Of a stretch of 64,000 bases of DNA, positions 1 through 64,000 are shown one piece after another; the first letter of the stretch is position 1, and every line of letters starts with the position of its first letter. This stretch comes from Clostridia bacterium (GTDB lineage: Bacteria > Bacillota > Clostridia > Oscillospirales > Acutalibacteraceae). Location: positions 62,001 through 126,000 of the forward strand of contig JAFQBE010000019.1 of NCBI GenBank assembly GCA_017416765.1. The letters are read 5' to 3'. The notes beneath the pieces are model-generated. The model saw nothing but the letters and a program-made list of their open reading frames with translations, did not search any database and had not been told where the DNA came from. A program made the translations under genes and the position numbers.

Positions 1-1
1 T

Positions 2-559
2 GACGAGCTCGGTCTTGTTGCTGTAGGTGCGCATATCGGTGTTGAAGATTATCTGCCTGAAAAAATTGAGCAGACCGTAGCATTCCATAAAACACTCGGC
101 TGCCTTCACTGCGGCGTAGGCGGTGCAGCACACGATACGGTTGAAGAGTGCGAATATGCCGCAAAGGCTCTTGCAGCAGGTGCTGAAGCACTCGGCATAC
201 CCACATATTACCACAACCATACAGAGGAATTTACTCCCCTTGAAAACGGCAAAATCGGTATGCAGATTTTTGCTGAACACACAAAGCTGGAGGTAGACAC
301 ATACTGGAGCTTCTGTGCAGGTATAGATAACTACAATTATATTATGGAGAATAAGGACGATATCTGCCTTCTTCATGTTAAGGACGGTGTGGACCGTAAG
401 CCCCGTGCACTCGGCGAGGGCGAATGTGATGTAGCCGCTGTTGTAAAGGCTGCAAAGGATGCGGGCATTGAATGGCTTGTAGTTGAAAACGATGACCCTG
501 TACCCAACGGACTTGACGATATCAAACGCAGTATCACATACCTTAAAACTCTTCTTTGA
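2..559 (+). CDS. Sugar phosphate isomerase/epimerase (5'-truncated)
   Basis: The open frame runs in from the left edge, so the N-terminus is missing; 185 residues are visible. It looks like the C-terminal part of an AP-endonuclease-2-type TIM barrel as found in xylose isomerase-like sugar epimerases. A His-rich metal strand (YHNHTEEF) and a later LLHVKDG strand followed by GEGECD fit the family's divalent-metal site. It is followed 17 bp later by a second protein of the same superfamily and then a Gfo/Idh oxidoreductase. That trio is typical of inositol or rare-sugar catabolic units. The exact substrate cannot be read from the sequence. Confidence 0.85.
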   Translation, partial: DELGLVAVGAHIGVEDYLPEKIEQTVAFHKTLGCLHCGVGGAAHDTVEECEYAAKALAAGAEALGIPTYYHNHTEEFTPLENGKIGMQIFAEHTKLEVDTYWSFCAGIDNYNYIMENKDDICLLHVKDGVDRKPRALGEGECDVAAVVKAAKDAGIEWLVVENDDPVPNGLDDIKRSITYLKTLL

Positions 560-576
560 TTAACAGGTGACGAAAA

Positions 577-1542
577 ATGAAAATAGGTGTAATTACAAAT
601 CTTTTAGGTAACCTCCCCTTTGAAGAAGCATTGCAGTATTTCACATCAAAGGGTATTGAAATGGTTGAAATCGGCTGTGGCGGCTATCCCGGCACGCAGC
701 ACGCTGACCCTGATGTTCTTCTGAATGATGAAGCAAAGCTTGAAGAATTCAAGGCGCTTATTGCAAAGTACAATGTTGAAATCAGCGCATTGAGCTGTCA
801 CGCAAATCCCGTACACCCCAACAAGGAAATTGCAAAAGAGTTTGATTCAGCTATGCGCAAGGCAATCCTTCTTGCTGAAAAGCTCGGTGTACATCAGATT
901 AATACTTTTTCCGGCTGTCCCGGTGACTGTGAAGAATCCAAGAATCCCAACTGGGTAACCTGCCCCTGGCCCAATGAATTCGGCGAAATTCTTGAATGGC
1001 AGTGGAATGAAGTTCTTATTCCCTACTGGAAAGAGTTTGTTGAGTTTGCAAAGGCACACGGTGTGGATAAAATTGCGCTTGAAATGCACCCCGGTTTCTG
1101 CGTTTATAACCCCGAAAGCCTGCTTAAATTAAGAGCAGCTGTCGGTCCTGAAATCGGTGCAAACTTTGACCCCAGCCACCTTATCTGGCAGGGTATTGAG
1201 CCTGTTGCGGCTATCCGTGCGCTCAAGGGTGCAATTTTCCATTTCCATGCAAAGGATACAAAGGTTGATAAGTACAACACAGCCGTAAACGGTGTGCTTG
1301 ATGTTAAGCCCTATTCCGACGAAATCAATCGTTCCTGGGTGTTCCGTTCAGTCGGCTACGGCAACGATGAAACCTACTGGAAGGATATTATTTCCAACCT
1401 TCGCATGGTCGGCTACGATTATGCAATCAGCATTGAGCATGAGGATTCGCTCATGAGTCAGAATGAAGGCTTCACAAAGGCTATTGATATGCTCAAGCGT
1501 GCAGTCATGAAGGAAGAACCATGCACCATGTGGTGGGTTTGA
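577..1542 (+). CDS. Sugar phosphate isomerase/epimerase (TIM barrel)
   Basis: A 321-residue complete TIM-barrel protein of the xylose isomerase-like superfamily. Metal-site strands can be picked out: EMHPGFCVYNP in the middle, NFDPSHLIWQG and FHFHAKDTK further on, and SIEHED near the end. These are the usual Glu/Asp/His ligands of the family. The start ATG has a weak upstream site (GGTGACG). Cytoplasmic, no signal peptide. It probably acts with the upstream epimerase and the downstream oxidoreductase on one sugar or polyol. Substrate unknown. Confidence 0.9.
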   Translation: MKIGVITNLLGNLPFEEALQYFTSKGIEMVEIGCGGYPGTQHADPDVLLNDEAKLEEFKALIAKYNVEISALSCHANPVHPNKEIAKEFDSAMRKAILLAEKLGVHQINTFSGCPGDCEESKNPNWVTCPWPNEFGEILEWQWNEVLIPYWKEFVEFAKAHGVDKIALEMHPGFCVYNPESLLKLRAAVGPEIGANFDPSHLIWQGIEPVAAIRALKGAIFHFHAKDTKVDKYNTAVNGVLDVKPYSDEINRSWVFRSVGYGNDETYWKDIISNLRMVGYDYAISIEHEDSLMSQNEGFTKAIDMLKRAVMKEEPCTMWWV

Positions 1543-1606
1543 TTGAGGTAATAAGTAATAGTGAATAGGTAATGAGTATTACTTCAAGAAAGGCTTGGTT
1601 GTCATT

Positions 1607-2659
1607 ATGATTAACAATAAAATCGGTCATGCAGTTATTGGCTATGGCGGTATGGGTCACTTCCATGGCAGACGCTGTCAGAGTATAGATAAACTCGAAT
1701 TTTTAGGCTTTTATGATATTGACCTGGCTGTTCAGAAAAAAGGTGAAGAAGAGGGCGCACACAGCTATTTGAGCCGTGCAGAGCTTCTCAATGATGAAAG
1801 GATAGACCTTGTAACAGTTGCAACACCGAATGATGTTCACAAGGAAATAGTTATTGATGCACTTCGTGCAGGCAAAAATGTAATCTGCGAAAAGCCCGTT
1901 ACAATGTCCAGCGAAGACCTTGAAGAAATGATAGCTGTTGCCAACGAAACAGGCAAAGTGTTCACCGTTCATCAGAACAGACGCTGGGATGGCGACTATT
2001 TAAAGGTTAAAAATCTTTACGAAAACAATACACTCGGCAAAATCCATTGCTTTGAACACCGTGTTCACGGTTCGCGCGGTATACCCAGCGGCTGGCGTTC
2101 CGAAAAGGAACACGGCGGCGGTATGCTGCTTGACTGGGGTGTACATCTGCTTGACCAGATGCTGACTCTGATGAAAGATAAAAAGATGCTTTCAGTCTAT
2201 GCTGAATGTACTCATATCACAAACTTCGATTGTGATGATGGCTTTAAAGCTATTATTAAGTTTGAAGATAATGTAAGCTGGCAGATAGAGGTTATGACAA
2301 ATAACTTTATCGAAATGCCGCTGTGGTATGTCTGCGGTGAAAACGGTACGGCAATAATCAGAGATTGGAAGGGTAACGGCGAAGTTGTAATGGTATCCGA
2401 TTGGGAAAACCGTGACAGCGTTCCGATAAAAGCGGGCGTCGGCTTGACCAAAACGATGGCTCCCCGAACCGAAGAAAGCATTAAGCATTTTCCATTGCCC
2501 GAGGGTGAGGATGATTGGGATGCGTATTATATTGATATCTGTGATGCACTTGAAAATAACCGCACACCTAACGTCACGCACGACCAGCAGCGTAAGCTGA
2601 TTAAACTCATCGAAGCCATATTTGAATCGGCAGAGAAAAACGAAACAATTAAGTTTTAA
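1607..2659 (+). CDS. Gfo/Idh/MocA family oxidoreductase
   Basis: About 350 residues. The N-terminal Rossmann fold has the dinucleotide loop VIGYGGMG, followed by the family's EKPVTMS motif with the catalytic Lys, and then the C-terminal alpha/beta substrate domain with GGGMLLDWGVHLLDQM. I chose ATG 1607 because AAGAAAGG lies 13 bases before it; the in-frame TTG at 1595 would be only 1 base from that site. The family oxidises sugars or polyols with NAD(P). It closes the sugar unit and is followed directly by a strong terminator. Confidence 0.9.
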   Translation: MINNKIGHAVIGYGGMGHFHGRRCQSIDKLEFLGFYDIDLAVQKKGEEEGAHSYLSRAELLNDERIDLVTVATPNDVHKEIVIDALRAGKNVICEKPVTMSSEDLEEMIAVANETGKVFTVHQNRRWDGDYLKVKNLYENNTLGKIHCFEHRVHGSRGIPSGWRSEKEHGGGMLLDWGVHLLDQMLTLMKDKKMLSVYAECTHITNFDCDDGFKAIIKFEDNVSWQIEVMTNNFIEMPLWYVCGENGTAIIRDWKGNGEVVMVSDWENRDSVPIKAGVGLTKTMAPRTEESIKHFPLPEGEDDWDAYYIDICDALENNRTPNVTHDQQRKLIKLIEAIFESAEKNETIKF

Positions 2660-2666
2660 ACGAAAA

Positions 2667-2697
2667 ATGACCATCCGAAAGGATGGTCATAATTTTT
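2667..2697. terminator. Bidirectional intrinsic terminator
   Basis: A perfect 10-bp stem (ATGACCATCC / GGATGGTCAT) is closed by a GAAA tetraloop. It has a T run on the plus side and, read on the minus strand, a run of five T. It ends both the oxidoreductase gene and the convergent hflX operon. Confidence 0.9.
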
Positions 2698-3953
2698 TAT
2701 TCTTCAATTATATAATCCTTGTATTCGTCAAGCAGGTACATTTCTGCTATCACATCAAGGAAAATTCCTTCGGGCTTATAGTCTTCAACTATTACCTTGC
2801 CCTCAGCCCTGAATTTTGCCGCAGCGGCTGCAGCAGAGTAGGGGAGCAGCAGCTTTGCCTGCCTGCGTGTGGGCGGAAGCTCTTTGGCTATTGCTTCAAG
2901 GAGCTTATCAAGCCCTTCGCCGCTTTTTGCACTTATCATAACCGTTCGACCGAAGGTGGGCAAATCGGCGATTGATTCAACAAGGTCGCACTTGTTCATA
3001 ACGGATATTACAGGCTTGTTCATGCAACCAAGCTCTGTCAGCAAATCCTGCGTAACGCGCAGATGCTCGCCGCATTCTTCCGATGAAGCGTCGCAAACGT
3101 TGAGTATAACGGTTGCGCTTGCGGCCTCTTCAAGTGTTGATTTGAACGCTTCTACAAGGTGGTGAGGCAGCCTGCGGATAAGTCCGACCGTGTCAATCAG
3201 CATTACCCTGCGTCCGTCGGGTAAATCAAGCCCGCGGGAAGTTGGGTCAAGCGTTGCGAACAGTTTATCCTCTGCAAGCACACCTGCTTCGGTTAAAGTG
3301 TTCATCAGAGTTGATTTGCCGGCATTCGTGTAGCCGACTATTGCAACAGTCTGTACGCCGTCCTTTGCTCTGCGGCTGCGCAGGTTGTTCCTGCGCTTTT
3401 CAAGCTGTTCAAGCTGTTCTTCAAGGGCTGAAATTCTGCGACGTATATGTCTGCGGTCGCTTTCAAGCTTTGTTTCGCCGGGACCGCGCGTGCCTATACC
3501 GCCGCCAAGACGCGAAAGCTGCATACCCTTACCCGTAAGTCGGGGCATTGAATATTTAAGCTGTGCAAGCTCAACCTGCAGCTTACCTTCGCCGCTCATT
3601 GCACGCCCTGCAAAAATATCAAGTATCAGCGTAGTGCGGTCAACAACGCGCACATCGGTTTCGTCTTCAATATTTCTTGTCTGCGAAGGGGAAAGCTCTG
3701 TATCAAAAATCAGCAGGTCAATTTCGTTATCCTTGCAGAATTCTTTCAATTCTTCAAGCTTGCCTGCGCCTATATAGGTTGCGTTGTCGGGCTTGTCGCG
3801 CTTTTGTACCATGCGCGCAACAACCTCTGCCCCCGCGGTTTTAGCAAGCTCCTCAAGCTCGTCAAGCGCGCTTTCAGCATCGTATTCGCCAAAATCAACG
3901 CACACAAGTACGGCGCTTTCAGCCTTTTGTGAGTTCTCAATAAGTTCTTTCAT
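2697..3953 (-). CDS. hflX: GTPase HflX
   Basis: 418 residues, normal length for HflX, a ribosome-associated GTPase that splits or rescues stalled ribosomes. The N-terminal nucleotide-binding domain is followed by the glycine-rich signature GGGIGTRGPGETKLE (about 150-164), a charged coiled coil (about 170-197), and the G domain with G1 GYTNAGKS (207-214), G3 DTVG and G4 NKCD. It is the last gene of a minus-strand operon, 6 bp after ricT, and stops at the shared terminator. Confidence 0.96.
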   Translation of the reverse strand: MKELIENSQKAESAVLVCVDFGEYDAESALDELEELAKTAGAEVVARMVQKRDKPDNATYIGAGKLEELKEFCKDNEIDLLIFDTELSPSQTRNIEDETDVRVVDRTTLILDIFAGRAMSGEGKLQVELAQLKYSMPRLTGKGMQLSRLGGGIGTRGPGETKLESDRRHIRRRISALEEQLEQLEKRRNNLRSRRAKDGVQTVAIVGYTNAGKSTLMNTLTEAGVLAEDKLFATLDPTSRGLDLPDGRRVMLIDTVGLIRRLPHHLVEAFKSTLEEAASATVILNVCDASSEECGEHLRVTQDLLTELGCMNKPVISVMNKCDLVESIADLPTFGRTVMISAKSGEGLDKLLEAIAKELPPTRRQAKLLLPYSAAAAAAKFRAEGKVIVEDYKPEGIFLDVIAEMYLLDEYKDYIIEE

Positions 3954-3959
3954 TAAGTT

Positions 3960-4823
3960 TTATTCAATTCCTTTAAGTGCTTCAAGCTCGGCCTTGTCAA
4001 TTCTGATTTTGCCGTCCTTGATAAGTGTTACATCATGTCTGTTTACTGTTATGGGTGCAGCATTGGGATTGCGGTCGAGCATTACCTTTAACATACCCGT
4101 GAGCAGGTTGACATCGGTTACAACACCCTTGCCTTCCTTGGTCTGTACAATTGCACCGTTTTTGGGCGTAACGCGCAACAGATGCTCGTATGCTTCCTGT
4201 TCATATTTCAGGCAGCACATAAGTCTGCCGCAGGTGCCGCTGATTTTAACGGGATTGAGTGATAAGCCCTGCTCTTTAGCCATTTTGATTGAAACAGGCT
4301 GAAAATCGCCCATGTAGCTGCTGCAGCAGAAGGGTCTGCCGCACATACCGAGTCCGCCGAGCATCTTGGCTTCATCACGCACACCAATCTGACGCAGTTC
4401 AATTCTGGTGCGGAAAACAGCAGCAAGGTCTTTTACAAGCTCGCGGAAGTCAACTCTGCCATCGGCTGTGAAGTAGAAAAGAATTTTACTGCCGTCAAGC
4501 GTGTAATCTACATCAACAAGCTTCATGTTAAGCCCGTGCTTTTCAATTTTCTGCTCGCAGATTGTAAGTGCTTCAGCTTCTTTTTTAATATTCTCCTCAA
4601 GCTTTCTTTTATCCGCTTCAGTAGCCTTGCGCAGAATTTTCTTGAGCGGCTTTACAATTTCGTTTTCTGAAACCTCTTTGGGTTCAATTGCGATTTCGCC
4701 GCATTCTACACCGCGCACGGTTTCAACTATGACCTTGTCACCCGTCTGAAAAGTTTCTTCATTGGGTTCAAAATAATATACCTTGCCTACGTCTTTAAAA
4801 CGCACGCCTACAACTATTGCCAT
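3960..4823 (-). CDS. ricT: PSP1-domain protein RicT (YaaT)
   Basis: 287 residues. The PSP1 C-terminal domain carries the Cys-rich stretch GMCGRPFCCSSY and then GTCGRLMCCLKYE. In Bacillus the RicAFT complex uses such Cys residues to bind Fe-S clusters and acts with RNase Y in mRNA maturation and in sporulation signalling. The neighbours holB and darA reproduce the conserved Firmicute order yaaQ-holB-yaaT. RicA and RicF are not in the window. Confidence 0.94.
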   Translation of the reverse strand: MAIVVGVRFKDVGKVYYFEPNEETFQTGDKVIVETVRGVECGEIAIEPKEVSENEIVKPLKKILRKATEADKRKLEENIKKEAEALTICEQKIEKHGLNMKLVDVDYTLDGSKILFYFTADGRVDFRELVKDLAAVFRTRIELRQIGVRDEAKMLGGLGMCGRPFCCSSYMGDFQPVSIKMAKEQGLSLNPVKISGTCGRLMCCLKYEQEAYEHLLRVTPKNGAIVQTKEGKGVVTDVNLLTGMLKVMLDRNPNAAPITVNRHDVTLIKDGKIRIDKAELEALKGIE

Positions 4824-4860
4824 ATCATATCACCTTTTCATAAAATTAGGTCGTTATTTA

Positions 4861-5748
4861 TTATTTGTTTACAGCCTTTCTCATCATGCTGCAAAACCGA
4901 GTGATGAGAAGGGCTTTGTTTGCGTTTTGATTTTCTGCTTTTTCAAGAGCATCAACCGCTTGCATGAGCGCCATTAACTGCGGTACTGTGCAGCTGCGTG
5001 AAAGCAGAACCGCATTATCCTGCGAAGAGGAAAGCAATGTCGCTGCCTGGCTTTGTTTACGGGCAATTGCATCGCGGAATATCAGCCGCAGCTGTGCAAG
5101 GACAAGCACCAAAAGCTCGGCATCTTTTTCAAATATGCCCGTTTCGGTCATTAAGTCGAATTCATTCGGTGAAATTAATGCCTTTGCTATCGCGGCAGCC
5201 TTTTCGCAGGCTTGTGTGTGCTTTGCGTTGAGTGTGTCACCAAGCTGCTGACCAAGGCTGAACACAGCTGCGCGGGAAAGAATGGTAGTCAGCATAACGG
5301 AAGACACAGGTGCAGTTAAAATAAAGCGCACAAATTCCGGCGGTTCTTCAAGGATTTTAAGCAGAGCATTCTGCGCCTGCTCGTTGGCAAACTGCATGTT
5401 GTGCAGTATGAATACACGCCGCTGTGCTTCGTTGGGATAAACAAAAGCGTTAGCTCTTATATCGCGTATTGCGTCTACCTTCAGCGGTTCTGTGCTGCCT
5501 TCCTGTGCAAGTGCCTGAAAAATATCCGGATGTATGCCTTTTTCAGCCTTTATGCAATCATTGCAGCTGCAGCACGGAATACTTTCGCCCGAGCATACTT
5601 GTGCCTTTGCAAGCAGCCTTGCAAGGTTAAGGCGGTCATTTTCGCTGCCGCCTTCAAGTATTACCGCATGGGGCAGTTTACCTGCTGCGGCAGCCGATTC
5701 AATACGGCTTTTTAATTCATTGTTTATATTTATTCCGTCAAAATTCAT
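4861..5748 (-). CDS. holB: DNA polymerase III delta' subunit
   Basis: 295 residues, an AAA+ clamp-loader subunit. A Cys cluster CCSCNDCIKAEKG (about 58-70) is the zinc-binding module of delta'/gamma subunits. LLKILEEPP is the conserved box VII region. The Walker A is degenerate, as expected for delta'. It lies between darA (6 bp) and ricT (37 bp), which is the usual Firmicute context. Confidence 0.93.
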   Translation of the reverse strand: MNFDGININNELKSRIESAAAAGKLPHAVILEGGSENDRLNLARLLAKAQVCSGESIPCCSCNDCIKAEKGIHPDIFQALAQEGSTEPLKVDAIRDIRANAFVYPNEAQRRVFILHNMQFANEQAQNALLKILEEPPEFVRFILTAPVSSVMLTTILSRAAVFSLGQQLGDTLNAKHTQACEKAAAIAKALISPNEFDLMTETGIFEKDAELLVLVLAQLRLIFRDAIARKQSQAATLLSSSQDNAVLLSRSCTVPQLMALMQAVDALEKAENQNANKALLITRFCSMMRKAVNK

Positions 5749-5754
5749 ATCTGA

Positions 5755-6084
5755 TTACAACTTTACAAATTTATCGACATCGACCACAAAGACCGTTGCA
5801 CCGCCGATTTTAACCTCAAACGGCAGGTTGGAAACACTACCCTCGCCCTTTGCTGCAGGGGAGGTTACAATCTGCTTGTGGCTGTGCGCCTGTTTGCCTA
5901 TGAGTTCAATTACGGTGTCAACCTCTGCTTCTTCAACACCGATAAGCAGTGTGGTGTTACCTGCGCGCATAAAGCCACCCGTAGTGGAAAGTTTTGTTGC
6001 GCTGTAGCCGGATTTTGAAATTTCAGTCAGTACAGCCTGTGCATCATCGCTGTGAACTATTGCTATAACAAGCTTCATGCTCAT
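5755..6084 (-). CDS. darA: Cyclic di-AMP receptor DarA/PstA (YaaQ)
   Basis: 109 residues, the size of the PII-like c-di-AMP receptor. The sequence TTGGFMRAGNTTLLIGVE matches the conserved Gly/Arg-rich nucleotide loop of YaaQ/PstA. The protein is a soluble trimer in characterised members. It is the second gene of the operon, directly upstream of holB. Its partner target is unknown. Confidence 0.94.
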   Translation of the reverse strand: MSMKLVIAIVHSDDAQAVLTEISKSGYSATKLSTTGGFMRAGNTTLLIGVEEAEVDTVIELIGKQAHSHKQIVTSPAAKGEGSVSNLPFEVKIGGATVFVVDVDKFVKL

Positions 6085-6104
6085 AATTTATCCGTACTCC
6101 TTTT

Positions 6105-6359
6105 TTAAAGGTTTTTATCCCGTATTTCGCTGAGTGCCTTTGCCAGCTGGTCAGGGCAGGAGGTAGGCTTGAAGCCGCAGCGAATACCGGAAAGTTTGTT
6201 GATAACAGCGTCAATGTCCATACCCTTTACAAGGGAAGAAATACCCGTAAGGTTGCCCATGCAGCCGCCGTAGAATTTAACTTCTTTAACCGTTTTTCCG
6301 TCAAGCTCAATATCAATCATTTGCGAGCAGGTGCCGCGTGTTTTGTATGAAAAAGTCAT
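6105..6359 (-). CDS. TSCPD-domain protein (TIGR03905-like)
   Basis: 84 residues with the conserved Cys pattern GTCS, GGCMGN, RCGFKPTSCPDQLA. The last segment gives the TSCPD domain its name; related domains occur at the end of class II ribonucleotide reductases. It is the first gene of the darA-holB-ricT-hflX operon, 20 bp before darA. Four conserved Cys suggest metal or redox chemistry, but no function is established for the stand-alone family. Confidence 0.85.
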   Translation of the reverse strand: MTFSYKTRGTCSQMIDIELDGKTVKEVKFYGGCMGNLTGISSLVKGMDIDAVINKLSGIRCGFKPTSCPDQLAKALSEIRDKNL

Positions 6360-6401
6360 AATAAAAGACTCCTTTGCATATTAACCCATTTTTATATATA
6401 A

Positions 6402-6430
6402 ATAATATACTAAAGTGATGTTTATGTCAA
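6402..6430 (-). promoter_or_regulatory. Promoter of the TSCPD-darA-holB-ricT-hflX operon
   Basis: Read on the minus strand: TTGACA, 17 bp, TATTAT. This near-consensus sigma-A promoter lies about 43 bp before the start codon. A TTTGCATA/AAGGAG region follows as the ribosome site. Confidence 0.75.
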
Positions 6431-6445
6431 GTTAATGAGTAATAT

Positions 6446-6478
6446 AAAAAGCTCCATCAGCGTTAAAGCTAATGGAGC
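6446..6478 (-). terminator. Terminator of groESL
   Basis: On the minus strand GCTCCATTAGC pairs with GCTGATGGAGC (one U-G) around a TTTAAC loop and is followed by TTTTTATATT. It lies 25 bp after the groEL stop codon. Confidence 0.85.
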
Positions 6479-6502
6479 ATAAAGCTTTAGTTTAAGTTTT
6501 TA

Positions 6503-8146
<1,644 letters not shown>

Positions 8147-8162
8147 TCATTTTCTCCTTTAA

Positions 8163-8447
8163 TTATTCAATAACTGCAAGAATATCGCTCTGGCGGACAA
8201 TAGTGTATTCTTCCTTGTTGAGCTTAACCTCTGTGCCTGCATACTTGCCGACGATAACCTTTTCGCCGACCTTAACGTACATTTCAACTGTTTTGCCGTC
8301 GACCTCGCCGCCGGGACCGACTGCAACAACCTCAGCAAACTGGGGCTTTTCCTGTGCGGATGCGGCAAGGATAATGCCGCTCTTTGTTGTTTCTTCAACA
8401 GCAGATGCCTTAACGACAACTCTGTCTGCAAGGGGTCTGATTGTCAT
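8163..8447 (-). CDS. groES: Co-chaperonin GroES
   Basis: 94 residues, the standard co-chaperonin. It starts MTIRPLADRVVVK and has the mobile-loop region (ETTKSGIILAASAQEKP) and the C-terminal KLNKEEYTIVRQSDILAVIE end. A strong AGGAGG site precedes the ATG. It is first in the heat-shock operon groES-groEL. Confidence 0.97.
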   Translation of the reverse strand: MTIRPLADRVVVKASAVEETTKSGIILAASAQEKPQFAEVVAVGPGGEVDGKTVEMYVKVGEKVIVGKYAGTEVKLNKEEYTIVRQSDILAVIE

Positions 8448-8481
8448 TTATAACTCCTCCTGAAAGTTTATTTGCAATGTT

Positions 8482-8508
8482 TTAGCACTCGATAGGTTCA
8501 AGTGCTAA
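8482..8508 (-). promoter_or_regulatory. CIRCE operator (HrcA binding site)
   Basis: TTAGCACTC, 9 bp, then AAGTGCTAA on the plus strand: the inverted repeat of the CIRCE element with one arm mismatch (A for G). It lies directly downstream of the predicted groESL -10 box, so it covers the start of transcription. This indicates repression by HrcA and heat-shock induction. hrcA itself is not in the window. Confidence 0.95.
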
Positions 8509-8513
8509 TGTAT

Positions 8514-8541
8514 ATTCTAACTCATTTTTTATAAAATTCAA
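8514..8541 (-). promoter_or_regulatory. groESL promoter
   Basis: On the minus strand TTGAAT, 16 bp, TAGAAT, immediately upstream of CIRCE. It is a vegetative sigma-A type promoter, as expected for a class I heat-shock operon. Confidence 0.75.
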
Positions 8542-8587
8542 GCCCTTTTATGAAAAATCTTCCAAACATGGTATTGTTTACAATTTG

Positions 8588-9718
8588 TTAATATTTGCGC
8601 CTGATTACCTTAATAATTGCCGCCGTAACTGCACCGGCAGCGGCAAAGGTCAGTGCCGCGCCTGCGGCACGGCGGGGCTTTTCAAGCTCATCGGCATCAA
8701 TAAAATAGCTCAGCTGATTGAGCGGAGTTTTGCCGACTATTTCATAATATGTGTAGTGCTGATATGTAAATTCGTTCGGATTTGCTTCGTCAATTTCAAA
8801 CAGGCTTACACCGCGGTTACTGTTGCCGTAGCAGCGGAAGGAAGCCGCAGGGGTCTGAATCATGCGCACGCCCTCATGTGTAATATCAAATTTATTCATG
8901 TGGTGGTGACCGTATATAACCGCAAGCGTGTCACCCTGCTGCTTTACAGCATCAAAATGTCCGTAGTTTGTCTTACAGCCGGGTGTAGCTTCAAACAGCT
9001 TGCCGCTGTTTATTTTATCAGCCTTCAGGCGAACATACTTTTCTTTTTCATAATCGTATACTGCACCCTCGTCTTTTTTGCCGCACTCTTCGATACAATC
9101 GTCAATTTCGGACATGGGAATGTGCTGGAACATGAATGAGGGCAGTTTGCCGAGCTTGTTGCTTGTTTCTTTATACCATTCAACAGCTGCTGTTGTAACA
9201 CCTTCATAGCATCTGTCTTCGGCTTTATTCTGTCTGGAGGTGTCCATCATCCAGATGTTGAATTTCGGCATATCACCCGAATATACGAGAATGTTGTGCG
9301 TGCCGATATCGCCGTAGCCGTAGGTATCGCAAAGCCCTACAAAGCAGGAATACTCCCTGTAAAGCTCAATTATTTCTTCCTTGGTCATGCAGCACATATC
9401 ATCGTGGTTGCCAAAGTGCATTGCAAAGGGAATTCTTCTGTCCTCAAGCGGCTGTAATATGTGTTTAAGCGATTTTTTCATTCTGTCCCTTGTATCAAAC
9501 CAGCCTTCACCAGACTGACCGCTGCCAAAGCGCGCATCAAGCAGGTGGTTGCTTAAAACATTGTCGCCCGTAAAAACAACAAGGTCAGGCTTTAAATCAT
9601 CATATGCGCGGTTGAGCATTTTTATAAGCGAGTGTCGCACATAGTGCATATCCTGCGGGTCGCTGACCTGTAAAATTTTAAATTTACCGTTTTTGAATTC
9701 AAGCTTTTTTTCGCTCAT
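8588..9718 (-). CDS. Calcineurin-like metallophosphoesterase with C-terminal membrane tail
   Basis: 376 residues. The dimetal site of the calcineurin-like fold is visible: QVSDPQD near residue 17, FTGDN (about 50), HFGNHDD (about 102), FQHIP in the middle and YGHHHMNKFD at the end. After the catalytic domain a short Ala/Gly-rich hydrophobic stretch (about 348-368) ends in IRRKY. That looks like a tail anchor that keeps the enzyme at the inner face of the membrane. There is no N-terminal signal peptide. Substrate unknown. It stands alone between the groE promoter and a long non-coding stretch. Confidence 0.85.
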   Translation of the reverse strand: MSEKKLEFKNGKFKILQVSDPQDMHYVRHSLIKMLNRAYDDLKPDLVVFTGDNVLSNHLLDARFGSGQSGEGWFDTRDRMKKSLKHILQPLEDRRIPFAMHFGNHDDMCCMTKEEIIELYREYSCFVGLCDTYGYGDIGTHNILVYSGDMPKFNIWMMDTSRQNKAEDRCYEGVTTAAVEWYKETSNKLGKLPSFMFQHIPMSEIDDCIEECGKKDEGAVYDYEKEKYVRLKADKINSGKLFEATPGCKTNYGHFDAVKQQGDTLAVIYGHHHMNKFDITHEGVRMIQTPAASFRCYGNSNRGVSLFEIDEANPNEFTYQHYTYYEIVGKTPLNQLSYFIDADELEKPRRAAGAALTFAAAGAVTAAIIKVIRRKY

Positions 9719-9810
9719 AGCCGTATCTCCGTTTAATAAAAATAATTCCTAAAAATTTTAACATTATATAACTGTTAATGTCAAGTGTACAGATGAATTG
9801 CAGTTTATTT

Positions 9811-9973
9811 AAGTGCAGAGTTCAGAACGCTGAACGCAGAACGGTGGGAGGGCTTCGCCCTCACCTGATTATATAATCGGCTTGAAATCAACATTATATA
9901 ATTCCGGAGCGAAGCGACCCTTCGTTCTGCACTTTGCACTCTGCGTTCTGCATTCAATCAGACAAACTGTAAT
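9811..9973. repeat. Palindromic dispersed repeat, longest copy
   Basis: An imperfect inverted repeat: the left arm 9811-9844 (rich in GCAGA and GAACG) pairs with the right arm at about 9921-9955 (GTTCTGCA units). Inside are a GAGGGC-TTC-GCCCTC hairpin and the palindrome GATTATATAATC. The segment 9907-9930 (GAGCGAAGCGACCCTTCG...) recurs at 12858 and 34665. No coding frame is seen here. Confidence 0.75.
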
Positions 9974-9979
9974 TTGCTG

Positions 9980-10008
9980 TTGAAAAAAAATTACTGCCGT
10001 GCTATACT
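9980..10008 (+). promoter_or_regulatory. Promoter of the structured RNA upstream of the LRR gene
   Basis: TTGAAA (9980-9985), 17 bp, TATACT (10003-10008). The predicted transcription start, about 10015, coincides with the left arm of a 17-bp helix. AAACTGTAA lies 7 bp upstream of the -35 box, as it does near two other promoters in the window. Confidence 0.7.
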
Positions 10009-10013
10009 ACAAT

Positions 10014-10212
10014 TACCACACAAATTGAATATAGTTAGTAATTTTATCCCTATGTACAGGTGAAGTGTACATTTTTGTTTTTTGGCAAAAATGTATGCTC
10101 CGCTTTTGTATGCTTTACCTTGATAGGGATAGTTTACAAATTCAATTTGTGTGGTAGCAATGGGAGTTATACATTTTTCGGTGTGTGTGACTTCGGTTGC
10201 ACACACTTTTTT
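10014..10212 (+). ncRNA. Candidate structured non-coding RNA, about 200 nt (6S-like architecture)
   Basis: The transcript would begin with UACCACACAAAUUGAAU (10014-10030), which pairs perfectly over 17 bp with 10140-10156. Inside come an asymmetric bubble (10031-10044 opposite 10132-10139), a 9-bp helix UAUCCCUAU/AUAGGGAUA (10045-10053 with 10123-10131), AGGU/ACCU, and a 10-bp apical helix (10068-10077 with 10086-10095). It ends in an intrinsic terminator. A closing stem, a central bubble and a long apical arm are the shape of 6S RNA, but I see no family sequence signature. The alternative is a structured 5' leader of the LRR gene. No open frame with a ribosome site is present. Confidence 0.5.
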
Positions 10213-10216
10213 ATTT
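10181..10216 (+). terminator. Terminator of the candidate RNA
   Basis: GTGTGTG (10183-10189) pairs with CACACAC (10200-10206) and the stem is capped by a C(UUCG)G tetraloop. It is followed by TTTTTT and, after one A, five more T. It lies between the promoter at 9980 and the LRR gene at 10330. Confidence 0.8.
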
Positions 10217-10220
10217 TTCA

Positions 10221-10291
10221 TGTCATTCTGAGGAGTGAAACGACGAAGAGTCTTTTATGGTTTAAGATTCTTCACTTCGTTCAGAATGACA
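10221..10291. repeat. Short palindromic element (TGTCATTCTGA ends)
   Basis: TGTCATTCTGA (10221-10231) and TCAGAATGACA (10281-10291) are perfect 11-bp inverted ends. The interior is an imperfect palindrome with GAAGAGTCTT/AAGATTCTTC. Elements with such ends are widespread REP/MITE-like repeats in gut bacteria. It lies 38 bp before the LRR start codon. Confidence 0.65.
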
Positions 10292-10329
10292 TAACCCCCA
10301 AAAATTTGTTTAAACGGAGGTAAAACAAA

Positions 10330-12468
10330 ATGAAAAAACTGTTCAAAAAATCTCTTGCAGTTATCATGGCTGTGGCTATGATGATTTGCGCCATACCGTT
10401 TACCGCATCTGCGGCTATATACAGCGGCACCTGCGGCGACAATCTCACATGGGTTCTTGATACCGAAACCGGTGTGCTTGAAATCAGCGGTACAGGGGAT
10501 ATGGAAAATTATGCTGGCTTTTATGACACACCCTGGCGTCCGTACCTTTCGAATATTACAAGTGTAACAATCGACAGCGGTGTAACAACTATTGGTAATT
10601 ATGCATTTGAATATTGTGAAAACCTCGTAAATGTAACATTTGGCGAAAACAGCCAACTTACAACTATTGGCGCAGAATCGTTTTCTTTGTGTACAAATCT
10701 AACCAATATAATACTTCCTAAAAGTTTAAAAAAAATTGGTGAATCAGCTTTTCTTTATACGGGTATTAAAAATATCACCATTACTGATAATATAACAAAT
10801 ATAGGTATATTAGCGTTTGGCTATTGTCCCTATCTTGAAAAAATAGCAGTTAGTTCACAGAATTGTTACTATTCAAATGATGAATACGGTGTTTTATTTA
10901 ATTATAACAAAACCACTTTAGTGCAATATCCCGCCGGCAATAAACAAACTGACTATGTAATTCCTGATAGTATCACGCGTATTGATACTTGTGCTTTTTA
11001 CGGTTGCCAATCACTTGTGAGTATAGATATCCCGAATAGTGTAACATCTATCGGATATAATGCTTTTACATTTTGTACTGGTATAAAAAACATAAAACTC
11101 CCTGAAAGAATAAATGCTATTGATATAAGGACTTTTGATAACTGCACCAATTTGGAAAGTATTATAATTCCAGCCAGTGTAACAAGTATAGAGAACCTAG
11201 CTTTTGTCGGGTGCACTTCTCTTACTAACATATCGTTCAAAAAGAATAGCCAACTTAAAACAATTGGTAGGGAAGTTTTTTTGAATTGCGATAACCTTAA
11301 AACCGTAATTCTTCCCAATGGATTAACGGAGATTGGTGGAGCGAGTTTTGATGATTGTTTTGCTCATATCCCTTCAAGTGTTACATCAATAGCTGATGGG
11401 AATGATTTTAGTTGTATCTGTTCCGATACAGAAGATTGCTATGCCAAAGCATATGCCGAAGAAAACGGCATTCAATTTGTACTCTGCGATGGTAACCACC
11501 ATGTTTGCGAATATGATAACGGTATAATTACAACACCTGCAACCTGTACCGAACCGGGTGTAAAAACATTTACCTGTGAATGCGGCAACAGCTATACCGA
11601 AGAAATTCCTGCAGGTCACACCCCCGGCGAATGGGAAATAATGACTGAAGCAACGGTTGAACATGAGGGACACAAGGTGAAGAAATGTACCGTTTGCCAG
11701 CAGATTGTTGAAGGTGTAAATATTCCGAGACTTGTTGAAATCAGAGATAATGAAAGTAAGATCAGGGCTGAAATCCCTGGCGATATGTATAACGGAAACA
11801 GCGTTGAGCTTTCCGTTGAAGAAGCCGAGAACGATGCCGCATTTGAATTTGTAAACAAGCTCAACGGCAGATATATGGCTTACGATATTAAAATACTCGT
11901 AAACGGCGAAGTAACACAGCCTACAGGCAAGGTTACGGTGCGTGTGCCGATTGAAGGCTTTGTATTCGGCAAATACGCGGTTTACCATATTGACCCTGAA
12001 ACCCATGAACGCGAGGAATTACCCTGTAAGCGAGAAGGTAACTATATTGTTTTTGAAACGGACAGCTTCAGCTACTTTGTAATAGCCGATGCGACGGAAT
12101 ACGAAATTCAAATCAATCAGCCGTCTGTAACAACAATAAACTACGGCGATACGCTTATTCTTCACGCTGACCTTGGCGAAACAGCCTTGCCCGAAGGTTA
12201 TTCAATTCTCTGGACGGCTGAGGGTACGGGTGTGAATATAAACCCGAGTGAAGACGGCTTGACCTGCGGAGTTACAAGCATGCAAAAGGGTGATGTAACC
12301 GTAAAGGCAACGGTAGTTGACGAAAACGGCGAAGCTATAACCGATGCAGACGGCAATGAAATAACTGCATCACAGCAATTAAAATCTAATGTAACATTCT
12401 GGCAGAAAATCGTTTCGTTCTTCAAAAATCTTTTCAGAATTTCAAGAATAATATTACAGGCAAAATAA
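10330..12468 (+). CDS. Secreted BspA-like leucine-rich-repeat surface protein
   Basis: 712 residues. A signal peptide ends near residue 29 (TASA). Then comes the unit GDNLTWVLDTETGVLEISG, which often opens BspA-type proteins. LRR_5/BspA repeats follow (about 55-375; e.g. SVTSIGYNAFTFCTGI, SVTSIENLAFVGCTSL), then a Cys/His-rich segment (about 385-460: TCTEPGVKTFTCECGNSY, KKCTVCQQIVEG) and a C-terminal Ig-like region. It ends with an aromatic amphipathic tail (FWQKIVSFFKNLF). There is no LPXTG motif. A strong site GGAGG precedes the ATG. Family members are surface adhesins or substrate-binding proteins; the target is unknown. The same N-terminal unit recurs in the genes at 21590 and 22627. Confidence 0.9.
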   Translation: MKKLFKKSLAVIMAVAMMICAIPFTASAAIYSGTCGDNLTWVLDTETGVLEISGTGDMENYAGFYDTPWRPYLSNITSVTIDSGVTTIGNYAFEYCENLVNVTFGENSQLTTIGAESFSLCTNLTNIILPKSLKKIGESAFLYTGIKNITITDNITNIGILAFGYCPYLEKIAVSSQNCYYSNDEYGVLFNYNKTTLVQYPAGNKQTDYVIPDSITRIDTCAFYGCQSLVSIDIPNSVTSIGYNAFTFCTGIKNIKLPERINAIDIRTFDNCTNLESIIIPASVTSIENLAFVGCTSLTNISFKKNSQLKTIGREVFLNCDNLKTVILPNGLTEIGGASFDDCFAHIPSSVTSIADGNDFSCICSDTEDCYAKAYAEENGIQFVLCDGNHHVCEYDNGIITTPATCTEPGVKTFTCECGNSYTEEIPAGHTPGEWEIMTEATVEHEGHKVKKCTVCQQIVEGVNIPRLVEIRDNESKIRAEIPGDMYNGNSVELSVEEAENDAAFEFVNKLNGRYMAYDIKILVNGEVTQPTGKVTVRVPIEGFVFGKYAVYHIDPETHEREELPCKREGNYIVFETDSFSYFVIADATEYEIQINQPSVTTINYGDTLILHADLGETALPEGYSILWTAEGTGVNINPSEDGLTCGVTSMQKGDVTVKATVVDENGEAITDADGNEITASQQLKSNVTFWQKIVSFFKNLFRISRIILQAK

Positions 12469-12482
12469 AATATTTCGTGTAG

Positions 12483-12502
12483 GGCGGGGTCTTGACCCCG
12501 CC
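12483..12502. repeat. GC-rich REP-like hairpin
   Basis: GGCGGGGTC-TT-GACCCCGCC, a perfect 9-bp stem 14 bp after the LRR stop codon. It may stop transcription or protect the mRNA 3' end, but no direct T run follows (GCTATTCGTTTTT). Confidence 0.6.
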
Positions 12503-12633
12503 GCTATTCGTTTTTGCACATTTTTCGGCGGCAAGCTATCGCTCTACGGTGTATCAAATTATTATTTATTAAATATCCTCTATTCTTTATTCTTTAAATT
12601 GTGATACCGTATAATACTAACTGTGAAATTCGA

Positions 12634-12774
12634 CAATCCTCAGTCAAAATCGCAAGCGATTTCGACAGCTCCTTTCCAAAGGAGCCTTTGGCAAACTGAT
12701 TTAATGTGCGGTTGGGTAGAGCGTAGCCCTCTTTTGAAAGAGGGTGGCACGGCGAAAGCCGTGACGGGTGATTG
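12634..12774. mobile_element. MITE-like element, copy 1 (141 bp)
   Basis: Inverted ends CAATCCTCAGTCA and TGACGGGTGATTG (10 of 13 match). Between them lie four hairpins: AAATCG-CAAG-CGATTT, GCTCCTTT-CC-AAAGGAGC, CCCTCTTT-TG-AAAGAGGG and CACGGC-GAAA-GCCGTG. Copy 2 at 48220 has the same ends and the same four-hairpin order. No transposase is encoded, so it would need help in trans. No clear target duplication. Confidence 0.65.
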
Positions 12775-12802
12775 GTTTTGAACGAGCAAACCTAAATTAT
12801 TT

Positions 12803-12911
12803 CGCGGTAGGGACGATTCACGAATCACACGCCGTAAAAATCAAGATATATAAATCAGAGCGTAAGCGACCCTTCGTTCTGCACTCTGCATTCAAATCAA
12901 TAAACTGTAAT
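12803..12911. repeat. Repeat remnants, including copy 2 of the CGACCCTTCGTTCTGC repeat
   Basis: GTAGGGACGATTCACGAATC (about 12803-12823) contains the palindrome GATTC-AC-GAATC. From 12858 the repeat GAGCGTAAGCGACCCTTCG continues to AAACTGTAAT at 12911. It matches 9907-9973 with one internal deletion, so the LRR gene and its RNA leader lie between two direct repeats. The rest of 12469-12974 shows no gene. Confidence 0.65.
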
Positions 12912-12912
12912 G

Positions 12913-12941
12913 TTGACAAACCGAATAAACGCTGATAAAAT
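12913..12941 (+). promoter_or_regulatory. Promoter of DUF1858-trmK-deoB
   Basis: TTGACA (perfect), 17 bp, TAAAAT, with AAACTGTAA 2 bp upstream. It lies 33 bp before the DUF1858 start codon, which has AAAGGAG at proper spacing. Confidence 0.8.
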
Positions 12942-12974
12942 AGTTATAGTATAAATGAAAAGGAGATTTTAAAA

Positions 12975-13172
12975 ATGGCTATTGATAAAACTATGACTGT
13001 CGGCGATGTACTTGACGCTAACCGCGAGCTTGCACCCTTTTTCCTCGAAATGGGTATGCACTGCCTTGGTTGCCCTTCCGCAAGAGGCGAAAGCATTGAG
13101 CAGGCTTGCCGTGTACACGGTGTAGATGTTGATGAGCTTGTTGCAAAGCTCAATGCAGCACTTGCCGAATAA
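12975..13172 (+). CDS. DUF1858 domain protein
   Basis: 65 residues, the whole length of the DUF1858 (hybrid-cluster-associated redox disulfide) domain. It has the CxxC pair in MHCLGCPSARGES and the typical start KTMTVGDVLDANRELAPFFLEMGMHC. The two Cys suggest a disulfide or metal role; no reaction is established. Its TAA stop overlaps the ATG of trmK (TAATG), so the two are translationally coupled. Confidence 0.88.
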   Translation: MAIDKTMTVGDVLDANRELAPFFLEMGMHCLGCPSARGESIEQACRVHGVDVDELVAKLNAALAE

Positions 13173-13840
13173 TGAAACTTTCACCACGTCTTAAAGCCGC
13201 AGCGGATATGGTCCGCTGCGGCAAAAAAATTGCCGATATAGGTACTGACCATGCGCATCTGCCGATTTTTCTTGTTGAAAACGGTACATGCGTATCTGCC
13301 GTTGCGTCCGATGTGCGCCCCGGTCCGATTGCAAATGCAAAGGCTAATGTTGAAGCAGCAGGGCTTGCGGATAAAATTCAGCTTCGCCTTGCAAGCGGAC
13401 TTGATAAGGTAAGCCCCGACGAAGCAGACGATATTGTTATTGCAGGCATGGGCGGTATACTTATGGTGCAGCTGCTTGAAGCGGCTGAATGGTTAAAGGA
13501 TGAGTCAAAGCACCTTGTTTTACAGCCGCAGAGTCACGCGGAAATTCTGCGTGAATACCTTATAAAAAACGGTTATTATATTGAAAAAGAAACAGTGTGC
13601 GAGGATGCAGGCAGGCTTTACTGCGTAATGAGCGTGTATTACTGCGGTGAGGTGCGAGAATATCCAGCGTATTATGAGTATTACGGTGAAATTCCGGCTT
13701 GCCAAACCTCTATTTCCAATACATACCTTTCAAACCTTGCTGCACGCTTTGTGCGCGATGCTTCAAGTATGCGCTGTGCAGACCCTGAAAGGGCAGAGCT
13801 TTTGAACACGGTAGCTGAACAGCTTGAAAAATTAATCTGA
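13172..13840 (+). CDS. trmK: tRNA (adenine22-N1)-methyltransferase TrmK
   Basis: 222 residues of the Firmicute TrmK/YqfN family, a SAM-dependent enzyme that makes m1A22 in tRNA. The SAM-binding region reads KIADIGTDHAHLPIFLV, the catalytic-side motif IAGMGGILMVQLL, and LVLQPQSH follows. The C-terminal part is a short helical extension. It starts on the stop codon of DUF1858. Confidence 0.92.
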   Translation: MKLSPRLKAAADMVRCGKKIADIGTDHAHLPIFLVENGTCVSAVASDVRPGPIANAKANVEAAGLADKIQLRLASGLDKVSPDEADDIVIAGMGGILMVQLLEAAEWLKDESKHLVLQPQSHAEILREYLIKNGYYIEKETVCEDAGRLYCVMSVYYCGEVREYPAYYEYYGEIPACQTSISNTYLSNLAARFVRDASSMRCADPERAELLNTVAEQLEKLI

Positions 13841-13843
13841 TTT

Positions 13844-13870
13844 TTACGGCGGAGTTTTGCTCTGCCGTAA
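13844..13870 (+). other. Intercistronic hairpin trmK-deoB
   Basis: TTACGGCGGAG-TTTTG-CTCTGCCGTAA, 11 bp with one wobble. No T run follows, so it is more likely an mRNA stability or processing element than a terminator. deoB starts 22 bp later. Confidence 0.5.
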
Positions 13871-13891
13871 GTTATATATGGGGTAAGTTTT

Positions 13892-15043
13892 ATGTTTAAA
13901 CGCGTTTTTATTATTGTGCTTGACAGCTTTGGTATAGGCGAAATGCCTGACAGTGCCGCTTTCGGTGATTCGGGCAGCAACACCCTTGCCGCTATAGCGA
14001 AGTCATCGCTTTTCAAAGTGCCGAATCTGCAAAAAGCAGGGCTTTTTAATATTGACGGTGTTACTTGCGGTAAAAAATGCGATACTCCCACATTTACCGT
14101 CGGCAGAATGAAGGAGCTTTCAGGCGGCAAGGATACAACTATCGGACATTGGGAAATAGCCGGGCTTGTAAGTGAAAAAGCTATGCCGACTTTTCCGAAT
14201 GGCTTTCCGGAAGCTTTTATAACAGATTTTGAAAAAGCTACAGGCAGAAAATGCATCTGCAATAAGCCATATTCGGGTACAAAGGTTATAGCCGATTACG
14301 GCGAAGAGCATATAAAATCAGGCGCGCTGATTGTTTATACATCGGCGGACAGTGTTTTTCAGATTGCTGCACATGAGAATATTGTACCGATTGAAACCCT
14401 TTATGAATACTGCGAAACGGCAAGGAAAATGCTGGTTGGCGATTTGGCTGTCGGCAGGGTTATTGCGCGTCCGTTTACAGGTGAATATCCCTTTACCCGT
14501 ACCTCAAACCGTCACGATTTTTCGCTTGAACCAACAGGCAAAACCGTACTTGATAAGCTTAAAGAAAACAGCTTTGATGTTATTTCCATCGGCAAAATAT
14601 ACGATATTTTTGCCGGCAGGGGTATGACCGAAAACTACCGCACCGTCAGCAATGCGGATGGTATGCAAAAAACACTTGAAGCGGCAAAGCGAGAGTTTAA
14701 CGGGCTTTGTTTTACAAACCTTGTGGATTTCGATATGCTTTATGGTCACCGTAACGATGTTGACGGCTACGCAAAGGCTTTGTCCGAATTCGATGCGTGG
14801 CTGCCGCAGCTTATGGCTGAGTTAGATGGAGACGATTTGCTTATTATTACCGCGGACCACGGCTGTGACCCATCAACACCGAGTACAGACCATTCGCGCG
14901 AATATGTGCCGCTGCTTGTATGGCATAAAAATATAAAGCCTGCAAATTTAGCTACGCTTGACGGTTTTTCTCATATCGGTGAAACAGTGGAAGAAATTTT
15001 CCTGAAAACAGAAAAAGAAAAAAGTTTTTTAAGCAAACTGTAA
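13892..15043 (+). CDS. deoB: Phosphopentomutase
   Basis: 383 residues, normal for bacterial DeoB, which interconverts (deoxy)ribose 1- and 5-phosphate in nucleoside salvage. It belongs to the alkaline phosphatase superfamily. N-terminal metal motif VLDSFGIGEMPDS, the phosphorylated Thr region GGKDTTIGHWE, and C-terminal metal motif ITADHGCDPSTPSTDHSRE are all present. It follows trmK after 51 bp with an intercistronic hairpin. No other deo gene is in the window. Confidence 0.97.
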   Translation: MFKRVFIIVLDSFGIGEMPDSAAFGDSGSNTLAAIAKSSLFKVPNLQKAGLFNIDGVTCGKKCDTPTFTVGRMKELSGGKDTTIGHWEIAGLVSEKAMPTFPNGFPEAFITDFEKATGRKCICNKPYSGTKVIADYGEEHIKSGALIVYTSADSVFQIAAHENIVPIETLYEYCETARKMLVGDLAVGRVIARPFTGEYPFTRTSNRHDFSLEPTGKTVLDKLKENSFDVISIGKIYDIFAGRGMTENYRTVSNADGMQKTLEAAKREFNGLCFTNLVDFDMLYGHRNDVDGYAKALSEFDAWLPQLMAELDGDDLLIITADHGCDPSTPSTDHSREYVPLLVWHKNIKPANLATLDGFSHIGETVEEIFLKTEKEKSFLSKL

Positions 15044-15086
15044 AAATGACTGCCGTGCGAATTTTCACGCGGCAGTCATTTGAATT
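15044..15086. terminator. Bidirectional terminator between deoB and the gene at 15087
   Basis: AAATGACTGCCG (15044-15055) pairs perfectly with CGGCAGTCATTT (15070-15081). On the minus strand it is followed by a T run (TTTTTAC); on the plus side by TGAATTTTAA. Confidence 0.85.
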
Positions 15087-16646
15087 TTAAGGTATAAGTG
15101 AAGTAAAGAAGTTAACAATCCAGTTATAAATTCCTACAAAGAAATCGATTATTCTCTGGAAAAAACTTCGTTCTGCGGGTTGTTCGTTGGGTTGAGTCTG
15201 CGTTTCGGGTGCTTGGGTTGTAGTGGCTGTTGTCGGCTCGCTTTGTGTTGTGTTTTCTTCAGCCTTGGTGGTTGTTTCTTCGGCTACAGGCGGTGTTGAA
15301 GTTGTTGTTTCTTCAACATAGTGTGTTTTTTCAAGTGCTGTGCTGTAAAGCACAAGCATACCGTCTTTAACCGAGAACCAATCAATGCTGTCATTTGCGG
15401 AGTTGTAGAAAACCTGACCGTAGCGCGGCACTATACCCTTGGTGTCAACCGCCTTATCGCCTGTTAGTTCACCTTTGCCGTTGATGTAGGCTATACGCAT
15501 TGAGCTTAATTCGCTGTGGTTGTTTGTAAGCATATACGGTACGGCAATAGTGTCGGCAGAAATCTGTGCAGCTTTTGGGTTGCTTACAGTGTATATATTG
15601 TCATTCGTATAATTGGTTATATATTTTTCCTTTTGTGTTGCGAGCGTGTTTGTATCAAAAATCTGTGTGAATATATTGGCAGGGCTTTTTGTTATATCTT
15701 CGGTCGTATTCTGGTATGTACCGACCAGCAGGTAGCCGTAGTTTGTTTTTACCAGACCGCCTAATTGTCCGTAGGTTTCATTTGAGCCGTATTCACCTTT
15801 GAACTCAAAGGAATCGCCCATGACAAGTATTTCCCATTTGTTTTTACCGCTCATTTTAGTTATGTGGAAGCTTCTTTTGGGGTCGGCATCGCCGCGGTCA
15901 ACATAAATAAAGTCTGTACCGTCTTTTATAATATACTGGTGGAATGAGTGTGTTACATAAGGTGTGTATAACGGATGTTCGGGTTTAAGCTGTGTGAATG
16001 TTTTCAAATCAACCGCAAAGCCGTAGGAGGCTTGATGGTACAGTTCAATTCCATCTACCGCAAGCATCTCTCTGCCGATGTAACCTGTGATATAGTTCCC
16101 GTTTTCGCAAAGTACATTGTTGCCGCAGTTGAGCTTGCGTATACCAAGAAATGTGTCGGGTGCGTATGAAGGCATGTCAACCGTGCGGAGTATTTTACCG
16201 TCAACGGAATAGTTGTTAAGCCTGAGTGACATTGCGGTTTTGTCGTTATCAAGGTTAGGTGCACAGAAAAGAGCGTAATATGTGCCGTCGCTGCCCTTTG
16301 TAAACGCGGCAAATTCACCGAAGCTTTCCGCAACCGTAATTTCATTTATTAGTTTTCCGCTCTTGTCCGTTTCGACAATTTTCAATGTTGAATCCTTCTG
16401 CTGGATACATACTGTGTATGAACCGTTTGCGTTCTGAAATGCACTTATTGTCGGTACATAGCCGTGGTCATATCCGTCAGCGGCGGTAATGTTATCGTTA
16501 TCAACAGCGTTTACTGCGGTTACTTCGGTAACGGTGTTAGTAAGTGGCTTTTCTTCTGCTGCTGTGCTTGAAAATACAAAGGCAGACAGTATAATAATAA
16601 GCGCGGTTATAAGGCACAAGGGCTTTGGATTTTTAATGTTTTTCAT
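15087..16646 (-). CDS. Secreted protein of unknown function with Thr-rich linker
   Basis: 519 residues. A Lys-rich N-terminus and hydrophobic core form a signal peptide ending near STAA (about 30). The main body (about 50-410) is beta-rich with recurring short strands (GSYTVCIQQ, GYLLVGTYQ, FIYVDRGD), perhaps a beta-propeller; I do not recognise a named family. A Thr/Glu/Pro-rich linker (about 425-480) follows. It ends in an aromatic amphipathic tail (SFFQRIIDFFVGIYNWIVNFF) like that of the LRR protein at 10330. GGAGG lies 7 bases before the ATG. It stands alone. Probably surface exposed. Confidence 0.75.
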   Translation of the reverse strand: MKNIKNPKPLCLITALIIILSAFVFSSTAAEEKPLTNTVTEVTAVNAVDNDNITAADGYDHGYVPTISAFQNANGSYTVCIQQKDSTLKIVETDKSGKLINEITVAESFGEFAAFTKGSDGTYYALFCAPNLDNDKTAMSLRLNNYSVDGKILRTVDMPSYAPDTFLGIRKLNCGNNVLCENGNYITGYIGREMLAVDGIELYHQASYGFAVDLKTFTQLKPEHPLYTPYVTHSFHQYIIKDGTDFIYVDRGDADPKRSFHITKMSGKNKWEILVMGDSFEFKGEYGSNETYGQLGGLVKTNYGYLLVGTYQNTTEDITKSPANIFTQIFDTNTLATQKEKYITNYTNDNIYTVSNPKAAQISADTIAVPYMLTNNHSELSSMRIAYINGKGELTGDKAVDTKGIVPRYGQVFYNSANDSIDWFSVKDGMLVLYSTALEKTHYVEETTTSTPPVAEETTTKAEENTTQSEPTTATTTQAPETQTQPNEQPAERSFFQRIIDFFVGIYNWIVNFFTSLIP

Positions 16647-16787
16647 CGGATTGCCTCCGTAAAAAATAAGTGTTAATTACATAATTAATGATATCATTTA
16701 TTATCTTTCGGTGTCAATAAACGCTGTGCAATGTTACGCTCGTTTTACGTCGGGAAAATCACATAAGCAAAAAAACTGTAAATTCTG

Positions 16788-16816
16788 TTGAAAAATAAAT
16801 TGAGTTGTGATATAGT
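16788..16816 (+). promoter_or_regulatory. yebC promoter
   Basis: TTGAAA, 17 bp, TATAGT, with AAACTGTAA 6 bp upstream of the -35 box. The predicted start is about 25 bp before the yebC ATG. Confidence 0.75.
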
Positions 16817-16848
16817 ATTTAAGATAAAATTAAGGAACGGTGAATTCA

Positions 16849-17589
16849 ATGTCAGGACATAACAAATGGAGCACGATTAAGCGCAAAAAGGAAAAGACCG
16901 ATGGCGCACGTGCAAAGGTATTTACAAAAATCGGCAGAGAGATTGCGGTTGCAGTACGCGATGGCGGTCCCGACCCTGCATCAAACTCAAAGCTGAAGGA
17001 TATTATTGCAAAGGCTAAGGCCGCAAATGTGCCCAACGATAATATTGACCGTATTATCAAAAAGGCAAGCGGTGAAGCTGGCGGAGCAGATTACGAATCC
17101 ATCATGTACGAGGGCTACGGTCCGTCAGGTGTTGCCGTTATCGTTGAAGCACTTACCGATAACCGCAACAGAACAGCAGGCGATGTCCGCCACTATTTTG
17201 ATAAGTACGGCGGAAACATGGGTCAGAGCGGCTGCGTTTCCTTCATGTTTACTCGCTGCGGTGTAATTCTTGTTGAAGCAGAAGATGTTGACGAAGAAAC
17301 ACTTATGGAAGCTGCTCTTGAAGCAGGTGCAGAAGACTTTATCACAGAAGATGAAACTGTTTTCGAAATCCGCACAACTCCCAACGACCTCGGTGCGGTG
17401 CGCGATGCACTTGAAGCGGCGGGCTATTCATTTGCTGTTGCAGAAGTACAGTATGTTCCCTCAACCTATACCGCACTTACCAATGAAGATGATATCAAGA
17501 ACATGAACAAAATGCTTGAAATGTTTGAAGATAACGACGATATTCAGGAAGTATGGCATAACTGGGAAAATCCCGATGATGCCGAATAA
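16849..17589 (+). CDS. yebC: YebC/PmpR family protein
   Basis: 246 residues, standard length. It begins MSGHNKWSTIKRKKEKTDGARAK, the family signature, so ATG 16849 is the start rather than the in-frame GTG 9 bases earlier, which is only 3 bases from AAGGA. ESIMYEGYGPSGVAVIVE and GNMGQSGCVSFMF are further conserved blocks. Members are annotated as transcription regulators; some have been linked to translation of proline-rich tracts. Confidence 0.95.
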   Translation: MSGHNKWSTIKRKKEKTDGARAKVFTKIGREIAVAVRDGGPDPASNSKLKDIIAKAKAANVPNDNIDRIIKKASGEAGGADYESIMYEGYGPSGVAVIVEALTDNRNRTAGDVRHYFDKYGGNMGQSGCVSFMFTRCGVILVEAEDVDEETLMEAALEAGAEDFITEDETVFEIRTTPNDLGAVRDALEAAGYSFAVAEVQYVPSTYTALTNEDDIKNMNKMLEMFEDNDDIQEVWHNWENPDDAE

Positions 17590-17600
17590 TTAGAATAATG

Positions 17601-17637
17601 AAAGGCAGGGTAATTTTGTTGATTACCTTGCCTTTTT
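17601..17637 (+). terminator. Terminator of yebC
   Basis: AAAGGCAGGGTAA pairs over 13 bp with TTACCTTGCCTTT (one G-U) and is followed by more T. It starts 12 bp after the stop codon. Confidence 0.85.
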
Positions 17638-17665
17638 AACCGATTACAGCAAAGGATTATTTATT

Positions 17666-18985
17666 ATGAATATTCTTGAAAAATTCAGAAGGTTTCGCAC
17701 CGAAGCCGATGAACCCGTTTATGATTGCCGCGAAGGCTGTTATATGCTCCTTTACCGTAATGTAAACGCAGAAGAGTACTGTGCATGGATTAATGCGCTT
17801 GAAGCAGACGGTTATGAAATTCTTCAGCGTACCGATATGAACGGTAACCTTTATACCTGCCTTACGGGCAATGTGCTTGTAAATGCTTTATTTACTCCTT
17901 GCGACGGTATTCTGCGTGTGTCGGCAAGCGAAAACAAGCGTGTACCTAACTTCGAAAAGCAGATTTGTAAAGGCGATTGTCAGACAGCGTTTTATGCCTT
18001 TGAAAGTGACCAGACGCTTATTGACTGTGGTATGTGCTTGCTTGTTCAGTGTCCCGATTACAGCTTTTTTGTTGTGGACAGCGGACATTATCTGCAAATG
18101 AACGATAATGACCGTATTTATAAATTCATGCGTGAGCGTACACCGCAGGGTCAGAAGGTGGTTGTAAACGGTTGGCTGCTCAGCCACGCACATTCTGACC
18201 ATGTTTCAAAGTTTATGGATTTCCTGCGTTATAACCGCGATGATGTTATAATCGAAGGCATCTATTCCAACCTTATTCCTGATTACAATGCCGCAAATGT
18301 TTATTGGGATACGGAAGAAACTCTGCTGGCAGCAAAGCTTTTCAAGGTGCTTGATAATACCGATATACCCACCTATAAAATCCATACCGGTCAGCGCTTT
18401 TATATCCGCAACCTCTGTTTTGATGTTATGGGTACGCATGAGGATATTTATCCGCAGCTTGTTCGCGATTATAACGATTCTTCCTGTATGGTTATGCTGA
18501 CAGCGGAAAATTCACGCGTGTTTATTCCGGGTGATGCAAGCAATCTTGCAAGTATAGAACTTGTAAAACGCTATGGTGAAACGCTCAAATGCGATGTTGT
18601 TCAGATGTCGCACCACGGTCACAACGGACTTTATAAGGATGCGTATGAGCTGCTTGATGCCTGTGTTGCCGTGTTCCCGATTACGCGTATCAAGTTTGAC
18701 GAAGAATACCCGAGAATTGAAGCAAACCGCCGTGCAATTGAGCTTGCAGAAAGATACTATATTACCTCTGACGGTACTGTTAAAATTCCCTTGCCGTTTT
18801 CGCTTGAATCAATAGAAAAGCTGCCCGATGAAACCTTTGAGGATTTCGGTAAAATAGAGCGTTTGTGGGGATACACTTATACCGATGAACGAAAGAAAGA
18901 ATTATACGATATTTTCCTTTCAAACGGCGGTAGTCTGGATAATGCAACTCTGCCTGTACGCTATGAAGGAATATTCTCTATGTAA
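17666..18985 (+). CDS. MBL-fold metallohydrolase
   Basis: 439 residues. A unique N-terminal region (about 1-125) precedes a metallo-beta-lactamase domain with the metal motif LLSHAHSDHVSK (about 175), then FIPGDASNLAS and VQMSHHGHNG as later metal ligands. The arrangement resembles ComEC-C-terminal-type hydrolases, but without membrane segments. It is cytoplasmic. The substrate is unknown. It is followed 11 bp later by a HAD phosphatase, probably in one transcript. Confidence 0.85.
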   Translation: MNILEKFRRFRTEADEPVYDCREGCYMLLYRNVNAEEYCAWINALEADGYEILQRTDMNGNLYTCLTGNVLVNALFTPCDGILRVSASENKRVPNFEKQICKGDCQTAFYAFESDQTLIDCGMCLLVQCPDYSFFVVDSGHYLQMNDNDRIYKFMRERTPQGQKVVVNGWLLSHAHSDHVSKFMDFLRYNRDDVIIEGIYSNLIPDYNAANVYWDTEETLLAAKLFKVLDNTDIPTYKIHTGQRFYIRNLCFDVMGTHEDIYPQLVRDYNDSSCMVMLTAENSRVFIPGDASNLASIELVKRYGETLKCDVVQMSHHGHNGLYKDAYELLDACVAVFPITRIKFDEEYPRIEANRRAIELAERYYITSDGTVKIPLPFSLESIEKLPDETFEDFGKIERLWGYTYTDERKKELYDIFLSNGGSLDNATLPVRYEGIFSM

Positions 18986-18996
18986 GGTAATGCACA

Positions 18997-19587
18997 ATGA
19001 AAGAAATTGATATTTACGATTTTGATAAAACCGTTATTCCTTTTGACAGCGGTTCAAAGTTCTGGCTTTATTGCTTTTTGCATAATCCGTGGATTATAGT
19101 CTGCCTGCCTTTGCAGGCAGCGGCAGCAATCCCGTATCTGCTTAAAATCAAAAAACTTACCTATGCCAAAAACAGACTTTTCTGTTTTATCAGGCTGATT
19201 AACCTTGAAAAGAATGTTAAAGGCTTCTGGGATAAATACGAAAGTAAGGTTTTTGATTGGTTTATGCCTGAAAACCGTAAGCGGTATACCGTTGTCATAA
19301 GCGCAAGCCCCGATTTTCTGCTTGAAGAAATATGTTCGAGGCTTAGGGTCGATAAGCTTATCTGTACCCGCCATAACCGCCGTAACGGTACAATAATCGG
19401 AGTAAACTGCAAGGGTGAAGAAAAGGTAAAACGCTTTTATGAGGTGTTTGATGCTGCCCATGTAATAGCAGTCAGCTCTGACAGCCTGAAAAGCGATAAG
19501 CCCATTTTTTCCCTTGGAGACAGGTGCTTTCATGTTCAGAAAAACGGCGAACGCATAGAATTCGATTATAACGAAAAATATATATAA
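18997..19587 (+). CDS. HAD-superfamily (subclass IB-like) phosphatase
   Basis: 196 residues. Motif I is IYDFDKTVIPFDSG, with both catalytic Asp (positions 8 and 10), motif II VISASPDF (Ser) and a C-terminal SLKSDKPIFSLGDR in place of the usual GDxxxD motif. The cap region 20-75 is hydrophobic (NPWIIVCLPLQAAAAIPYLL) and could touch the membrane, as in phospholipid or serine phosphatases of this class. Coupled to the MBL gene. Substrate unknown. Confidence 0.82.
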   Translation: MKEIDIYDFDKTVIPFDSGSKFWLYCFLHNPWIIVCLPLQAAAAIPYLLKIKKLTYAKNRLFCFIRLINLEKNVKGFWDKYESKVFDWFMPENRKRYTVVISASPDFLLEEICSRLRVDKLICTRHNRRNGTIIGVNCKGEEKVKRFYEVFDAAHVIAVSSDSLKSDKPIFSLGDRCFHVQKNGERIEFDYNEKYI

Positions 19588-19617
19588 TTATTTCAGTATT
19601 ATATAAAAGTATTATTC

Positions 19618-19653
19618 AAAGCGTGGTTTAAAAACCATGCTTTTTTCTTTTTT
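19618..19653 (+). terminator. Terminator after the HAD gene
   Basis: AAAGCGTGGTTT and AAACCATGCTTT form a 12-bp stem (one G-U), then TTTTTTC and TTTTTT. It separates this unit from the surface-protein cluster. Confidence 0.85.
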
Positions 19654-19662
19654 AGCACTAAA

Positions 19663-19702
19663 GGTTACAAAAGATTACAAATAGTTACAATGTTGTAACC
19701 TT
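19663..19702. promoter_or_regulatory. Phased TTACAA boxes / inverted repeat (candidate operator)
   Basis: TTACAA occurs three times at 10-base intervals, followed by the inverted copy TTGTAA. The outer arms AAAGGTTACAA and TTGTAACCTTT are perfect inverted repeats. The array ends about 3 bp upstream of the -35 box of the next promoter, so it is well placed as an activator or repressor site. The cognate protein is unknown. Confidence 0.6.
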
Positions 19703-19704
19703 TA

Positions 19705-19733
19705 TTGAATGTTGAAATGCCTTTTGGTATAAT
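19705..19733 (+). promoter_or_regulatory. Promoter of the surface-protein cluster
   Basis: TTGAAT, 17 bp, perfect TATAAT. The transcript leader up to the first gene (19852) is about 110 nt. Confidence 0.8.
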
Positions 19734-19795
19734 ACGGTCGAAAGGAAGAAGTATACGGCACAAGGAGGCTGATAAGCTGTTTTAAAAACGCGGTT

Positions 19796-19822
19796 AATCG
19801 CAGAACGGTCACTCCGGTTGGT
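19796..19822 (+). repeat. Left arm of a distant inverted repeat
   Basis: AATCGCAGAACGGTCAC followed by TCCGGTTGGT. Its inverted copy lies at 20347-20374 with one substitution and a small insertion. The pair encloses the membrane-protein gene 19852-20295. Confidence 0.6.
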
Positions 19823-19851
19823 ACGCTATTAAAATGCTAAAGGTTTGAACT

Positions 19852-20295
19852 ATGCAAGACTTTCTTTACGGCACTGTATTCATTATATGCCTGTTTTTAC
19901 TTGTGATTGTGTGCCAGGATGCCTTTTCGGGTGTTTTTGAGTTTGTGCTGTTTAACGGACACGAAAACGCCTATGCATTGCGGCAGACCTACAGAAAGCT
20001 CCCGTTTTTTAAAAGGTATTTTATGCTTACCGTTTTTGATGCAGAAGTTATTAAGGATTGCAAGCGTAAAAGCCTGCCGGAAAAGCTGTTCTTTGCCGAT
20101 ATAGCATACCTGCTTATAAGCAGTTTAATGCTGGTGTCAAAAAGCTGTTTTCTGGTTTTGAAAATTCACAAGTACGATTTGGTGTATATTATTTATTTCG
20201 TTTTACTTGTATCACTGTATATCGGCTATACGGTTTACAGTATCCGTTGGGATAAAACGCATAAAGGAACCGGTAACGCAGACAAAGAAAATTGA
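19852..20295 (+). CDS. Small membrane protein of unknown function
   Basis: 147 residues with three likely transmembrane helices (about 4-24, 80-102, 108-130) and a charged loop between the first two (LRQTYRKLPFFKRYFM). The C-terminus is polar and Lys-rich. I recognise no family. It is the first gene downstream of the promoter at 19705, and a 28-bp inverted repeat flanks it. The ribosome site AAAGG is moderate. It may be a membrane component of the secreted-protein cluster that follows. Confidence 0.65.
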   Translation: MQDFLYGTVFIICLFLLVIVCQDAFSGVFEFVLFNGHENAYALRQTYRKLPFFKRYFMLTVFDAEVIKDCKRKSLPEKLFFADIAYLLISSLMLVSKSCFLVLKIHKYDLVYIIYFVLLVSLYIGYTVYSIRWDKTHKGTGNADKEN

Positions 20296-20346
20296 ATTTT
20301 CAATTTGCCTATGAAAAAAGGAACAAAACAGAAGAAAGAACGGCGG

Positions 20347-20374
20347 ACCAACCGGGGGTGACGGTTCTGCGATT
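20347..20374 (-). repeat. Right arm of the distant inverted repeat
   Basis: Reverse complement of 19796-19822 with one substitution and one extra C. It lies 33 bp before the microprotein gene at 20407. Confidence 0.6.
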
Positions 20375-20406
20375 GTTAAGAATGAAGAATTAAGGAGGAG
20401 TTTTAT

Positions 20407-20571
20407 ATGGATTCAATTTTTGATTTTCTCAACAATGCATTCAATTCTTTGGGTAATTACATTTCTGTCGATGCAGCTTTTCTGTTCAATCTCCTTGTTG
20501 CACCGCCTTATATCGCTATACAGCATTTTGTTATCGCACCAATTGCAGAATTCTTTGCAAATTTGTTTTAA
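20407..20571 (+). CDS. 54-aa hydrophobic microprotein (paralogue of 24924)
   Basis: 54 residues after a perfect AAGGAGGAG site 7 bases before the ATG. It begins MDSIFDFLNNAF and continues into a hydrophobic half with two Ala-Pro pairs (32-33 and 44-45) and the end IAEFFANLF. No signal peptide cleavage site and no charge cluster; it probably lies in or along the membrane. The 45-aa product of 24924-25061 shares the MD-x-I start and the pattern AP-x(9-10)-AP-x(3/4)-F-x2-N. It lies 32 bp before the first cluster protein, so it is probably co-transcribed. Function unknown. Confidence 0.65.
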   Translation: MDSIFDFLNNAFNSLGNYISVDAAFLFNLLVAPPYIAIQHFVIAPIAEFFANLF

Positions 20572-20603
20572 CATAACCTGAGTATACCTAAGGAGGAAAA
20601 ACA

Positions 20604-21548
20604 ATGAAAAACACTTTCAAAAAGTTTATAGCTGTTCTTTTATCGGTGCTAACCTGTCTATTATGCGGTGTTACGGCTTTTGCCGAAGGTGAAAATACAC
20701 CTGCAGAAAAGCCGGAATCTGACTTTACCTGTTACGGTTATCAGTTAAGCGATTATTATTCAACGGATTTTATTGTTGTTACCTTTGACGGCAAGTATTC
20801 GCGGATTGGCGAAATTCCCGAGGTGTGTATTGTTTTTGACAGAAACGGCAAACAATTCTTAACAGAAGATTCAATCACATTGAAAGTTTTCGAGAATGAG
20901 GGAAAAAGATATCCGCAGTTGTTTATAAAAACAAGTTGCGTTGATATAAGCCGTATTGAAATCGGTGCAGGTGCTTTTGTTACAGAATCGGGTGAAACCA
21001 GCGGTAGGCTTGAAATACCAAGCAATAAAATAACCCAAGCTTATGATTTAGGTGTGTTGTGTAAGCTCGAGATGTTTGAAGTGGAGGAAAACATTGATTT
21101 AATAACCGGTAAATCCGTTCGCTATGCAACAGTCGGAAAGCCTGTCAGAATAGTAGCTGATTCTGAATTCGGCAAGGTGTGGTTTGACGAAATTACAGCT
21201 GCATACACTGTAAACGGAGAAACTACCGAAATAACTTCCAATGAATTTGTGCCGCAGGAGCCTGGCAGCTATGTTATTGATTTGAAGTTTGGCAATATTA
21301 CCGTCGGAAAATGGGAGCTTGTTGTTCTGAGCGAAAGCGAGGCTTATTCAAAGAGCCTTCTTGACGCAACTGAATGGCTGCTTCTTACACCGTTGTATCT
21401 TGTGCTTGGTACAGGGTTGTTTGTCTTAATACCGGGCTTCGGAACATGGATCGGCTCAACAACATTGATGGCTGCTGTTTCTATGATACCTCGCTTTTTT
21501 ATGGTCCTTTTTGACGGTCCTATATATAACGAATATATACTCAAATAA
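20604..21548 (+). CDS. Secreted, C-terminally anchored surface protein, family A (copy 1)
   Basis: 314 residues. The signal peptide is TFKKFIAVLLSVLTCLLCGV ending TAFA (about 27). The outside domain is about 230 residues, beta-rich, with an Ig-like end (YTVNGETTEIT ... GSYVIDLKFG). One or two hydrophobic helices follow (about 258-305) and end DGPIYNEYILK. The copy at 23819 has an almost identical signal peptide and the same layout. A strong AAGGAGG site precedes it. I recognise no named family. It is probably displayed on the cell surface and held by its C-terminal helices. Confidence 0.75.
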   Translation: MKNTFKKFIAVLLSVLTCLLCGVTAFAEGENTPAEKPESDFTCYGYQLSDYYSTDFIVVTFDGKYSRIGEIPEVCIVFDRNGKQFLTEDSITLKVFENEGKRYPQLFIKTSCVDISRIEIGAGAFVTESGETSGRLEIPSNKITQAYDLGVLCKLEMFEVEENIDLITGKSVRYATVGKPVRIVADSEFGKVWFDEITAAYTVNGETTEITSNEFVPQEPGSYVIDLKFGNITVGKWELVVLSESEAYSKSLLDATEWLLLTPLYLVLGTGLFVLIPGFGTWIGSTTLMAAVSMIPRFFMVLFDGPIYNEYILK

Positions 21549-21589
21549 AATTAACAGCGACCGAATACACAAATTAAGGAAGAAAAACG

Positions 21590-22612
21590 ATGAAAAACAA
21601 TCTCAAAAAAATGCTCTCGGTAATTCTTTGTGTAGCACTTCTTTTTACAACCGCAAGCACAGCCTTTGCGGCGGAGGAAAGCCGAACGGTTGTCGATTCG
21701 GGCTATTGCGGTGCACAGGGCGAAAACCTCACATGGACACTCTATTCTGACGGTGAACTTGTCATCAGCGGTGAAGGTGAGATGGCTAAAGAAATAGTGC
21801 CATGGGAGGAATACTATTCGTCTATTAATGTTATTACCGTTGAGGAGGGTGTAACATCTTTAGCTAAGTGGGCGTTGTATGCTAATTTGAGTGGTAAGGA
21901 ATACAGCAGAACCTATCTTGTGAATCTTCCTAAAAGTCTCAGGGTTGTTACCCCAATTGAAAAATATACAGATACTAATGGTCAAACAATTATTGTGTGT
22001 TACGCAGGTTCAGAAGAGGATTGGAGTAAGGTTGAATTATTAAATTACACTGATAGCGTGACAATCGGGCCGGATTTTTCCCGGGAATTTATGGGCAGTT
22101 GTGCTAAGATGTATTTTAACGGAGAAAAGCCCGAAGCTTTTTGTCACATCTATAATGCACAGGGAAATATAGATTCTCCCGGAGAGGAGATAGAAGTGTA
22201 TGCACACTATTACACAGCCGGAAATAAAGCAGAAAAAATTATTATGTATTCTATCAACGACGGCAAAGAAGAGATAATTTCTGAATTTGCCGTTGGCAAA
22301 GATAACAAAACAACTGTGGTTATACCTGAGGCTAAAAAAGGCGAACTGTATGTTAGGGCAGACCTTGTCGCTGCTGACGGAAGTGTTATTGCCTCTTCTG
22401 AAAACTGTCACATAAAAAATGACGCAATTGATAACAGACCGCTTAATGAAAAAATAAAAGATACTATGGAAGAGCTTTGGGCAGGTACTATACTTCTTGG
22501 CGGTTTTACCTTCGTTTATGGTTTTCTTGCACCTATTATCGGTGTTGTGTTTTCGCCTTATTATCTTTTTTTGACTATCAGGGAATTGGTCAGAAATGCA
22601 AAGAAAAATTAA
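21590..22612 (+). CDS. Secreted, C-terminally anchored surface protein, family B (copy 1)
   Basis: 340 residues. Signal peptide NNLKKMLSVILCVALLFTTA ending AFAA (about 27). Then a BspA-type opening unit (CGAQGENLTWTLYSDGELVI), one LRR_5-like repeat (VEEGVTSLAKWALY ... CYAGSEEDWSKVE), an Ig-like domain (about 195-275) and C-terminal hydrophobic helices (about 290-325: FLAPIIGVVFSPYYLF) with a basic end. It is a short relative of BspA LRR proteins. Paralogue of the next gene. Role unknown. Confidence 0.78.
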   Translation: MKNNLKKMLSVILCVALLFTTASTAFAAEESRTVVDSGYCGAQGENLTWTLYSDGELVISGEGEMAKEIVPWEEYYSSINVITVEEGVTSLAKWALYANLSGKEYSRTYLVNLPKSLRVVTPIEKYTDTNGQTIIVCYAGSEEDWSKVELLNYTDSVTIGPDFSREFMGSCAKMYFNGEKPEAFCHIYNAQGNIDSPGEEIEVYAHYYTAGNKAEKIIMYSINDGKEEIISEFAVGKDNKTTVVIPEAKKGELYVRADLVAADGSVIASSENCHIKNDAIDNRPLNEKIKDTMEELWAGTILLGGFTFVYGFLAPIIGVVFSPYYLFLTIRELVRNAKKN

Positions 22613-22626
22613 GAGGAGGATAAACG

Positions 22627-23694
22627 ATGAAAAACAATCTCAAAAAATTGCTCTCGGTATTCTTGTGTGCTGTGCTTATTTTTACTACCGCAAGCGTAGC
22701 CTTGGCGGCAGATGGAACTCGAACGGTTGTTGATTCGGGCTATTGCGGTGCACAGGGCGAAAACCTCACCTGGACACTCTATGACGACGGCGAACTCGTT
22801 ATCAGTGGTGAGGGTGAAATGGATTGGTATTTTCTTAGCTATTCTATCGAAACATCTAAGCTACCGCCGTGGTATTCATATTATGACAAAATTGATGTCA
22901 TTACTGTTGAAGACGGTGTATCAACCATAGGGCATATGGCGTTTTATCCACTTAACAGTAATATGAAGGATGTTAGATACTTTCGAATTAATTTACCTAA
23001 GAGTTTAAAAAGTTTTAACAGCAAAATATATAATAAATCATCAGTGCGTTATGTTGCGATATGTTATGCAGGCTCGGAAGAAGATTGGAACCAAGTAGAA
23101 TTTAAGAGGTACGATTATAGTATCAGATTTGAGGATGAAACATGGTTTGAAAAAGCCTATATCCATTCGACTTATGGATTTACCTTTGGTGATAGATATA
23201 TAATGTGCTTTAACGGTGAAGAGCCACATGCATTTTGTGAATTGGCTGCGGAACAGGATAATTATAATAGTAGCGCAGGTAAAGAAGTACCGATATATGT
23301 AAAATATTATTCTGAAAAAGATGCTGTTAAAATTGTATTTTATTCAATTCTTCGAGGTAAAACAGAAAAAATTAATGAAGTGAAAATAAGTGATATTTCT
23401 TGGGGATTAGGCACAACTGTAATATTGCCTGAAGGAAAAAAAGGTGATATGTATGTTAAGGCAGAGGTAGTTGCTGATGATGGTACGATTTTGGTAACAT
23501 CAGACGATTATTTACTTAAAAACACAAGTGTTGATCATAGAACACTTGGCGAAAAAATTAAAGATGGACTTGCTATGGCAAACTTTACAGTTTTCTTTAC
23601 AACATTCTTCCTTATCATACCTATGATTCTTGCTCCCATTACCGAGCCTCTTGCTTTCATAATTGCGCTTGTACAAGGAAATTTCTGGGATTAA
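22627..23694 (+). CDS. Secreted, C-terminally anchored surface protein, family B (copy 2)
   Basis: 355 residues, a tandem paralogue of the gene 14 bp upstream. The signal peptide and the BspA-type unit (RTVVDSGYCGAQGENLTWTL) are nearly identical at residues 1-65; after that the two diverge strongly while keeping the layout (CYAGSEEDWNQVE, Ig-like domain, C-terminal helices with LAPITEPLAFIIALV). Conserved ends with a divergent middle suggest duplication followed by diversification of the binding part. AGAGGAGG is the ribosome site. Confidence 0.78.
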   Translation: MKNNLKKLLSVFLCAVLIFTTASVALAADGTRTVVDSGYCGAQGENLTWTLYDDGELVISGEGEMDWYFLSYSIETSKLPPWYSYYDKIDVITVEDGVSTIGHMAFYPLNSNMKDVRYFRINLPKSLKSFNSKIYNKSSVRYVAICYAGSEEDWNQVEFKRYDYSIRFEDETWFEKAYIHSTYGFTFGDRYIMCFNGEEPHAFCELAAEQDNYNSSAGKEVPIYVKYYSEKDAVKIVFYSILRGKTEKINEVKISDISWGLGTTVILPEGKKGDMYVKAEVVADDGTILVTSDDYLLKNTSVDHRTLGEKIKDGLAMANFTVFFTTFFLIIPMILAPITEPLAFIIALVQGNFWD

Positions 23695-23750
23695 TGATAG
23701 GTGTAATTTACTTTCTTGCACCCAATAAAAGAAAGATGAATATATAAAAC

Positions 23751-23770
23751 GGTTGATTCGTGAATCGACC
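23751..23770. repeat. Short palindrome between cluster genes
   Basis: GGTTGATTC-GT-GAATCGACC, a REP-like hairpin, related to GATTC-AC-GAATC near 12810. No T run follows, so it is not a terminator. Confidence 0.45.
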
Positions 23771-23818
23771 ATACAATGTTGATATCTTGAAAACTATAAA
23801 TCAAGAGGAGAAAAAATA

Positions 23819-24775
23819 ATGAACAACACTTTTAAAAAATTTTTGGCTGTACTTCTGTCGGTGCTGACCTGCCTTTCGTGCGGTGTTACGGCGTTTGCCG
23901 AGGAAGAAACACCCGAGGAAATACCTGCAGAGAGCTTCACCTGTGATCATTTCAATGCTAGGGCGGTAGATATTGCAGTGGTTACTTTTGACAGTAAGTA
24001 TAGCGCAATCGGTGAAACACCGTATGTAGTAGTTGATTTAATAGAAGTTACTTTATCAAAGGAAATAAAACGCACGGAGATAGATAAAGACCGAATTCAG
24101 ATGAAAATTTATGAACATAACGGCAAACGTTATCCTCAACTGTTTATCGATGTCGGTCCTTGCTGGCGGATTTTGTCACTTGAAATCGGTGAAGGCGTTT
24201 TTGTAACAGCAGACGGAGAAAAAAGCGCAAAGTTATATATCAAGGAAAATCAAATGAATTTATCCGATTGGAACTTCACAATCAAAACTGAATATGAGGC
24301 ATATGGTATTACCAGAAATATTTTAGATTTAGCTAATATGGATACATACTACTATGCAACCGTTGGTAAGCCAATTAAAATTAATGCTGTTATAGAAGGT
24401 AAATATGCTGAAGTCTGGAAGGAAAATGTTGAATTTACATATACCGTTAACGGAAAAACCGTTGAAATAACCGGTGATGAAGTTATACCTGAAGAAGCTG
24501 GAAAATATGTATTCAGCCTTAACCTTGATGATTGTTTGAAGATGCATAGAAACGTTACGGTTACTACGGAAGCTACCGCATATTTTGATAATTTAGGTAT
24601 GTATGGAACATTATTTTTGCTTTCACCGCTTATGTTTGTTGGTGGTGTACTTGTTCTTTTGTACCCGGGCATAGGCTTGCTTGCCGCTCCGAGCTTTTTC
24701 AATGCGGCTATTATGAGTGTGCCGGATTTCTTCAAGGCACTGTTTAACGGCCCTGAATATACCGTAAAAACATAA
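23819..24775 (+). CDS. Secreted, C-terminally anchored surface protein, family A (copy 2)
   Basis: 318 residues, paralogue of 20604-21548. Signal peptide TFKKFLAVLLSVLTCLSCGV ending TAFA, a beta-rich outside domain with FTYTVNGKTVEIT near 220, and C-terminal hydrophobic helices (about 262-308) ending NGPEYTVKT. The signal and the C-terminal 'PxFFxxLFxGPxY' segment are conserved with copy 1; the middle has diverged. AGAGGAG ribosome site. It is the last of the A-B-B'-A' series. Confidence 0.75.
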   Translation: MNNTFKKFLAVLLSVLTCLSCGVTAFAEEETPEEIPAESFTCDHFNARAVDIAVVTFDSKYSAIGETPYVVVDLIEVTLSKEIKRTEIDKDRIQMKIYEHNGKRYPQLFIDVGPCWRILSLEIGEGVFVTADGEKSAKLYIKENQMNLSDWNFTIKTEYEAYGITRNILDLANMDTYYYATVGKPIKINAVIEGKYAEVWKENVEFTYTVNGKTVEITGDEVIPEEAGKYVFSLNLDDCLKMHRNVTVTTEATAYFDNLGMYGTLFLLSPLMFVGGVLVLLYPGIGLLAAPSFFNAAIMSVPDFFKALFNGPEYTVKT

Positions 24776-24829
24776 TTATAAAAACCTAATGAAATCCAAT
24801 CGGTGGTTTTATTTACCGCTTGCGAAATA

Positions 24830-24858
24830 TTGCTTTGCTTTTAAAAATACTGTATAAT
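24830..24858 (+). promoter_or_regulatory. Promoter of the 45-aa microprotein
   Basis: TTGCTT, 17 bp, perfect TATAAT. It gives the microprotein its own transcript of about 250 nt. Confidence 0.7.
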
Positions 24859-24893
24859 ATACACAGGCTCAAAGATACATAAAAAGGAATGTG

Positions 24894-24917
24894 CTTTTTG
24901 CCGCAAAAAGAAGGAGG
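24894..24917 (+). promoter_or_regulatory. Hairpin abutting the ribosome binding site
   Basis: CTTTTTG-CCG-CAAAAAG is followed without a gap by AAGGAGG. A stem that touches the Shine-Dalgarno sequence could tune initiation of the microprotein. Confidence 0.5.
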
Positions 24918-24923
24918 TATATT

Positions 24924-25061
24924 ATGGACGGTATAATGCAGTTTATCGGCGAGCTCGGTGACAGCCTGTCGTTTGTATTCGGCTACGCTTTTGCACCTGT
25001 TTCAATTATTTTCGAGCAGGTGTTTGCACCAGTGATTCTGTTTATCCAGAACATGATGTAA
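24924..25061 (+). CDS. 45-aa hydrophobic microprotein (paralogue of 20407)
   Basis: 45 residues, starts MDGIMQFIGELGDS and continues as one hydrophobic segment with Ala-Pro pairs at 24-25 and 35-36, ending FIQNMM. Perfect AAGGAGG 6 bases before the ATG, its own promoter with TATAAT and a terminator hairpin nearby: the gene is clearly set up for strong expression. It resembles the 54-aa product of 20407. Possible roles are a membrane partner of the cluster proteins, a signal or a toxic peptide; none can be decided from sequence. Confidence 0.68.
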   Translation: MDGIMQFIGELGDSLSFVFGYAFAPVSIIFEQVFAPVILFIQNMM

Positions 25062-25069
25062 TTTAATAG

Positions 25070-25110
25070 CCATAAAAAGAGGGATGAAACTTTATGGTTT
25101 CATCCCTCTT
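25070..25110 (-). terminator. Terminator of the pur operon
   Basis: AAGAGGGATGAAAC (25077-25090) pairs perfectly with GTTTCATCCCTCTT (25097-25110). On the minus strand a run of five T follows. The same hairpin lies 15 bp after the microprotein stop on the plus strand, but there it is followed by A, so it ends that transcript less well. Confidence 0.88.
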
Positions 25111-25154
25111 AAAAATTATATATCCCTTTTATTGAGGCGCTGCGACTGATGCAA

Positions 25155-26705
25155 TCAGTGCTTGAAGTGGCGCATGCCTACAAAGAGCATTGCAATGCCT
25201 GCTTCGTTACAAGCCTTGATAGAATCTTCGTCACGGATTGAGCCGCCCGGCTGAATAATAGCTGTAATGCCCGCTTCCTTTGCTGCCTTTACACAGTCGT
25301 CAAAGGGGAAGAATGCATCGCTGCCCATTACGCTGCCTGCTGCCTTGTCACCTGCGTACTTGATAGCAAGCTCAAGCGCAGTAATGCGGTTTGTCTGTCC
25401 GGGGCCGATACCTGTTGTAGCGTTGTCCTTTGCAAGTGCAATGCCGTTGGACTTGGTGTGCTTGACAACCTTCCATACGAACATAAGCTGCTTCATTTCT
25501 TCCTCTGTGGGCTTTCTGTCTGTTACGCAAACAATATCTTCCTCGTTAAGAAGCTCTGTGTCAAGCTCCTGAACAAGCAGACCGCCTGCAACCTTCTTCA
25601 TGTCAACAAGACCCTTCTTGTTGGGTGCTGCAAGGTTGGGAAGCTCAAGAAGGCGGATATTCTTCTTAGCTGTGAGAATTTCAAGTGCCTTTGCGGAGAA
25701 CGAGGGAGCGATGATAATTTCAAGGAAAATCTTTGCAAGCTCATTTGCTGTGTCCTCGTCAACCTCTCTGTTGAGGGCAACAATGCCGCCGAAGATGGAA
25801 ACAGGGTCAGCGTTGTATGCGTTGAGGTATGCTTCGTGAATTGTGGAGCCAATACCTACGCCGCAGGGATTAGCGTGCTTGACACCAACTGCAACAGGCT
25901 CGTCAAAGCCGAATTCCTTAATTATGTCAAGTGCGCCGTTTGCATCGTTGATGTTGTTGTAGGAAAGCTCTTTACCGTGGAGCTGCTTTGCTGCGGAAAG
26001 AACATTGTCAGCTGCACCGATTTCGGTGTAGAAGGCTGCCTTCTGGTGCGGGTTTTCGCCGTAGCGCATATCCTGAACCTTTTCAAAGGTCATTGTGAAG
26101 CAGTTTGCAAACGGGTCTTCGCCGCGCTGCTTGCGAAGGTATGTGTTAATCATTGAATCGTAGTTTGCTGTATGCTCGAATACCTTGCCTGCAAGCATGA
26201 ACTTTGTTTCCTTGCTCGGTGCGCCGTTAGCCTTGTATTCGTCAATAACTGTTTTGTAATCTGCAGGGTCAACAATAACTGCAACATCCTGCCAGTTTTT
26301 AGCTGCTGCGCGAATCATTGTCGGACCACCGATATCTATATTTTCAATAGCATCTTCAAGTGTAACATCGGGCTTGAGAATTGTCTGCTTGAAGGGGTAA
26401 AGGTTGATTGCAACAACGTCAATCGGTGTTACATTGAGCTTTTCAAGCTGCTCCATATGCTCGGGGTTGGAACGCATTGCAAGTATACCTGCGTGTACCA
26501 TGGGGTGGAGAGTTTTAACTCTGCCGTCAAGGCATTCGGGGAAACCTGTAATGTCGGAAACCTGTGTACAGGGGATGCCTGCATCTGCTACAGCCTTTGC
26601 TGTGCCGCCTGTGGAAATAATTTCAAAGCCGAGCTCGTTGAGCTCTTTTGCAAATTCTACGATTCCTGTTTTGTCGGAAACGCTCAGAAGTGCTCTTTTT
26701 TTCAT
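25155..26705 (-). CDS. purH: Bifunctional AICAR formyltransferase/IMP cyclohydrolase
   Basis: 516 residues, normal for PurH, which performs the last two steps of IMP synthesis. The N-terminal cyclohydrolase (MGS-like) domain has [34 protein letters not shown] and [15 protein letters not shown]. The C-terminal transformylase has [21 protein letters not shown] and [11 protein letters not shown]. Last gene of the operon, 15 bp after purN. Confidence 0.98.
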
Positions 26706-26720
26706 TGTAATTGCCTCCGT

Positions 26721-27311
26721 TTATTTTCTTTCGTCGCAGAGCTTTGCTACCGCTTGCGGAAGTATAATCCACTCTGCCTGTTCCATTACTTTTTTCTGTA
26801 ATTCTTCGGCTGTAATGCCTTCGTCAATTTCAACCGCTTTTTGTGCTATGATTCTGCCGCCGTCGGGTATTTCGTTTACAAAATGCACAGTTGCACCTGT
26901 AACCTTAACGCCGTATTCAAGTGCAGCCTCGTGAACTTTAAGCCCATAAAAGCCCTTGCCGCAGAAGGAGGGGATAAGCGCGGGGTGAACATTGACAATT
27001 TTTTCGGGGTATTCTTTTATTACTTTTTCACCGAGTATTGTCATAAAGCCTGCAAGCACAATTAAATCAGCCTTTGCAGCTTTCAGTTCAGCAAGTAAAG
27101 CTGTTTCAAATTCCTCCGCTGTTTTGCCCTTGCGTTCAACAACCGCTGTTGCAACGCCTGCCTTTGCTGCTCTTTCAAGTGCATATACACCGGGCTTGCT
27201 TGAAATAACCTTTACAAATTCGCCGTTCGGAATTTTGCCGTCCTTTTTCGCATCAAGCAGCGCCTGCAGGTTTGTGCCGCCGCCCGATACAAGCACAACT
27301 ATGTTCAGCAT
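26721..27311 (-). CDS. purN: Phosphoribosylglycinamide formyltransferase
   Basis: 196 residues, standard Pur[16 protein letters not shown] is the phosphate-binding start, and [18 protein letters not shown] holds the catalytic Asn/His region. [20 protein letters not shown] follows with the catalytic Asp nearby. It adds the first formyl group, using 10-formyl-THF. Its start overlaps the end of purM by 7 bp. Confidence 0.97.
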
Positions 27312-28342
27312 ATGTCAATACCCTTATCGCCGTTGACTATTTCGCCGATTATGTGAGCCTTTTCGCCTATGGCGTTTACTGCCTTTACTGCGGCATCTGC
27401 TTTGTCAGCGGAAACAGCAACGCAAAGACCAACGCCCATGTTGAAGGTGTTGAACATATCTCTTTCGGGAATACCTGTTGCTGCAAGCAGGTTGAAGATG
27501 GGTCTTACGGGAACTGCTGCTCTTTCAACCTTTGCGCGAAGACCCTCTGTGCTGAACATTCTCGGAATGTTTTCATAGAAGCCGCCGCCTGTAATGTGGG
27601 AAATACCGTGAATGTCGCATACTTCCTTGATAGCAGCAACAGTCTTGACATAAATCTTTGTGGGTGTGATAAGCTCTTCGCCGAGTGTCTTGCCGAGTTC
27701 GTCAACATACATGTTGAGTCTTTCTGTGGAAACGTTGAAAGCCTTTCTGACAAGTGAGAAGCCGTTTGAGTGAACACCTGAGGATTCAACACCTATAAGT
27801 ACGTCACCTGCCTGAAGCTTGGAGCCGTCGATAATGTCGCTCTTATCTGCAAGACCTACACAGAAGCCTGCAAGGTCATATTCATCGTTTGTATAAATGC
27901 CGGGCATTTCTGCCGTTTCACCGCCTACAAGTGCGCAGCCTGCCTGAACACAACCGTCTGCAACACCGCTGACAATAGCGGCAACCTTTTCCGGAATGTT
28001 TCTTGCAACTGAAATGTAGTCAAGGAAGAAAAGGGGTTTTGCACCTGAACAGGCAACGTCGTTTGCGCACATTGCAACACAGTCAATACCTACTGTGTTG
28101 TGAATGTCCATCATGAATGCGATTTTAAGCTTTGTGCCTACACCGTCCGTGCCTGAAACAAGGACGGGCTCTTTAATGCCTGTAAGGTTGGGCATAAACA
28201 TACCGCCGAAGCCGCCGATTTCATCAGCTACACCGGGAATGCGTGTACGTGCAACGTGTTCTTTCATAAGTCTGACAGCTTCGTAACCCTTTGTTACGTC
28301 AACGCCGGCATCCTTATAGCTCTTTGAAAAACTGTTTTCCAT
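27305..28342 (-). CDS. purM: Phosphoribosylformylglycinamidine cyclo-ligase
   Basis: 345 residues, standard AIR synthetase. The ATP-binding region [15 protein letters not shown] and the signature [11 protein letters not shown] are present, as is the C-terminal [14 protein letters not shown]. It makes AIR from FGAM with ATP. It lies 12 bp after purF and overlaps purN. Confidence 0.98.
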
Positions 28343-28354
28343 TGTATGCTCTCC

Positions 28355-29779
28355 TTATTTCTTGATTTTATAGTCAAATTTATCAACATAGTTAGGTCCG
28401 GAAACATCAATCGGATATTTGCCGGTAAAGCAGGCGTCGCAGAAAGTTACATTTGAATTCTCTGCTACCTTGTGCAAACTCTCAAGGCTCAGAAAACCGA
28501 GTGAGTCAGCACCGATATATTCTCTTATGCCTTCAATGTCAAGCTTGCAGGCAATAAGCTTGTCCTTTGAACTGATATCCGTGCCGAAGTAGCAGGGATT
28601 TACAAAGGGCGGTGAAGAAATACGCATATGTATTTCTTTTGCGCCTGCGGCGCGTAAGCGTTTGATAAGCTTTGCACAGGTAGTGCCGCGGACTATTGAG
28701 TCGTCAACAAGCACTATTCTTTTACCTTCAATCTCATTGCCGAGCGGATTGAGCTTTATCTGAACCGAGCGTTCACGCTGGCTCTGTGTGGTCTGAATAA
28801 AGGTTCTGCCTATATATCGGTTTTTGATAAGACCGATACCGTAGGGAATTCCGGATTCGTTGGCGTAGCCTATGGCTGCATCAAGTCCCGAATCGGGCGC
28901 ACCGATTACAACATCTGCTTCAACGGGATGTTCCTGCGCAAGGAACTTGCCTGCATTGAGCCTTGAACGGTGAACGCTTGCACCGTCAATAACTGAATCG
29001 GGTCGGGCTGTATATACATGCTCAAAAATACAAAGCGAGCTTTTTTTGCCGCAATGTGTTTTGTTGCTGTAAACATCGTTCATGTTTATTACTACGATTT
29101 CGCCCGGTTCAATATCGCGTATGAACTGACCGCCTATGCTTTGAATTGCGCAGGATTCTGAAGCTACAACATACGCTTCACCGAGCTTGCCCAGACAAAG
29201 CGGGCGGAAGCCGTTGGGGTCACGCACAGCAACAAGCTTTTTGGGGGACATGATTACAAAGGAATATGCACCCTCAATTTCCTTCATCGCTTCAACAATT
29301 GCTTTTTCTATGTTTTCCGTCTGAAGTCTGTGCCTTGCAATGCAGTGAACAATAAGCTCTGCATTGCTGTTTGTCTGGAAAACTGCGCCTTCGCTCTGAA
29401 GTCTTTCGCGAAGCTGTGCCGTGTTGACAAGGCAGCCGTTGTTTGCTATTGAAATTGAGCCGCGGGCATAGCTCATAACCATCGGCTGGTTGTTTATTTC
29501 ATCTTCTTCGCCGTGGGTTGAATAACGTACATGACCTATGGCAACATCGCCTCTGCCGTTTTCTGTAAGAGCGTTAAGCTTTTCGCGGTTGAAAACATTT
29601 GGTACTGTACCTTCGCCCGTAATACAGTCAACCTGCTTGCTGTTTCTTACAGCTATACCGCAGCTTACCTGACCGCGGTGCTGTAATGCATAAAGAGCAA
29701 GGTAGGTTTCCTGAACTGCATCGTGTTCGCGGTTTCGGTTGAATATGCCGAAAACACCGCATTCTTCATAGATGGACAT
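28355..29779 (-). CDS. purF: Amidophosphoribosyltransferase
   Basis: 474 residues. The N-terminal Ntn glutaminase starts MSIYEECGVFGIF; Cys7 would be the nucleophile after removal of a short propeptide, as in Bacillus-type PurF. The PRPP-binding motif VLVDDSIVRGTTCAKLI lies in the C-terminal domain. Two Cys-containing segments (NPCYFGTDISSKD, CDACFTGKYP) near the end fit the Fe-S type of the enzyme. It commits PRPP to purine synthesis. 20 bp after purE. Confidence 0.98.
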   Translation of the reverse strand: MSIYEECGVFGIFNRNREHDAVQETYLALYALQHRGQVSCGIAVRNSKQVDCITGEGTVPNVFNREKLNALTENGRGDVAIGHVRYSTHGEEDEINNQPMVMSYARGSISIANNGCLVNTAQLRERLQSEGAVFQTNSNAELIVHCIARHRLQTENIEKAIVEAMKEIEGAYSFVIMSPKKLVAVRDPNGFRPLCLGKLGEAYVVASESCAIQSIGGQFIRDIEPGEIVVINMNDVYSNKTHCGKKSSLCIFEHVYTARPDSVIDGASVHRSRLNAGKFLAQEHPVEADVVIGAPDSGLDAAIGYANESGIPYGIGLIKNRYIGRTFIQTTQSQRERSVQIKLNPLGNEIEGKRIVLVDDSIVRGTTCAKLIKRLRAAGAKEIHMRISSPPFVNPCYFGTDISSKDKLIACKLDIEGIREYIGADSLGFLSLESLHKVAENSNVTFCDACFTGKYPIDVSGPNYVDKFDYKIKK

Positions 29780-29799
29780 AGCGGGTTACCTCCGTAAAA

Positions 29800-30297
29800 T
29801 TAAAGTGCGGCAACCTGTGCTGCGAGTGCTGCATCCTTTTCAAGGACCTTCTTTGCCATATCTTCTTTCATATCGTCAAGCTTTTGTGCAAGTTCAGGTT
29901 CGCTGAGGGCAAGCATCTGTACTGCAAGTATTGCAGCGTTTTCTGCGCCGTCAATAGCTACCGTGGCTACAGGAATACCTGCAGGCATCTGAACTGTTGC
30001 AAGAAGTGCATCAAGTCCGTCAAGTGTGGAGGACTTTATCGGAATACCGATGACGGGGAGTGATGTGTGTGCTGCAAGTACACCGCCAAGGTGAGCGGCT
30101 TTGCCGGCGGCGGAGATAATTACGCCGAAGCCGTTTTTAACAGCGTTCTTTGAAAACTCTGCTGCAGCGTCAGGTGTACGGTGGGCGGACATAACATGAG
30201 CCTCAACCTCAACACCGAATTCCTTGAGCTTTTTTATCGCTTTGCTTACTACGGGCAGGTCGCTGTCGCTGCCCATGACGATTGCAACTTTTTTCAT
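29800..30297 (-). CDS. purE: N5-carboxyaminoimidazole ribonucleotide mutase / AIR carboxylase
   Basis: 165 residues, PurE. MGSDSDLPVVSKA and the catalytic VMSAHRTPD are followed by SAAGKAAHLGGVLAAHT and SSTLDGLDALLATVQMPAG. No purK lies nearby, so whether it works as class I mutase or class II carboxylase is open. First gene of the minus-strand operon, after a leader of about 155 nt with candidate attenuation elements. Confidence 0.96.
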   Translation of the reverse strand: MKKVAIVMGSDSDLPVVSKAIKKLKEFGVEVEAHVMSAHRTPDAAAEFSKNAVKNGFGVIISAAGKAAHLGGVLAAHTSLPVIGIPIKSSTLDGLDALLATVQMPAGIPVATVAIDGAENAAILAVQMLALSEPELAQKLDDMKEDMAKKVLEKDAALAAQVAAL

Positions 30298-30330
30298 AGT
30301 TAAAATACCGTCCTTTGAAAAATGATGAAA

Positions 30331-30357
30331 GGCTGTCGCACCTCAAGCGCAACAGCC
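30331..30357 (-). promoter_or_regulatory. Attenuator hairpin in the purE leader
   Basis: On the minus strand GGCTGTTGCGC pairs over 11 bp (two wobbles) with GTGCGACAGCC, then TTTCATCATTTTT. A second segment, GGGTGTCGCA at 30432-30441, matches the 3' arm in 9 of 10 positions and would disrupt the hairpin when paired. This suggests terminator/antiterminator control. Confidence 0.5.
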
Positions 30358-30362
30358 CCTTG

Positions 30363-30428
30363 TTATTTTAATTTTTTGCATACTTCGGCAGGGCAGCAGG
30401 CAGCTGTATAACAGCGGATAAAAATCAT
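30363..30428 (-). CDS. Possible 21-aa leader peptide upstream of purE
   Basis: ATG to TAA, 21 residues with four Cys (MIFIRCYTAACCPAEVCKKL and one more Lys). It ends 5 bases before the attenuator stem. The ribosome site is weak (GGGGGTG) and overlaps the segment that competes with the hairpin. It could couple translation to the folding of the leader, or be chance. Confidence 0.3.
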   Translation of the reverse strand: MIFIRCYTAACCPAEVCKKLK

Positions 30429-30441
30429 GCTTGCGACACCC

Positions 30442-30475
30442 CCGATACAAAGTAATTCTTATTTTAAAGTATCGG
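30442..30475. promoter_or_regulatory. Inverted repeat over the purE transcription start
   Basis: CCGATAC (30442-30448) and GTATCGG (30469-30475) flank the -10 box and the predicted start. It is a plausible operator for a purine repressor, though it does not look like the Bacillus PurBox. Confidence 0.45.
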
Positions 30476-30489
30476 ACAGATTTTTTCAA
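30461..30489 (-). promoter_or_regulatory. pur operon promoter
   Basis: Minus strand: TTGAAA, 17 bp, TAAAAT. The predicted start is near 30454, giving a leader of about 155 nt. Confidence 0.75.
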
Positions 30490-30589
30490 GAGTAAAACAC
30501 ATATAATTTTAATTTTCTACATATATATGTATATATTTACCCTTAAACACATCATTTTGGTGAATATAACCATTACAAAGGAGCAAAGA

Positions 30590-31141
30590 ATGAAGAAGAA
30601 AACGGTTTTATCTTTTATACTGTGCCTCATTATATTCTTGCTTTCTTCATGTACCCGTGTCGGAGAACGCGACGGTACGGATTTTATTGTGAATATGGCA
30701 AAATACGGCTTCGATTTAACTGCGGAAGAAACAGTAAGCACCGAATATTTAAAAGAAAGCTACTATGTAAACAGCTGTAAAATATCGGTTTACTTGAATG
30801 AAAATTCAAAGCTTTACCGCCTTGTGCTTACATACAGCAAAACTGCACCAAAGGATTTTTGCTTTACTGCAAAATGTTGTATTGCGAGCTTTTGCGGTCT
30901 GGAGGAAGCTATTACAGAAGATATTGTTTCAACGCTTGGATTTTCACCTTCGCCGCCGGACAGCACAAAGGGTGTTGCCCGGTGCGAAAGCGAGTATTAT
31001 CTGTTTTCTTTTACCTGCGATAAAGCCGGCGGCTGCCTTATTATTGACAGCCTGCGGCTTAACCCCACATCAGCACCCACGGTTACAGTACGCACAACCG
31101 TGCCTAAAATAACCTCAGCGGAAGAATCCGTTTCTTCTTGA
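30590..31141 (+). CDS. Small lipoprotein of unknown function
   Basis: 183 residues from ATG 30590, preceded by AAAGGAG. The N-terminus KKKTVLSFILCLIIFLLSSC is a lipoprotein signal with the lipid-acceptor Cys at residue 21, so the protein is anchored to the outer face of the membrane after Lgt/Lsp processing. The mature part has several Cys (KCCIASFCGLE) and no recognised domain; the end is Thr/Ser-rich. An upstream extension of the frame lacks a ribosome site. Its 3' end overlaps the convergent gene at 31115 by 27 bp. Confidence 0.75.
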   Translation: MKKKTVLSFILCLIIFLLSSCTRVGERDGTDFIVNMAKYGFDLTAEETVSTEYLKESYYVNSCKISVYLNENSKLYRLVLTYSKTAPKDFCFTAKCCIASFCGLEEAITEDIVSTLGFSPSPPDSTKGVARCESEYYLFSFTCDKAGGCLIIDSLRLNPTSAPTVTVRTTVPKITSAEESVSS

Positions 31142-31402
31142 GCAGCCTCTTGGCGGTGCGGGCGGGGGAGTATAGCAGACTATTATTATGTCATCGCCCA
31201 CAACCTCCACATCGCACCACGGAACGCGTATATCCGTGTCGCACGCATAGGGCGAAAACATTCTTCCGCCGCGGCACACAACAAGGTTAACGACGCAGCC
31301 TGTGCAGGCATCTATTTCCACATCACATACATGACCGAGCCGACAGCCGTCTTTTTTGTTTATTACTTCTTTAATCCGCAGATTTGCAATGCAATGGTTC
31401 AC
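31115..31402 (-). CDS. YlmC/YmxH-family PRC-barrel protein
   Basis: 95 residues. The PRC-barrel part reads LRIKEVINKKDGCRLGHVCDVEID and continues to a typical VPWCDVEVVGDDIIIV end; the family is sporulation-associated in Firmicutes. It has a Pro-rich and basic C-terminal tail (TPPPAPPRGCSRRNGFFR) that the short family members often lack. The tail is encoded within the overlap with the lipoprotein gene. Ribosome site AAAGGGG. Confidence 0.82.
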   Translation of the reverse strand: MNHCIANLRIKEVINKKDGCRLGHVCDVEIDACTGCVVNLVVCRGGRMFSPYACDTDIRVPWCDVEVVGDDIIIVCYTPPPAPPRGCSRRNGFFR

Positions 31403-31541
31403 CGTATCACCCCTTTCAAAATTGAAGATTATACAATATATATGAAAAAATTTAAAAAAGATTTATATATCCCCTTTTATTTTGCGGTTTAATGTGCTAA
31501 ACTTAATGGCAATAAAAAAGCAAAATAAAGGAGGAAAAATT

Positions 31542-34500
31542 TTGAATTTTTTACTCGATAAACTTAAAGTTTTTCTGCCCCAACTTGAAAAGCTTGTTTT
31601 TGCAGAAAGCTTTGAACTGACAGATTTCAAGTATCTTCCCTGCGGCTACAAGCCCTATGGAAGCATGCCGCCCGCCGTTACCGACGAATGGCAGGATTTC
31701 GGCAAGTATGACCGTTGGGGCGATGAGAAGGATTCTCACGCATGGTTCTATAAAAAGTTTACTCTGCCCGAAAGTATGAAGGGTAAGAAGGTTGAATTCT
31801 ATTTTGAAACAGCACCTTACAATTCAAATGTTGAGCGCGACCCGCAGTTTACCGTTTATGCAAACGGCAAGCTTATGAACGGCTGTGATTCCAACCACCG
31901 CTATACTGAGCTCAAAGGCAGCGACGAATATGAAATTTATGTTTATGCCTATACGGGTATGAACACCTGCCGCCACAGCATTTTCAGCAGCCTTTATGTA
32001 GTGGACGAGCTTTATAAGGAGCTTTATTATGATTTGCAGGTTCCTTACGAAACGCTGCGTCTGCTTAAAGCGCACGAAAAGGAATATACGGATATTCTTG
32101 TTCATATGAACAACGCACTCAATATGATTGATATGCGTGTTCCCGGCTCAGCTGAGTGCAGATCAAGCTGTCAGCAGGCACTTGATTACCTGCGTACAGA
32201 GTTTTACGGCAAGGTCTGCGGTGACCAGGGTGTTAACTGTATTTGTATCGGCCATACACATATTGATGTTGCATGGTTGTGGACTCTTGACCAGACGAGG
32301 GAAAAGGTAGTCCGTTCCTTCTCAACGGTTATTTCAATGATGAAGCAGTACCCCGAATATAAGTTTATGTCGTCTCAGGCACAGCTTTATAAGTACCTTA
32401 AAGAAGAAGCTCCCGATGTTTATGAAGAAGTAAAGAAAATGGTTCAAGCCGGTCGCTGGGAAGTTGAAGGTGCAATGTGGGTTGAAGCTGACTGTAACCT
32501 CACAAGCGGCGAAAGCCTTGTCCGTCAGGTGCTTTTCGGTAAGCGTTTCTTCAACAAAGAATTCGGTGTTGATAGCAAGGTCCTTTGGCTGCCCGATGTT
32601 TTCGGCTACAGTGCCGCACTTCCGCAGATTCTTCGCAAAAGCGGTGTTGATAAATTTGTAACCTCCAAAATAAGCTGGAACGAAACAAATATGATGCCCT
32701 ACGATACATTTATGTGGAAGGGTATCGACTCAACGGAAATTTTCACCCATTTCCTTACCGCACAGCGTATTGATAAGGAGCGTACTGTCAATAACAACAC
32801 AACATATAACGCAATGCTTGAAGCTCCGCTCGTAAAGGGCTGTTGGAACCGCTATCAGCAAAAGCACCTCAATAACGAAGTGCTTATTACCTTCGGTCAC
32901 GGTGACGGCGGCGGCGGACCGACCCAGGGTCACCTTGAAACGCATGAACGCCTCAAGCACGGTATTCCCTCAATTCCCAATACTAAAATTGAGTTTGCAG
33001 GCGATTTCCTTGAAAGAGCAAAGCAGCGCTGCGAAGCTAACCCCAAAACGCCGCATTGGGCAGGGGAACTTTACCTTGAATTCCACAGAGGTACATATAC
33101 TTCAAACGCTATCAACAAGCGCTATAACAGAAAGTGCGAATTCCTTTACCAGAATGTTGAGCTGTTCAGCGAAATCAACCGCCTTCTCAACAAAAAGGCA
33201 TATCCGCAGGAGAAAATCAACGAAGGCTGGGAGTGCATACTTCTCAACCAGTTCCACGATATTATTCCCGGTTCATCCATCTATCAGGTTTATGAAGAAA
33301 GCACAAGGCAGTATGCTGCTATAACCGAATCCGCAAAAGCTATGTTTGCCGGTGCAACTGCTGATATTGCAAAGAATATCAATACCGATGGCGGTGTGCT
33401 TGTATTCAACCCCAACTCCTTCATAAACAGCGGTGTGGTTGATGTTGACGGCGAAAAGATTTATGTTGAAAACATTCCCGCAAAGGGCTGGAAGGTTGTA
33501 AAGGGCAACGAAAGTAAGGGCAGCGTTGAGGCAAGCGATAAGAAGCTTGAAAACGAATACTTTGTCCTTGAATTTGCCGAGGATTATACAATCAGCCGTA
33601 TTTTTGATAAGCGCTGCGGCAGAGAAGTTCTTAAAAACGGCGAGCGAGCAAATGTAATTGAGGCATATGAGGATTTCCCCAGAGAGTATGATGCATGGGA
33701 AATTTCCGTATACTATAAAGAAAAGCGTTGGGAAATCAACGATGTAAGCGCGGTTGAATTGCTTGATGAGGGCGTAAGAAAGGGTATAAAAATTACCCGT
33801 AAGTTCCTTGATTCAGTTGTTGAGCAGAAAATCTGGCTTTATAACGATATTGATAAGGTTGATTTTGAAACAACAGCCGAATGGTATCAGGAGCATATCC
33901 TTGTCAAAGCTGCTTTCCCTGTTGAAATCAATTCAGACAAGGCTACCTACGAAATTCAGTTCGGCAGCGTTGAGCGTCCTACCCATACAAACACAAGCTG
34001 GGATGCTGCAAAGTTTGAGGTTTGCGCCCACAAGTTTGCTGACTTTTCCGAGCATGATTACGGCGTAACTATGCTCAATGATTGTAAGTACGGTCACGAT
34101 ATACATGACGGCGTTATGAGGCTTACTCTCCTCAAATGCGCAACTCATCCCAGCCCCAAGGCCGATAAGGGTCACCACGAATTTATCTATTCAATCCGTC
34201 CGCACGCAGGCTCATTCCGCGAAGCAGGCACGGTCAGAATGGCATATGACCTGAATAACCCGATGACCGCCGTTAAGCTTGGCGCACAGGAGGGTACACT
34301 TCCCGAAAGCTACAGCTTTGTAAGCGTATCGGATGAAAATGTTGTTATTGATACAGTCAAAAAGGCTGAGGATAGCGACACAACAGTTATCCGTATGTAC
34401 GAAAGCTGGAATAAACGCACAAATGGCACAAAGGTTTCCTTTGGCTTTGATGTGAAGAAAGCTATGCTCTGCGACCTTATGGAAAACGAAATTGAAGAGC

Positions 34501-34571
34501 TTGAGGTGGTTGATAATACAGTCAGCCTTCCCGTTAAGCCCTTTGAAATAGTTACAATTAAAGTTCAGTAA
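31542..34571 (+). CDS. Alpha-mannosidase, glycoside hydrolase family 38
   Basis: 1009 residues from TTG 31542, chosen because GGAGG lies 7 bases before it. The family's domains are seen in order: an N-terminal beta domain, the catalytic (beta/alpha)7 domain with zinc motif GHTHIDVAWLWTLDQTREK, the nucleophile region WLPDVFGYSAALPQ and FGHGDGGGGPT, a helical domain, and C-terminal beta domains. No signal peptide: cytoplasmic. It would cut mannose from imported oligosaccharides, such as N-glycan fragments. Convergent with the fucose genes and ended by a strong terminator. Confidence 0.95.
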   Translation: MNFLLDKLKVFLPQLEKLVFAESFELTDFKYLPCGYKPYGSMPPAVTDEWQDFGKYDRWGDEKDSHAWFYKKFTLPESMKGKKVEFYFETAPYNSNVERDPQFTVYANGKLMNGCDSNHRYTELKGSDEYEIYVYAYTGMNTCRHSIFSSLYVVDELYKELYYDLQVPYETLRLLKAHEKEYTDILVHMNNALNMIDMRVPGSAECRSSCQQALDYLRTEFYGKVCGDQGVNCICIGHTHIDVAWLWTLDQTREKVVRSFSTVISMMKQYPEYKFMSSQAQLYKYLKEEAPDVYEEVKKMVQAGRWEVEGAMWVEADCNLTSGESLVRQVLFGKRFFNKEFGVDSKVLWLPDVFGYSAALPQILRKSGVDKFVTSKISWNETNMMPYDTFMWKGIDSTEIFTHFLTAQRIDKERTVNNNTTYNAMLEAPLVKGCWNRYQQKHLNNEVLITFGHGDGGGGPTQGHLETHERLKHGIPSIPNTKIEFAGDFLERAKQRCEANPKTPHWAGELYLEFHRGTYTSNAINKRYNRKCEFLYQNVELFSEINRLLNKKAYPQEKINEGWECILLNQFHDIIPGSSIYQVYEESTRQYAAITESAKAMFAGATADIAKNINTDGGVLVFNPNSFINSGVVDVDGEKIYVENIPAKGWKVVKGNESKGSVEASDKKLENEYFVLEFAEDYTISRIFDKRCGREVLKNGERANVIEAYEDFPREYDAWEISVYYKEKRWEINDVSAVELLDEGVRKGIKITRKFLDSVVEQKIWLYNDIDKVDFETTAEWYQEHILVKAAFPVEINSDKATYEIQFGSVERPTHTNTSWDAAKFEVCAHKFADFSEHDYGVTMLNDCKYGHDIHDGVMRLTLLKCATHPSPKADKGHHEFIYSIRPHAGSFREAGTVRMAYDLNNPMTAVKLGAQEGTLPESYSFVSVSDENVVIDTVKKAEDSDTTVIRMYESWNKRTNGTKVSFGFDVKKAMLCDLMENEIEELEVVDNTVSLPVKPFEIVTIKVQ

Positions 34572-34586
34572 TCATAATTAACTGAA

Positions 34587-34616
34587 GCTGCTGTCCATTC
34601 GGGCAGCAGCTTTTTA
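34587..34616 (+). terminator. Terminator of the alpha-mannosidase gene
   Basis: AGCTGCTGTCC-ATTC-GGGCAGCAGCT, 11 bp with one wobble, followed by TTTTAA, 15 bp after the stop codon. Confidence 0.9.
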
Positions 34617-34664
34617 ATATAATTATCGACATATCAAAAACTTTTAAAGAATAATTATAATTCA

Positions 34665-34712
34665 GAGCGAAGCGACCCTTCGTTCTGCGTTTTGAACTCT
34701 GCACTCTGCATT
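34665..34712. repeat. Copy 3 of the CGACCCTTCGTTCTGC repeat
   Basis: GAGCGAAGCGACCCTTCGTT and then CTCTGCACTCTGCATT, as at 9907 and 12858. It sits between two convergent terminators. Confidence 0.7.
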
Positions 34713-34716
34713 AAAA

Positions 34717-34746
34717 AACGCTGTCATCTTTTCAGGTGACAGCGTT
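34717..34746 (-). terminator. Terminator of the fuc unit
   Basis: AACGCTGTCA / TGACAGCGTT, perfect 10 bp; on the minus strand TTTTTTAAT follows. 15 bp after the fucI stop codon. Confidence 0.85.
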
Positions 34747-34761
34747 CATTTTATTTATATC

Positions 34762-36561
34762 TTATTTGTAGAGCGGTCCGTAAACTTCGCAAGCCTTTAC
34801 GTCTGCTGCTTCAAGATTCTTTGTGCCGAATGCATTCCAGCAAGCGGGACGGAAAATCTTTTCGTCGGGAACGTTGTGAAGTGTTACGGGGATACGGAGC
34901 ATTGAGCAGAGTGTAATGATATCTGCGCCGATGTGACCGTAGGAAATTGCGCCGTGGTTTGCGCCCCAGTTGTTCATAAGGTCATATGCTGACTTGAACG
35001 GGCCTTCGCCTGTGCAGCGGGGTGCGAACCATGTGCAGGGCCATGTGTAGTCTGTTCTCTTCCAGATTGTGTCGGAAACTTCGTCGGGCAGTGCAACAGT
35101 CCAGCCTTCTGCAATCTGTACAACAGGTCCGAGACCCTTAACAAGGTTAAGGCGAATCATAGTTGCGGGCATTTCGCTCTTTGTAAGGAAGCGTGAGGAG
35201 TAGCCTGCGCCGCGGAAATAGCCGTTGTCAGCGGGACACCATTCTGTTGCCTTGTTGCAAGCGTCGATATCAGCCTGAGTCATTTCGTACCAGGGCTTGA
35301 TAACTGCGTTGCCGTTTTCATCCTTAACCTCGCCGCAAGCGTCAAGGCAGCAAGCACCGGAGTTAATAAGGTGAATAAAGCCGTCTGCATCCTTTGCGTG
35401 ACCTTCAAGGTCATAATCTGTTACGCGCTTAACAGCATCTGTTGACCAGTATGTACGAACGTCAGCAAACATCTGTGCTCTGTTTGTAAGTAACTTCATG
35501 AACAGCATGGAAATGCCGTTGAGAACGTCGTTTTCTGTTGCAAGAATGTACGGTTCACGTGCGCCGTTCCAGTCAAATGATGTGTTGCAGAGTGCTTCTG
35601 CAAAGTCAGCGTTGGGATAGAAGTCTGTCCACTGTCTCTGACCCTGGAAGCCTGCTGCAATAGCGTTGTGACCAACCATTTCTTCTTCACAGCCTGCGGG
35701 AAGGTTGTCGTTGCCGTTCATAAGGTCCTTGATGATAACCATCATCTTTACAACGAATTCCCAATCCTTTTCCTTCTGTTCGTCGCTCTTGCGTACGAAT
35801 TCGGGGTTCTTGTCGAAGCCTTCCTTGCAGTTTTCCTTTGTCCACTTGAGTGCCTTCTGGAATTCAGCCTCATCATAGATACCCTCAGTCATTCGTCTGA
35901 TGATTTCTACCTCGTCAACTGATTCAACGCGAAGTCCAAGGTATTCTTCAAGGAAGTTCGGGTCGATTGATGAACCTGCAATACCCATGCAGATTGAGCC
36001 AATCTGAAGGTATGATTTGCCCTTCATTGTTGCAACTGCAACAGCTGCGCGTGCAAAGCGGAGAAGCTTTTCTTCAACGTCAGCAGGAATGTTTTCTGAT
36101 TCGTCAGCTTCCTGAACATCGTGACCGTAGATGCCGAATGCGGGCAGACCCTTCTGTGCGTGTGCAGCAAGAACTGATGCAAGGTAAACAGCACCGGGAC
36201 GCTCTGTTGCGTTAAAGCCCCATACGCCCTTGATTGTCATCGGGTCCATGTCCATTGTTTCTGAGCCATAGCACCAGCAGGGTGTAACGGAAAGAGTGAT
36301 CATAACGCCCTCTTTCTTGAATTTTTCTGCACAAGCAGCAGCCTCTGCAACTCGACCGATTGTTGTGTCGGCAATAACAACCTTAACGGGTTCGCCGTTT
36401 GAGTATTTGAGGTTTTCTTCGAAGAGTTTTTTTGCAGCCTTTGCCATGCCCATTGTCTGGTCTTCAAGACCTTCTCTGACCTTGAGCGGTCCGCGTCTGC
36501 CGTCGATAACGGGGCGAATACCTATTACGGGATAATCGCCGATTAATCTGCTTTTTGCCAT
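34762..36561 (-). CDS. fucI: L-fucose isomerase
   Basis: 599 residues from the ATG of [17 protein letters not shown] (an in-frame ATG three codons earlier is only 2 bases from AGAAAGGA). Full length for FucI, which converts L-fucose to L-fuculose with Mn2+. Conserved blocks: [70 protein letters not shown]. Last gene of fucU-kinase-fucI. No fuculose-phosphate aldolase is in the window. Confidence 0.97.
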
Positions 36562-36593
36562 GATAATCATAGTCCTTTCTTATGTAAGTTTTA

Positions 36594-38057
36594 TTATTTT
36601 ACTATTTTGAGGAAATCAGCGTATGCTTCTTCCCATTTTGCTGTGTCAACAGGTGTGTAGTTAGTTACCTTTTCGCTGCGTGCAACAATTTCACGCGCTT
36701 CTTTGATTGATTTGATATCACCGCTTGCCATGAGCTGTACTGCAATATTACCAAGCACTGTTGCCTCAATCGGACCTGCGGTAACAGGGCGGTTGCAGGC
36801 ATTAGCCGTAAGCTGGCAGAGAAGCGTATCCTTCGTGCCGCCGCCGATTACATTGATAACCTCGTAATCGCGCTTTGTGCATTCGCACAGCTTTTCAAAG
36901 GTGAGCTTGTATTTCATTGCAAGGCTCTCGTAAATGCAGCGCATGATTTCGCCGACTGTTTCAGGTACATACTGGTTTGTCTTGCGGCAGAATTCGCGTA
37001 TTCTTTCGGGAATGTTGCCGTGCGGTACAAACTCGGGCGCATCGGGGTCAATAAAGCAGGCAAAGGGCTTTGCTGCAAGGGCTTCACGCTCAAGGTCAGC
37101 ATAGCTGTACTGCTTGCCGTCGCGTGCAAACTGCCTTCTGCTCTCCTGAATCAGCCACAGACCGATAATGTTTTTGAGGAAGCCTGTGGATTTGCCGTAG
37201 CCGCCTTCGTTTGTGACATTTATTTCAAGTGTCTGCTCGTTTACAATCGGCTCGTCAAGCTCTGTACCGAAAAGTGACCATGTGCCGGAGCTGATAAATG
37301 CAAACTGTTTGTCAGGGCAGGGAACAGCGGTAATAGCGCTCTGCGTATCGTGACCGCAGACAGAAATAACCTTGATTTTAGGCAGTCCGCATTCTTCGCA
37401 GACATAGTCCGAAAGCTCGCCGAGTTCGGTGCCGCTTTCAACTATATCGCACATGATATTTTGCGGTATGCCTAAGCTTTCAAATATTTCGCCGCACCAG
37501 TCTTTTGTGTTTATGTCAACAAGCTGTGATGTGGTGGCAATTGAATACTCCGTTGTTTTTTTGCCCGTGAGCATATAGCCGAAAAGGTCGGGCATAAACA
37601 GCAGCTTATCAGCCTTTTCAAGCAGATAGGGTCTTTTCTTTGCAAGTGAAAGAAGCTGGAATACGGTATTTAGTTCCATGAACTGAATACCCGTCATTAC
37701 GTAAAGCTTATCTTTAGGTATATATTTGTAAGCCTCTTCAATCATGCCTGCCGTGCGAAGGTCGCGGTAGTGAATTGGGTTTTCAAGCAGGTCGCCGTGT
37801 TCATCAATAAGTCCGAAGTCAACGCCCCATGTATCAATACCGATTGATGAAATTTCGCCGCAGCCCTTTGATTTTATAAGACCCTGTTTTATTTCGTGGA
37901 AAAGGCGAAGCACATCCCAGTAGGTTGTGCCGTTAACACTTACGGGGTCATTTGAGAAACGGTGAATTTCTTCAAGTGTAATTTTTTCGCCGTCAAAGCT
38001 GCCGATAATTGCGCGGCCGCTTGATGCGCCAAAGTCAATAGCAAGAACTTTTTTCAT
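36594..38057 (-). CDS. rhaB: FGGY-family sugar kinase (rhamnulokinase type, probably acting on L-fuculose)
   Basis: 487 residues. Start AIDFGASSGRAIIG (phosphate 1 loop), IGIDTWGVDFGLID with the catalytic Asp region, and C-terminal VIGGGTKDTLLCQLTANA. By sequence it is of the RhaB branch, but it lies between the fucose mutarotase and fucose isomerase genes. An L-fuculokinase role, using a RhaB-like fold, is therefore likely. It overlaps fucU by one base (38057). Confidence 0.88.
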   Translation of the reverse strand: MKKVLAIDFGASSGRAIIGSFDGEKITLEEIHRFSNDPVSVNGTTYWDVLRLFHEIKQGLIKSKGCGEISSIGIDTWGVDFGLIDEHGDLLENPIHYRDLRTAGMIEEAYKYIPKDKLYVMTGIQFMELNTVFQLLSLAKKRPYLLEKADKLLFMPDLFGYMLTGKKTTEYSIATTSQLVDINTKDWCGEIFESLGIPQNIMCDIVESGTELGELSDYVCEECGLPKIKVISVCGHDTQSAITAVPCPDKQFAFISSGTWSLFGTELDEPIVNEQTLEINVTNEGGYGKSTGFLKNIIGLWLIQESRRQFARDGKQYSYADLEREALAAKPFACFIDPDAPEFVPHGNIPERIREFCRKTNQYVPETVGEIMRCIYESLAMKYKLTFEKLCECTKRDYEVINVIGGGTKDTLLCQLTANACNRPVTAGPIEATVLGNIAVQLMASGDIKSIKEAREIVARSEKVTNYTPVDTAKWEEAYADFLKIVK

Positions 38058-38479
38058 CAGATTACAACACCTTTTTTGAGGATGATGTTGGCATAAATTG
38101 CTGTTTCACCTGTAGCTACAACAGCATAAGCCTTTTTTGCTCTGTCATAGAATGCGAAGCGTTCTACAAGCTCAAAGCTCTTTTCGCCTTCGTTTTCTGT
38201 AACAATGTTTTTATAGTCTGCCCAGATGGGGGGCTGGTCCTCGGGGTTGCCGTTGTCCATCAGTGCAACAGGGCTTTCAACATAAGTGTCAAGCGGCATA
38301 AGCTTGAGTATAGCGTCAAGAACTTCGGGTACACCGTGACCGTCAAGTCTGACCAGGCGCTGAGCCATTGATGCAGCAGGAAAGTTGCCGTCGCCGATTA
38401 CGAGTTCATCGCCGTGACCCATTTCCATAAGGATTTTGAGAAGTTCGGGTGAAAGAATTGGTGAAATGTTTTTAAGCAT
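38057..38479 (-). CDS. fucU: L-fucose mutarotase (RbsD/FucU family)
   Basis: 140 residues. MGHGDELVIGDGNFPA holds the catalytic His of the RbsD/FucU fold, and the end AIYANIILKKGVV is typical. It interconverts the anomers of fucose so that the isomerase receives its preferred form. First fuc gene, 34 bp after the ABC exporter, probably in one transcript with it. Confidence 0.93.
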   Translation of the reverse strand: MLKNISPILSPELLKILMEMGHGDELVIGDGNFPAASMAQRLVRLDGHGVPEVLDAILKLMPLDTYVESPVALMDNGNPEDQPPIWADYKNIVTENEGEKSFELVERFAFYDRAKKAYAVVATGETAIYANIILKKGVVI

Positions 38480-38513
38480 ATCTTATAAAACCTCCAAAAG
38501 TATATAGCTTTTA

Positions 38514-40283
38514 TTAAACAGAATATAATGCGTACATATCCGCATACATTCCGCCTTTTTCAATAAGTTCTTTGTGGCTGCCCTGTTCGGCTATACCGTC
38601 TTCTGTCAGCACAAGTATGTGTGCAGCATTGCGTATTGTGGTAAGTCTGTGTGCAATGGTAATTGTTGTTCTGCCCTTTGCAAGGCGTTCAAGTGACTGC
38701 TGAACAAGTCTTTCGCTTTCATTGTCAAGTGCGCTTGTAGCTTCGTCAAGAATAAGTATTTCGGGGTCTTTAAGGAAAACACGCGCAATTGAAATTCGCT
38801 GCTTCTGACCTCCTGAAAGCTTGACTCCGCGTTCACCTACATATGTGTCATAGCCGTCAGGCAGCTGCATAATAAATTCGTGCGCACCCGCATCCTTTGC
38901 GGCTTTGATTATTTCTTCTTCGCTTGCATCGGGCTTGCCGTAAGTGATGTTTTCTTTTACAGTACCCGAGAACATATAAACATCCTGCTGAACAACACCT
39001 ATATGCGAACGCAGGGATTTAACAGTAAAGTTTCTTATGTCTTCGCCGTCAATTTTTACTGCACCGCTGCAGACCTCATAAAAGCGGGGAATAAGGTTGC
39101 AAAGCGTTGTTTTACCGCCGCCGGACGGTCCGACTACGGCTACGCTTTCACCGGCCTTTGCCGTAAAGCTGATGTTTTTGAGCACATTGCTTTCTGTGCC
39201 CATGTACTTAAAGCTTACATTGTCAAAGCAGATTTCGCCCTTTGTGCTTTCAAGAACCTTTGCATCGGGCTTTTCTTTAATTTCGCTGAGCTCCGATATA
39301 ACTTCGTCAAAGCGTTCAATACCGGTCATACCCTTGGAGAACTGCTCGCTGAATTCTATGATTCTGCGTATTGTTCCCATAAGTGTTGAAACCATGAGCA
39401 GGTATGCAGTTAAATCAGCAGGGGAAATCTGTCCCGCTTTCATAAACAGCGCACCGCCCGTTAAAATAAGGATATACATCATACCGTCAAACATACGCAC
39501 GGTTGTGTGGAAGTTTGCCATATATTTGTATGAAAGGCGTTTGAGTTTAAGAAAACGCTGTGCGCCGCTGTCAAACTTCTGCTTTTCAATCGGTTCGTTA
39601 GCGTAGGACTGTACGACGCGTATGCCAAGCAGACTGTCTTCCGTTATTGCATTTATTTCGCCAATCTGATGGCGTGAATCCTTGAAGGTTTCGCGCATTT
39701 TCTGTCTGTTGCGCTTGGTCATTACAAGCGCAAGCGGGAACATGGCAAAAATAATCAGCGTGAACCATATATTCATATCGGCAAAAATTATAAAACAGCC
39801 GATGATTTTTATTGTTGCAATAAATGCTTCTTCGGGCAGATGGTGTGCAAATTCGGTTACATCAAACAGGTCGCTTGTAAGCCTTGACATTAACTGACCT
39901 ACTTTTGTGTTATCATAAAATGAAAATGATAAGCCCTGTAGGTGTGCAAACAGGTCATTGCGCATTTCGGTTTCAATTTTTGAACCCATTACATGACCGC
40001 CGCCTGTCATATAGTATTGAGCGGCAGCGTCAACAATGCGCAGGAATATGTAGAACACGGCAACCGATATTATTTTTTGTATTGTAAGCGTTGCAATGTC
40101 CTCAATAGCCGCATCGGTTATTTCGCGCACTATAAGCGGCAAAGCCAGTTCACAAACAGTTGTAAGCGCTGCACAGAAAAGGTCAAGTGCCAGCTCTTTT
40201 TTGTGGTTTAGCAGATAGGGCATGAAGCGTCTGAACAGCCGCATATTCTTTTTTCTGTTTTCAATTCGTTCTTTAAGTTTCAT
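38514..40283 (-). CDS. ABC exporter, fused membrane and ATPase domains
   Basis: About 589 residues. A six-helix membrane domain (about 20-320) is followed by an ATPase domain with Walker A VGPSGGGKTTLCNL, signature LSGGQKQRIS, Walker B ILILDEATSALD and H-loop IAHRLTT. Half-transporter of the MsbA/multidrug type that works as a dimer. Start taken as the ATG of MKLKERIENRKKN; an in-frame ATG 33 bp upstream lacks a ribosome site. The substrate is unknown; the position before fucU does not prove a sugar role. Confidence 0.92.
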   Translation of the reverse strand: MKLKERIENRKKNMRLFRRFMPYLLNHKKELALDLFCAALTTVCELALPLIVREITDAAIEDIATLTIQKIISVAVFYIFLRIVDAAAQYYMTGGGHVMGSKIETEMRNDLFAHLQGLSFSFYDNTKVGQLMSRLTSDLFDVTEFAHHLPEEAFIATIKIIGCFIIFADMNIWFTLIIFAMFPLALVMTKRNRQKMRETFKDSRHQIGEINAITEDSLLGIRVVQSYANEPIEKQKFDSGAQRFLKLKRLSYKYMANFHTTVRMFDGMMYILILTGGALFMKAGQISPADLTAYLLMVSTLMGTIRRIIEFSEQFSKGMTGIERFDEVISELSEIKEKPDAKVLESTKGEICFDNVSFKYMGTESNVLKNISFTAKAGESVAVVGPSGGGKTTLCNLIPRFYEVCSGAVKIDGEDIRNFTVKSLRSHIGVVQQDVYMFSGTVKENITYGKPDASEEEIIKAAKDAGAHEFIMQLPDGYDTYVGERGVKLSGGQKQRISIARVFLKDPEILILDEATSALDNESERLVQQSLERLAKGRTTITIAHRLTTIRNAAHILVLTEDGIAEQGSHKELIEKGGMYADMYALYSV

Positions 40284-40340
40284 ATTGCATACATCTCTAC
40301 TATAGTATATTTTCATTGTATTATATTTCTCATAAAGTAT

Positions 40341-40368
40341 ATTATAGATTAAAATTACAACTTTGCAA
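40341..40368 (-). promoter_or_regulatory. Promoter of the ABC exporter (and probably fuc genes)
   Basis: Minus strand TTGCAA, 16 bp, TATAAT. Divergent from the rpe promoter. Confidence 0.65.
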
Positions 40369-40386
40369 ATAGTTTTTTATAAATTA

Positions 40387-40415
40387 TTGATATTTTTTTA
40401 TATATAAGTTAAAAT
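40387..40415 (+). promoter_or_regulatory. rpe promoter
   Basis: TTGATA, 17 bp, TAAAAT, 38 bp before the rpe ATG. Confidence 0.65.
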
Positions 40416-40453
40416 GTATTTGAAAATAAGCAATCGGAAAGGAACGGAAAGCT

Positions 40454-41131
40454 ATGGATATACTTATTTCCCCGTCAATTCTTGCAAGCGATTTTTCTGA
40501 TTTGGGCAATGAAGCCGTGCGTATGGAAAAAGCAGGCGCGGACTGGCTTCATATTGATGTTATGGACGGCCATTTTGTGCCTAATATTACACTCGGTCCC
40601 CCTATAGTAAAAGCTCTGCGAAAAAGAACCAACCTTTATTTTGATGTTCATTTAATGATAAGCCACCCGCATAAATATGTTGAAGAGTTTGCAAAAGCGG
40701 GTGCGGATATAATTACATTTCATACTGAATGTGACAGCAATATTGATGAAACAATTGACCTGATTCATTCCTTTGGCTGTAAGGCAGGACTTGCAATAAA
40801 GCCCGGTACACCTGCAAAAGATGTGTTCAGGTACCTTGAAAAAATCGAAATGGTGCTTGTTATGACTGTTGAACCGGGCTTTGGCGGTCAATCGTTTATG
40901 GCTGATACCTGCCCTAAGCTGACAGAAATATATAACGAGTGTAAAGCTAAAAACCTTTCCATACACCTTCAGGTAGATGGCGGTATAAGCGAAAAAACGG
41001 TTGCCGTTGCTGCGGCTGCAGGTGCAAATTGCTTTGTTGCAGGCAGTGCAGTATTCGGTTCACCCGACCCTGAAGAGGCAATTAAGGTTATCCGCACCAT
41101 AGCAGAAGATAGTTTCTTGTTGGATTTTTAA
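40454..41131 (+). CDS. rpe: Ribulose-phosphate 3-epimerase
   Basis: 225 residues, complete. SPSILASDFSDLGNE, WLHIDVMDGHFVPNITLG and FDVHLMI give the metal ligands His/Asp of the TIM barrel; VMTVEPGFGGQSFM and LQVDGGIS complete the active site. It links ribulose 5-P and xylulose 5-P in the pentose phosphate pathway. Single-gene unit with its own promoter and terminator. The usual partners (rsgA, thiN) are absent. Confidence 0.97.
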   Translation: MDILISPSILASDFSDLGNEAVRMEKAGADWLHIDVMDGHFVPNITLGPPIVKALRKRTNLYFDVHLMISHPHKYVEEFAKAGADIITFHTECDSNIDETIDLIHSFGCKAGLAIKPGTPAKDVFRYLEKIEMVLVMTVEPGFGGQSFMADTCPKLTEIYNECKAKNLSIHLQVDGGISEKTVAVAAAAGANCFVAGSAVFGSPDPEEAIKVIRTIAEDSFLLDF

Positions 41132-41137
41132 CTGCAA

Positions 41138-41180
41138 GAGGATGAATATACGGCTGTATATTCATCCTCTGTTATTTTTT
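41138..41180 (+). terminator. Terminator of rpe
   Basis: GAGGATGAATATAC-GGCT-GTATATTCATCCTC, perfect 14 bp, then TGTTATTTTTT. Confidence 0.92.
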
Positions 41181-41670
41181 GTCGAAAACTGCGCGAAAAA
41201 GGTGAAGAAAGGCACTAACTTGTCACTAACTGATTAAAATAATTCCGATTAAGAATAATAACGCTGACTTTTTCACATTTTCCACGGCTTTTTCCACATT
41301 GGCAAGATGAAAACTTTACATGCATTTTTGCTTAATTCTTCTTTTAAGAGCACATTTGCGGCATAAAATACAGCTTTTATGCATTCCTTACTGAATAAAT
41401 GCAATGAGTGTCTGTTTTTTATCCGTACAAAATATACAGCTATGGAAAAACTGTTCAAATTGCCGCGGTTTTTTCCTTGTTTTTGTGGAGTTTGCAACAA
41501 TCTCACAAATGTCAATAGTGTAAAAAAATAAATTTTTAAGAGCCGAAATGTAAAGCAATCAGCTTCACACTTCGGCTCTTTACTTTTCGATATTTAGTAC
41601 GAATAAACTTCAAACCACAAAATCAAGTGGTGTAAAGTACTTTGCTTTTCGGTTTTTAACAGCAAAAACA
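41181..41670. other. Non-coding stretch between rpe and tsaD
   Basis: About 490 bp with no convincing gene. It holds a direct repeat CACTAACT twice near 41213-41235 and two TTTTCCAC motifs near 41280-41300, which weakly resemble DnaA boxes. A minus-strand frame 41273-41515 (80 codons) starts with TTG, has no ribosome site and resembles nothing. The hairpin at 41538 is listed separately. Confidence 0.5.
41538..41580 (-). terminator. Long hairpin downstream of tsaD (probable terminator)
   Basis: AAGAGCCGAA/TTCGGCTCTT, TGT/ACA and AAGC/GCTT form a 17-bp stem with two A-C mismatches and a 5-base loop. On the minus strand AAAAATTTATTTTTTT follows, so the T run comes late. It lies 90 bp after the tsaD stop and may end the polA-tsaD operon. 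Confidence 0.55.
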
Positions 41671-42687
41671 TTAAAAATCAGCCTTATCTATAGGCATTGT
41701 GGCATATGCATTGAGGTCAAGCCCTGCTTTTCTGCCCGAAATATACTCAAAATATCCTTGTGCACCGACCATTGCGGCATTGTCACCGCAGAGTTTGAGT
41801 TCAGGATAATAAAGCTCAAATGAATGCTCTTTGCAGAGCTTTTCAAATTCAGTTCTTAAAACTGAATTTGCGGAAACACCGCCAGCAAGTACGATTTTTT
41901 TCGCTCCGGTTTTTTCTGCGGCTTTCAGCGTGTTTTCTGTCAGGCAGCGTACAACAGCGGAAATATAAGAGGCACCGAAATCGGCAATGTTTATTTCTTC
42001 ACCCTTTTGTTTTGCATTGTGTATTGCGTTTACTGCGGCAGTTTTAAGCCCCGAAAAGCTGAACGCAAGGTCAACTCCGTCAACCTTCGGGCGGGGAAAT
42101 TTGTAGGCTGTCGGGTTTCCGTCTTTAGCGGCTTTGTCAAGATTGAGTCCGCCGGGGTAGGGTAATCCCAATGCGCGTGCGGCTTTATCCATGCATTCGC
42201 CTGCGGCATCGTCAAGCGTTCTGCCTATTATTTCAAATTCGGTGTAGCTTTTTACATTTACTATATGGCTGTGACCGCCCGATACAACAAGCGATAAAAA
42301 CGGCGGTTCAAGTTCTTTATGCGTAATATAGTTTGCGGCTATGTGCGAACGCAAGTGATGTACCGGTACAAGAGACTTACCGGAGGACATGGAAAGTCCT
42401 TTTGCAAAATTGACGCCTATAAGCAGTGCGCCTATAAGTCCCGGTGCATATGTAACCGCTATTGCTTCAATATCGCTCATTGTGCATTCAGCCTGCTCAA
42501 GCGCCTGCGCAACAACGTTGCTGATAGCTTCTGCGTGCATTCGTGATGCTATTTCAGGCACGACGCCGCCGTATACTATGTGAGCATCAACCTGCGAAGC
42601 AATAACGCTTGAAAGCACATTTCTGCCGTCTTCAACAACGGCTGCTGCTGTTTCATCGCAGGATGATTCAATTGCAAGTATTTTCAT
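41671..42687 (-). CDS. tsaD: tRNA N6-adenosine threonylcarbamoyltransferase TsaD
   Basis: 338 residues, standard. LAIESSCDETAAAVVEDG at the start, the Fe/Zn motif VHHLRSHIAANY, LSLVVSGGHSHIV and LAGGVSANSVLR are all present. It makes t6A37 in ANN-reading tRNAs with TsaB and TsaE, which are not in the window. Its start overlaps the preceding RimI fusion gene by 20 bp, so they are coupled. Confidence 0.98.
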   Translation of the reverse strand: MKILAIESSCDETAAAVVEDGRNVLSSVIASQVDAHIVYGGVVPEIASRMHAEAISNVVAQALEQAECTMSDIEAIAVTYAPGLIGALLIGVNFAKGLSMSSGKSLVPVHHLRSHIAANYITHKELEPPFLSLVVSGGHSHIVNVKSYTEFEIIGRTLDDAAGECMDKAARALGLPYPGGLNLDKAAKDGNPTAYKFPRPKVDGVDLAFSFSGLKTAAVNAIHNAKQKGEEINIADFGASYISAVVRCLTENTLKAAEKTGAKKIVLAGGVSANSVLRTEFEKLCKEHSFELYYPELKLCGDNAAMVGAQGYFEYISGRKAGLDLNAYATMPIDKADF

Positions 42688-43558
42688 CTTTGTTTTCCTC
42701 TGTAAAAAATTTAGTCATAATCAGGGCATCTTCTTTTGGTCTGTCATAAAATCCTTTTCTGATACCCTGTGCTTTATATCCGTTTGTATTATAAAGTGCA
42801 ATTGCAGCTTCATTGCTGACCCTTACTTCAAGCGTGATTGATACGCTGTTTCTTTGCTTCGCATCGTTTTCTGCACTTTTCAGTAAAGCATCTGCTATGC
42901 CAAGCCTTCTGAAATCGGGATGTACTGCAATATTTGTAATATCACCTTCGCCGCATATTTCAATAATACCGATATAGCCGAGTACTTTTTCCCCGATAAC
43001 TGCAGTAAGAAAATGTGCGTTTTCGTTTGTAAGCTCATCTTCAAGTGAAGTTTCGCTCCAAGGCAAGGAAAAGCATAGGCGCTCAATTTCAGCAATCTGT
43101 GCGATATGCTCCTTTTTCATCGGTTCAATTGAAATGAGCTTTGAAATAACTGCTTTAAGCACACCGTCAAGCGCGGTGTTTATTTCTTCTGCGCACTTAT
43201 CGTATATTTCTTGATTGCCGCCGTATGGGTCGCTGATGCCGCTGCCGATTAAAAATACTCTTTCTTTTCCGACATAAGGGAGTAAAGCTGCCATGTGTGA
43301 AGCACTCATGCAGAAAAATATTGAGTCATCAAGCTCATATGGGCTTAAACTTCTTGCTCTGTGGGCAGATATATCAACGCCGTATTTTTTAGCGGCTTCA
43401 ACTGAATTTGCAGAAACTTCGTCGCCTGAAAATGCTGCAAGCCCTGCACTTGTGACTTCAACACCCTCAATTCCTTTTTCAGAAAGCATTTTTTTGAATA
43501 AGCCTTCTGCAAGGGGACTGCGGCAGGTATTGCCTGTGCAAACAAAAACTACTTTCAT
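42668..43558 (-). CDS. rimI: Fusion: LMW phosphatase (YwlE-like arginine phosphatase) + RimI acetyltransferase
   Basis: 296 residues, two domains in one frame. Residues 1 to about 138 are a low-molecular-weight protein phosphatase: P-loop VCTGNTCRSP with Cys7 and Arg13, and the acid loop SDPYGG. Thr11 in the P-loop is the residue that marks arginine phosphatases such as YwlE. Residues from about 141 on form a GNAT domain of the RimI kind (ERLCFSLPWSETSLEDEL, TNIAVHPDFRRLGIADALL, LEVRVSNEAAIALYNTNGY), which acetylates ribosomal protein S18. Both parts keep their key residues. Neighbours YwlG-like and tsaD match the usual partners of each domain. Confidence 0.88.
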   Translation of the reverse strand: MKVVFVCTGNTCRSPLAEGLFKKMLSEKGIEGVEVTSAGLAAFSGDEVSANSVEAAKKYGVDISAHRARSLSPYELDDSIFFCMSASHMAALLPYVGKERVFLIGSGISDPYGGNQEIYDKCAEEINTALDGVLKAVISKLISIEPMKKEHIAQIAEIERLCFSLPWSETSLEDELTNENAHFLTAVIGEKVLGYIGIIEICGEGDITNIAVHPDFRRLGIADALLKSAENDAKQRNSVSITLEVRVSNEAAIALYNTNGYKAQGIRKGFYDRPKEDALIMTKFFTEENKDENTCN

Positions 43559-43573
43559 TTTTGTGTGTCCTTA

Positions 43574-44128
43574 TTATCTTAAACTGTCGTTATAAACTGC
43601 TCTTTCGCCTCCGGTAAATTTCGGTCTGGTGCGTGCGGCGATGATTATAGCTTCACCTATTTTTCTTGTTTCAAGGCGAACAGGTACGGCAACCTCTTTA
43701 AGGTGCATACCTATAAGCACACCGCCTATATCAATACCTGCGTGTGCCTTTACATCTTCAACGGCAACGGGGCTTTCAAGTGCCGAATAAAGCGCCGTTG
43801 CAAATGAGCCGCCTGCTTTGGGCTGCGGTAGTGCGTTAACCTGAGAAAGATTATATTTTTCCATAGCCTCTTCTTCAAGTATAACCGCCCTGTTTATGTG
43901 TTCACAGCATTGTGCGGCAAGGTAAACTCCGTGTGCCTTTGCAGCCGGAAGTATACCGTCAAGTATTGCTTTGCCGATTTCCGGACCGGAGTGTGAGCCA
44001 AGGTCGAAGCCCTGCACTTCACTTGTGGAACAGCCTATAAGCAGTATCTGTCCCTTTTTTATACCCGAACGGGTGATTAATTCTTCTGCGGCATCATGTG
44101 CCTGTTTTGTAATAAGTTCAAGTTCCAT
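43574..44128 (-). CDS. TIGR01440/UPF0340 protein (YwlG-like)
   Basis: 184 residues. LITRSGIKKGQILLIGCSTS and QCCEHINRAVILE, then AHAGIDIGGVLIGMHL, are the conserved blocks of the UPF0340 family; its function is unknown. In Bacillus ywlG lies close to ywlE (arginine phosphatase), as here. 6 bp after polA and 15 bp before the phosphatase fusion. Confidence 0.9.
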   Translation of the reverse strand: MELELITKQAHDAAEELITRSGIKKGQILLIGCSTSEVQGFDLGSHSGPEIGKAILDGILPAAKAHGVYLAAQCCEHINRAVILEEEAMEKYNLSQVNALPQPKAGGSFATALYSALESPVAVEDVKAHAGIDIGGVLIGMHLKEVAVPVRLETRKIGEAIIIAARTRPKFTGGERAVYNDSLR

Positions 44129-44134
44129 TTTTAT

Positions 44135-46714
44135 TTATCCTTTCGCATCGTACCAGGTTTTGCCGGCACTTACATCGGCAAGCATTTTAACCTTGAGCGA
44201 TACAGCGTTTTCCATTTCTTCTTTAAGCAGGGTGCAAACCCTGTCTTTTTCGTTTTCGGGTGCTTCTATAATCAGTTCGTCATGCACCTGCATAATAAGC
44301 TTTGCCTTTAATTTTTCGGCTTTCAGGCGGTTGAATACACGCACCATGGCTATTTTGATTATGTCTGCCGCTGTGCCTTGAATAGGCATGTTTCGTGCAA
44401 CTCTTTCACCGAAGGCACGAAGCATACCGTTTGAATTGTTGAGCTCGGGCAGATATCTGCGGCGGTTGAAAAGTGTTTTTACATATCCGCATTCCTTTGC
44501 TTTTTCAACAACCGTTTTCATGTATTCGTCAACTGCCGAATAGTGGTGCAGGTAGCCCTTGATATATGCATCTGCTTCAGCGCGTGTTACACCGATATTC
44601 TGCGCAAGCGAAAACGCACCGATGCCGTAAACAATACCGAAGTTAACCGCCTTTGCACGGCTTCGCATGAGCGGGGTTACCATGTTGAGCGGCATATTGA
44701 AAACCTGCGAAGCGGTAATTGTGTGTATATCGTCGCCGCTGTTGAAAGCCTCAATCATGGTATGGTCGTCTGCTACATGGGCAAGCACACGCAGCTCAAT
44801 CTGCGAATAGTCGGCGTCAACAAGCACGCAGCCTTCTTTTGCTTTGAAGAATTTGCGCATTTCTCTGCCGAGTTCACTTCTGACAGGAATATTCTGTAAA
44901 TTAGGTTCGGTTGATGAAATTCTGCCTGTTCTTGTTTCTGTCTGGTTTAGCGTTGAATGTATTCTTCCGTCTGCGGCTATTGCCTTTATAAGCCCTTCGC
45001 AGTAGGTTGATTTCAGCTTTGCCCATGTGCGGTACTGTAAAATTTTTGCCACAACAGGGTAGTCGGGTGCGAGCTTTTCAAGCTGCTCTGCATTTGTGGA
45101 ATAGCCGCTCTTTGTCTTTTTCTTTGCGGGTAAACCGAGTTTTTCAAAAAGCGCCTCGCCAAGCTGCTTGGGGGAATTGAGGTTGAACTGATAGCCGACC
45201 TCTTCATAAATCTCATCTGTTATTTTTTCTATATCTTCTTCTAATTTTTTGCCAAACTCCGCAATGCCGTTTCTGTCAACCTCAAAGCCCGTAAGTTCCA
45301 TGCTTGCCAGCACCTGGGCAAGCGGAATTTCTGTTTCAAGCAGTAACTCAGTCTGTCCGTTTTCTTTCAGCTTTTCAAAAAGAATTTTTTCAAGCTCGGG
45401 CAGCAGCCATGCGTTGACAGCAGAGGAATCATCTTCTTCGGGTAAAGCCACACCGTATTCCATAGCAAGGCGTTTTACACCGTATTCGTTAGCTGACGGA
45501 TTCAATATATAACCTGCAAGCTGGGTATCAAAGCATACATTTTTAAGCTCAAGTCCCGAATCAATTGCAAAAGCGTAAGCCGCCTTAGAGTCGTCGGTAA
45601 TTTTTTCTATTGCTTCGTCTTCAAATATTTCTTCAACAAAGCTTATAAAGCAGAGGTTAAGCGCGGTGATGTGTTCAACAGCCTTGCCGTTTCGCACATA
45701 AATTCCGGTTACTTCATTATCCTGTATTTCAAGCGTGAAATAAGCTTTTTTGCTTTGTTTTATTGCTGAAACTAAAGCTGAAACATTGTCGCACTCAACG
45801 CAGGAATATTTTTCTTTAGGTGCTTCTGTTACAACAGCAGGTGCAGCCTTCGGATCAAGGTGCAGGCGGTCAATCATGCTGAACATTTCAAGCTCGGTAA
45901 GAATTTTAACACATTCAAATGCATTCGGCTCTTTGACGGTGTATGTGCCGTAATCCGTATCAATCGGTGCTTCGCGGCTGATTGTGCCTAAGGTGCGGCT
46001 TAAATATGCCATATCCTTGCCTTCAATCAGCTTTTTGCGTACAGATTCTTTTATTTCAATTGTTTCAATGTTTTCGTAAATATAATCAATGCTTTTAAAG
46101 TTTTTTATCAGTTCGCCTGCGGTCTTTTCGCCGACACCTGCAACGCCGGGTATGTTGTCAGAGCTGTCGCCCTGCAAAGCTTTTATCTCAATCATTTGCG
46201 GCGGTGTAACGCCGTAGGTTTCCATTATTTTTTCTTCGTCATATCTTATAGTTTGGGGCTTACCCATTTTGGTGGCTGTAAGCAGTACAATTACATTCTT
46301 TTCAACAAGCTGTAGGCTGTCGCGGTCACCCGTTGCAATAAAACATTCGTTATCCTTGCAGTTTGCCGCAAGTGTACCTAAAATATCGTCTGCCTCCCAG
46401 CCTTCACATTCAAGCAGGGTGTAACCGAGGGCTTTTAAAAGCTCTTTTAGTGTCGGCATCTGCTGTGCAAGTTCGGGCGGCATGCCTTTGCGCTGTGCCT
46501 TGTAGCCGTCGTACATTTTGTGGCGGAAGGTTGGCGCTTTAACATCAAAGGCTATAGCAACTCCATCGGGTTTTACTTCGTCAGTAAGGCGTAGAAGTAT
46601 AGCCATAAAGCCGTATATTCCGTTTGTAAATTTGCCGTCTTTTGTAGTCAGCAGCTTTATTCCGTAAAAGGCACGGTTTAATATGCTGTTGCCGTCAATA
46701 ACCATAAGTTTCAT
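44135..46714 (-). CDS. polA: DNA polymerase I
   Basis: 859 residues. The N-terminal 5'-3' exonuclease domain (IDGNSILNRAFYG, GDSSDNIPGVAGVGEKTA) is followed by a degenerate 3'-5' exonuclease-like domain: the first metal motif reads YFTLEIQ, so the usual D-x-E is lost. The polymerase domain has motif A VDADYSQIELRVLAH, motif B RSRAKAVNFGIVYG and motif C MQVHDELIIE. It therefore probably lacks proofreading, as in Bacillus-type PolA. First gene of the polA-tsaD operon. Confidence 0.97.
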   Translation of the reverse strand: MKLMVIDGNSILNRAFYGIKLLTTKDGKFTNGIYGFMAILLRLTDEVKPDGVAIAFDVKAPTFRHKMYDGYKAQRKGMPPELAQQMPTLKELLKALGYTLLECEGWEADDILGTLAANCKDNECFIATGDRDSLQLVEKNVIVLLTATKMGKPQTIRYDEEKIMETYGVTPPQMIEIKALQGDSSDNIPGVAGVGEKTAGELIKNFKSIDYIYENIETIEIKESVRKKLIEGKDMAYLSRTLGTISREAPIDTDYGTYTVKEPNAFECVKILTELEMFSMIDRLHLDPKAAPAVVTEAPKEKYSCVECDNVSALVSAIKQSKKAYFTLEIQDNEVTGIYVRNGKAVEHITALNLCFISFVEEIFEDEAIEKITDDSKAAYAFAIDSGLELKNVCFDTQLAGYILNPSANEYGVKRLAMEYGVALPEEDDSSAVNAWLLPELEKILFEKLKENGQTELLLETEIPLAQVLASMELTGFEVDRNGIAEFGKKLEEDIEKITDEIYEEVGYQFNLNSPKQLGEALFEKLGLPAKKKTKSGYSTNAEQLEKLAPDYPVVAKILQYRTWAKLKSTYCEGLIKAIAADGRIHSTLNQTETRTGRISSTEPNLQNIPVRSELGREMRKFFKAKEGCVLVDADYSQIELRVLAHVADDHTMIEAFNSGDDIHTITASQVFNMPLNMVTPLMRSRAKAVNFGIVYGIGAFSLAQNIGVTRAEADAYIKGYLHHYSAVDEYMKTVVEKAKECGYVKTLFNRRRYLPELNNSNGMLRAFGERVARNMPIQGTAADIIKIAMVRVFNRLKAEKLKAKLIMQVHDELIIEAPENEKDRVCTLLKEEMENAVSLKVKMLADVSAGKTWYDAKG

Positions 46715-46794
46715 GGCTTTTGTTCCTCCGTTTGACTGAAAGATTCAAATGTGATAATATATAAAAGTTCAAAAATTATTTTCAAGGTGATATT

Positions 46795-47760
46795 TTGTTA
46801 ATTGGTAGAATTTATTGGAAGGGCAGTGCCGCGCTTGCACCTATGGCGGGTGTTGCGGACAGAGCCTTCCGTGAAATATGCTGTGAATTCGGCGCGGGCT
46901 ACACCGTAACTGAAATGGTCAGCGCAAAGGGGCTTTGCATGTGCGACCGTAAGTCGAGAGAGCTTTTAAAAATAAGCGATGTTGAGCGGCCTTGTGCAGC
47001 TCAGCTTTTCGGCGATGACCCCGAATTTATGGCAAAGGCGGCGGTAAAAGCACTTGAATTTAAGCCCGATGCCATTGATATAAATATGGGCTGCCCTGCT
47101 CCTAAAATTGCGGGCAACGGCGGCGGAAGTGCGCTGATGAAACAGCCTGAACTTGCTGAAAAAATAGTAAAAGCGGTTGTTGATGCGGTTGATTTACCCG
47201 TGACGGTAAAAATGCGTATCGGTTGGGATGCGGAAAATATAAACTGTGTTGATTTAGCCAAACGCTGTGAAAACGCAGGTGCAACTGCATTAACCGTACA
47301 CGGCAGAACAAAGGTGCAGATGTATGCACCGCCCGTTTATCCCGAGCATATTAAAGCGGTTGCCGACGCTGTAAAAATTGATGTTATCGCAAACGGCGAT
47401 GTTACTGACGGTTTGTCAGCACATAAGCTGATGCAGGAAACAGGCTGTAAAGCCGTTATGGTCGGCAGAGGTGCACTCGGCAGACCGTGGGCTTTTGAGC
47501 AGATTAACGCTTACATTGAACGAGGTGAAATTATACCCGAACCTCCCATAGAAAAGCGTATGGAAGTGATGCTAAAGCACATTAAACTGCTTTGCGAATA
47601 TAAGGGAGAAAAGGTCGGTATGCTTGAAGCGAGAAAACACGCAGCATGGTATATGAAGGGTATACGCGGTGCAGCAGCATTGCGCCGGGAAATCTGCGAA
47701 TTAACCGTAATCGACGATATAAAACGAATAGCTGAAAAGGTAATCACAACGGCTGAATAA
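46795..47760 (+). CDS. dusB: tRNA dihydrouridine synthase
   Basis: 321 residues from a TTG start; AAGGTGAT lies 4 bases before it. FMN-barrel start LAPMAGVADRAFREIC, INMGCPAPKIAGNGGGSALM with the catalytic Cys, and LTVHGRTKVQMYA and GNGD... segments match the DusB family. It reduces uridines in tRNA with NADPH. Divergent from polA. Its last codons form the left arm of a terminator hairpin. Confidence 0.95.
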   Translation: MLIGRIYWKGSAALAPMAGVADRAFREICCEFGAGYTVTEMVSAKGLCMCDRKSRELLKISDVERPCAAQLFGDDPEFMAKAAVKALEFKPDAIDINMGCPAPKIAGNGGGSALMKQPELAEKIVKAVVDAVDLPVTVKMRIGWDAENINCVDLAKRCENAGATALTVHGRTKVQMYAPPVYPEHIKAVADAVKIDVIANGDVTDGLSAHKLMQETGCKAVMVGRGALGRPWAFEQINAYIERGEIIPEPPIEKRMEVMLKHIKLLCEYKGEKVGMLEARKHAAWYMKGIRGAAALRREICELTVIDDIKRIAEKVITTAE

Positions 47761-47776
47761 TCAGCCGTTGTTTTTT
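47746..47776. terminator. Bidirectional terminator containing both stop codons
   Basis: ACAACGGCTGA-ATAA-TCAGCCGTTGT, perfect 11 bp, then TTTTT. The loop holds the TAA of dusB, and the first three bases of the right arm are the stop codon of the convergent PPOX gene. Confidence 0.88.
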
Positions 47777-48198
47777 ATTGCATTAAAATCAATTTCAAAC
47801 TTTTCACCTTTATGATACAACACACCGTTTGTCAAATGAATACAAAGTATGCAAGTGTTCGGGTCGGATTCGTTCGTGTGTCCGTTATAATACCATTCTG
47901 CAAAAACTTTTCGTAGTTTGCTCATTAGAATTTCGTTTTTGGGGTCGCGTACATATCCGAGGTTTTCGGCAATACCTTGTGCGGTAAACCATTGGTCCGA
48001 GCAAATCGAAACAACAGGATTTTTGCTGATTTGTTTCATCTTTGCGGTTGAATTATGTGTAACCGTATAAAAACAACCGCTTTCGTAATAGCTGTTTACA
48101 ATGCGTACAGTCGGTGTGTTGTCACAGCAGGTAGCTAGTGCAATTAAAGTATCTTTTCCAAATTTTTCATCAAGCAGTTGTAAATCTTTGTTACACAT
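47761..48198 (-). CDS. Pyridoxamine 5'-phosphate oxidase-like protein
   Basis: 145 residues from the ATG of MCNKDLQLLDEKFG, preceded by GAGGAAG. Split-barrel flavin-binding fold: TLIALATCCDNTPTVRIVN, STAKMKQISKNPVVSIC and WFTAQGIAENLG fit the general PPOX family. An in-frame extension upstream to 48249 would be read out of the mobile repeat and is rejected. Cofactor and substrate unknown (FMN, F420 or heme). Confidence 0.85.
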   Translation of the reverse strand: MCNKDLQLLDEKFGKDTLIALATCCDNTPTVRIVNSYYESGCFYTVTHNSTAKMKQISKNPVVSICSDQWFTAQGIAENLGYVRDPKNEILMSKLRKVFAEWYYNGHTNESDPNTCILCIHLTNGVLYHKGEKFEIDFNAIKNNG

Positions 48199-48219
48199 AA
48201 TCTTCCTCGTTATTTCTAA

Positions 48220-48351
48220 CAATCCTCCGTCATTGCTGCGCAATGCCACCTCCTTTGAAAAGGAGGTTAAGCACTAAGTAACAGCGATGTATATTGTTTT
48301 GTCAATAGGCTCCTTTTGAAAGGAGCTGTCACCGCAGGTGACTGAGGATTG
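48220..48351. mobile_element. MITE-like element, copy 2 (132 bp)
   Basis: Inverted ends CAATCCTCCGTCA and TGACTGAGGATTG (12 of 13). Four hairpins: CATTGC-TGC-GCAATG, CCTCCTTT-GA-AAAGGAGG, GCTCCTTT-TG-AAAGGAGC, TCACC-GCA-GGTGA. It has the same plan as 12634-12774. It lies 4 bp after the lgt stop codon and 21 bp before the PPOX start, and could act as the terminator of lgt. Confidence 0.7.
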
Positions 48352-48355
48352 TTTT

Positions 48356-49381
48356 TTAAAGATTTTTCTCCGATGTATCTTCTGCTTTCAGCATTTTTTC
48401 TTCCCTTTTCTGTGCAAGTGTTTTAAGGTCTGCGTTTGATGCTTTGCCTTTTTTGTTTTTCTTTTCTTTCTTGGGTTCTTCGGGGAAGAAATCTACACCC
48501 TCAATAGGTTTTGGGTTTTTCTTGTATTTTAAAGTAAGAGTAATAAGCATTACAAGGAATATTGCCGCAACGACAATTGAAAGCACCTGTGAAACACGAA
48601 GTGAGGTTGAACCGATGTACAGGCTGTCCGTACGGAAGCCTTCAATAATTGCTCTTCCTGTGCCGTAGAGCAAACCGTATGTGAGGAAAAGCTGACCGCT
48701 GAAGCGGCGGCACTTTTTGTAAATAAAAAGAAGAACAAGGAACGAGCCGAGGCACCACAGCGATTCGTAAAGGAAGGTCGGGTGAACAGGGGAGTACGGG
48801 TCAACCGTAACACCGAGTTCGGCAAGCTCATCTTTGTGGTCAACAAGGTAAATGGTTGTCTTTTCGCTTATCATACCCCAGGGCATATCGGTGTTTGAAC
48901 CGAAGGCTTCCTGGTTTGCAAAGTTGCCCCATCTGCCAATACCCTGACCTATGAGCAGGCTCATACCTGCGCAGTCAAGCAGGTTATAGAAATTGAGCTT
49001 GTTGAATTTGCAGGTTATATATGCGGCGAGCAATGCGCCTATAATGCCGCCGTAGATTGCAAGACCGCCGTTCCAAATTTTGAATATTTCATCAAGGTGG
49101 TCTGCGTAGTATTCCCAGCGGAAAATAACATAGTAAAGTCTTGCGCCGAATATGCCGCCGAAGGTGCCTGCAATAAGAATGTCAATCATCTTATCAAGGT
49201 TCATCTTCCACTTGTAAGCCATTCTTCCGCCCCAGAGTACTGCAAGCAAAAAGCCGAAGGCTATAATTGCGCCGTACCAGCGTATTGTAATATCCGTACC
49301 GAACAGGTTGAACTGCGCCAGAACGGAATCTACTTCAAATCCTTTTTCTAAAAAGGAAAAATATACAGTTGTTGAATCCAT
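48356..49381 (-). CDS. lgt: Prolipoprotein diacylglyceryl transferase
   Basis: 341 residues, seven predicted membrane helices. IRWYGAIIAFGFLLAV, FGGIFGARLYYVIF, the signature GQGIGRWGNFANQEAFG and the C-terminal GLLYGTGRAIIEGFRTD are the conserved Lgt blocks. The protein carries a Lys/Glu-rich tail of about 50 residues (PKKEKKNKKGKASNADL) that goes beyond the catalytic unit. It lipidates lipoproteins such as the one at 30590. Third in ymfF-ymfH-lgt. Confidence 0.97.
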   Translation of the reverse strand: MDSTTVYFSFLEKGFEVDSVLAQFNLFGTDITIRWYGAIIAFGFLLAVLWGGRMAYKWKMNLDKMIDILIAGTFGGIFGARLYYVIFRWEYYADHLDEIFKIWNGGLAIYGGIIGALLAAYITCKFNKLNFYNLLDCAGMSLLIGQGIGRWGNFANQEAFGSNTDMPWGMISEKTTIYLVDHKDELAELGVTVDPYSPVHPTFLYESLWCLGSFLVLLFIYKKCRRFSGQLFLTYGLLYGTGRAIIEGFRTDSLYIGSTSLRVSQVLSIVVAAIFLVMLITLTLKYKKNPKPIEGVDFFPEEPKKEKKNKKGKASNADLKTLAQKREEKMLKAEDTSEKNL

Positions 49382-49405
49382 TTGTTTTTACTTCCTTTGC
49401 TTTTA

Positions 49406-50689
49406 TTATTCAATCGGCTTTATGATTGAAAGTGCCGAATAATCCTCACGCATTGTGTTTTTGAGAATATTCTCAACATCTATAACTGTAAGCTCACGGA
49501 AAACGTCAATATCATCAAATACACCGATTTTGTCAAAATGTGCGCCGACCAGGTCATTTGCAATTTCGTCAATATCGTTGAAGCTCATAACCGTTCTGCC
49601 GTAAAGCTTTCTGCGTGTGCGCTCAAAATCGTCAGCGTTTATACCGTTTTCACGCATCTGCTTTATAGCGGCTTTAATCTGCCTTGCAGCTTCTTCGGGG
49701 TTCTTGCTTTCGCCGCTGAATATGGTTGCGCTGTAGCCGAAGCCTGCAAACTGCTCAAAGCCGAAGCTTGTGTTGATTAAGCCTTGCTCAAGCAGACTGT
49801 TGTAAAGCTCGGAAGTTGTGCCTGCAAGCAGCTCGAGCAACACATCGGTTGCAATTTTATCTTTAAGCGTTTTCTTTGGCAGACCGTAGCATTCTTTAAA
49901 ACCGAGCGAGAATATCGGTGCAGCAACAGAGAGCTTTTCTTCAATATAGTTCTGAACTGTTTCTTCAGGCTCTTCATGCGGCTTACGCTCAAACTTGAAT
50001 TCTTCGCTGGGCTTGAGAAGTTCGTCGCAGATTTTAACGATTTCGTCAACATCAACATTACCTGCAACTGCAAGCACCATGTTGTTGAGGTTATAGAAAT
50101 TGTTGTAGCAGTCATAAAGTGTTTGTGCTGTGATTTCGGATATTGATTCTACCGTGCCTGCAATGTCAATTCTTACAGGGTGGCTGTGGTAAAGCGCGCG
50201 CAGAAGATTGAACAGCACCTCCCAATCGGCAACATCCTTGTACATTGTAATTTCCTGACCGATGATGCCTTGCTCCTTTGCAACGGTTTGTTCGGTGAAA
50301 TAAGGTGACTGAACAAAGTCAAGCAGAATACGAAGAGAAGCGTTAAAATCGCCCGTGCAAGAGAAAAGGTAGCAGGTGGTGTCAAAAGAAGTGTAAGCGT
50401 TTGCGTTTGCACCCGTTTCTGCATAGCGTGCAAATGCGTCAAGGTCCTCGCTTTCAAACAGCTTGTGCTCAAGGAAGTGTGCCGTGCCTTCGGGAATATC
50501 GGCAACCGTACCGTCCTTGGTTAAAATTTTTGTGTCAATTGAGCCGTAGTTTGTGCCGAAAACAGCATATGCGCCGGAATAACCTTCTTTCGGCATAACA
50601 TAAATGTTAAGACCTGTTGGGTGAACAATGTGGTAGCATTTTTCATCAAGCAGTTCATTTGTAATTACATTCATTTTAATATCAGCCAT
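49406..50689 (-). CDS. M16-family metallopeptidase (YmfH-like)
   Basis: 427 residues. The inverted zinc motif HFLEH is at residues 71-75, with a downstream Glu in the expected helix. FGTNYGSID and ASFDTTCYLFSC are typical of the clostridial/bacillary YmfH group. It is the catalytic half of a pair; the partner lies 15 bp upstream. Processing of peptides (for example PqqL/AlbF-like roles) is known for M16 pairs, but the substrate here is unknown. Confidence 0.92.
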   Translation of the reverse strand: MADIKMNVITNELLDEKCYHIVHPTGLNIYVMPKEGYSGAYAVFGTNYGSIDTKILTKDGTVADIPEGTAHFLEHKLFESEDLDAFARYAETGANANAYTSFDTTCYLFSCTGDFNASLRILLDFVQSPYFTEQTVAKEQGIIGQEITMYKDVADWEVLFNLLRALYHSHPVRIDIAGTVESISEITAQTLYDCYNNFYNLNNMVLAVAGNVDVDEIVKICDELLKPSEEFKFERKPHEEPEETVQNYIEEKLSVAAPIFSLGFKECYGLPKKTLKDKIATDVLLELLAGTTSELYNSLLEQGLINTSFGFEQFAGFGYSATIFSGESKNPEEAARQIKAAIKQMRENGINADDFERTRRKLYGRTVMSFNDIDEIANDLVGAHFDKIGVFDDIDVFRELTVIDVENILKNTMREDYSALSIIKPIE

Positions 50690-50704
50690 TTTGTTCTCCC
50701 TACC

Positions 50705-51994
50705 TTATTCTTCTTCGTCTGCAGCAGCTGTGCCTGCAAGCATATAAACGGTATCAAGTGTTACATTCTGTGCAGCAGCAATAACCTGCTCTCGTGTAAC
50801 CTTGCTTATCTGCTCGGCATAGCTTTCAGGGGTTATTACATCTCTGTCAAGCATCTGTCCCGAATACCAGCGGTCAATTCCTTCAGGTGTATCGTTTACG
50901 AGTGAAAGGTTGGTAAGTGCCTTGATTGATGATTCAAGGTCCTTATCGCTGAAATTGCCCTGCTTCATATCCTCAAATTCTTTGAGGATAGCGTCGGTAG
51001 CCTTCTGTTCGTTTTCGTTTTCGATACCGCTTTGTATCATAATCAGACCCTTGCTGCGGTTGAAGCCTGCGGAGCAGTAATAGCAAAGGCTCATTTTTTC
51101 GCGGACATTGTTGAACAGCTTTGAGTAAACACCGCCGCCGAAAATATCGCACATAACTTTTATTGCAAGGTAATTGTCTTCATCGTCAACCATGCCTGCG
51201 CGCATACCCATTACGAGCTTGCCCTGCTTTACGGGCAGTTCTTCGCGGATTTTTCTTATTTCATTTGCTGCGGTAATAAATTCTGTGTGAAGCGGTGCAA
51301 GCTTAGAGCGGTCAACCGTGCTGAATTTTTCCGTGAATTTCTTTTCAATCGGGGCTGCGTTCATACTTCCGGTGACACCTATATAAACTGTTGCTGTTTC
51401 AAGCATATTTTTCCATGCTTTTGTAACGGCTTCACAGTCAATTTTCTTTATATCCTCAATTTCGCCTGTACGGCTGAGTGCGTAAACCTCATTTTCGCAC
51501 ATAATCTGTGTGCAGCGCTTGAGTGCATAGTAACGCTTATCGTTAAGCTCGCTTTCAATCTGCTCAATCATAAGGCGCTTTTCACGCTCAACATCTTCTT
51601 CTGTAAATCTGCCGTCAACAAAGTTGGGGTCGAATATAAGGTCAAGCAGCAGGTCTGCCGCCGCTTCGGAAATCTTTTCGTCGGAAAGTGAAAATCTGTC
51701 CTCAAGTGCTGTTACGCGAAGGGTCAGAATCTGGCTTTCGCCGTCCTTTGCAACACCTGCGGAAACCATTGCACCGTAGAGCGAAGCCAGGTGCTTGTTC
51801 ATTTCCGTAAGGGTGGGGTGTTTTTTGCAGGTGCGCTTCATAAGCCCCGGCAACAGAGCATTTACAGCGGCGTTTTCATTGAGCGGAAGGGCAAAGCTTG
51901 CCGTAATGATAGCGGGCTTGAAGTTGGATTTGGTATCAACGCTGCAAAAACGCAGGCCGTTTACAGGCGTGGTAAGATTAAACGAATAATTCAT
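50705..51994 (-). CDS. M16-family partner subunit (YmfF-like, no zinc motif)
   Basis: 429 residues with the M16 fold (FALPLNENAAVNALLPGLM, VERKRLMIEQIESE-like region, GSMNAAPIEKKF, MCDIFGGGVYSKLFNNVREK). The HxxEH motif is missing at the expected place, so it is the non-catalytic half that forms a heterodimer with YmfH. First gene of ymfF-ymfH-lgt. Confidence 0.9.
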   Translation of the reverse strand: MNYSFNLTTPVNGLRFCSVDTKSNFKPAIITASFALPLNENAAVNALLPGLMKRTCKKHPTLTEMNKHLASLYGAMVSAGVAKDGESQILTLRVTALEDRFSLSDEKISEAAADLLLDLIFDPNFVDGRFTEEDVEREKRLMIEQIESELNDKRYYALKRCTQIMCENEVYALSRTGEIEDIKKIDCEAVTKAWKNMLETATVYIGVTGSMNAAPIEKKFTEKFSTVDRSKLAPLHTEFITAANEIRKIREELPVKQGKLVMGMRAGMVDDEDNYLAIKVMCDIFGGGVYSKLFNNVREKMSLCYYCSAGFNRSKGLIMIQSGIENENEQKATDAILKEFEDMKQGNFSDKDLESSIKALTNLSLVNDTPEGIDRWYSGQMLDRDVITPESYAEQISKVTREQVIAAAQNVTLDTVYMLAGTAAADEEE

Positions 51995-52134
51995 TATTTC
52001 GCACTTATCCTTTCGGTCTGGATTTTAAAAACAATAGCCTATTTTAATTTAATTACAGTTATTATAACACATATTTTAATAAAAAAAATATATTATTATA
52101 AAAATTTTATTAATTTAAATTTTCTGCGATTATA

Positions 52135-52163
52135 TTGTAAAAAAAAGATATTCATAGTATACT
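52135..52163 (+). promoter_or_regulatory. yhaM promoter
   Basis: TTGTAA, 17 bp, TATACT, 36 bp before the start codon. Confidence 0.7.
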
Positions 52164-52182
52164 TATACCGTATATAAATTTA

Positions 52183-52202
52183 AAGGAGATTTAATGCTTT
52201 GA
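52183..52202 (+). promoter_or_regulatory. Start region of yhaM with a two-codon ORF
   Basis: AAGGAG is followed 5 bases later by ATG-CTT-TGA and 10 bases later by the TTG of yhaM. The TGA stop overlaps the TTG. Ribosomes may start at the ATG, stop at once and restart at TTG. Confidence 0.45.
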
Positions 52203-53173
52203 ATTTCAGTTACCATGAAAAATCCGGCACGCATACGGGCTTTTGCCTTGTAAAATCGTGCGAGAAAAAAATAAATAAAAACGGCGGTGCATATCTTGAT
52301 ATGGTCCTTAGCGACCGCAGCGGTGAAATAAACGCAAAGCTGTGGAATTTTGATGAAAACATTCACGGCTTTTTTCAGCCGAATACGCTTGTAAAGGTAC
52401 AGGGTACAATAAACAAGTTTAATGATGTGGACCAGTTCCGTGTGGACAGAATCCGCCCCGTGGTTGAAAGTGACGGTGTTAAGATTGAAGATTATGTTTC
52501 ATCTGCCGTATATTCAGGTGAGGTAATGTTTGACGAGCTTATCCGAATTGCCGACAGCTTTACTGATAAGGAAATTGCCCTGCTTGTCAAAACAATACTT
52601 AACGAAAATAAAGAAAAGCTGCTTTACTATCCCGCAGCTTTCAAGCTTCACCACGCAATGCGCAGCGGCCTTTTACAGCACACTCTTTCAATTGTCCGCC
52701 TTGCACAGAGTATTTGCAGTATATATCCCTTTGTCGATTCGGATTTGCTGCTTGGCGGTGCGATGCTGCACGATATTGCAAAGCTTGAAGAAATCGTTTC
52801 AAACGAAACCGGTATAGCATCGGGCTACAGCGTTGAAGGTACTCTTTTAGGTCATCTTGTCAAGGGTGCAATGCTTGTTGATAAAAAAGCCGAAGAACTC
52901 GGAATTAACCATGAAAAGGCGGTTCTCCTTGAGCATATGCTCATTTCACACCATGGGGACCCCGAATTTGGTGCGGCCGTTCGTCCGTTGTTTATTGAGG
53001 CGGATATACTTTCAGCACTTGACAGGCTTGATGCACGCATTGTGGAAATCAACGGTGCGGTAAACGGTATTGAACAGGGCACATTTTCTGCCCGTCAGTG
53101 GGCGCTTGATAACCGCTCATTCTATAATCACGGCAGGGCAGATGTAACAAAAGAAACAGATTTAGGTCTTTGA
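52199..53173 (+). CDS. yhaM: HD-domain 3'-5' exoribonuclease YhaM family
   Basis: 324 residues from a TTG start. An N-terminal OB fold (about 15-95: AYLDMVLSDRSGEINAKLWN) precedes an HD phosphohydrolase domain with HHAMRSGLLQHTLS, MLHDIAKLEE and LLEHMLISHHG as metal ligands. This is the architecture of YhaM/CBF1 exoribonucleases in Firmicutes. It is followed 16 bp later by prmA. Confidence 0.93.
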   Translation: MNFSYHEKSGTHTGFCLVKSCEKKINKNGGAYLDMVLSDRSGEINAKLWNFDENIHGFFQPNTLVKVQGTINKFNDVDQFRVDRIRPVVESDGVKIEDYVSSAVYSGEVMFDELIRIADSFTDKEIALLVKTILNENKEKLLYYPAAFKLHHAMRSGLLQHTLSIVRLAQSICSIYPFVDSDLLLGGAMLHDIAKLEEIVSNETGIASGYSVEGTLLGHLVKGAMLVDKKAEELGINHEKAVLLEHMLISHHGDPEFGAAVRPLFIEADILSALDRLDARIVEINGAVNGIEQGTFSARQWALDNRSFYNHGRADVTKETDLGL

Positions 53174-53189
53174 TAAAGGAAGTGTAAAA

Positions 53190-54113
53190 ATGGATTGGAC
53201 AGAAATTATTATAACCGTAAACGCGAAGGATATTGATAAAGCGGCGGCTATTGCGCAGGTGCTTGTTCCCGGCGTTTATATTGAGGATTACCGTACACTT
53301 GAGCAGGAAGCCTTTGAAATAGCAGGCATTGACCTGATTGATGAAGATTTGCTTGCCAAGGACCGCACAAAGGGCCTTATTCATATTTATATCTCACCAG
53401 AGGATAATCCGGCAGAAGCTACGGCTTTCCTTACCGAGCGTTTAACGGCTGAAAAAATAGCTTATGAGATGACTACAAATATCTGCCGCAATGAAGATTG
53501 GGAAAACAACTGGAAGGCATATTTCAAGCCTATGGAAATAGGCGAGCGCCTGCTTATCCGTCCGCTGTGGATTGATGATTATGATGCTAACGGCAGAGCT
53601 GTTCTTTCAATCGAACCCGGTCTTGCCTTCGGTTCAGGTACGCACGAAACAACCCGCCTTTGCCTTGAAGCGCTTGAACCCTATATTACCCCCGAAACCG
53701 ATATGCTTGATGTCGGCTGTGGCAGCGGTATTTTAAGCGTTGCTTCGCTTCTCCTCGGCGCAAAAATGGCAGTCGGTGTTGATATTGATGCCCTTGCGGT
53801 AAAAACAGCACGCGAAAACGGCGAAGTAAACGGCTTTAAAGAGCCGAAATATACCGTACACAAGGGCAACCTTACCGATAAGGTTACGGGCAAATTTCAG
53901 GTTATTGCCGCAAATATCGTTGCGGATATCATAATTCTGTTTTCTTCCCAGGTTGGCGAATTCCTTGCTGACGGCGGCGTATTTATTGCTTCCGGTATTA
54001 TCAAACCCCGTGAGCCCGAAGTGCTTGAAGCGTTTGAGAAAAACGGCTTTGAAGTAATAGCCAGACACAATAAAAATGATTGGCTTTGCTTCGAGTGTAA
54101 GAAAAAAAGCTGA
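53190..54113 (+). CDS. prmA: Ribosomal protein L11 methyltransferase
   Basis: 307 residues. The N-terminal substrate-recognition domain is followed by the SAM-binding motif LDVGCGSGILSVASLLLGAK, preceded by LAFGSGTHETTRLCLE, and IAANIVADII as motif IV. It methylates L11. The N-terminal start WTEIIITVNAKDIDKAAAI is typical. Last gene before a bidirectional terminator. Confidence 0.96.
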   Translation: MDWTEIIITVNAKDIDKAAAIAQVLVPGVYIEDYRTLEQEAFEIAGIDLIDEDLLAKDRTKGLIHIYISPEDNPAEATAFLTERLTAEKIAYEMTTNICRNEDWENNWKAYFKPMEIGERLLIRPLWIDDYDANGRAVLSIEPGLAFGSGTHETTRLCLEALEPYITPETDMLDVGCGSGILSVASLLLGAKMAVGVDIDALAVKTARENGEVNGFKEPKYTVHKGNLTDKVTGKFQVIAANIVADIIILFSSQVGEFLADGGVFIASGIIKPREPEVLEAFEKNGFEVIARHNKNDWLCFECKKKS

Positions 54114-54156
54114 ATTCGCTTGCGCGAGCAAAATTGACCTTTGGTCAGCTAAAAAG

Positions 54157-54201
54157 AAAACGGAGATAACTTCTTTTTGAAGAAATCTCCGTTTTTTATT
54201 T
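54157..54201. terminator. Bidirectional terminator prmA / 54209
   Basis: AAACGGAGAT...ATCTCCGTTT with an inner CTTC/GAAG pair; TTTTTT follows on the plus strand and TTTTCTTTTT on the minus strand. Confidence 0.88.
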
Positions 54202-54208
54202 TTTACTC

Positions 54209-54769
54209 TTATTTTTCAAAATGATATTCTGCAATAACATTTTTAATTATATCGCAGGTCAGGGTGAAAACATTTTCGCCCATTGTTTTAATCAGCTTGC
54301 TGTCCTGCTCGCAGAGCATTGCAAAGCTTTCGCCAACTGCTTTGGCTATATCGCGGCGCTTCTTAACTGCAAGGTAATAGAAACTTATTGCCGCGCCGTT
54401 GGAAATAGCTTTGTAATAATCGGGAGCCTGAGCTTTTATTTTATCGTACATGGCTTCTGTAGCGCTTGCGGAAAGCATCGGGCAAAGCTCACCGAGCAGA
54501 GTGTATTCCGCGCAGAAAAGCATCAGCGTTCTCAACTGCATTTTTACAGGCTCGTCTGCTGCGCTGTTGCGGACAAATTTATTCAGTTCTTCGCCTAAAT
54601 TATCGCTGTCGGGCGAAATGTCTGCAAGCCTTGCGCCAAGCTCTTTTGCTTTTGGCGAATTTCCGTTTACTATGTGGCGGCGCATTTCTTCCGCTATTGC
54701 AAACAGGTCGCTTCCGTCTGCTTCGTCGCTTTTGGCTTTGAAAATTTTGATATCGCTGTCGTCGTGCAT
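54209..54769 (-). CDS. Soluble helical protein of unknown function
   Basis: 186 residues, acidic N-terminus, mostly helical (AIAEEMRRHIVNG, AMYDKIKAQAPDYYKAI). No signal peptide, membrane segment or known motif. It starts 19 bp after the PHP gene, so the two share a transcript and perhaps a process. I do not recognise the family. Confidence 0.7.
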   Translation of the reverse strand: MHDDSDIKIFKAKSDEADGSDLFAIAEEMRRHIVNGNSPKAKELGARLADISPDSDNLGEELNKFVRNSAADEPVKMQLRTLMLFCAEYTLLGELCPMLSASATEAMYDKIKAQAPDYYKAISNGAAISFYYLAVKKRRDIAKAVGESFAMLCEQDSKLIKTMGENVFTLTCDIIKNVIAEYHFEK

Positions 54770-54788
54770 TAAAATACCTCTTTTCGGG

Positions 54789-55652
54789 TTATGCCTTTTC
54801 CGCTTTCTTCTGTAAACGCTTCATTTTTGCCTTGTAGCCGAGGAACGCTGTCAGATGCTGCTGCGGAATTTCTATACCGCCTACACCTATGGCTTCGGGG
54901 GAATACATGCCGTGGAAATCGCTGCCGCCTGTTAAAAGCAAGCCTTTTTCCTTTGCAAGCTTTGAAAGTGCAGCAACATCTTCTGCACTGTGGCAGGGAT
55001 GCCATACCTCAAGTCCGTTAAGACCTTTTTCAATAAGGTCGTCAACAAGGTGTGTGCAATTTGAATGTGCCGGGTGAGAAAGCACGGCTATACCGCCCGC
55101 TGCACGAACCTGCTCAACAACTTCGCGCGGGTCAGGAAATTCGGGGCGGACAATTATGTTGGTATCGCTTTCAGGTGAAAACAGTTCTTTATATATTTCG
55201 CCGTAGGCTTGAGTTGTTATATTGCACTGCATAAGTGCGTGCATAATATGCTGCTTGAACACATTTGTTGAACCCTGTGCGCATTTAAGCACAAGGTCGC
55301 CCGTAATGGGATAGCGCTGGGCAGCTTTAAGTATCATGTACTGACTTGCCTTCTTGCGTGAAAGCGAGTTGCGGCGGCAAAGACCTTCAAGTCTGTCGGG
55401 ACTGTCAGGGTAGTAGCAGAGGATATGAACTTCTGTTTGTGTTTCCTTGTCGTAGGCAGAAAGCTCTACACCGGGTATAACATTTACCCCATGGCGTTCG
55501 CCTATAATTTTTCCTCTGACCGTACCTGCAAGGCAGTCATGGTCGGTAATGGCAATGTGTTCTATGCCTTTCTTTTTGGCAAGAATAACAAGGTCGTCAA
55601 TACCGATTGAGCCGTCCGAAAGTTTGGTGTGGCAGTGTAAATCCGCAGTCAT
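54789..55652 (-). CDS. PHP-domain phosphoesterase
   Basis: 287 residues. PHP motifs: ADLHCHTKLSDGS (I), AITDHDCLAGT (II), VIPGVELSAY (III), LSHPAHSN and GSDFHGMYSPEAIG (IV). The size and order fit the YciV/RNase AM group of PHP proteins, which act on short oligonucleotides or phosphoadenosine phosphate. Metal-dependent, cytoplasmic. Own promoter upstream. Confidence 0.9.
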   Translation of the reverse strand: MTADLHCHTKLSDGSIGIDDLVILAKKKGIEHIAITDHDCLAGTVRGKIIGERHGVNVIPGVELSAYDKETQTEVHILCYYPDSPDRLEGLCRRNSLSRKKASQYMILKAAQRYPITGDLVLKCAQGSTNVFKQHIMHALMQCNITTQAYGEIYKELFSPESDTNIIVRPEFPDPREVVEQVRAAGGIAVLSHPAHSNCTHLVDDLIEKGLNGLEVWHPCHSAEDVAALSKLAKEKGLLLTGGSDFHGMYSPEAIGVGGIEIPQQHLTAFLGYKAKMKRLQKKAEKA

Positions 55653-55711
55653 AAAATAACCCCCCTGAGGTGTAATAAGTATAATAGGGTGATAGACACT
55701 TAATCAATACT

Positions 55712-55740
55712 ATTTTATAACAAGTTTTAAAAATTTTCAA
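55712..55740 (-). promoter_or_regulatory. Promoter of the PHP gene
   Basis: Minus strand TTGAAA, 17 bp, TAAAAT; start about 50 bp before the ATG. The remainder of 55653-55805 is AT-rich without a gene. Confidence 0.7.
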
Positions 55741-55806
55741 GTATATTTTTATTTGCAAAATACATAAATTTTACACACTGTATACATTGAATATACAGCA
55801 TTTATG

Positions 55807-55849
55807 CAAAAAACACCGATATATACGGCTGAATTCGTATATATCGGTG
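55807..55849 (-). terminator. Terminator of the dnaD-to-sugar-transferase operon
   Basis: CACCGATATATACG / CGTATATATCGGTG, perfect 14 bp; TTTTTT follows on the minus strand. 13 bp after the sugar transferase stop. Confidence 0.9.
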
Positions 55850-55862
55850 AAATTCTTGTATA

Positions 55863-56435
55863 TTATTTATTTCCGCCTTCGGTAACATTTTTCATTTTCA
55901 ATACGCTTGTTACGGTGCCCAGCAGTATTTTAAAATCGAACATAAGACTCTGCTTTTCAACATATTCCTTGTCAAGCGCAACCTTTTCTTCAACCGTTAC
56001 ATCATCTCTGCCGTTTATTTGTGCCCAGCCCGTAAGCCCGGGGCGTACCGTGTATACGCCGGCATCCCTGCGCAGCGTGTGTATTCTGTCTTCATTTGTA
56101 ATCAGCGGACGCGGACCGACAAAGCTCATGTCGCCTTTGAGTATATTAATAAGCTGTGGAAGCTCATCAATACTTGTCTTACGCAGTATTCTTCCGAAGG
56201 CTGTAATGCGCTCGTGCGATTCGGTCAGTTCATTTGTTGCGGCAACGCGTGTGCCGTTTTTCATTGTGCGGAATTTGTATATTGTAAATTCTTTCATATC
56301 CTTGCCGATACGCTTTTGTGTGTAAATAACGGGTGCACCGTCAACCGCAAGAATAATCAGGGCAATTACCAAAAATAACGGAGCGAGTATAATACAGCCA
56401 ATTAATGCCGCTGCAAAATCCAGTACCCTTTTCAC
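55863..56435 (-). CDS. Bacterial sugar transferase (undecaprenyl-phosphate sugar-1-P transferase)
   Basis: 190 residues, the catalytic core only. It has one N-terminal hydrophobic segment (LIGCIILAPLFLVIALIILA), then the conserved EFTIYKFRTMK, SIDELPQLINILKGDMSFVG followed by PRP, and RPGLTGWAQINGR. The family loads the first sugar on undecaprenyl phosphate for exopolysaccharide, capsule or glycan synthesis. No other polysaccharide genes are near; it is the last gene of a housekeeping operon. Confidence 0.93.
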   Translation of the reverse strand: MKRVLDFAAALIGCIILAPLFLVIALIILAVDGAPVIYTQKRIGKDMKEFTIYKFRTMKNGTRVAATNELTESHERITAFGRILRKTSIDELPQLINILKGDMSFVGPRPLITNEDRIHTLRRDAGVYTVRPGLTGWAQINGRDDVTVEEKVALDKEYVEKQSLMFDFKILLGTVTSVLKMKNVTEGGNK

Positions 56436-56470
56436 TTTCGGTATTACCTCCTTTTATAATTATTAATACA

Positions 56471-57826
56471 TTAATTAATCATACTCTTTTTCCATTTGCC
56501 GCTTTGTACATATATTGCGCCTATTATGATACCGCCAAGGGAAGCAAAGCCCATTGAAAGCGCAATGCCGTCAAAGCCGAGCCCCATAACATTTACGAGG
56601 AAATATGCCAAAGGTACTCGGATTAATATGCCGTTGCAGAAAGCGTTGATAAGCGCAATGTAGGTACTGCCTGCGGCAATTGCAAGACCGTTGAGGCAGA
56701 ACATGATGCACGCGAAAAGATAGTCGAACGAAATCAACCGTATGTAGCGTGCGCCTGTTTCTATAACCTCGGGTTCGCTGTCAAACAGTCTGATAAGAAA
56801 TTCCGGGAAAATGTTTACAACAGCAAATACAACAACGGAAATTGCAAAAGCCATAACCATGCCTATTTTCATTGTTTTCTTTGCTCTGTCAAATTCGCCT
56901 GCGCCGATATTCTGACCCGCCATAGATGAAATAGCGCTGCTTATTGCAAGACCGGGAAGAATGGCAAAAGAATTAATTTTGCCGCCTATACCCTGGCATG
57001 CTGATGCAACTTCCGCATTGGGCAGTGAGTTTACAAGCGCTGTAAGCGTAAGGAATGAAAGGGAAACAACAAGGCTCTGAATTGATGAGGGCAAGCCTAT
57101 TCGCATAAGCGGACCAAGCTTTTCCTTGCTGATTTTAAAATCGTTTAATTTGTATTCTTCAAAAAACTTTTTCTTTGCAAGGTAGATAAGTGAAATGACA
57201 ACGCTCAAAGCCTGTGCGGAAATTGTAGCCCATGCAGCACCTGCGGAAGCCATGCCGAATTTGCCTACAAGTAAAAGGTCAAGCACAACATTTGCAATTG
57301 CGGCTATAAGCACGAAATACAGCGGGCGCTTTGAATCACCCATACCGCGCAGCACACCGCTTATTGCGTTGTACAAAAACATGAATACCATGCCGCCCAT
57401 ACAAATGTTGTAGTAATTTTTGGCTTCTGTGTATGCTGAGGCGGGTGTGTTCAGCAGCTGAAGCAGCGGATCGCAAAGCAACAGCATAACAACGGTCAGC
57501 ACAACTGCGAGAATTATGTAAAGGGTTGTCATTGTACCTATGGTCTTGCGCTGCTCTTTAAAAAGCTTTTGTCCGCCATACTGTGCTATAAGCACCGTAC
57601 CGCCGACGGAAAGACCAAGTGCCGCACCGGTAACAAGTATGTTAATCTGGCTGCCTATGGAAACACCGGTTATTCCTGTTTTGCCGCAGAACTGACCGAC
57701 TATTATCATGTCTGCAACGCTGTAAAGTGCCTGCAGAAGGTTTGAAAGCAGGAATGGAGTTGCGAATTTAATCAGCTGGCGGCTGACGCTGCCCTGCGTT
57801 AAATCCTTGTGAAAGGTATCAGCCAA
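56471..57826 (-). CDS. MATE family efflux transporter
   Basis: 451 residues, twelve predicted helices in two halves. ATPFLLSNLLQALYSVADMI, FLYNAISGVLRGMGDSKRP and the second-half repeat FAIPAL-like LAISSAISSMAGQNIGAG fit the NorM/DinF superfamily. It exports cations or drugs with Na+ or H+. Its start overlaps the end of tex by 8 bp. Confidence 0.93.
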   Translation of the reverse strand: MADTFHKDLTQGSVSRQLIKFATPFLLSNLLQALYSVADMIIVGQFCGKTGITGVSIGSQINILVTGAALGLSVGGTVLIAQYGGQKLFKEQRKTIGTMTTLYIILAVVLTVVMLLLCDPLLQLLNTPASAYTEAKNYYNICMGGMVFMFLYNAISGVLRGMGDSKRPLYFVLIAAIANVVLDLLLVGKFGMASAGAAWATISAQALSVVISLIYLAKKKFFEEYKLNDFKISKEKLGPLMRIGLPSSIQSLVVSLSFLTLTALVNSLPNAEVASACQGIGGKINSFAILPGLAISSAISSMAGQNIGAGEFDRAKKTMKIGMVMAFAISVVVFAVVNIFPEFLIRLFDSEPEVIETGARYIRLISFDYLFACIMFCLNGLAIAAGSTYIALINAFCNGILIRVPLAYFLVNVMGLGFDGIALSMGFASLGGIIIGAIYVQSGKWKKSMIN

Positions 57827-59993
57827 CGTTTTCAGCCTCCTTTGGTTTAATCATCGTCAGCGCAATACGCTTTTTGGCAACATCTACGCTGACTACCCAT
57901 ACGGTGACTATATCGCCGACTGTCAGCACTTCTGACGGGTGCTTTATAAATCTGTCCGTAATGCGTGAAATGTGAACAAGTCCGTCCTGATGAACGCCTA
58001 TGTCAATGAATGCACCGAAGTCTATAACATTTCGTACTGTACCCTTTATTTCCATACCGGGCTTTAAATCGTTCATATCCATAACATCGGTAAGAAGCAT
58101 CGGGGGCGGCAGCTCATCACGCGGATCGCGTCCGGGACGGAGCATTTCTTTAACGATATCGTTGAGTGTGGGTACACCTATACCAAGCTGTTCTGCCAGC
58201 TTGTCTATGCCCTTTTCCTCAACCTTCTGTGCAAGGTCGGCAATTTTGCCGTTCTTTACATCTTTAAGCTCATATCCGCAGGCGGCAAGCAGCTCCTTTG
58301 CTGCGTCATAGCTTTCGGGGTGAACTGCTGTATTGTCAAGCGGATTCTTGCTTTCAGCTACACGCAGGAAGCCTGCGCATTGCTCATAAGCCTTTGCACC
58401 GAGCTTCGGAACTTTTTTCAGCTGGGCTCTTCCGGTAAATGCACCGTTTTCTTCGCGGTAAAGAACAATGTTTTTGGCTACAGTTGAGTTGATGCCGGAA
58501 ACCCTTGTGAGCAGGGATGGTGAAGCGGTATTAAGGTCAACGCCCACATTGTTAACGCAGTCCTCAACAACGCAGTCAAGTGCATTGCCGAGTTCCTTCT
58601 GCGGCATATCGTGCTGATACTGACCTACGCCTATAGCCTTCGGGTCAATCTTAACAAGCTCTGCAAGCGGGTCCTGCAAACGCCTTGCAATGGAAACCGC
58701 GCTGCGTAAAGATACATCAAACTGCGGGAATTCTTCAGCAGCAAGCTTGGATGCTGAGTAAACCGACGCACCTGCCTCGCTGACTACCATGTATTTAGCC
58801 TTACTGCCTGTTTCTTTAAGCAGCTCGGAAGTGAAAATTTCTGTTTCTTTGGAGGCTGTACCGTTGCCTATGGCAATAATTTCTACATCGTACTTCTTTA
58901 TAAGGTTTGCAACGGTTTGCTTTGCCGCCTGCTTCTGTGCGGCAGAATGGGTTACATATATAACGCCTGTGTCAAGCACTCTGCCCGTACCGTCTACAAC
59001 AGCGACCTTACAGCCTGTACGGTAGCCGGGGTCAAGACCCAGTGCAACCTTACCTTTTACGGGTGGCTGAAGCAGCAGGGGACGAAGGTTAGCTGCAAAA
59101 ACCTTAATAGCGTCTGTGTCTGCACGCTCTGTAAGCATTGAGCGGATTTCACGCTCAATTGACGGCATTATGAGCCTTGTATAGCTGTCTGCACCTGCAT
59201 CGCGTACTGTATCGGTGAAAAGTGAACCGTTGTTTTTGAGTGTAACGCTTGTGATGACACCGAGTGCTTTTGTTATATCAAGTGTTACGCTTACTTTAAG
59301 GAAGCCTTCCTTTTCACCTCTGTCAAGGGCGAGTATGCGGTGGTTTGCAATTTTGTTTACAGGTTCACTATAATCGTAATACTGTGCGTATACGCTGTCC
59401 TTTTCTTCATCTGCGGCTTTGGAATTAACTATACCAACTACCGTGAAAAGGTTGCGTATTCTGCGGCGGATATCTGCATTGTCTGAAATATCCTCTGCAA
59501 TAATATCCATTGCGCCCTGCAATGCATCTTCTGCTGTTGCTACGCCTTTTTCTTCATCAATGAAATCTACAGCGGCTTCAATTGCAGGTGTATTCATCTT
59601 TTCCTGCGCAAAAATAAGCTCTGCCAGCGGTTCAAGACCCTTTTCGCGTGCAACGCTTGCGCGTGTCTTCCTCTTGGGCTTGAAGGGCCTGTAAATATCT
59701 TCAATTTCCGCAAGCGTCTTTGCGCTTTCAAGAGCCGCTTCTATTTCTTCGGTCATCTTTTCCTGTGCCGTAATTGAAGAGTGTACTTCTTCTCTGCGCT
59801 TTTCAAGGTTGCGCAGATATTCGAGCCTTTCGGAAATTTCGCGTATTGTCTGGTCGTTTAGCGTGCCGTGCGCTTCCTTACGGTAGCGCGCAATAAAGGG
59901 TACGGTGTTACCCTCGTCAAGAAGGCTGACAGTATTTTCAACCTGCCATTTCTGCAAGCCAAATTCCGTGGTTAAAGTAGAAATGATATCCAA
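57819..59993 (-). CDS. tex: RNA-binding transcription accessory protein Tex
   Basis: 724 residues. The order is Tex N-terminal helical domain, YqgF/RNase H-like domain (LGLDPGYRTGCKVAVVDGTG), HhH region (ASPSLLTRVSGINSTVAKNI) and a C-terminal S1 domain (GTVRNVIDFGAFIDIGVHQD). Normal length. It binds nucleic acids and affects transcription; the exact role is not settled. In one operon with the PTS gene (30 bp upstream) and MATE. Confidence 0.97.
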   Translation of the reverse strand: MDIISTLTTEFGLQKWQVENTVSLLDEGNTVPFIARYRKEAHGTLNDQTIREISERLEYLRNLEKRREEVHSSITAQEKMTEEIEAALESAKTLAEIEDIYRPFKPKRKTRASVAREKGLEPLAELIFAQEKMNTPAIEAAVDFIDEEKGVATAEDALQGAMDIIAEDISDNADIRRRIRNLFTVVGIVNSKAADEEKDSVYAQYYDYSEPVNKIANHRILALDRGEKEGFLKVSVTLDITKALGVITSVTLKNNGSLFTDTVRDAGADSYTRLIMPSIEREIRSMLTERADTDAIKVFAANLRPLLLQPPVKGKVALGLDPGYRTGCKVAVVDGTGRVLDTGVIYVTHSAAQKQAAKQTVANLIKKYDVEIIAIGNGTASKETEIFTSELLKETGSKAKYMVVSEAGASVYSASKLAAEEFPQFDVSLRSAVSIARRLQDPLAELVKIDPKAIGVGQYQHDMPQKELGNALDCVVEDCVNNVGVDLNTASPSLLTRVSGINSTVAKNIVLYREENGAFTGRAQLKKVPKLGAKAYEQCAGFLRVAESKNPLDNTAVHPESYDAAKELLAACGYELKDVKNGKIADLAQKVEEKGIDKLAEQLGIGVPTLNDIVKEMLRPGRDPRDELPPPMLLTDVMDMNDLKPGMEIKGTVRNVIDFGAFIDIGVHQDGLVHISRITDRFIKHPSEVLTVGDIVTVWVVSVDVAKKRIALTMIKPKEAENVG

Positions 59994-60023
59994 AGTGAGT
60001 CTCCTTAAAATAAAATTGTATCT

Positions 60024-61091
60024 TTATGCTTCAAGCTTCATATCGCCTTTTTTTATCCAACCGAGCTTTCTCATAGCTTCCGAAACACCGAAAGCAACAA
60101 AGCCCGGCAGAATGAAATGAATCGCAAGTATTTCAAGCAGGGCAACAGTCGGTGTAGCACCTGCAGCGGTTAATTCCTGGTAACCCATAATCTGACCTAC
60201 AAGTCCTGCGGTTCCCATGCCTGCACCGGTGGAATTGTTAACCATGCCGAGCAGTGCCGAAGAAATCGGACCTGTAACGGCGCTTGCTATAATGGCGGGC
60301 AGCCATATTATCGGCTTTTTGACAATGTTGGGCATCTGTAACATACTTGTGCCTATACCCTGTGCTACAAGTCCGCCAAAACCGTTGTCGCGGTAGCTTG
60401 CAACAGCAAAGCCCACCATGTTTGCGCAACAGCCTGCAACAGCTGCACCTGCGGCAATTCCACTAAGCCCAAGTGCAACACCTATAGCGGCAGAGCTGAT
60501 AGGCAGGGTAAGGAATATACCCATAAGTACGGAAACAACAATTCCCATAATAATCGGTTGCTGCTCTGTGCCCCAGTTGATAAGGCTGCCGAGCCATGTC
60601 ATGAATTCCGATATGTACGGACCGATGAGCAGACCTGCCGCGGCACCCGAGCCGATGGTTACAATTGGCGTAAGTATAATATCAAGCTTTGTTTTGCCTG
60701 CAACAAGGTGACCGATTTCAATGCCGACAAAGGCAGCAACGAATGCGCCCATAGGCTCGCCGGGACCTGTGTAGGAAACAACTGCGCCGTCAATCATAGT
60801 ACCTGCAAGTATTTTTGTTGCGAAAGCACCAATCATGCCCGTTGCGGCGGAGGAAAGCGTTACAAGCGGCTTTTCTCCGAACTTGGCAGCAACTCCGCAG
60901 CCTATGCCTGCGCCCATAAGCGAAGCAGCAATTTTACCTATTGCAAAAATATAGCCGCCTATTTCGTGGTCAATCGCGTTGCCGATCTGTTGCAGAATAG
61001 TGCCTATAATCAGCGTAGCAAACAAGCCGAATGCCATACCGCTGAGTCCGTCAATAAAGAGTTTGTTGAGAAATTTTTTGATTGCGTTCAT
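60024..61091 (-). CDS. PTS EIIC-type membrane protein (PTS_EIIC_2 family)
   Basis: 355 residues, eight to ten hydrophobic segments rich in Gly/Ala. VTLSSAATGMIGAFATKILA, GEPMGAFVAAFVGIEIGHLV and LPISSAAIGVALGLSGIAAG are typical of the stand-alone PTS_EIIC_2 family. No EIIA, EIIB or sugar enzyme is close, so sugar transport by phosphorylation is unproven. It sits between dnaI and tex. Confidence 0.85.
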   Translation of the reverse strand: MNAIKKFLNKLFIDGLSGMAFGLFATLIIGTILQQIGNAIDHEIGGYIFAIGKIAASLMGAGIGCGVAAKFGEKPLVTLSSAATGMIGAFATKILAGTMIDGAVVSYTGPGEPMGAFVAAFVGIEIGHLVAGKTKLDIILTPIVTIGSGAAAGLLIGPYISEFMTWLGSLINWGTEQQPIIMGIVVSVLMGIFLTLPISSAAIGVALGLSGIAAGAAVAGCCANMVGFAVASYRDNGFGGLVAQGIGTSMLQMPNIVKKPIIWLPAIIASAVTGPISSALLGMVNNSTGAGMGTAGLVGQIMGYQELTAAGATPTVALLEILAIHFILPGFVAFGVSEAMRKLGWIKKGDMKLEA

Positions 61092-61114
61092 TTTTTGCCT
61101 CTTTTGTTGTGGGT

Positions 61115-62101
61115 TTAATATCTTTTAAGCTGTCGTATATCTCTGCCTGTAAATTTGAGGGATATATAACTGCCGATTATGCGTGAAGTAATGCGCTGTG
61201 TGTATTTGTCTTCAAGCTCAGCCGGTGTAAGGTTGGTGCTGATTATTGTCGGCTTACCGCTTAAAATGCGGGAATTGATTATGTTGTATATGCAGCTGAC
61301 CGTAAACTGCGTTGAAAATTCAACACCGAGGTCATCAATAATTACAAGGTCGCTTTCAAGCAGTTCCTGCTCATAAGTGCGTTCAAAAGGATTCTGTCTG
61401 CTGAAATGCTCTTTTTCAAGCTGGCTGAAAATGTTAGGCGCACTGCCGTAAACCACGCCATAGCCCTTTTCAATAGCTTTATTTGCTATGGCAAGTGAAA
61501 GGTGGGTTTTACCCAGACCCGTTGCACCGTGCATGAAGAGGGAAGGGGATTTGGCCGAAAAGTCTGCTGCATAGGCCTTGCAGAATTCTGCAATTTCACC
61601 CATGCGCTTTTTAGGTGATATTCCGTTTGCGTCAACCGCTTCGGGGTAGAAATCAAGTGAAAAGCTGTCGAAGGTTGATTTGCCGAGCGGAGCATATTTT
61701 TCTATTTCGTCTTTTGCTGTTTGTACAAGCAACTCGCGCTGACAGGTGCATATGCCTTCTTCAGTTATACCTGTGTCCTGACAGATGCTGCATATATAGT
61801 GCGGTTCAAGATAATCTTCAGGAAAACCTGCCGAAGTAAGCAGTTCTTTCCGTTCTTTTTGTGCATCAAGGCTTTCTTTAGCAAGCTTTTCTACATAAGC
61901 CTTGCCTTCTGCACCCGAACCCTTTGCAAATGCGCCTATCACCTGCGCACCGCAGGCGGCAATTCTGTTTTGTATCTGTGCAAGCTGCGGAATTGCAAGG
62001 TAAGCCTTTTCGCGTCTGATATCAAGGTCTTCCTTTGCCTGCTTCTGCCTTTTTTCAAGTTTCGCCTGCGCGGTAATATAAATATTCTTGCTGAAACTCA
62101 T
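61115..62101 (-). CDS. dnaI: DnaI/DnaC-type helicase loader ATPase
   Basis: 328 residues. A Cys motif ICSICQDTGITEEGICTC (about 109-126) is a zinc module seen in DnaI-type loaders. The AAA+ core has Walker A MHGATGLGKTHLSLAIA, Walker B LVIIDDLGVEF and a sensor motif IISTNLTPAELED. Together with the upstream dnaD gene (16 bp) it forms the primosome loading pair of Firmicutes. Confidence 0.9.
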   Translation of the reverse strand: MSFSKNIYITAQAKLEKRQKQAKEDLDIRREKAYLAIPQLAQIQNRIAACGAQVIGAFAKGSGAEGKAYVEKLAKESLDAQKERKELLTSAGFPEDYLEPHYICSICQDTGITEEGICTCQRELLVQTAKDEIEKYAPLGKSTFDSFSLDFYPEAVDANGISPKKRMGEIAEFCKAYAADFSAKSPSLFMHGATGLGKTHLSLAIANKAIEKGYGVVYGSAPNIFSQLEKEHFSRQNPFERTYEQELLESDLVIIDDLGVEFSTQFTVSCIYNIINSRILSGKPTIISTNLTPAELEDKYTQRITSRIIGSYISLKFTGRDIRQLKRY

Positions 62102-62117
62102 TTCGGTTTAACACCTC

Positions 62118-63128
62118 TCAGTTTTCTTGCGGTTTGTAAATCAACGGCTCCTCCATTGAGCGGCGGTTGAATTCGTCTATATCGTATGATGCTTCATAGC
62201 CTTTTACGTTTTTCTTTTTCGGTGTCTGCTTTGCAACTTTCTTTTCCGCAATGTATTCTTCAAGCTGCTGCGGGGTTTTGATTTTGTTTTCGTGCCAGTT
62301 TGCAAGCACCTTGTTCATATACGGAAAACTTATTCTGTCTGTATGGTTTGCCATTTCTTCATAGGCAAGGTATATCATTTCGATATCAAAGCCCCATTCC
62401 GTACTCCATTGACGCAGATGTGCGCTCTGTGATGAGGTAGGACGCGGTGTGCTGATACCCGTCATTGCGCAAAGCTGTTTCCATAGGCCTTCACAGCGGC
62501 GCAGAATCTGAATCTGTTCGTCAGCCTTTTCAATGGAGTCTATTTCTTTTTCGCTCCATGTCCGGGCAGCCTTTTCTATGTAATTTATTGAGCTTTTACC
62601 GATTGATACGCAGTATTCTATAAGCATGAGCAGTACTGCAACAGGCAAGCCGTAGGTGTCACATATCATCAGCAGAGTGCCCTGGGAATCGTAGCCTATG
62701 GTTCTTCCGAGCTTTTCCTGCGCCATATTAAGCATGAATTTTATCTCAGGGTCTTCCTTTGCACGGCGGTTAATCTGTTCGCTTGTCGGTCTGACAGCAG
62801 GCAGCGCGGCAGGAATATCTGATATATTTGTATTAATATTTTCCGCCTTAGCGTATGAAGGCATTTCTTCAGGCTCGGCAGCCTTACCGTCAGCAAGTAC
62901 AATGCCGGCTTCAACCCAGTACTGCATTGCATCGCACACATCGGCATGCTGAATGTTAAGTGCTTTGCTGATATCTTCGCTTGCGGGACCTTCTGCTGCA
63001 TGGCGAAGCAGCCACAGCAGCACTTTTAGCTGAGCCGCTCCTGCAAGCTTCAGGTGCTTGTCCGCAACAGCGGCAGGTACATTGAATGAAAGACCGAACA
63101 TAATCTGCGGATTGATTGAAAAATTCAT
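62118..63128 (-). CDS. dnaD: DnaD-domain replication initiation protein
   Basis: 336 residues. N-terminal winged-helix part (LKVLLWLLRHAAEGPASEDI), a linker, and two DnaD/DnaB_2 regions: about 130-210 (EIKFMLNMAQEKLGRTIGYD) and 230-300 (WSTEWGFDIEMIYLAYEEMA). Clostridial homologues combine DnaB/DnaD functions. First gene of the long operon 55863-63128. Ribosome site AGGTGGTG. Confidence 0.9.
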   Translation of the reverse strand: MNFSINPQIMFGLSFNVPAAVADKHLKLAGAAQLKVLLWLLRHAAEGPASEDISKALNIQHADVCDAMQYWVEAGIVLADGKAAEPEEMPSYAKAENINTNISDIPAALPAVRPTSEQINRRAKEDPEIKFMLNMAQEKLGRTIGYDSQGTLLMICDTYGLPVAVLLMLIEYCVSIGKSSINYIEKAARTWSEKEIDSIEKADEQIQILRRCEGLWKQLCAMTGISTPRPTSSQSAHLRQWSTEWGFDIEMIYLAYEEMANHTDRISFPYMNKVLANWHENKIKTPQQLEEYIAEKKVAKQTPKKKNVKGYEASYDIDEFNRRSMEEPLIYKPQEN

Positions 63129-63435
63129 GGCTGTTCACCACCTATATAAAAAATAAGAATAATGCAACATATCACAAATAATAAATATACACCAAAATTG
63201 TAAAATAGTAAAGTAATTTAAAATAAAAATATATAAAATATCAACAGAGTTTACTTGGCTTTAACTTTAAAAATTGACATTAGTGTTTTTATATGTTAAC
63301 ATTATAATAGTTTTTTGTGTCCGTTTGCTTTTTACGCAACGGTATATATGCAATTTTGCTTATGCCAATAAAAAACATATGTTCCAGCATCTTACGATGC
63401 TGTGACGAAAAGTATTTAATTTGAAGGAGTATTTT
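63129..63435. other. AT-rich divergent intergenic region
   Basis: About 307 bp without a gene. It contains the plus-strand promoter TTGACA-17-TAACAT (63274-63302) and the hairpin CAGCATC-TTAC-GATGCTG (63385-63402) about 33 bp before the E2 start codon. No clear minus-strand promoter for dnaD could be chosen. Confidence 0.5.
63274..63302 (+). promoter_or_regulatory. Promoter of the E2-type acyltransferase gene
   Basis: Perfect TTGACA, 17 bp, TAACAT. The leader would be about 125 nt. Confidence 0.6.
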
Positions 63436-64000
63436 ATGAATCCTGTAAAAACAGAACATTTCGGTATCCAGCGAAAAATTGTATCCAACATGACAACGCA
63501 GTCATGGATGGAAATTCCCCATGCAGGTCCTGTTATTGAATTTGATGTAACAGACCTTATGGCAAAATTCAACGAGCTTCGCGCTTCCGGCAAACTGCAG
63601 TACAAGCTCAGTGTTAACACGCTTATGCTCAAGGCTATCGCAATTGCACTCAAAGAATCTCCCAAAATGAACGCTCATGTTGAATTTAACCGCCATTTTG
63701 TCAAAGGGCAGATAAAGTATTTTGACGAAGTGCATTTTTCTATTCCCATGCAGCTTCCGAATGGCGAAATGATGACAATAAATTTCCATAATTTTGAAAG
63801 CAAAACGCTTGATGAAATGTCTGCATATATGCTTGATGTCAGCCGCAGACTTGAAAATACAAACCTTACCGAAGCTATGTTTGAGGTTTCGCTTGACAAT
63901 ACTCTCACTGCACTTAAAAAGGGTAAGCTGAAAACGGTTTTCTGCCGTCTTTTCGGTGCTAAAATAGGTAAATACAGGGTCAAGACTCTCAGCGGTAAGG
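63436..64000 (+). CDS. 2-oxoacid dehydrogenase E2-type acyltransferase domain (3'-truncated)
   Basis: 188 codons to the right edge; the end is missing. TEHFGIQRKIVSNMTTQSWMEIPHAG and the following beta strands match the start of the catalytic core of dihydrolipoamide acyltransferases (also related to CAT). There is no lipoyl domain or E3-binding region: the core begins within ten residues of the start. Such lipoyl-free E2 proteins occur in gut Clostridia, and their reaction is unclear. The catalytic His/Asp motif would lie outside the window. AAGGAG before the ATG. Confidence 0.8.
   Translation, partial: MNPVKTEHFGIQRKIVSNMTTQSWMEIPHAGPVIEFDVTDLMAKFNELRASGKLQYKLSVNTLMLKAIAIALKESPKMNAHVEFNRHFVKGQIKYFDEVHFSIPMQLPNGEMMTINFHNFESKTLDEMSAYMLDVSRRLENTNLTEAMFEVSLDNTLTALKKGKLKTVFCRLFGAKIGKYRVKTLSGK

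Follow-up and report, generated by a model that had tools for sequence, protein, structure and literature searches.

Arrays of variable surface proteins at a fixed chromosomal site are a known general kind of locus, and bacterial surface proteins and adhesins with Ig-like or FN3 domains are among the systems closest to the one described here. BspA-type LRR surface proteins (LRR_5, PF13306; 4h09 of Eubacterium ventriosum) resemble one of its secreted families, B, in the opening cap and first LRR unit, and leaderless bacteriocins and PSM-like peptides (phenol-soluble modulins) are short, leaderless and amphipathic, as are its two microproteins. In the window (the whole 64,000-nt stretch of DNA that was analysed), the genes run from M, which encodes a small membrane protein, and p1, which encodes a peptide of 54 aa, through four genes for secreted-type proteins with signal peptides and hydrophobic tails in the order A1-B1-B2-A2, to p2, which encodes a peptide of 45 aa; this agrees with the gene inventory of an initial annotation of this DNA (Table 1). 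The neighbouring minus-strand gene, which we take to be purH, marks the site. The A-B-B'-A' order emphasized by the initial annotation is true of the window, but it was found in the window only and is not kept in relatives. Overall, what that annotation observed is partly confirmed and how it interpreted the cluster is partly supported. We favor, with a probability of roughly 0.55, the reading that this surface-protein locus is specific to the lineage, turns over fast and includes two membrane microproteins under constraint.

Table 1. Features of the locus and its flank (positions in the window).
Feature	Position	Strand	Description
Promoter region	19664..19733	+	Three TTACA direct repeats ~10 nt apart, then TTGAAT-17-TATAAT, extended TG (19705-19733)
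M inverted repeat, left arm	19796..19826		Imperfect, ~31 nt
M, 147-aa membrane protein	19852..20295	+	
M inverted repeat, right arm	20343..20374		
p1, anionic hydrophobic microprotein, 54 aa	20407..20571	+	87% identical orthologue in G302
A1	20604..21548	+	Signal peptide; predicted two beta domains (first Ig-like) and helical-hairpin anchor
B1	21590..22612	+	Signal peptide; opening unit of BspA-LRR type; predicted FN3/Ig-like domain (by its homology to B2); tail hydrophobic
B2	22627..23694	+	B1 architecture; sister of B1 in the tree (86/92)
A2	23819..24775	+	Old paralogue of A1; groups with G148_Ab and G301_Ab (94/94)
p2 own promoter, as read	24830..24858	+	TTGCTT-17-TATAAT
p2, anionic hydrophobic microprotein, 45 aa	24924..25061	+	84-87% identical in G230, G292 and G302
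purH (presumed)	25155..26705	-	Conserved neighbor marking the site; outside the system

A is predicted to consist of two beta domains, the first Ig-like, followed by a two-helix anchor. In B, a BspA-type LRR opening unit would be followed by a domain of FN3/Ig-like type and then by a tail of helices. When the A and B profiles were compared, the alignment was confined to residues 1-33, the signal peptide. The proposal that the B proteins borrow the opening unit of BspA LRR proteins holds up: the cap and first LRR unit are present. An LRR_5 search matched four of eight B members at E ≤0.1 (best E 0.04), below the Pfam cut-off; B2 scored 13.2 bits vs 27.7, and an above-threshold LRR_5 domain with several repeats was not found in B. 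Through its LRR part, B2 also matches a PHROG of unknown function (E 2e-8), as does B1 (E 0.003). Display at the surface is well backed by the sequences, with their signal peptides, their membrane tails, their Ig/FN3-like and BspA-LRR domains and their fast evolution; it is the better supported half of the suggestion that this is a surface-display or inter-cell system; the inter-cell half was not borne out.

Within the genus, an A/B array lies next to purH in seven of the eight genomes in which purH was found, and one lacks it. The arrays read AABB, AAB, A, BB, BAA, B and AAA; different sets of two unrelated secreted families with hydrophobic tails are thus found at this fixed site. Some genomes have old A paralogues that others lack, and two B copies in the genus lie away from the site (G000:C8 and G230:C9). 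In G148, there is a duplicated fragment of a neighboring gene. Of 11 genus genomes, four have p2 and two have p1; both peptides were found solely in the purH-side array, where p1 immediately precedes the first A in both of its carriers. The company of p2 is A alone in G292, B alone in G230 and both in G000 and G302; these four copies represent one orthologous site and hence are not independent. In G148, G301 and G303, p2 is missing and the arrays persist; together with the promoter that p2 has of its own, this indicates that A and B do not need p2.

A1 evolves far faster than purH. Relative to the window, four A1 orthologues have dN 0.24-0.30, dS 0.62-0.71 and dN/dS 0.38-0.46, and purH in four genomes has dN 0.015-0.023 and dS 0.42-0.61. 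Orthologous A1 proteins are ~60% identical, whereas the peptides are 84-87% identical with low dN/dS (0.05 for p1, window vs the G302 orthologue; 0.14-0.21 for p2 vs the window), and therefore the ectodomains turn over and the peptides are constrained. The first 37 codons of p2 are nearly invariant, with 2 of 37 residues varying. Both p2 and, in two genomes, p1 are constrained coding genes found solely in the locus. The initial annotation described both families as conserved at the first or last parts and diverged in the middle, as expected under diversifying pressure. For A1 and A2, the signal peptide is indeed 89% identical, but the remainder is 34-45% identical throughout; for B1 and B2, the first 66 residues are 75-87% identical, but divergence is greatest in the tail (24%). 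Among A1 orthologues, the most constrained segment is the membrane segment (codons 261-290, pN/pS 0.13), and no 30-codon segment has pN/pS above 1 (maximum 0.85), a result that does not support diversifying pressure. Signal peptides and one tail are common to different families. In the second A of G302, codons 2-28 share 85% DNA identity with the B of the same genome and 47% with that genome's own first A. Similarly, a stretch of 39 tail residues (59%, E 5e-12) is common to a G148 protein of 198 aa and a G230 B, which otherwise match in the signal peptide alone.

Both peptides have a net charge of -4 and contain neither K nor R. They have no leader; an N-terminal amphipathic helix (moment 0.53 in p1 and 0.43 in p2) is followed by a hydrophobic half. 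Of the AP...AP...F-x2-N pattern said to link them, AP...AP...F is common to all six p1 and p2 sequences, and the final F-x2-N is present in the window p2 and both p1 but absent from the three p2 orthologues. The similarity of the window p1 and p2 was reached by 1 of 1000 composition shuffles in local and 0 of 1000 in global alignment (4 of 1000 local for the G302 p1). It stood out only modestly when the hydropathy pattern was preserved in the shuffles, being reached in 110 of 5000 local and 22 of 5000 global (391 and 110 of 5000 for the G302 p1). Common descent of p1 and p2 is likely, though not proven. We also considered whether the peptides are detached membrane tails of A or B and rejected this: a profile of 11 tails (9 from B, 2 from other signal-peptide proteins), searched against 3613 ORFs, did not match p1 or p2 and recovered only its own seed families at E <0.1. 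In pairwise comparison with 17 tails or tail-like stretches, only 2 of 34 pairs scored at ≤2 per 1000 shuffles.

Beyond the locus, a combined p1 and p2 profile gave genuine matches in 3 of 398 family genomes, every one of the genus, in a sample that holds 7 genus members including 3 of the 4 p2 carriers; we discarded weak partial matches from another 12 genomes (E 0.004-0.05), several of which lie in long ORFs or contain stops. A scan of 84,980 species genomes, which depends on one of two exact peptide patterns, returned for p2 three genus loci and, in a MAG of the Acetobacteraceae, a single match of 21 residues that we take as chance; the same pattern-dependent type of scan found nothing for A1. 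The A profile, with at most five candidates scored per genome, matched in 125 of the 398 family genomes, and among the matches listed nearly all were to the signal peptide only. Full-length A beyond the genus was seen, among the matches listed, in G227 and in G330 (two), and the genus member G305 has a distant A. G300, G301, G302 and G304 were left out of this search; A in G301 and G302 was read from the locus sequences. For B, three g133 and two g16 genomes matched beyond the genus at E <1e-25, once two g80 matches to the N-terminal part of long ORFs had been set aside. In other genera, A and B each occur singly, unaccompanied by p1 or p2. The expected co-occurrence of A, B and the peptides is thus seen in part: same-site arrays in seven of the eight genus genomes with purH found, and peptides found nowhere else, speak against a pure chance grouping, but A occurs with B in just three of the seven arrays and both occur singly, without the peptides, in other genera.

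A microprotein placed before a secreted protein is unsupported as a general rule. G291, which belongs to a different genus, has a hydrophobic ORF of 50 aa ahead of a tailed signal-peptide protein of 180 aa; among 9 genomes searched this case is confined to its own genome, with one 33% match elsewhere (E 0.08). A mobile origin was likewise rejected, as p2 and A have no relatives in viral contigs and p2 and A2 none in plasmids; p1 has no relative in phages. None of the seven proteins matched a family of the PADLOC anti-phage models at E ≤0.01.

M has no significant homologue among the compared loci or in Pfam/NCBIfam. It lies between the arms of the imperfect inverted repeat, and none of 100 shuffles yielded two matches. 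A viral match to this repeat was found. The promoter-like match at 19705-19733 fits 10 of 12 consensus positions, in a scan whose 20 sites are about as frequent in shuffles (mean 16.9, sd 3.0). The p2 promoter was missed by this consensus scan because its -35 matches at 3 of 6 positions only; across the four p2 loci its -10 hexamer is identical in all four and the preceding TG is present in three.

In the fast-turnover surface-protein reading, Sec would export A and B, their C-terminal helices would hold them in the cytoplasmic membrane, and the Ig, FN3 and LRR-cap domains would reach into or through the wall, where they might meet variable partners such as host mucosa, other microbes, phages or wall polymers. 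Most tentatively, p1 and p2 might be embedded in the membrane as small accessories in this envelope zone, the amphipathic helix of the N-terminus lying at the surface and the hydrophobic segments, kinked by Pro, in the bilayer; if so, they would contact the more constrained membrane parts rather than the ectodomains. The initial annotation proposed that the microproteins serve the membrane complex; for A and B this is possible but found no direct support, as p2 goes with the locus and not with A or B, carries a promoter of its own and is missing from three genomes that keep arrays. The stronger version, in which p1 and p2 are dedicated subunits of a display platform with interchangeable A and B carriers, in one ruminant-gut lineage and without described relatives, we consider distinctly improbable.

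We weighed three other explanations. Secreted genes and peptides might simply pile up beside purH in a recombination-prone spot, which would fit the free change of gene content and order, the single A and B elsewhere, the repeats around M and the duplicated fragment in G148. However, p2 is kept under low dN/dS in four genus genomes and was not found elsewhere in the family sample, and in each of its two carriers p1 comes right before the first A, so that we judge chance grouping unlikely. We also doubt that p1 and p2 are self-standing, membrane-active, leaderless secreted peptides, akin to phenol-soluble modulins or leaderless bacteriocins, that merely share the variable locus with the surface proteins. 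Their lack of a leader, their amphipathic and hydrophobic halves, the own promoter and strong Shine-Dalgarno of p2, their purifying selection and their independence of A/B content are what such peptides would show; however, leaderless bacteriocins are mostly cationic, and an exporter or immunity gene was not recognised among the seven proteins. Least credible to us is that they are toxins of type I toxin-antitoxin pairs, or similar small hydrophobic regulators, that stabilise the variable locus. Size, hydrophobicity, the p2 promoter and restricted spread would suit this, and at p1 the minus strand has two weak promoter-like sites that overlap it or abut on it (20471-20444 and 20610-20581), but the scan shows no such site at p2, its sites are at about shuffle level overall, and the window has no Rfam match at gathering scores.

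Surface proteins that turn over so fast at a fixed site usually mark a host, phage or competitor interface. Should the peptides prove to act with the displayed proteins, the locus would clearly exemplify a swappable display set built on a microprotein core, and it would open a way into the surface biology of uncultured Clostridia of the ruminant gut; otherwise, it is still a well-defined example of how arrays evolve when paralogues are gained and lost and when signal peptides and tails are exchanged.

We met no cluster of like kind in the literature, which is weak evidence given the limited coverage of that search. The A1, B1, B2 and A2 proteins differ from LPXTG sortase substrates, as no LPXTG precedes the C-terminal hydrophobic stretch in their translations, and p1 and p2 differ from leaderless bacteriocins in charge. 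In contrast to BspA-type LRR proteins, B retains the opening unit only and continues with a predicted FN3/Ig-like domain and membrane tail. With variable surface-protein arrays the locus shares one-site paralogue turnover, module exchange and fast ectodomains; unlike them, it has no recombinase recognised among its seven proteins, and it combines two unrelated families with constrained leaderless microproteins.

In the window, we found that seven plus-strand genes lie between a HAD-type gene and purH: M (a 147-aa membrane protein), p1 (a 54-aa microprotein), the secreted proteins A1, B1, B2 and A2, and p2 (a 45-aa microprotein). None of the seven proteins has a match above cut-off in Pfam or NCBIfam; we presume the identities of purH, of the epimerase and PEP-synthase-like genes and of rpoA/rplQ from reading the sequences. 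The promoter-like site ahead of the cluster has an extended -10 and is preceded by a terminator-like hairpin, and p2 has, as read, its own promoter, whose -10 hexamer is the same in four genomes. Immediately upstream of the cluster promoter's -35 stand three TTACA direct repeats, spaced by ~10 nt, together with one inverted copy, in an operator-like arrangement. Within the leader, imperfect ~31-nt inverted repeats flank M, and the stretch they enclose may be invertible or may have been inserted as a cassette; the repeat's 17-base core matches only the window's own copies among 143 fetched loci, and a single exact match to it in a viral contig (L144) may be chance. Two more secreted proteins of the window, of 519 aa and 712 aa (the latter of BspA LRR type), have short aromatic-rich helices at their ends, FFQRIIDFFVGIYNWIVNFF for example, which may be a further type of anchor; a profile of the B tail had no match to these ends.

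Coordinates of features in the window and, where an L number is given, in fetched loci
Feature	Locus	Position	Strand
712-aa secreted protein	window	10330-12468	
519-aa secreted protein	window	15087-16646	
HAD-type gene (left neighbour)	window	18997-19587	
Terminator-like hairpin	window	19618-19643	
TTACA repeats	window	19664-19700	
Promoter-like site	window	19705-19733	
Inverted repeats	window	19796-19826 / 20343-20374	
purH (right neighbour)	window	25155-26705	minus
105-aa ORF of G148	L028	4951-5268	
B homologue	L042	6649-7728	
B homologue	L138	5215-6252	
50-aa ORF	L141	7826-7978	

To compare the site, we used a genus sample of 11 genomes, in 8 of which purH was located (G300, G304 and G305 fall outside the comparison). 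A gene of 136-138 aa separates the array from purH in all six relatives with arrays; the one copy scanned is DUF3592-like at E 2e-4, below cut-off. This gene is absent from the window, and so are the two genes, epimerase and PEP-synthase-like, on the relatives' other flank. Three relatives are, by name, sheep-rectum or goat-colon Clostridia MAGs.

Genes beside purH in eight genomes
Genome	Content
G000 (window)	A,B,B,A with p1 and p2
G148	A,B,A; two secreted proteins (198 aa, 182 aa)
G292	A with p2
G230	B,B with p2
G302	B,p1,A,A,p2
G303	B
G301	A,A,A and 198- and 182-aa proteins
G018	no array; next gene ~170 bases after purH

The initial annotation would regard its cluster as a chance grouping if homologues of A, B and the peptides lay in unrelated places and never together; homologues of A and B are indeed found apart. 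A third B of the window's genome (on C8) and one B of G230 (on C9) lie away from the purH site, and in other genera, without p1 or p2, A occurs alone in G227 (one copy) and G330 (two) and B alone in three g133 and two g16 genomes. Within the genus, however, most A and B copies and every p1 and p2 copy found share one site, so the locus is inherited as a real unit. In two different genera, B homologues stand a few genes downstream of rpoA/rplQ, which suggests that the B family formerly resided in this neighbourhood.

In the A tree, the groups are old paralogues: A1 is placed with G302 and G292 sequences (support 91/99), A2 with copies from G148 and G301 (94/94), and one further type unites G302 with G301 (100/100). 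B1 and B2 are sisters (86/92); of the four forks, the strict mark of 95/80 is reached by the 100/100 one alone. Signal peptides were exchanged: this region of G302's second A has 85% DNA identity to the same genome's B and 47% to its own first A. The 198-aa protein of G148 and a B of G230 have a common 39-residue tail (59%, E 5e-12), and outside it the signal peptide is their sole other match. In the G148 array, a 105-aa ORF is a second copy of the C-terminus encoded by the adjacent PEP-synthase-like gene (785 aa), a scar left by tandem duplication. Our results as a whole support a locus for surface display whose ectodomains can be swapped.

We calculated dN/dS by counting (Nei-Gojobori with Jukes-Cantor, custom script). 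With the window as reference, values are 0.04 for purH and 0.14-0.21 for p2, the latter from small counts (~11-13 synonymous and 8-11 replacement changes, most replacements in the last eight codons); p1 gives 0.05 and four A1 orthologues 0.38-0.46. Synonymous divergence is broadly similar among p2, A1 and purH, p1 being the exception (dS 1.28). Conservation within A1 is highest in the membrane segment (261-290; 87%, pN/pS 0.13), and pN/pS does not rise above 0.85 in any 30-codon window of A1; A1 evolves fast under weak constraint, and positive selection is not proven.

We found p2 at full length in 4 of the 11 genus genomes (E <= 2.1e-31; next best match 0.15) and p1 in two (E <= 4e-27; next best 0.001, within a 513-aa ORF). 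Across 398 family genomes, seven of them from the genus, genuine matches to p1 or p2 occur in three, all genus members. Both peptides have a net charge of -4 with no K or R, and an amphipathic start followed by a hydrophobic remainder that contains two AP steps. In another genus, an unrelated 50-aa proline-rich hydrophobic ORF (L141) with a strong ribosome site stands ahead of a 180-aa signal-peptide protein; it is not conserved in 8 other genomes searched, bar one weak match.

The initial annotation had the microproteins serve the membrane complex. Membership of p1 and p2 in the same membrane assembly as A and B is compatible with the sequences, since the peptides occur at this locus exclusively, p1 directly precedes the first A and the A membrane segment is constrained; it is weakened because p2 has its own promoter and is independent of A or B content, and because arrays persist without p2. 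In the purH tree, p2 carriers are the window genome, whose placement is unsure (support 47), and the G230/G292/G302 group (75), and G303/G148/G301 (100) are without p2. One loss or one gain would explain this distribution, and the four p2 copies therefore do not count as independent evidence that p2 is linked to A and B. That the peptides are dedicated subunits of a surface-display assembly strikes us as improbable. Taken together, we favour, at a probability of about 0.55, a lineage-specific, fast-turnover surface-protein locus with constrained microproteins.
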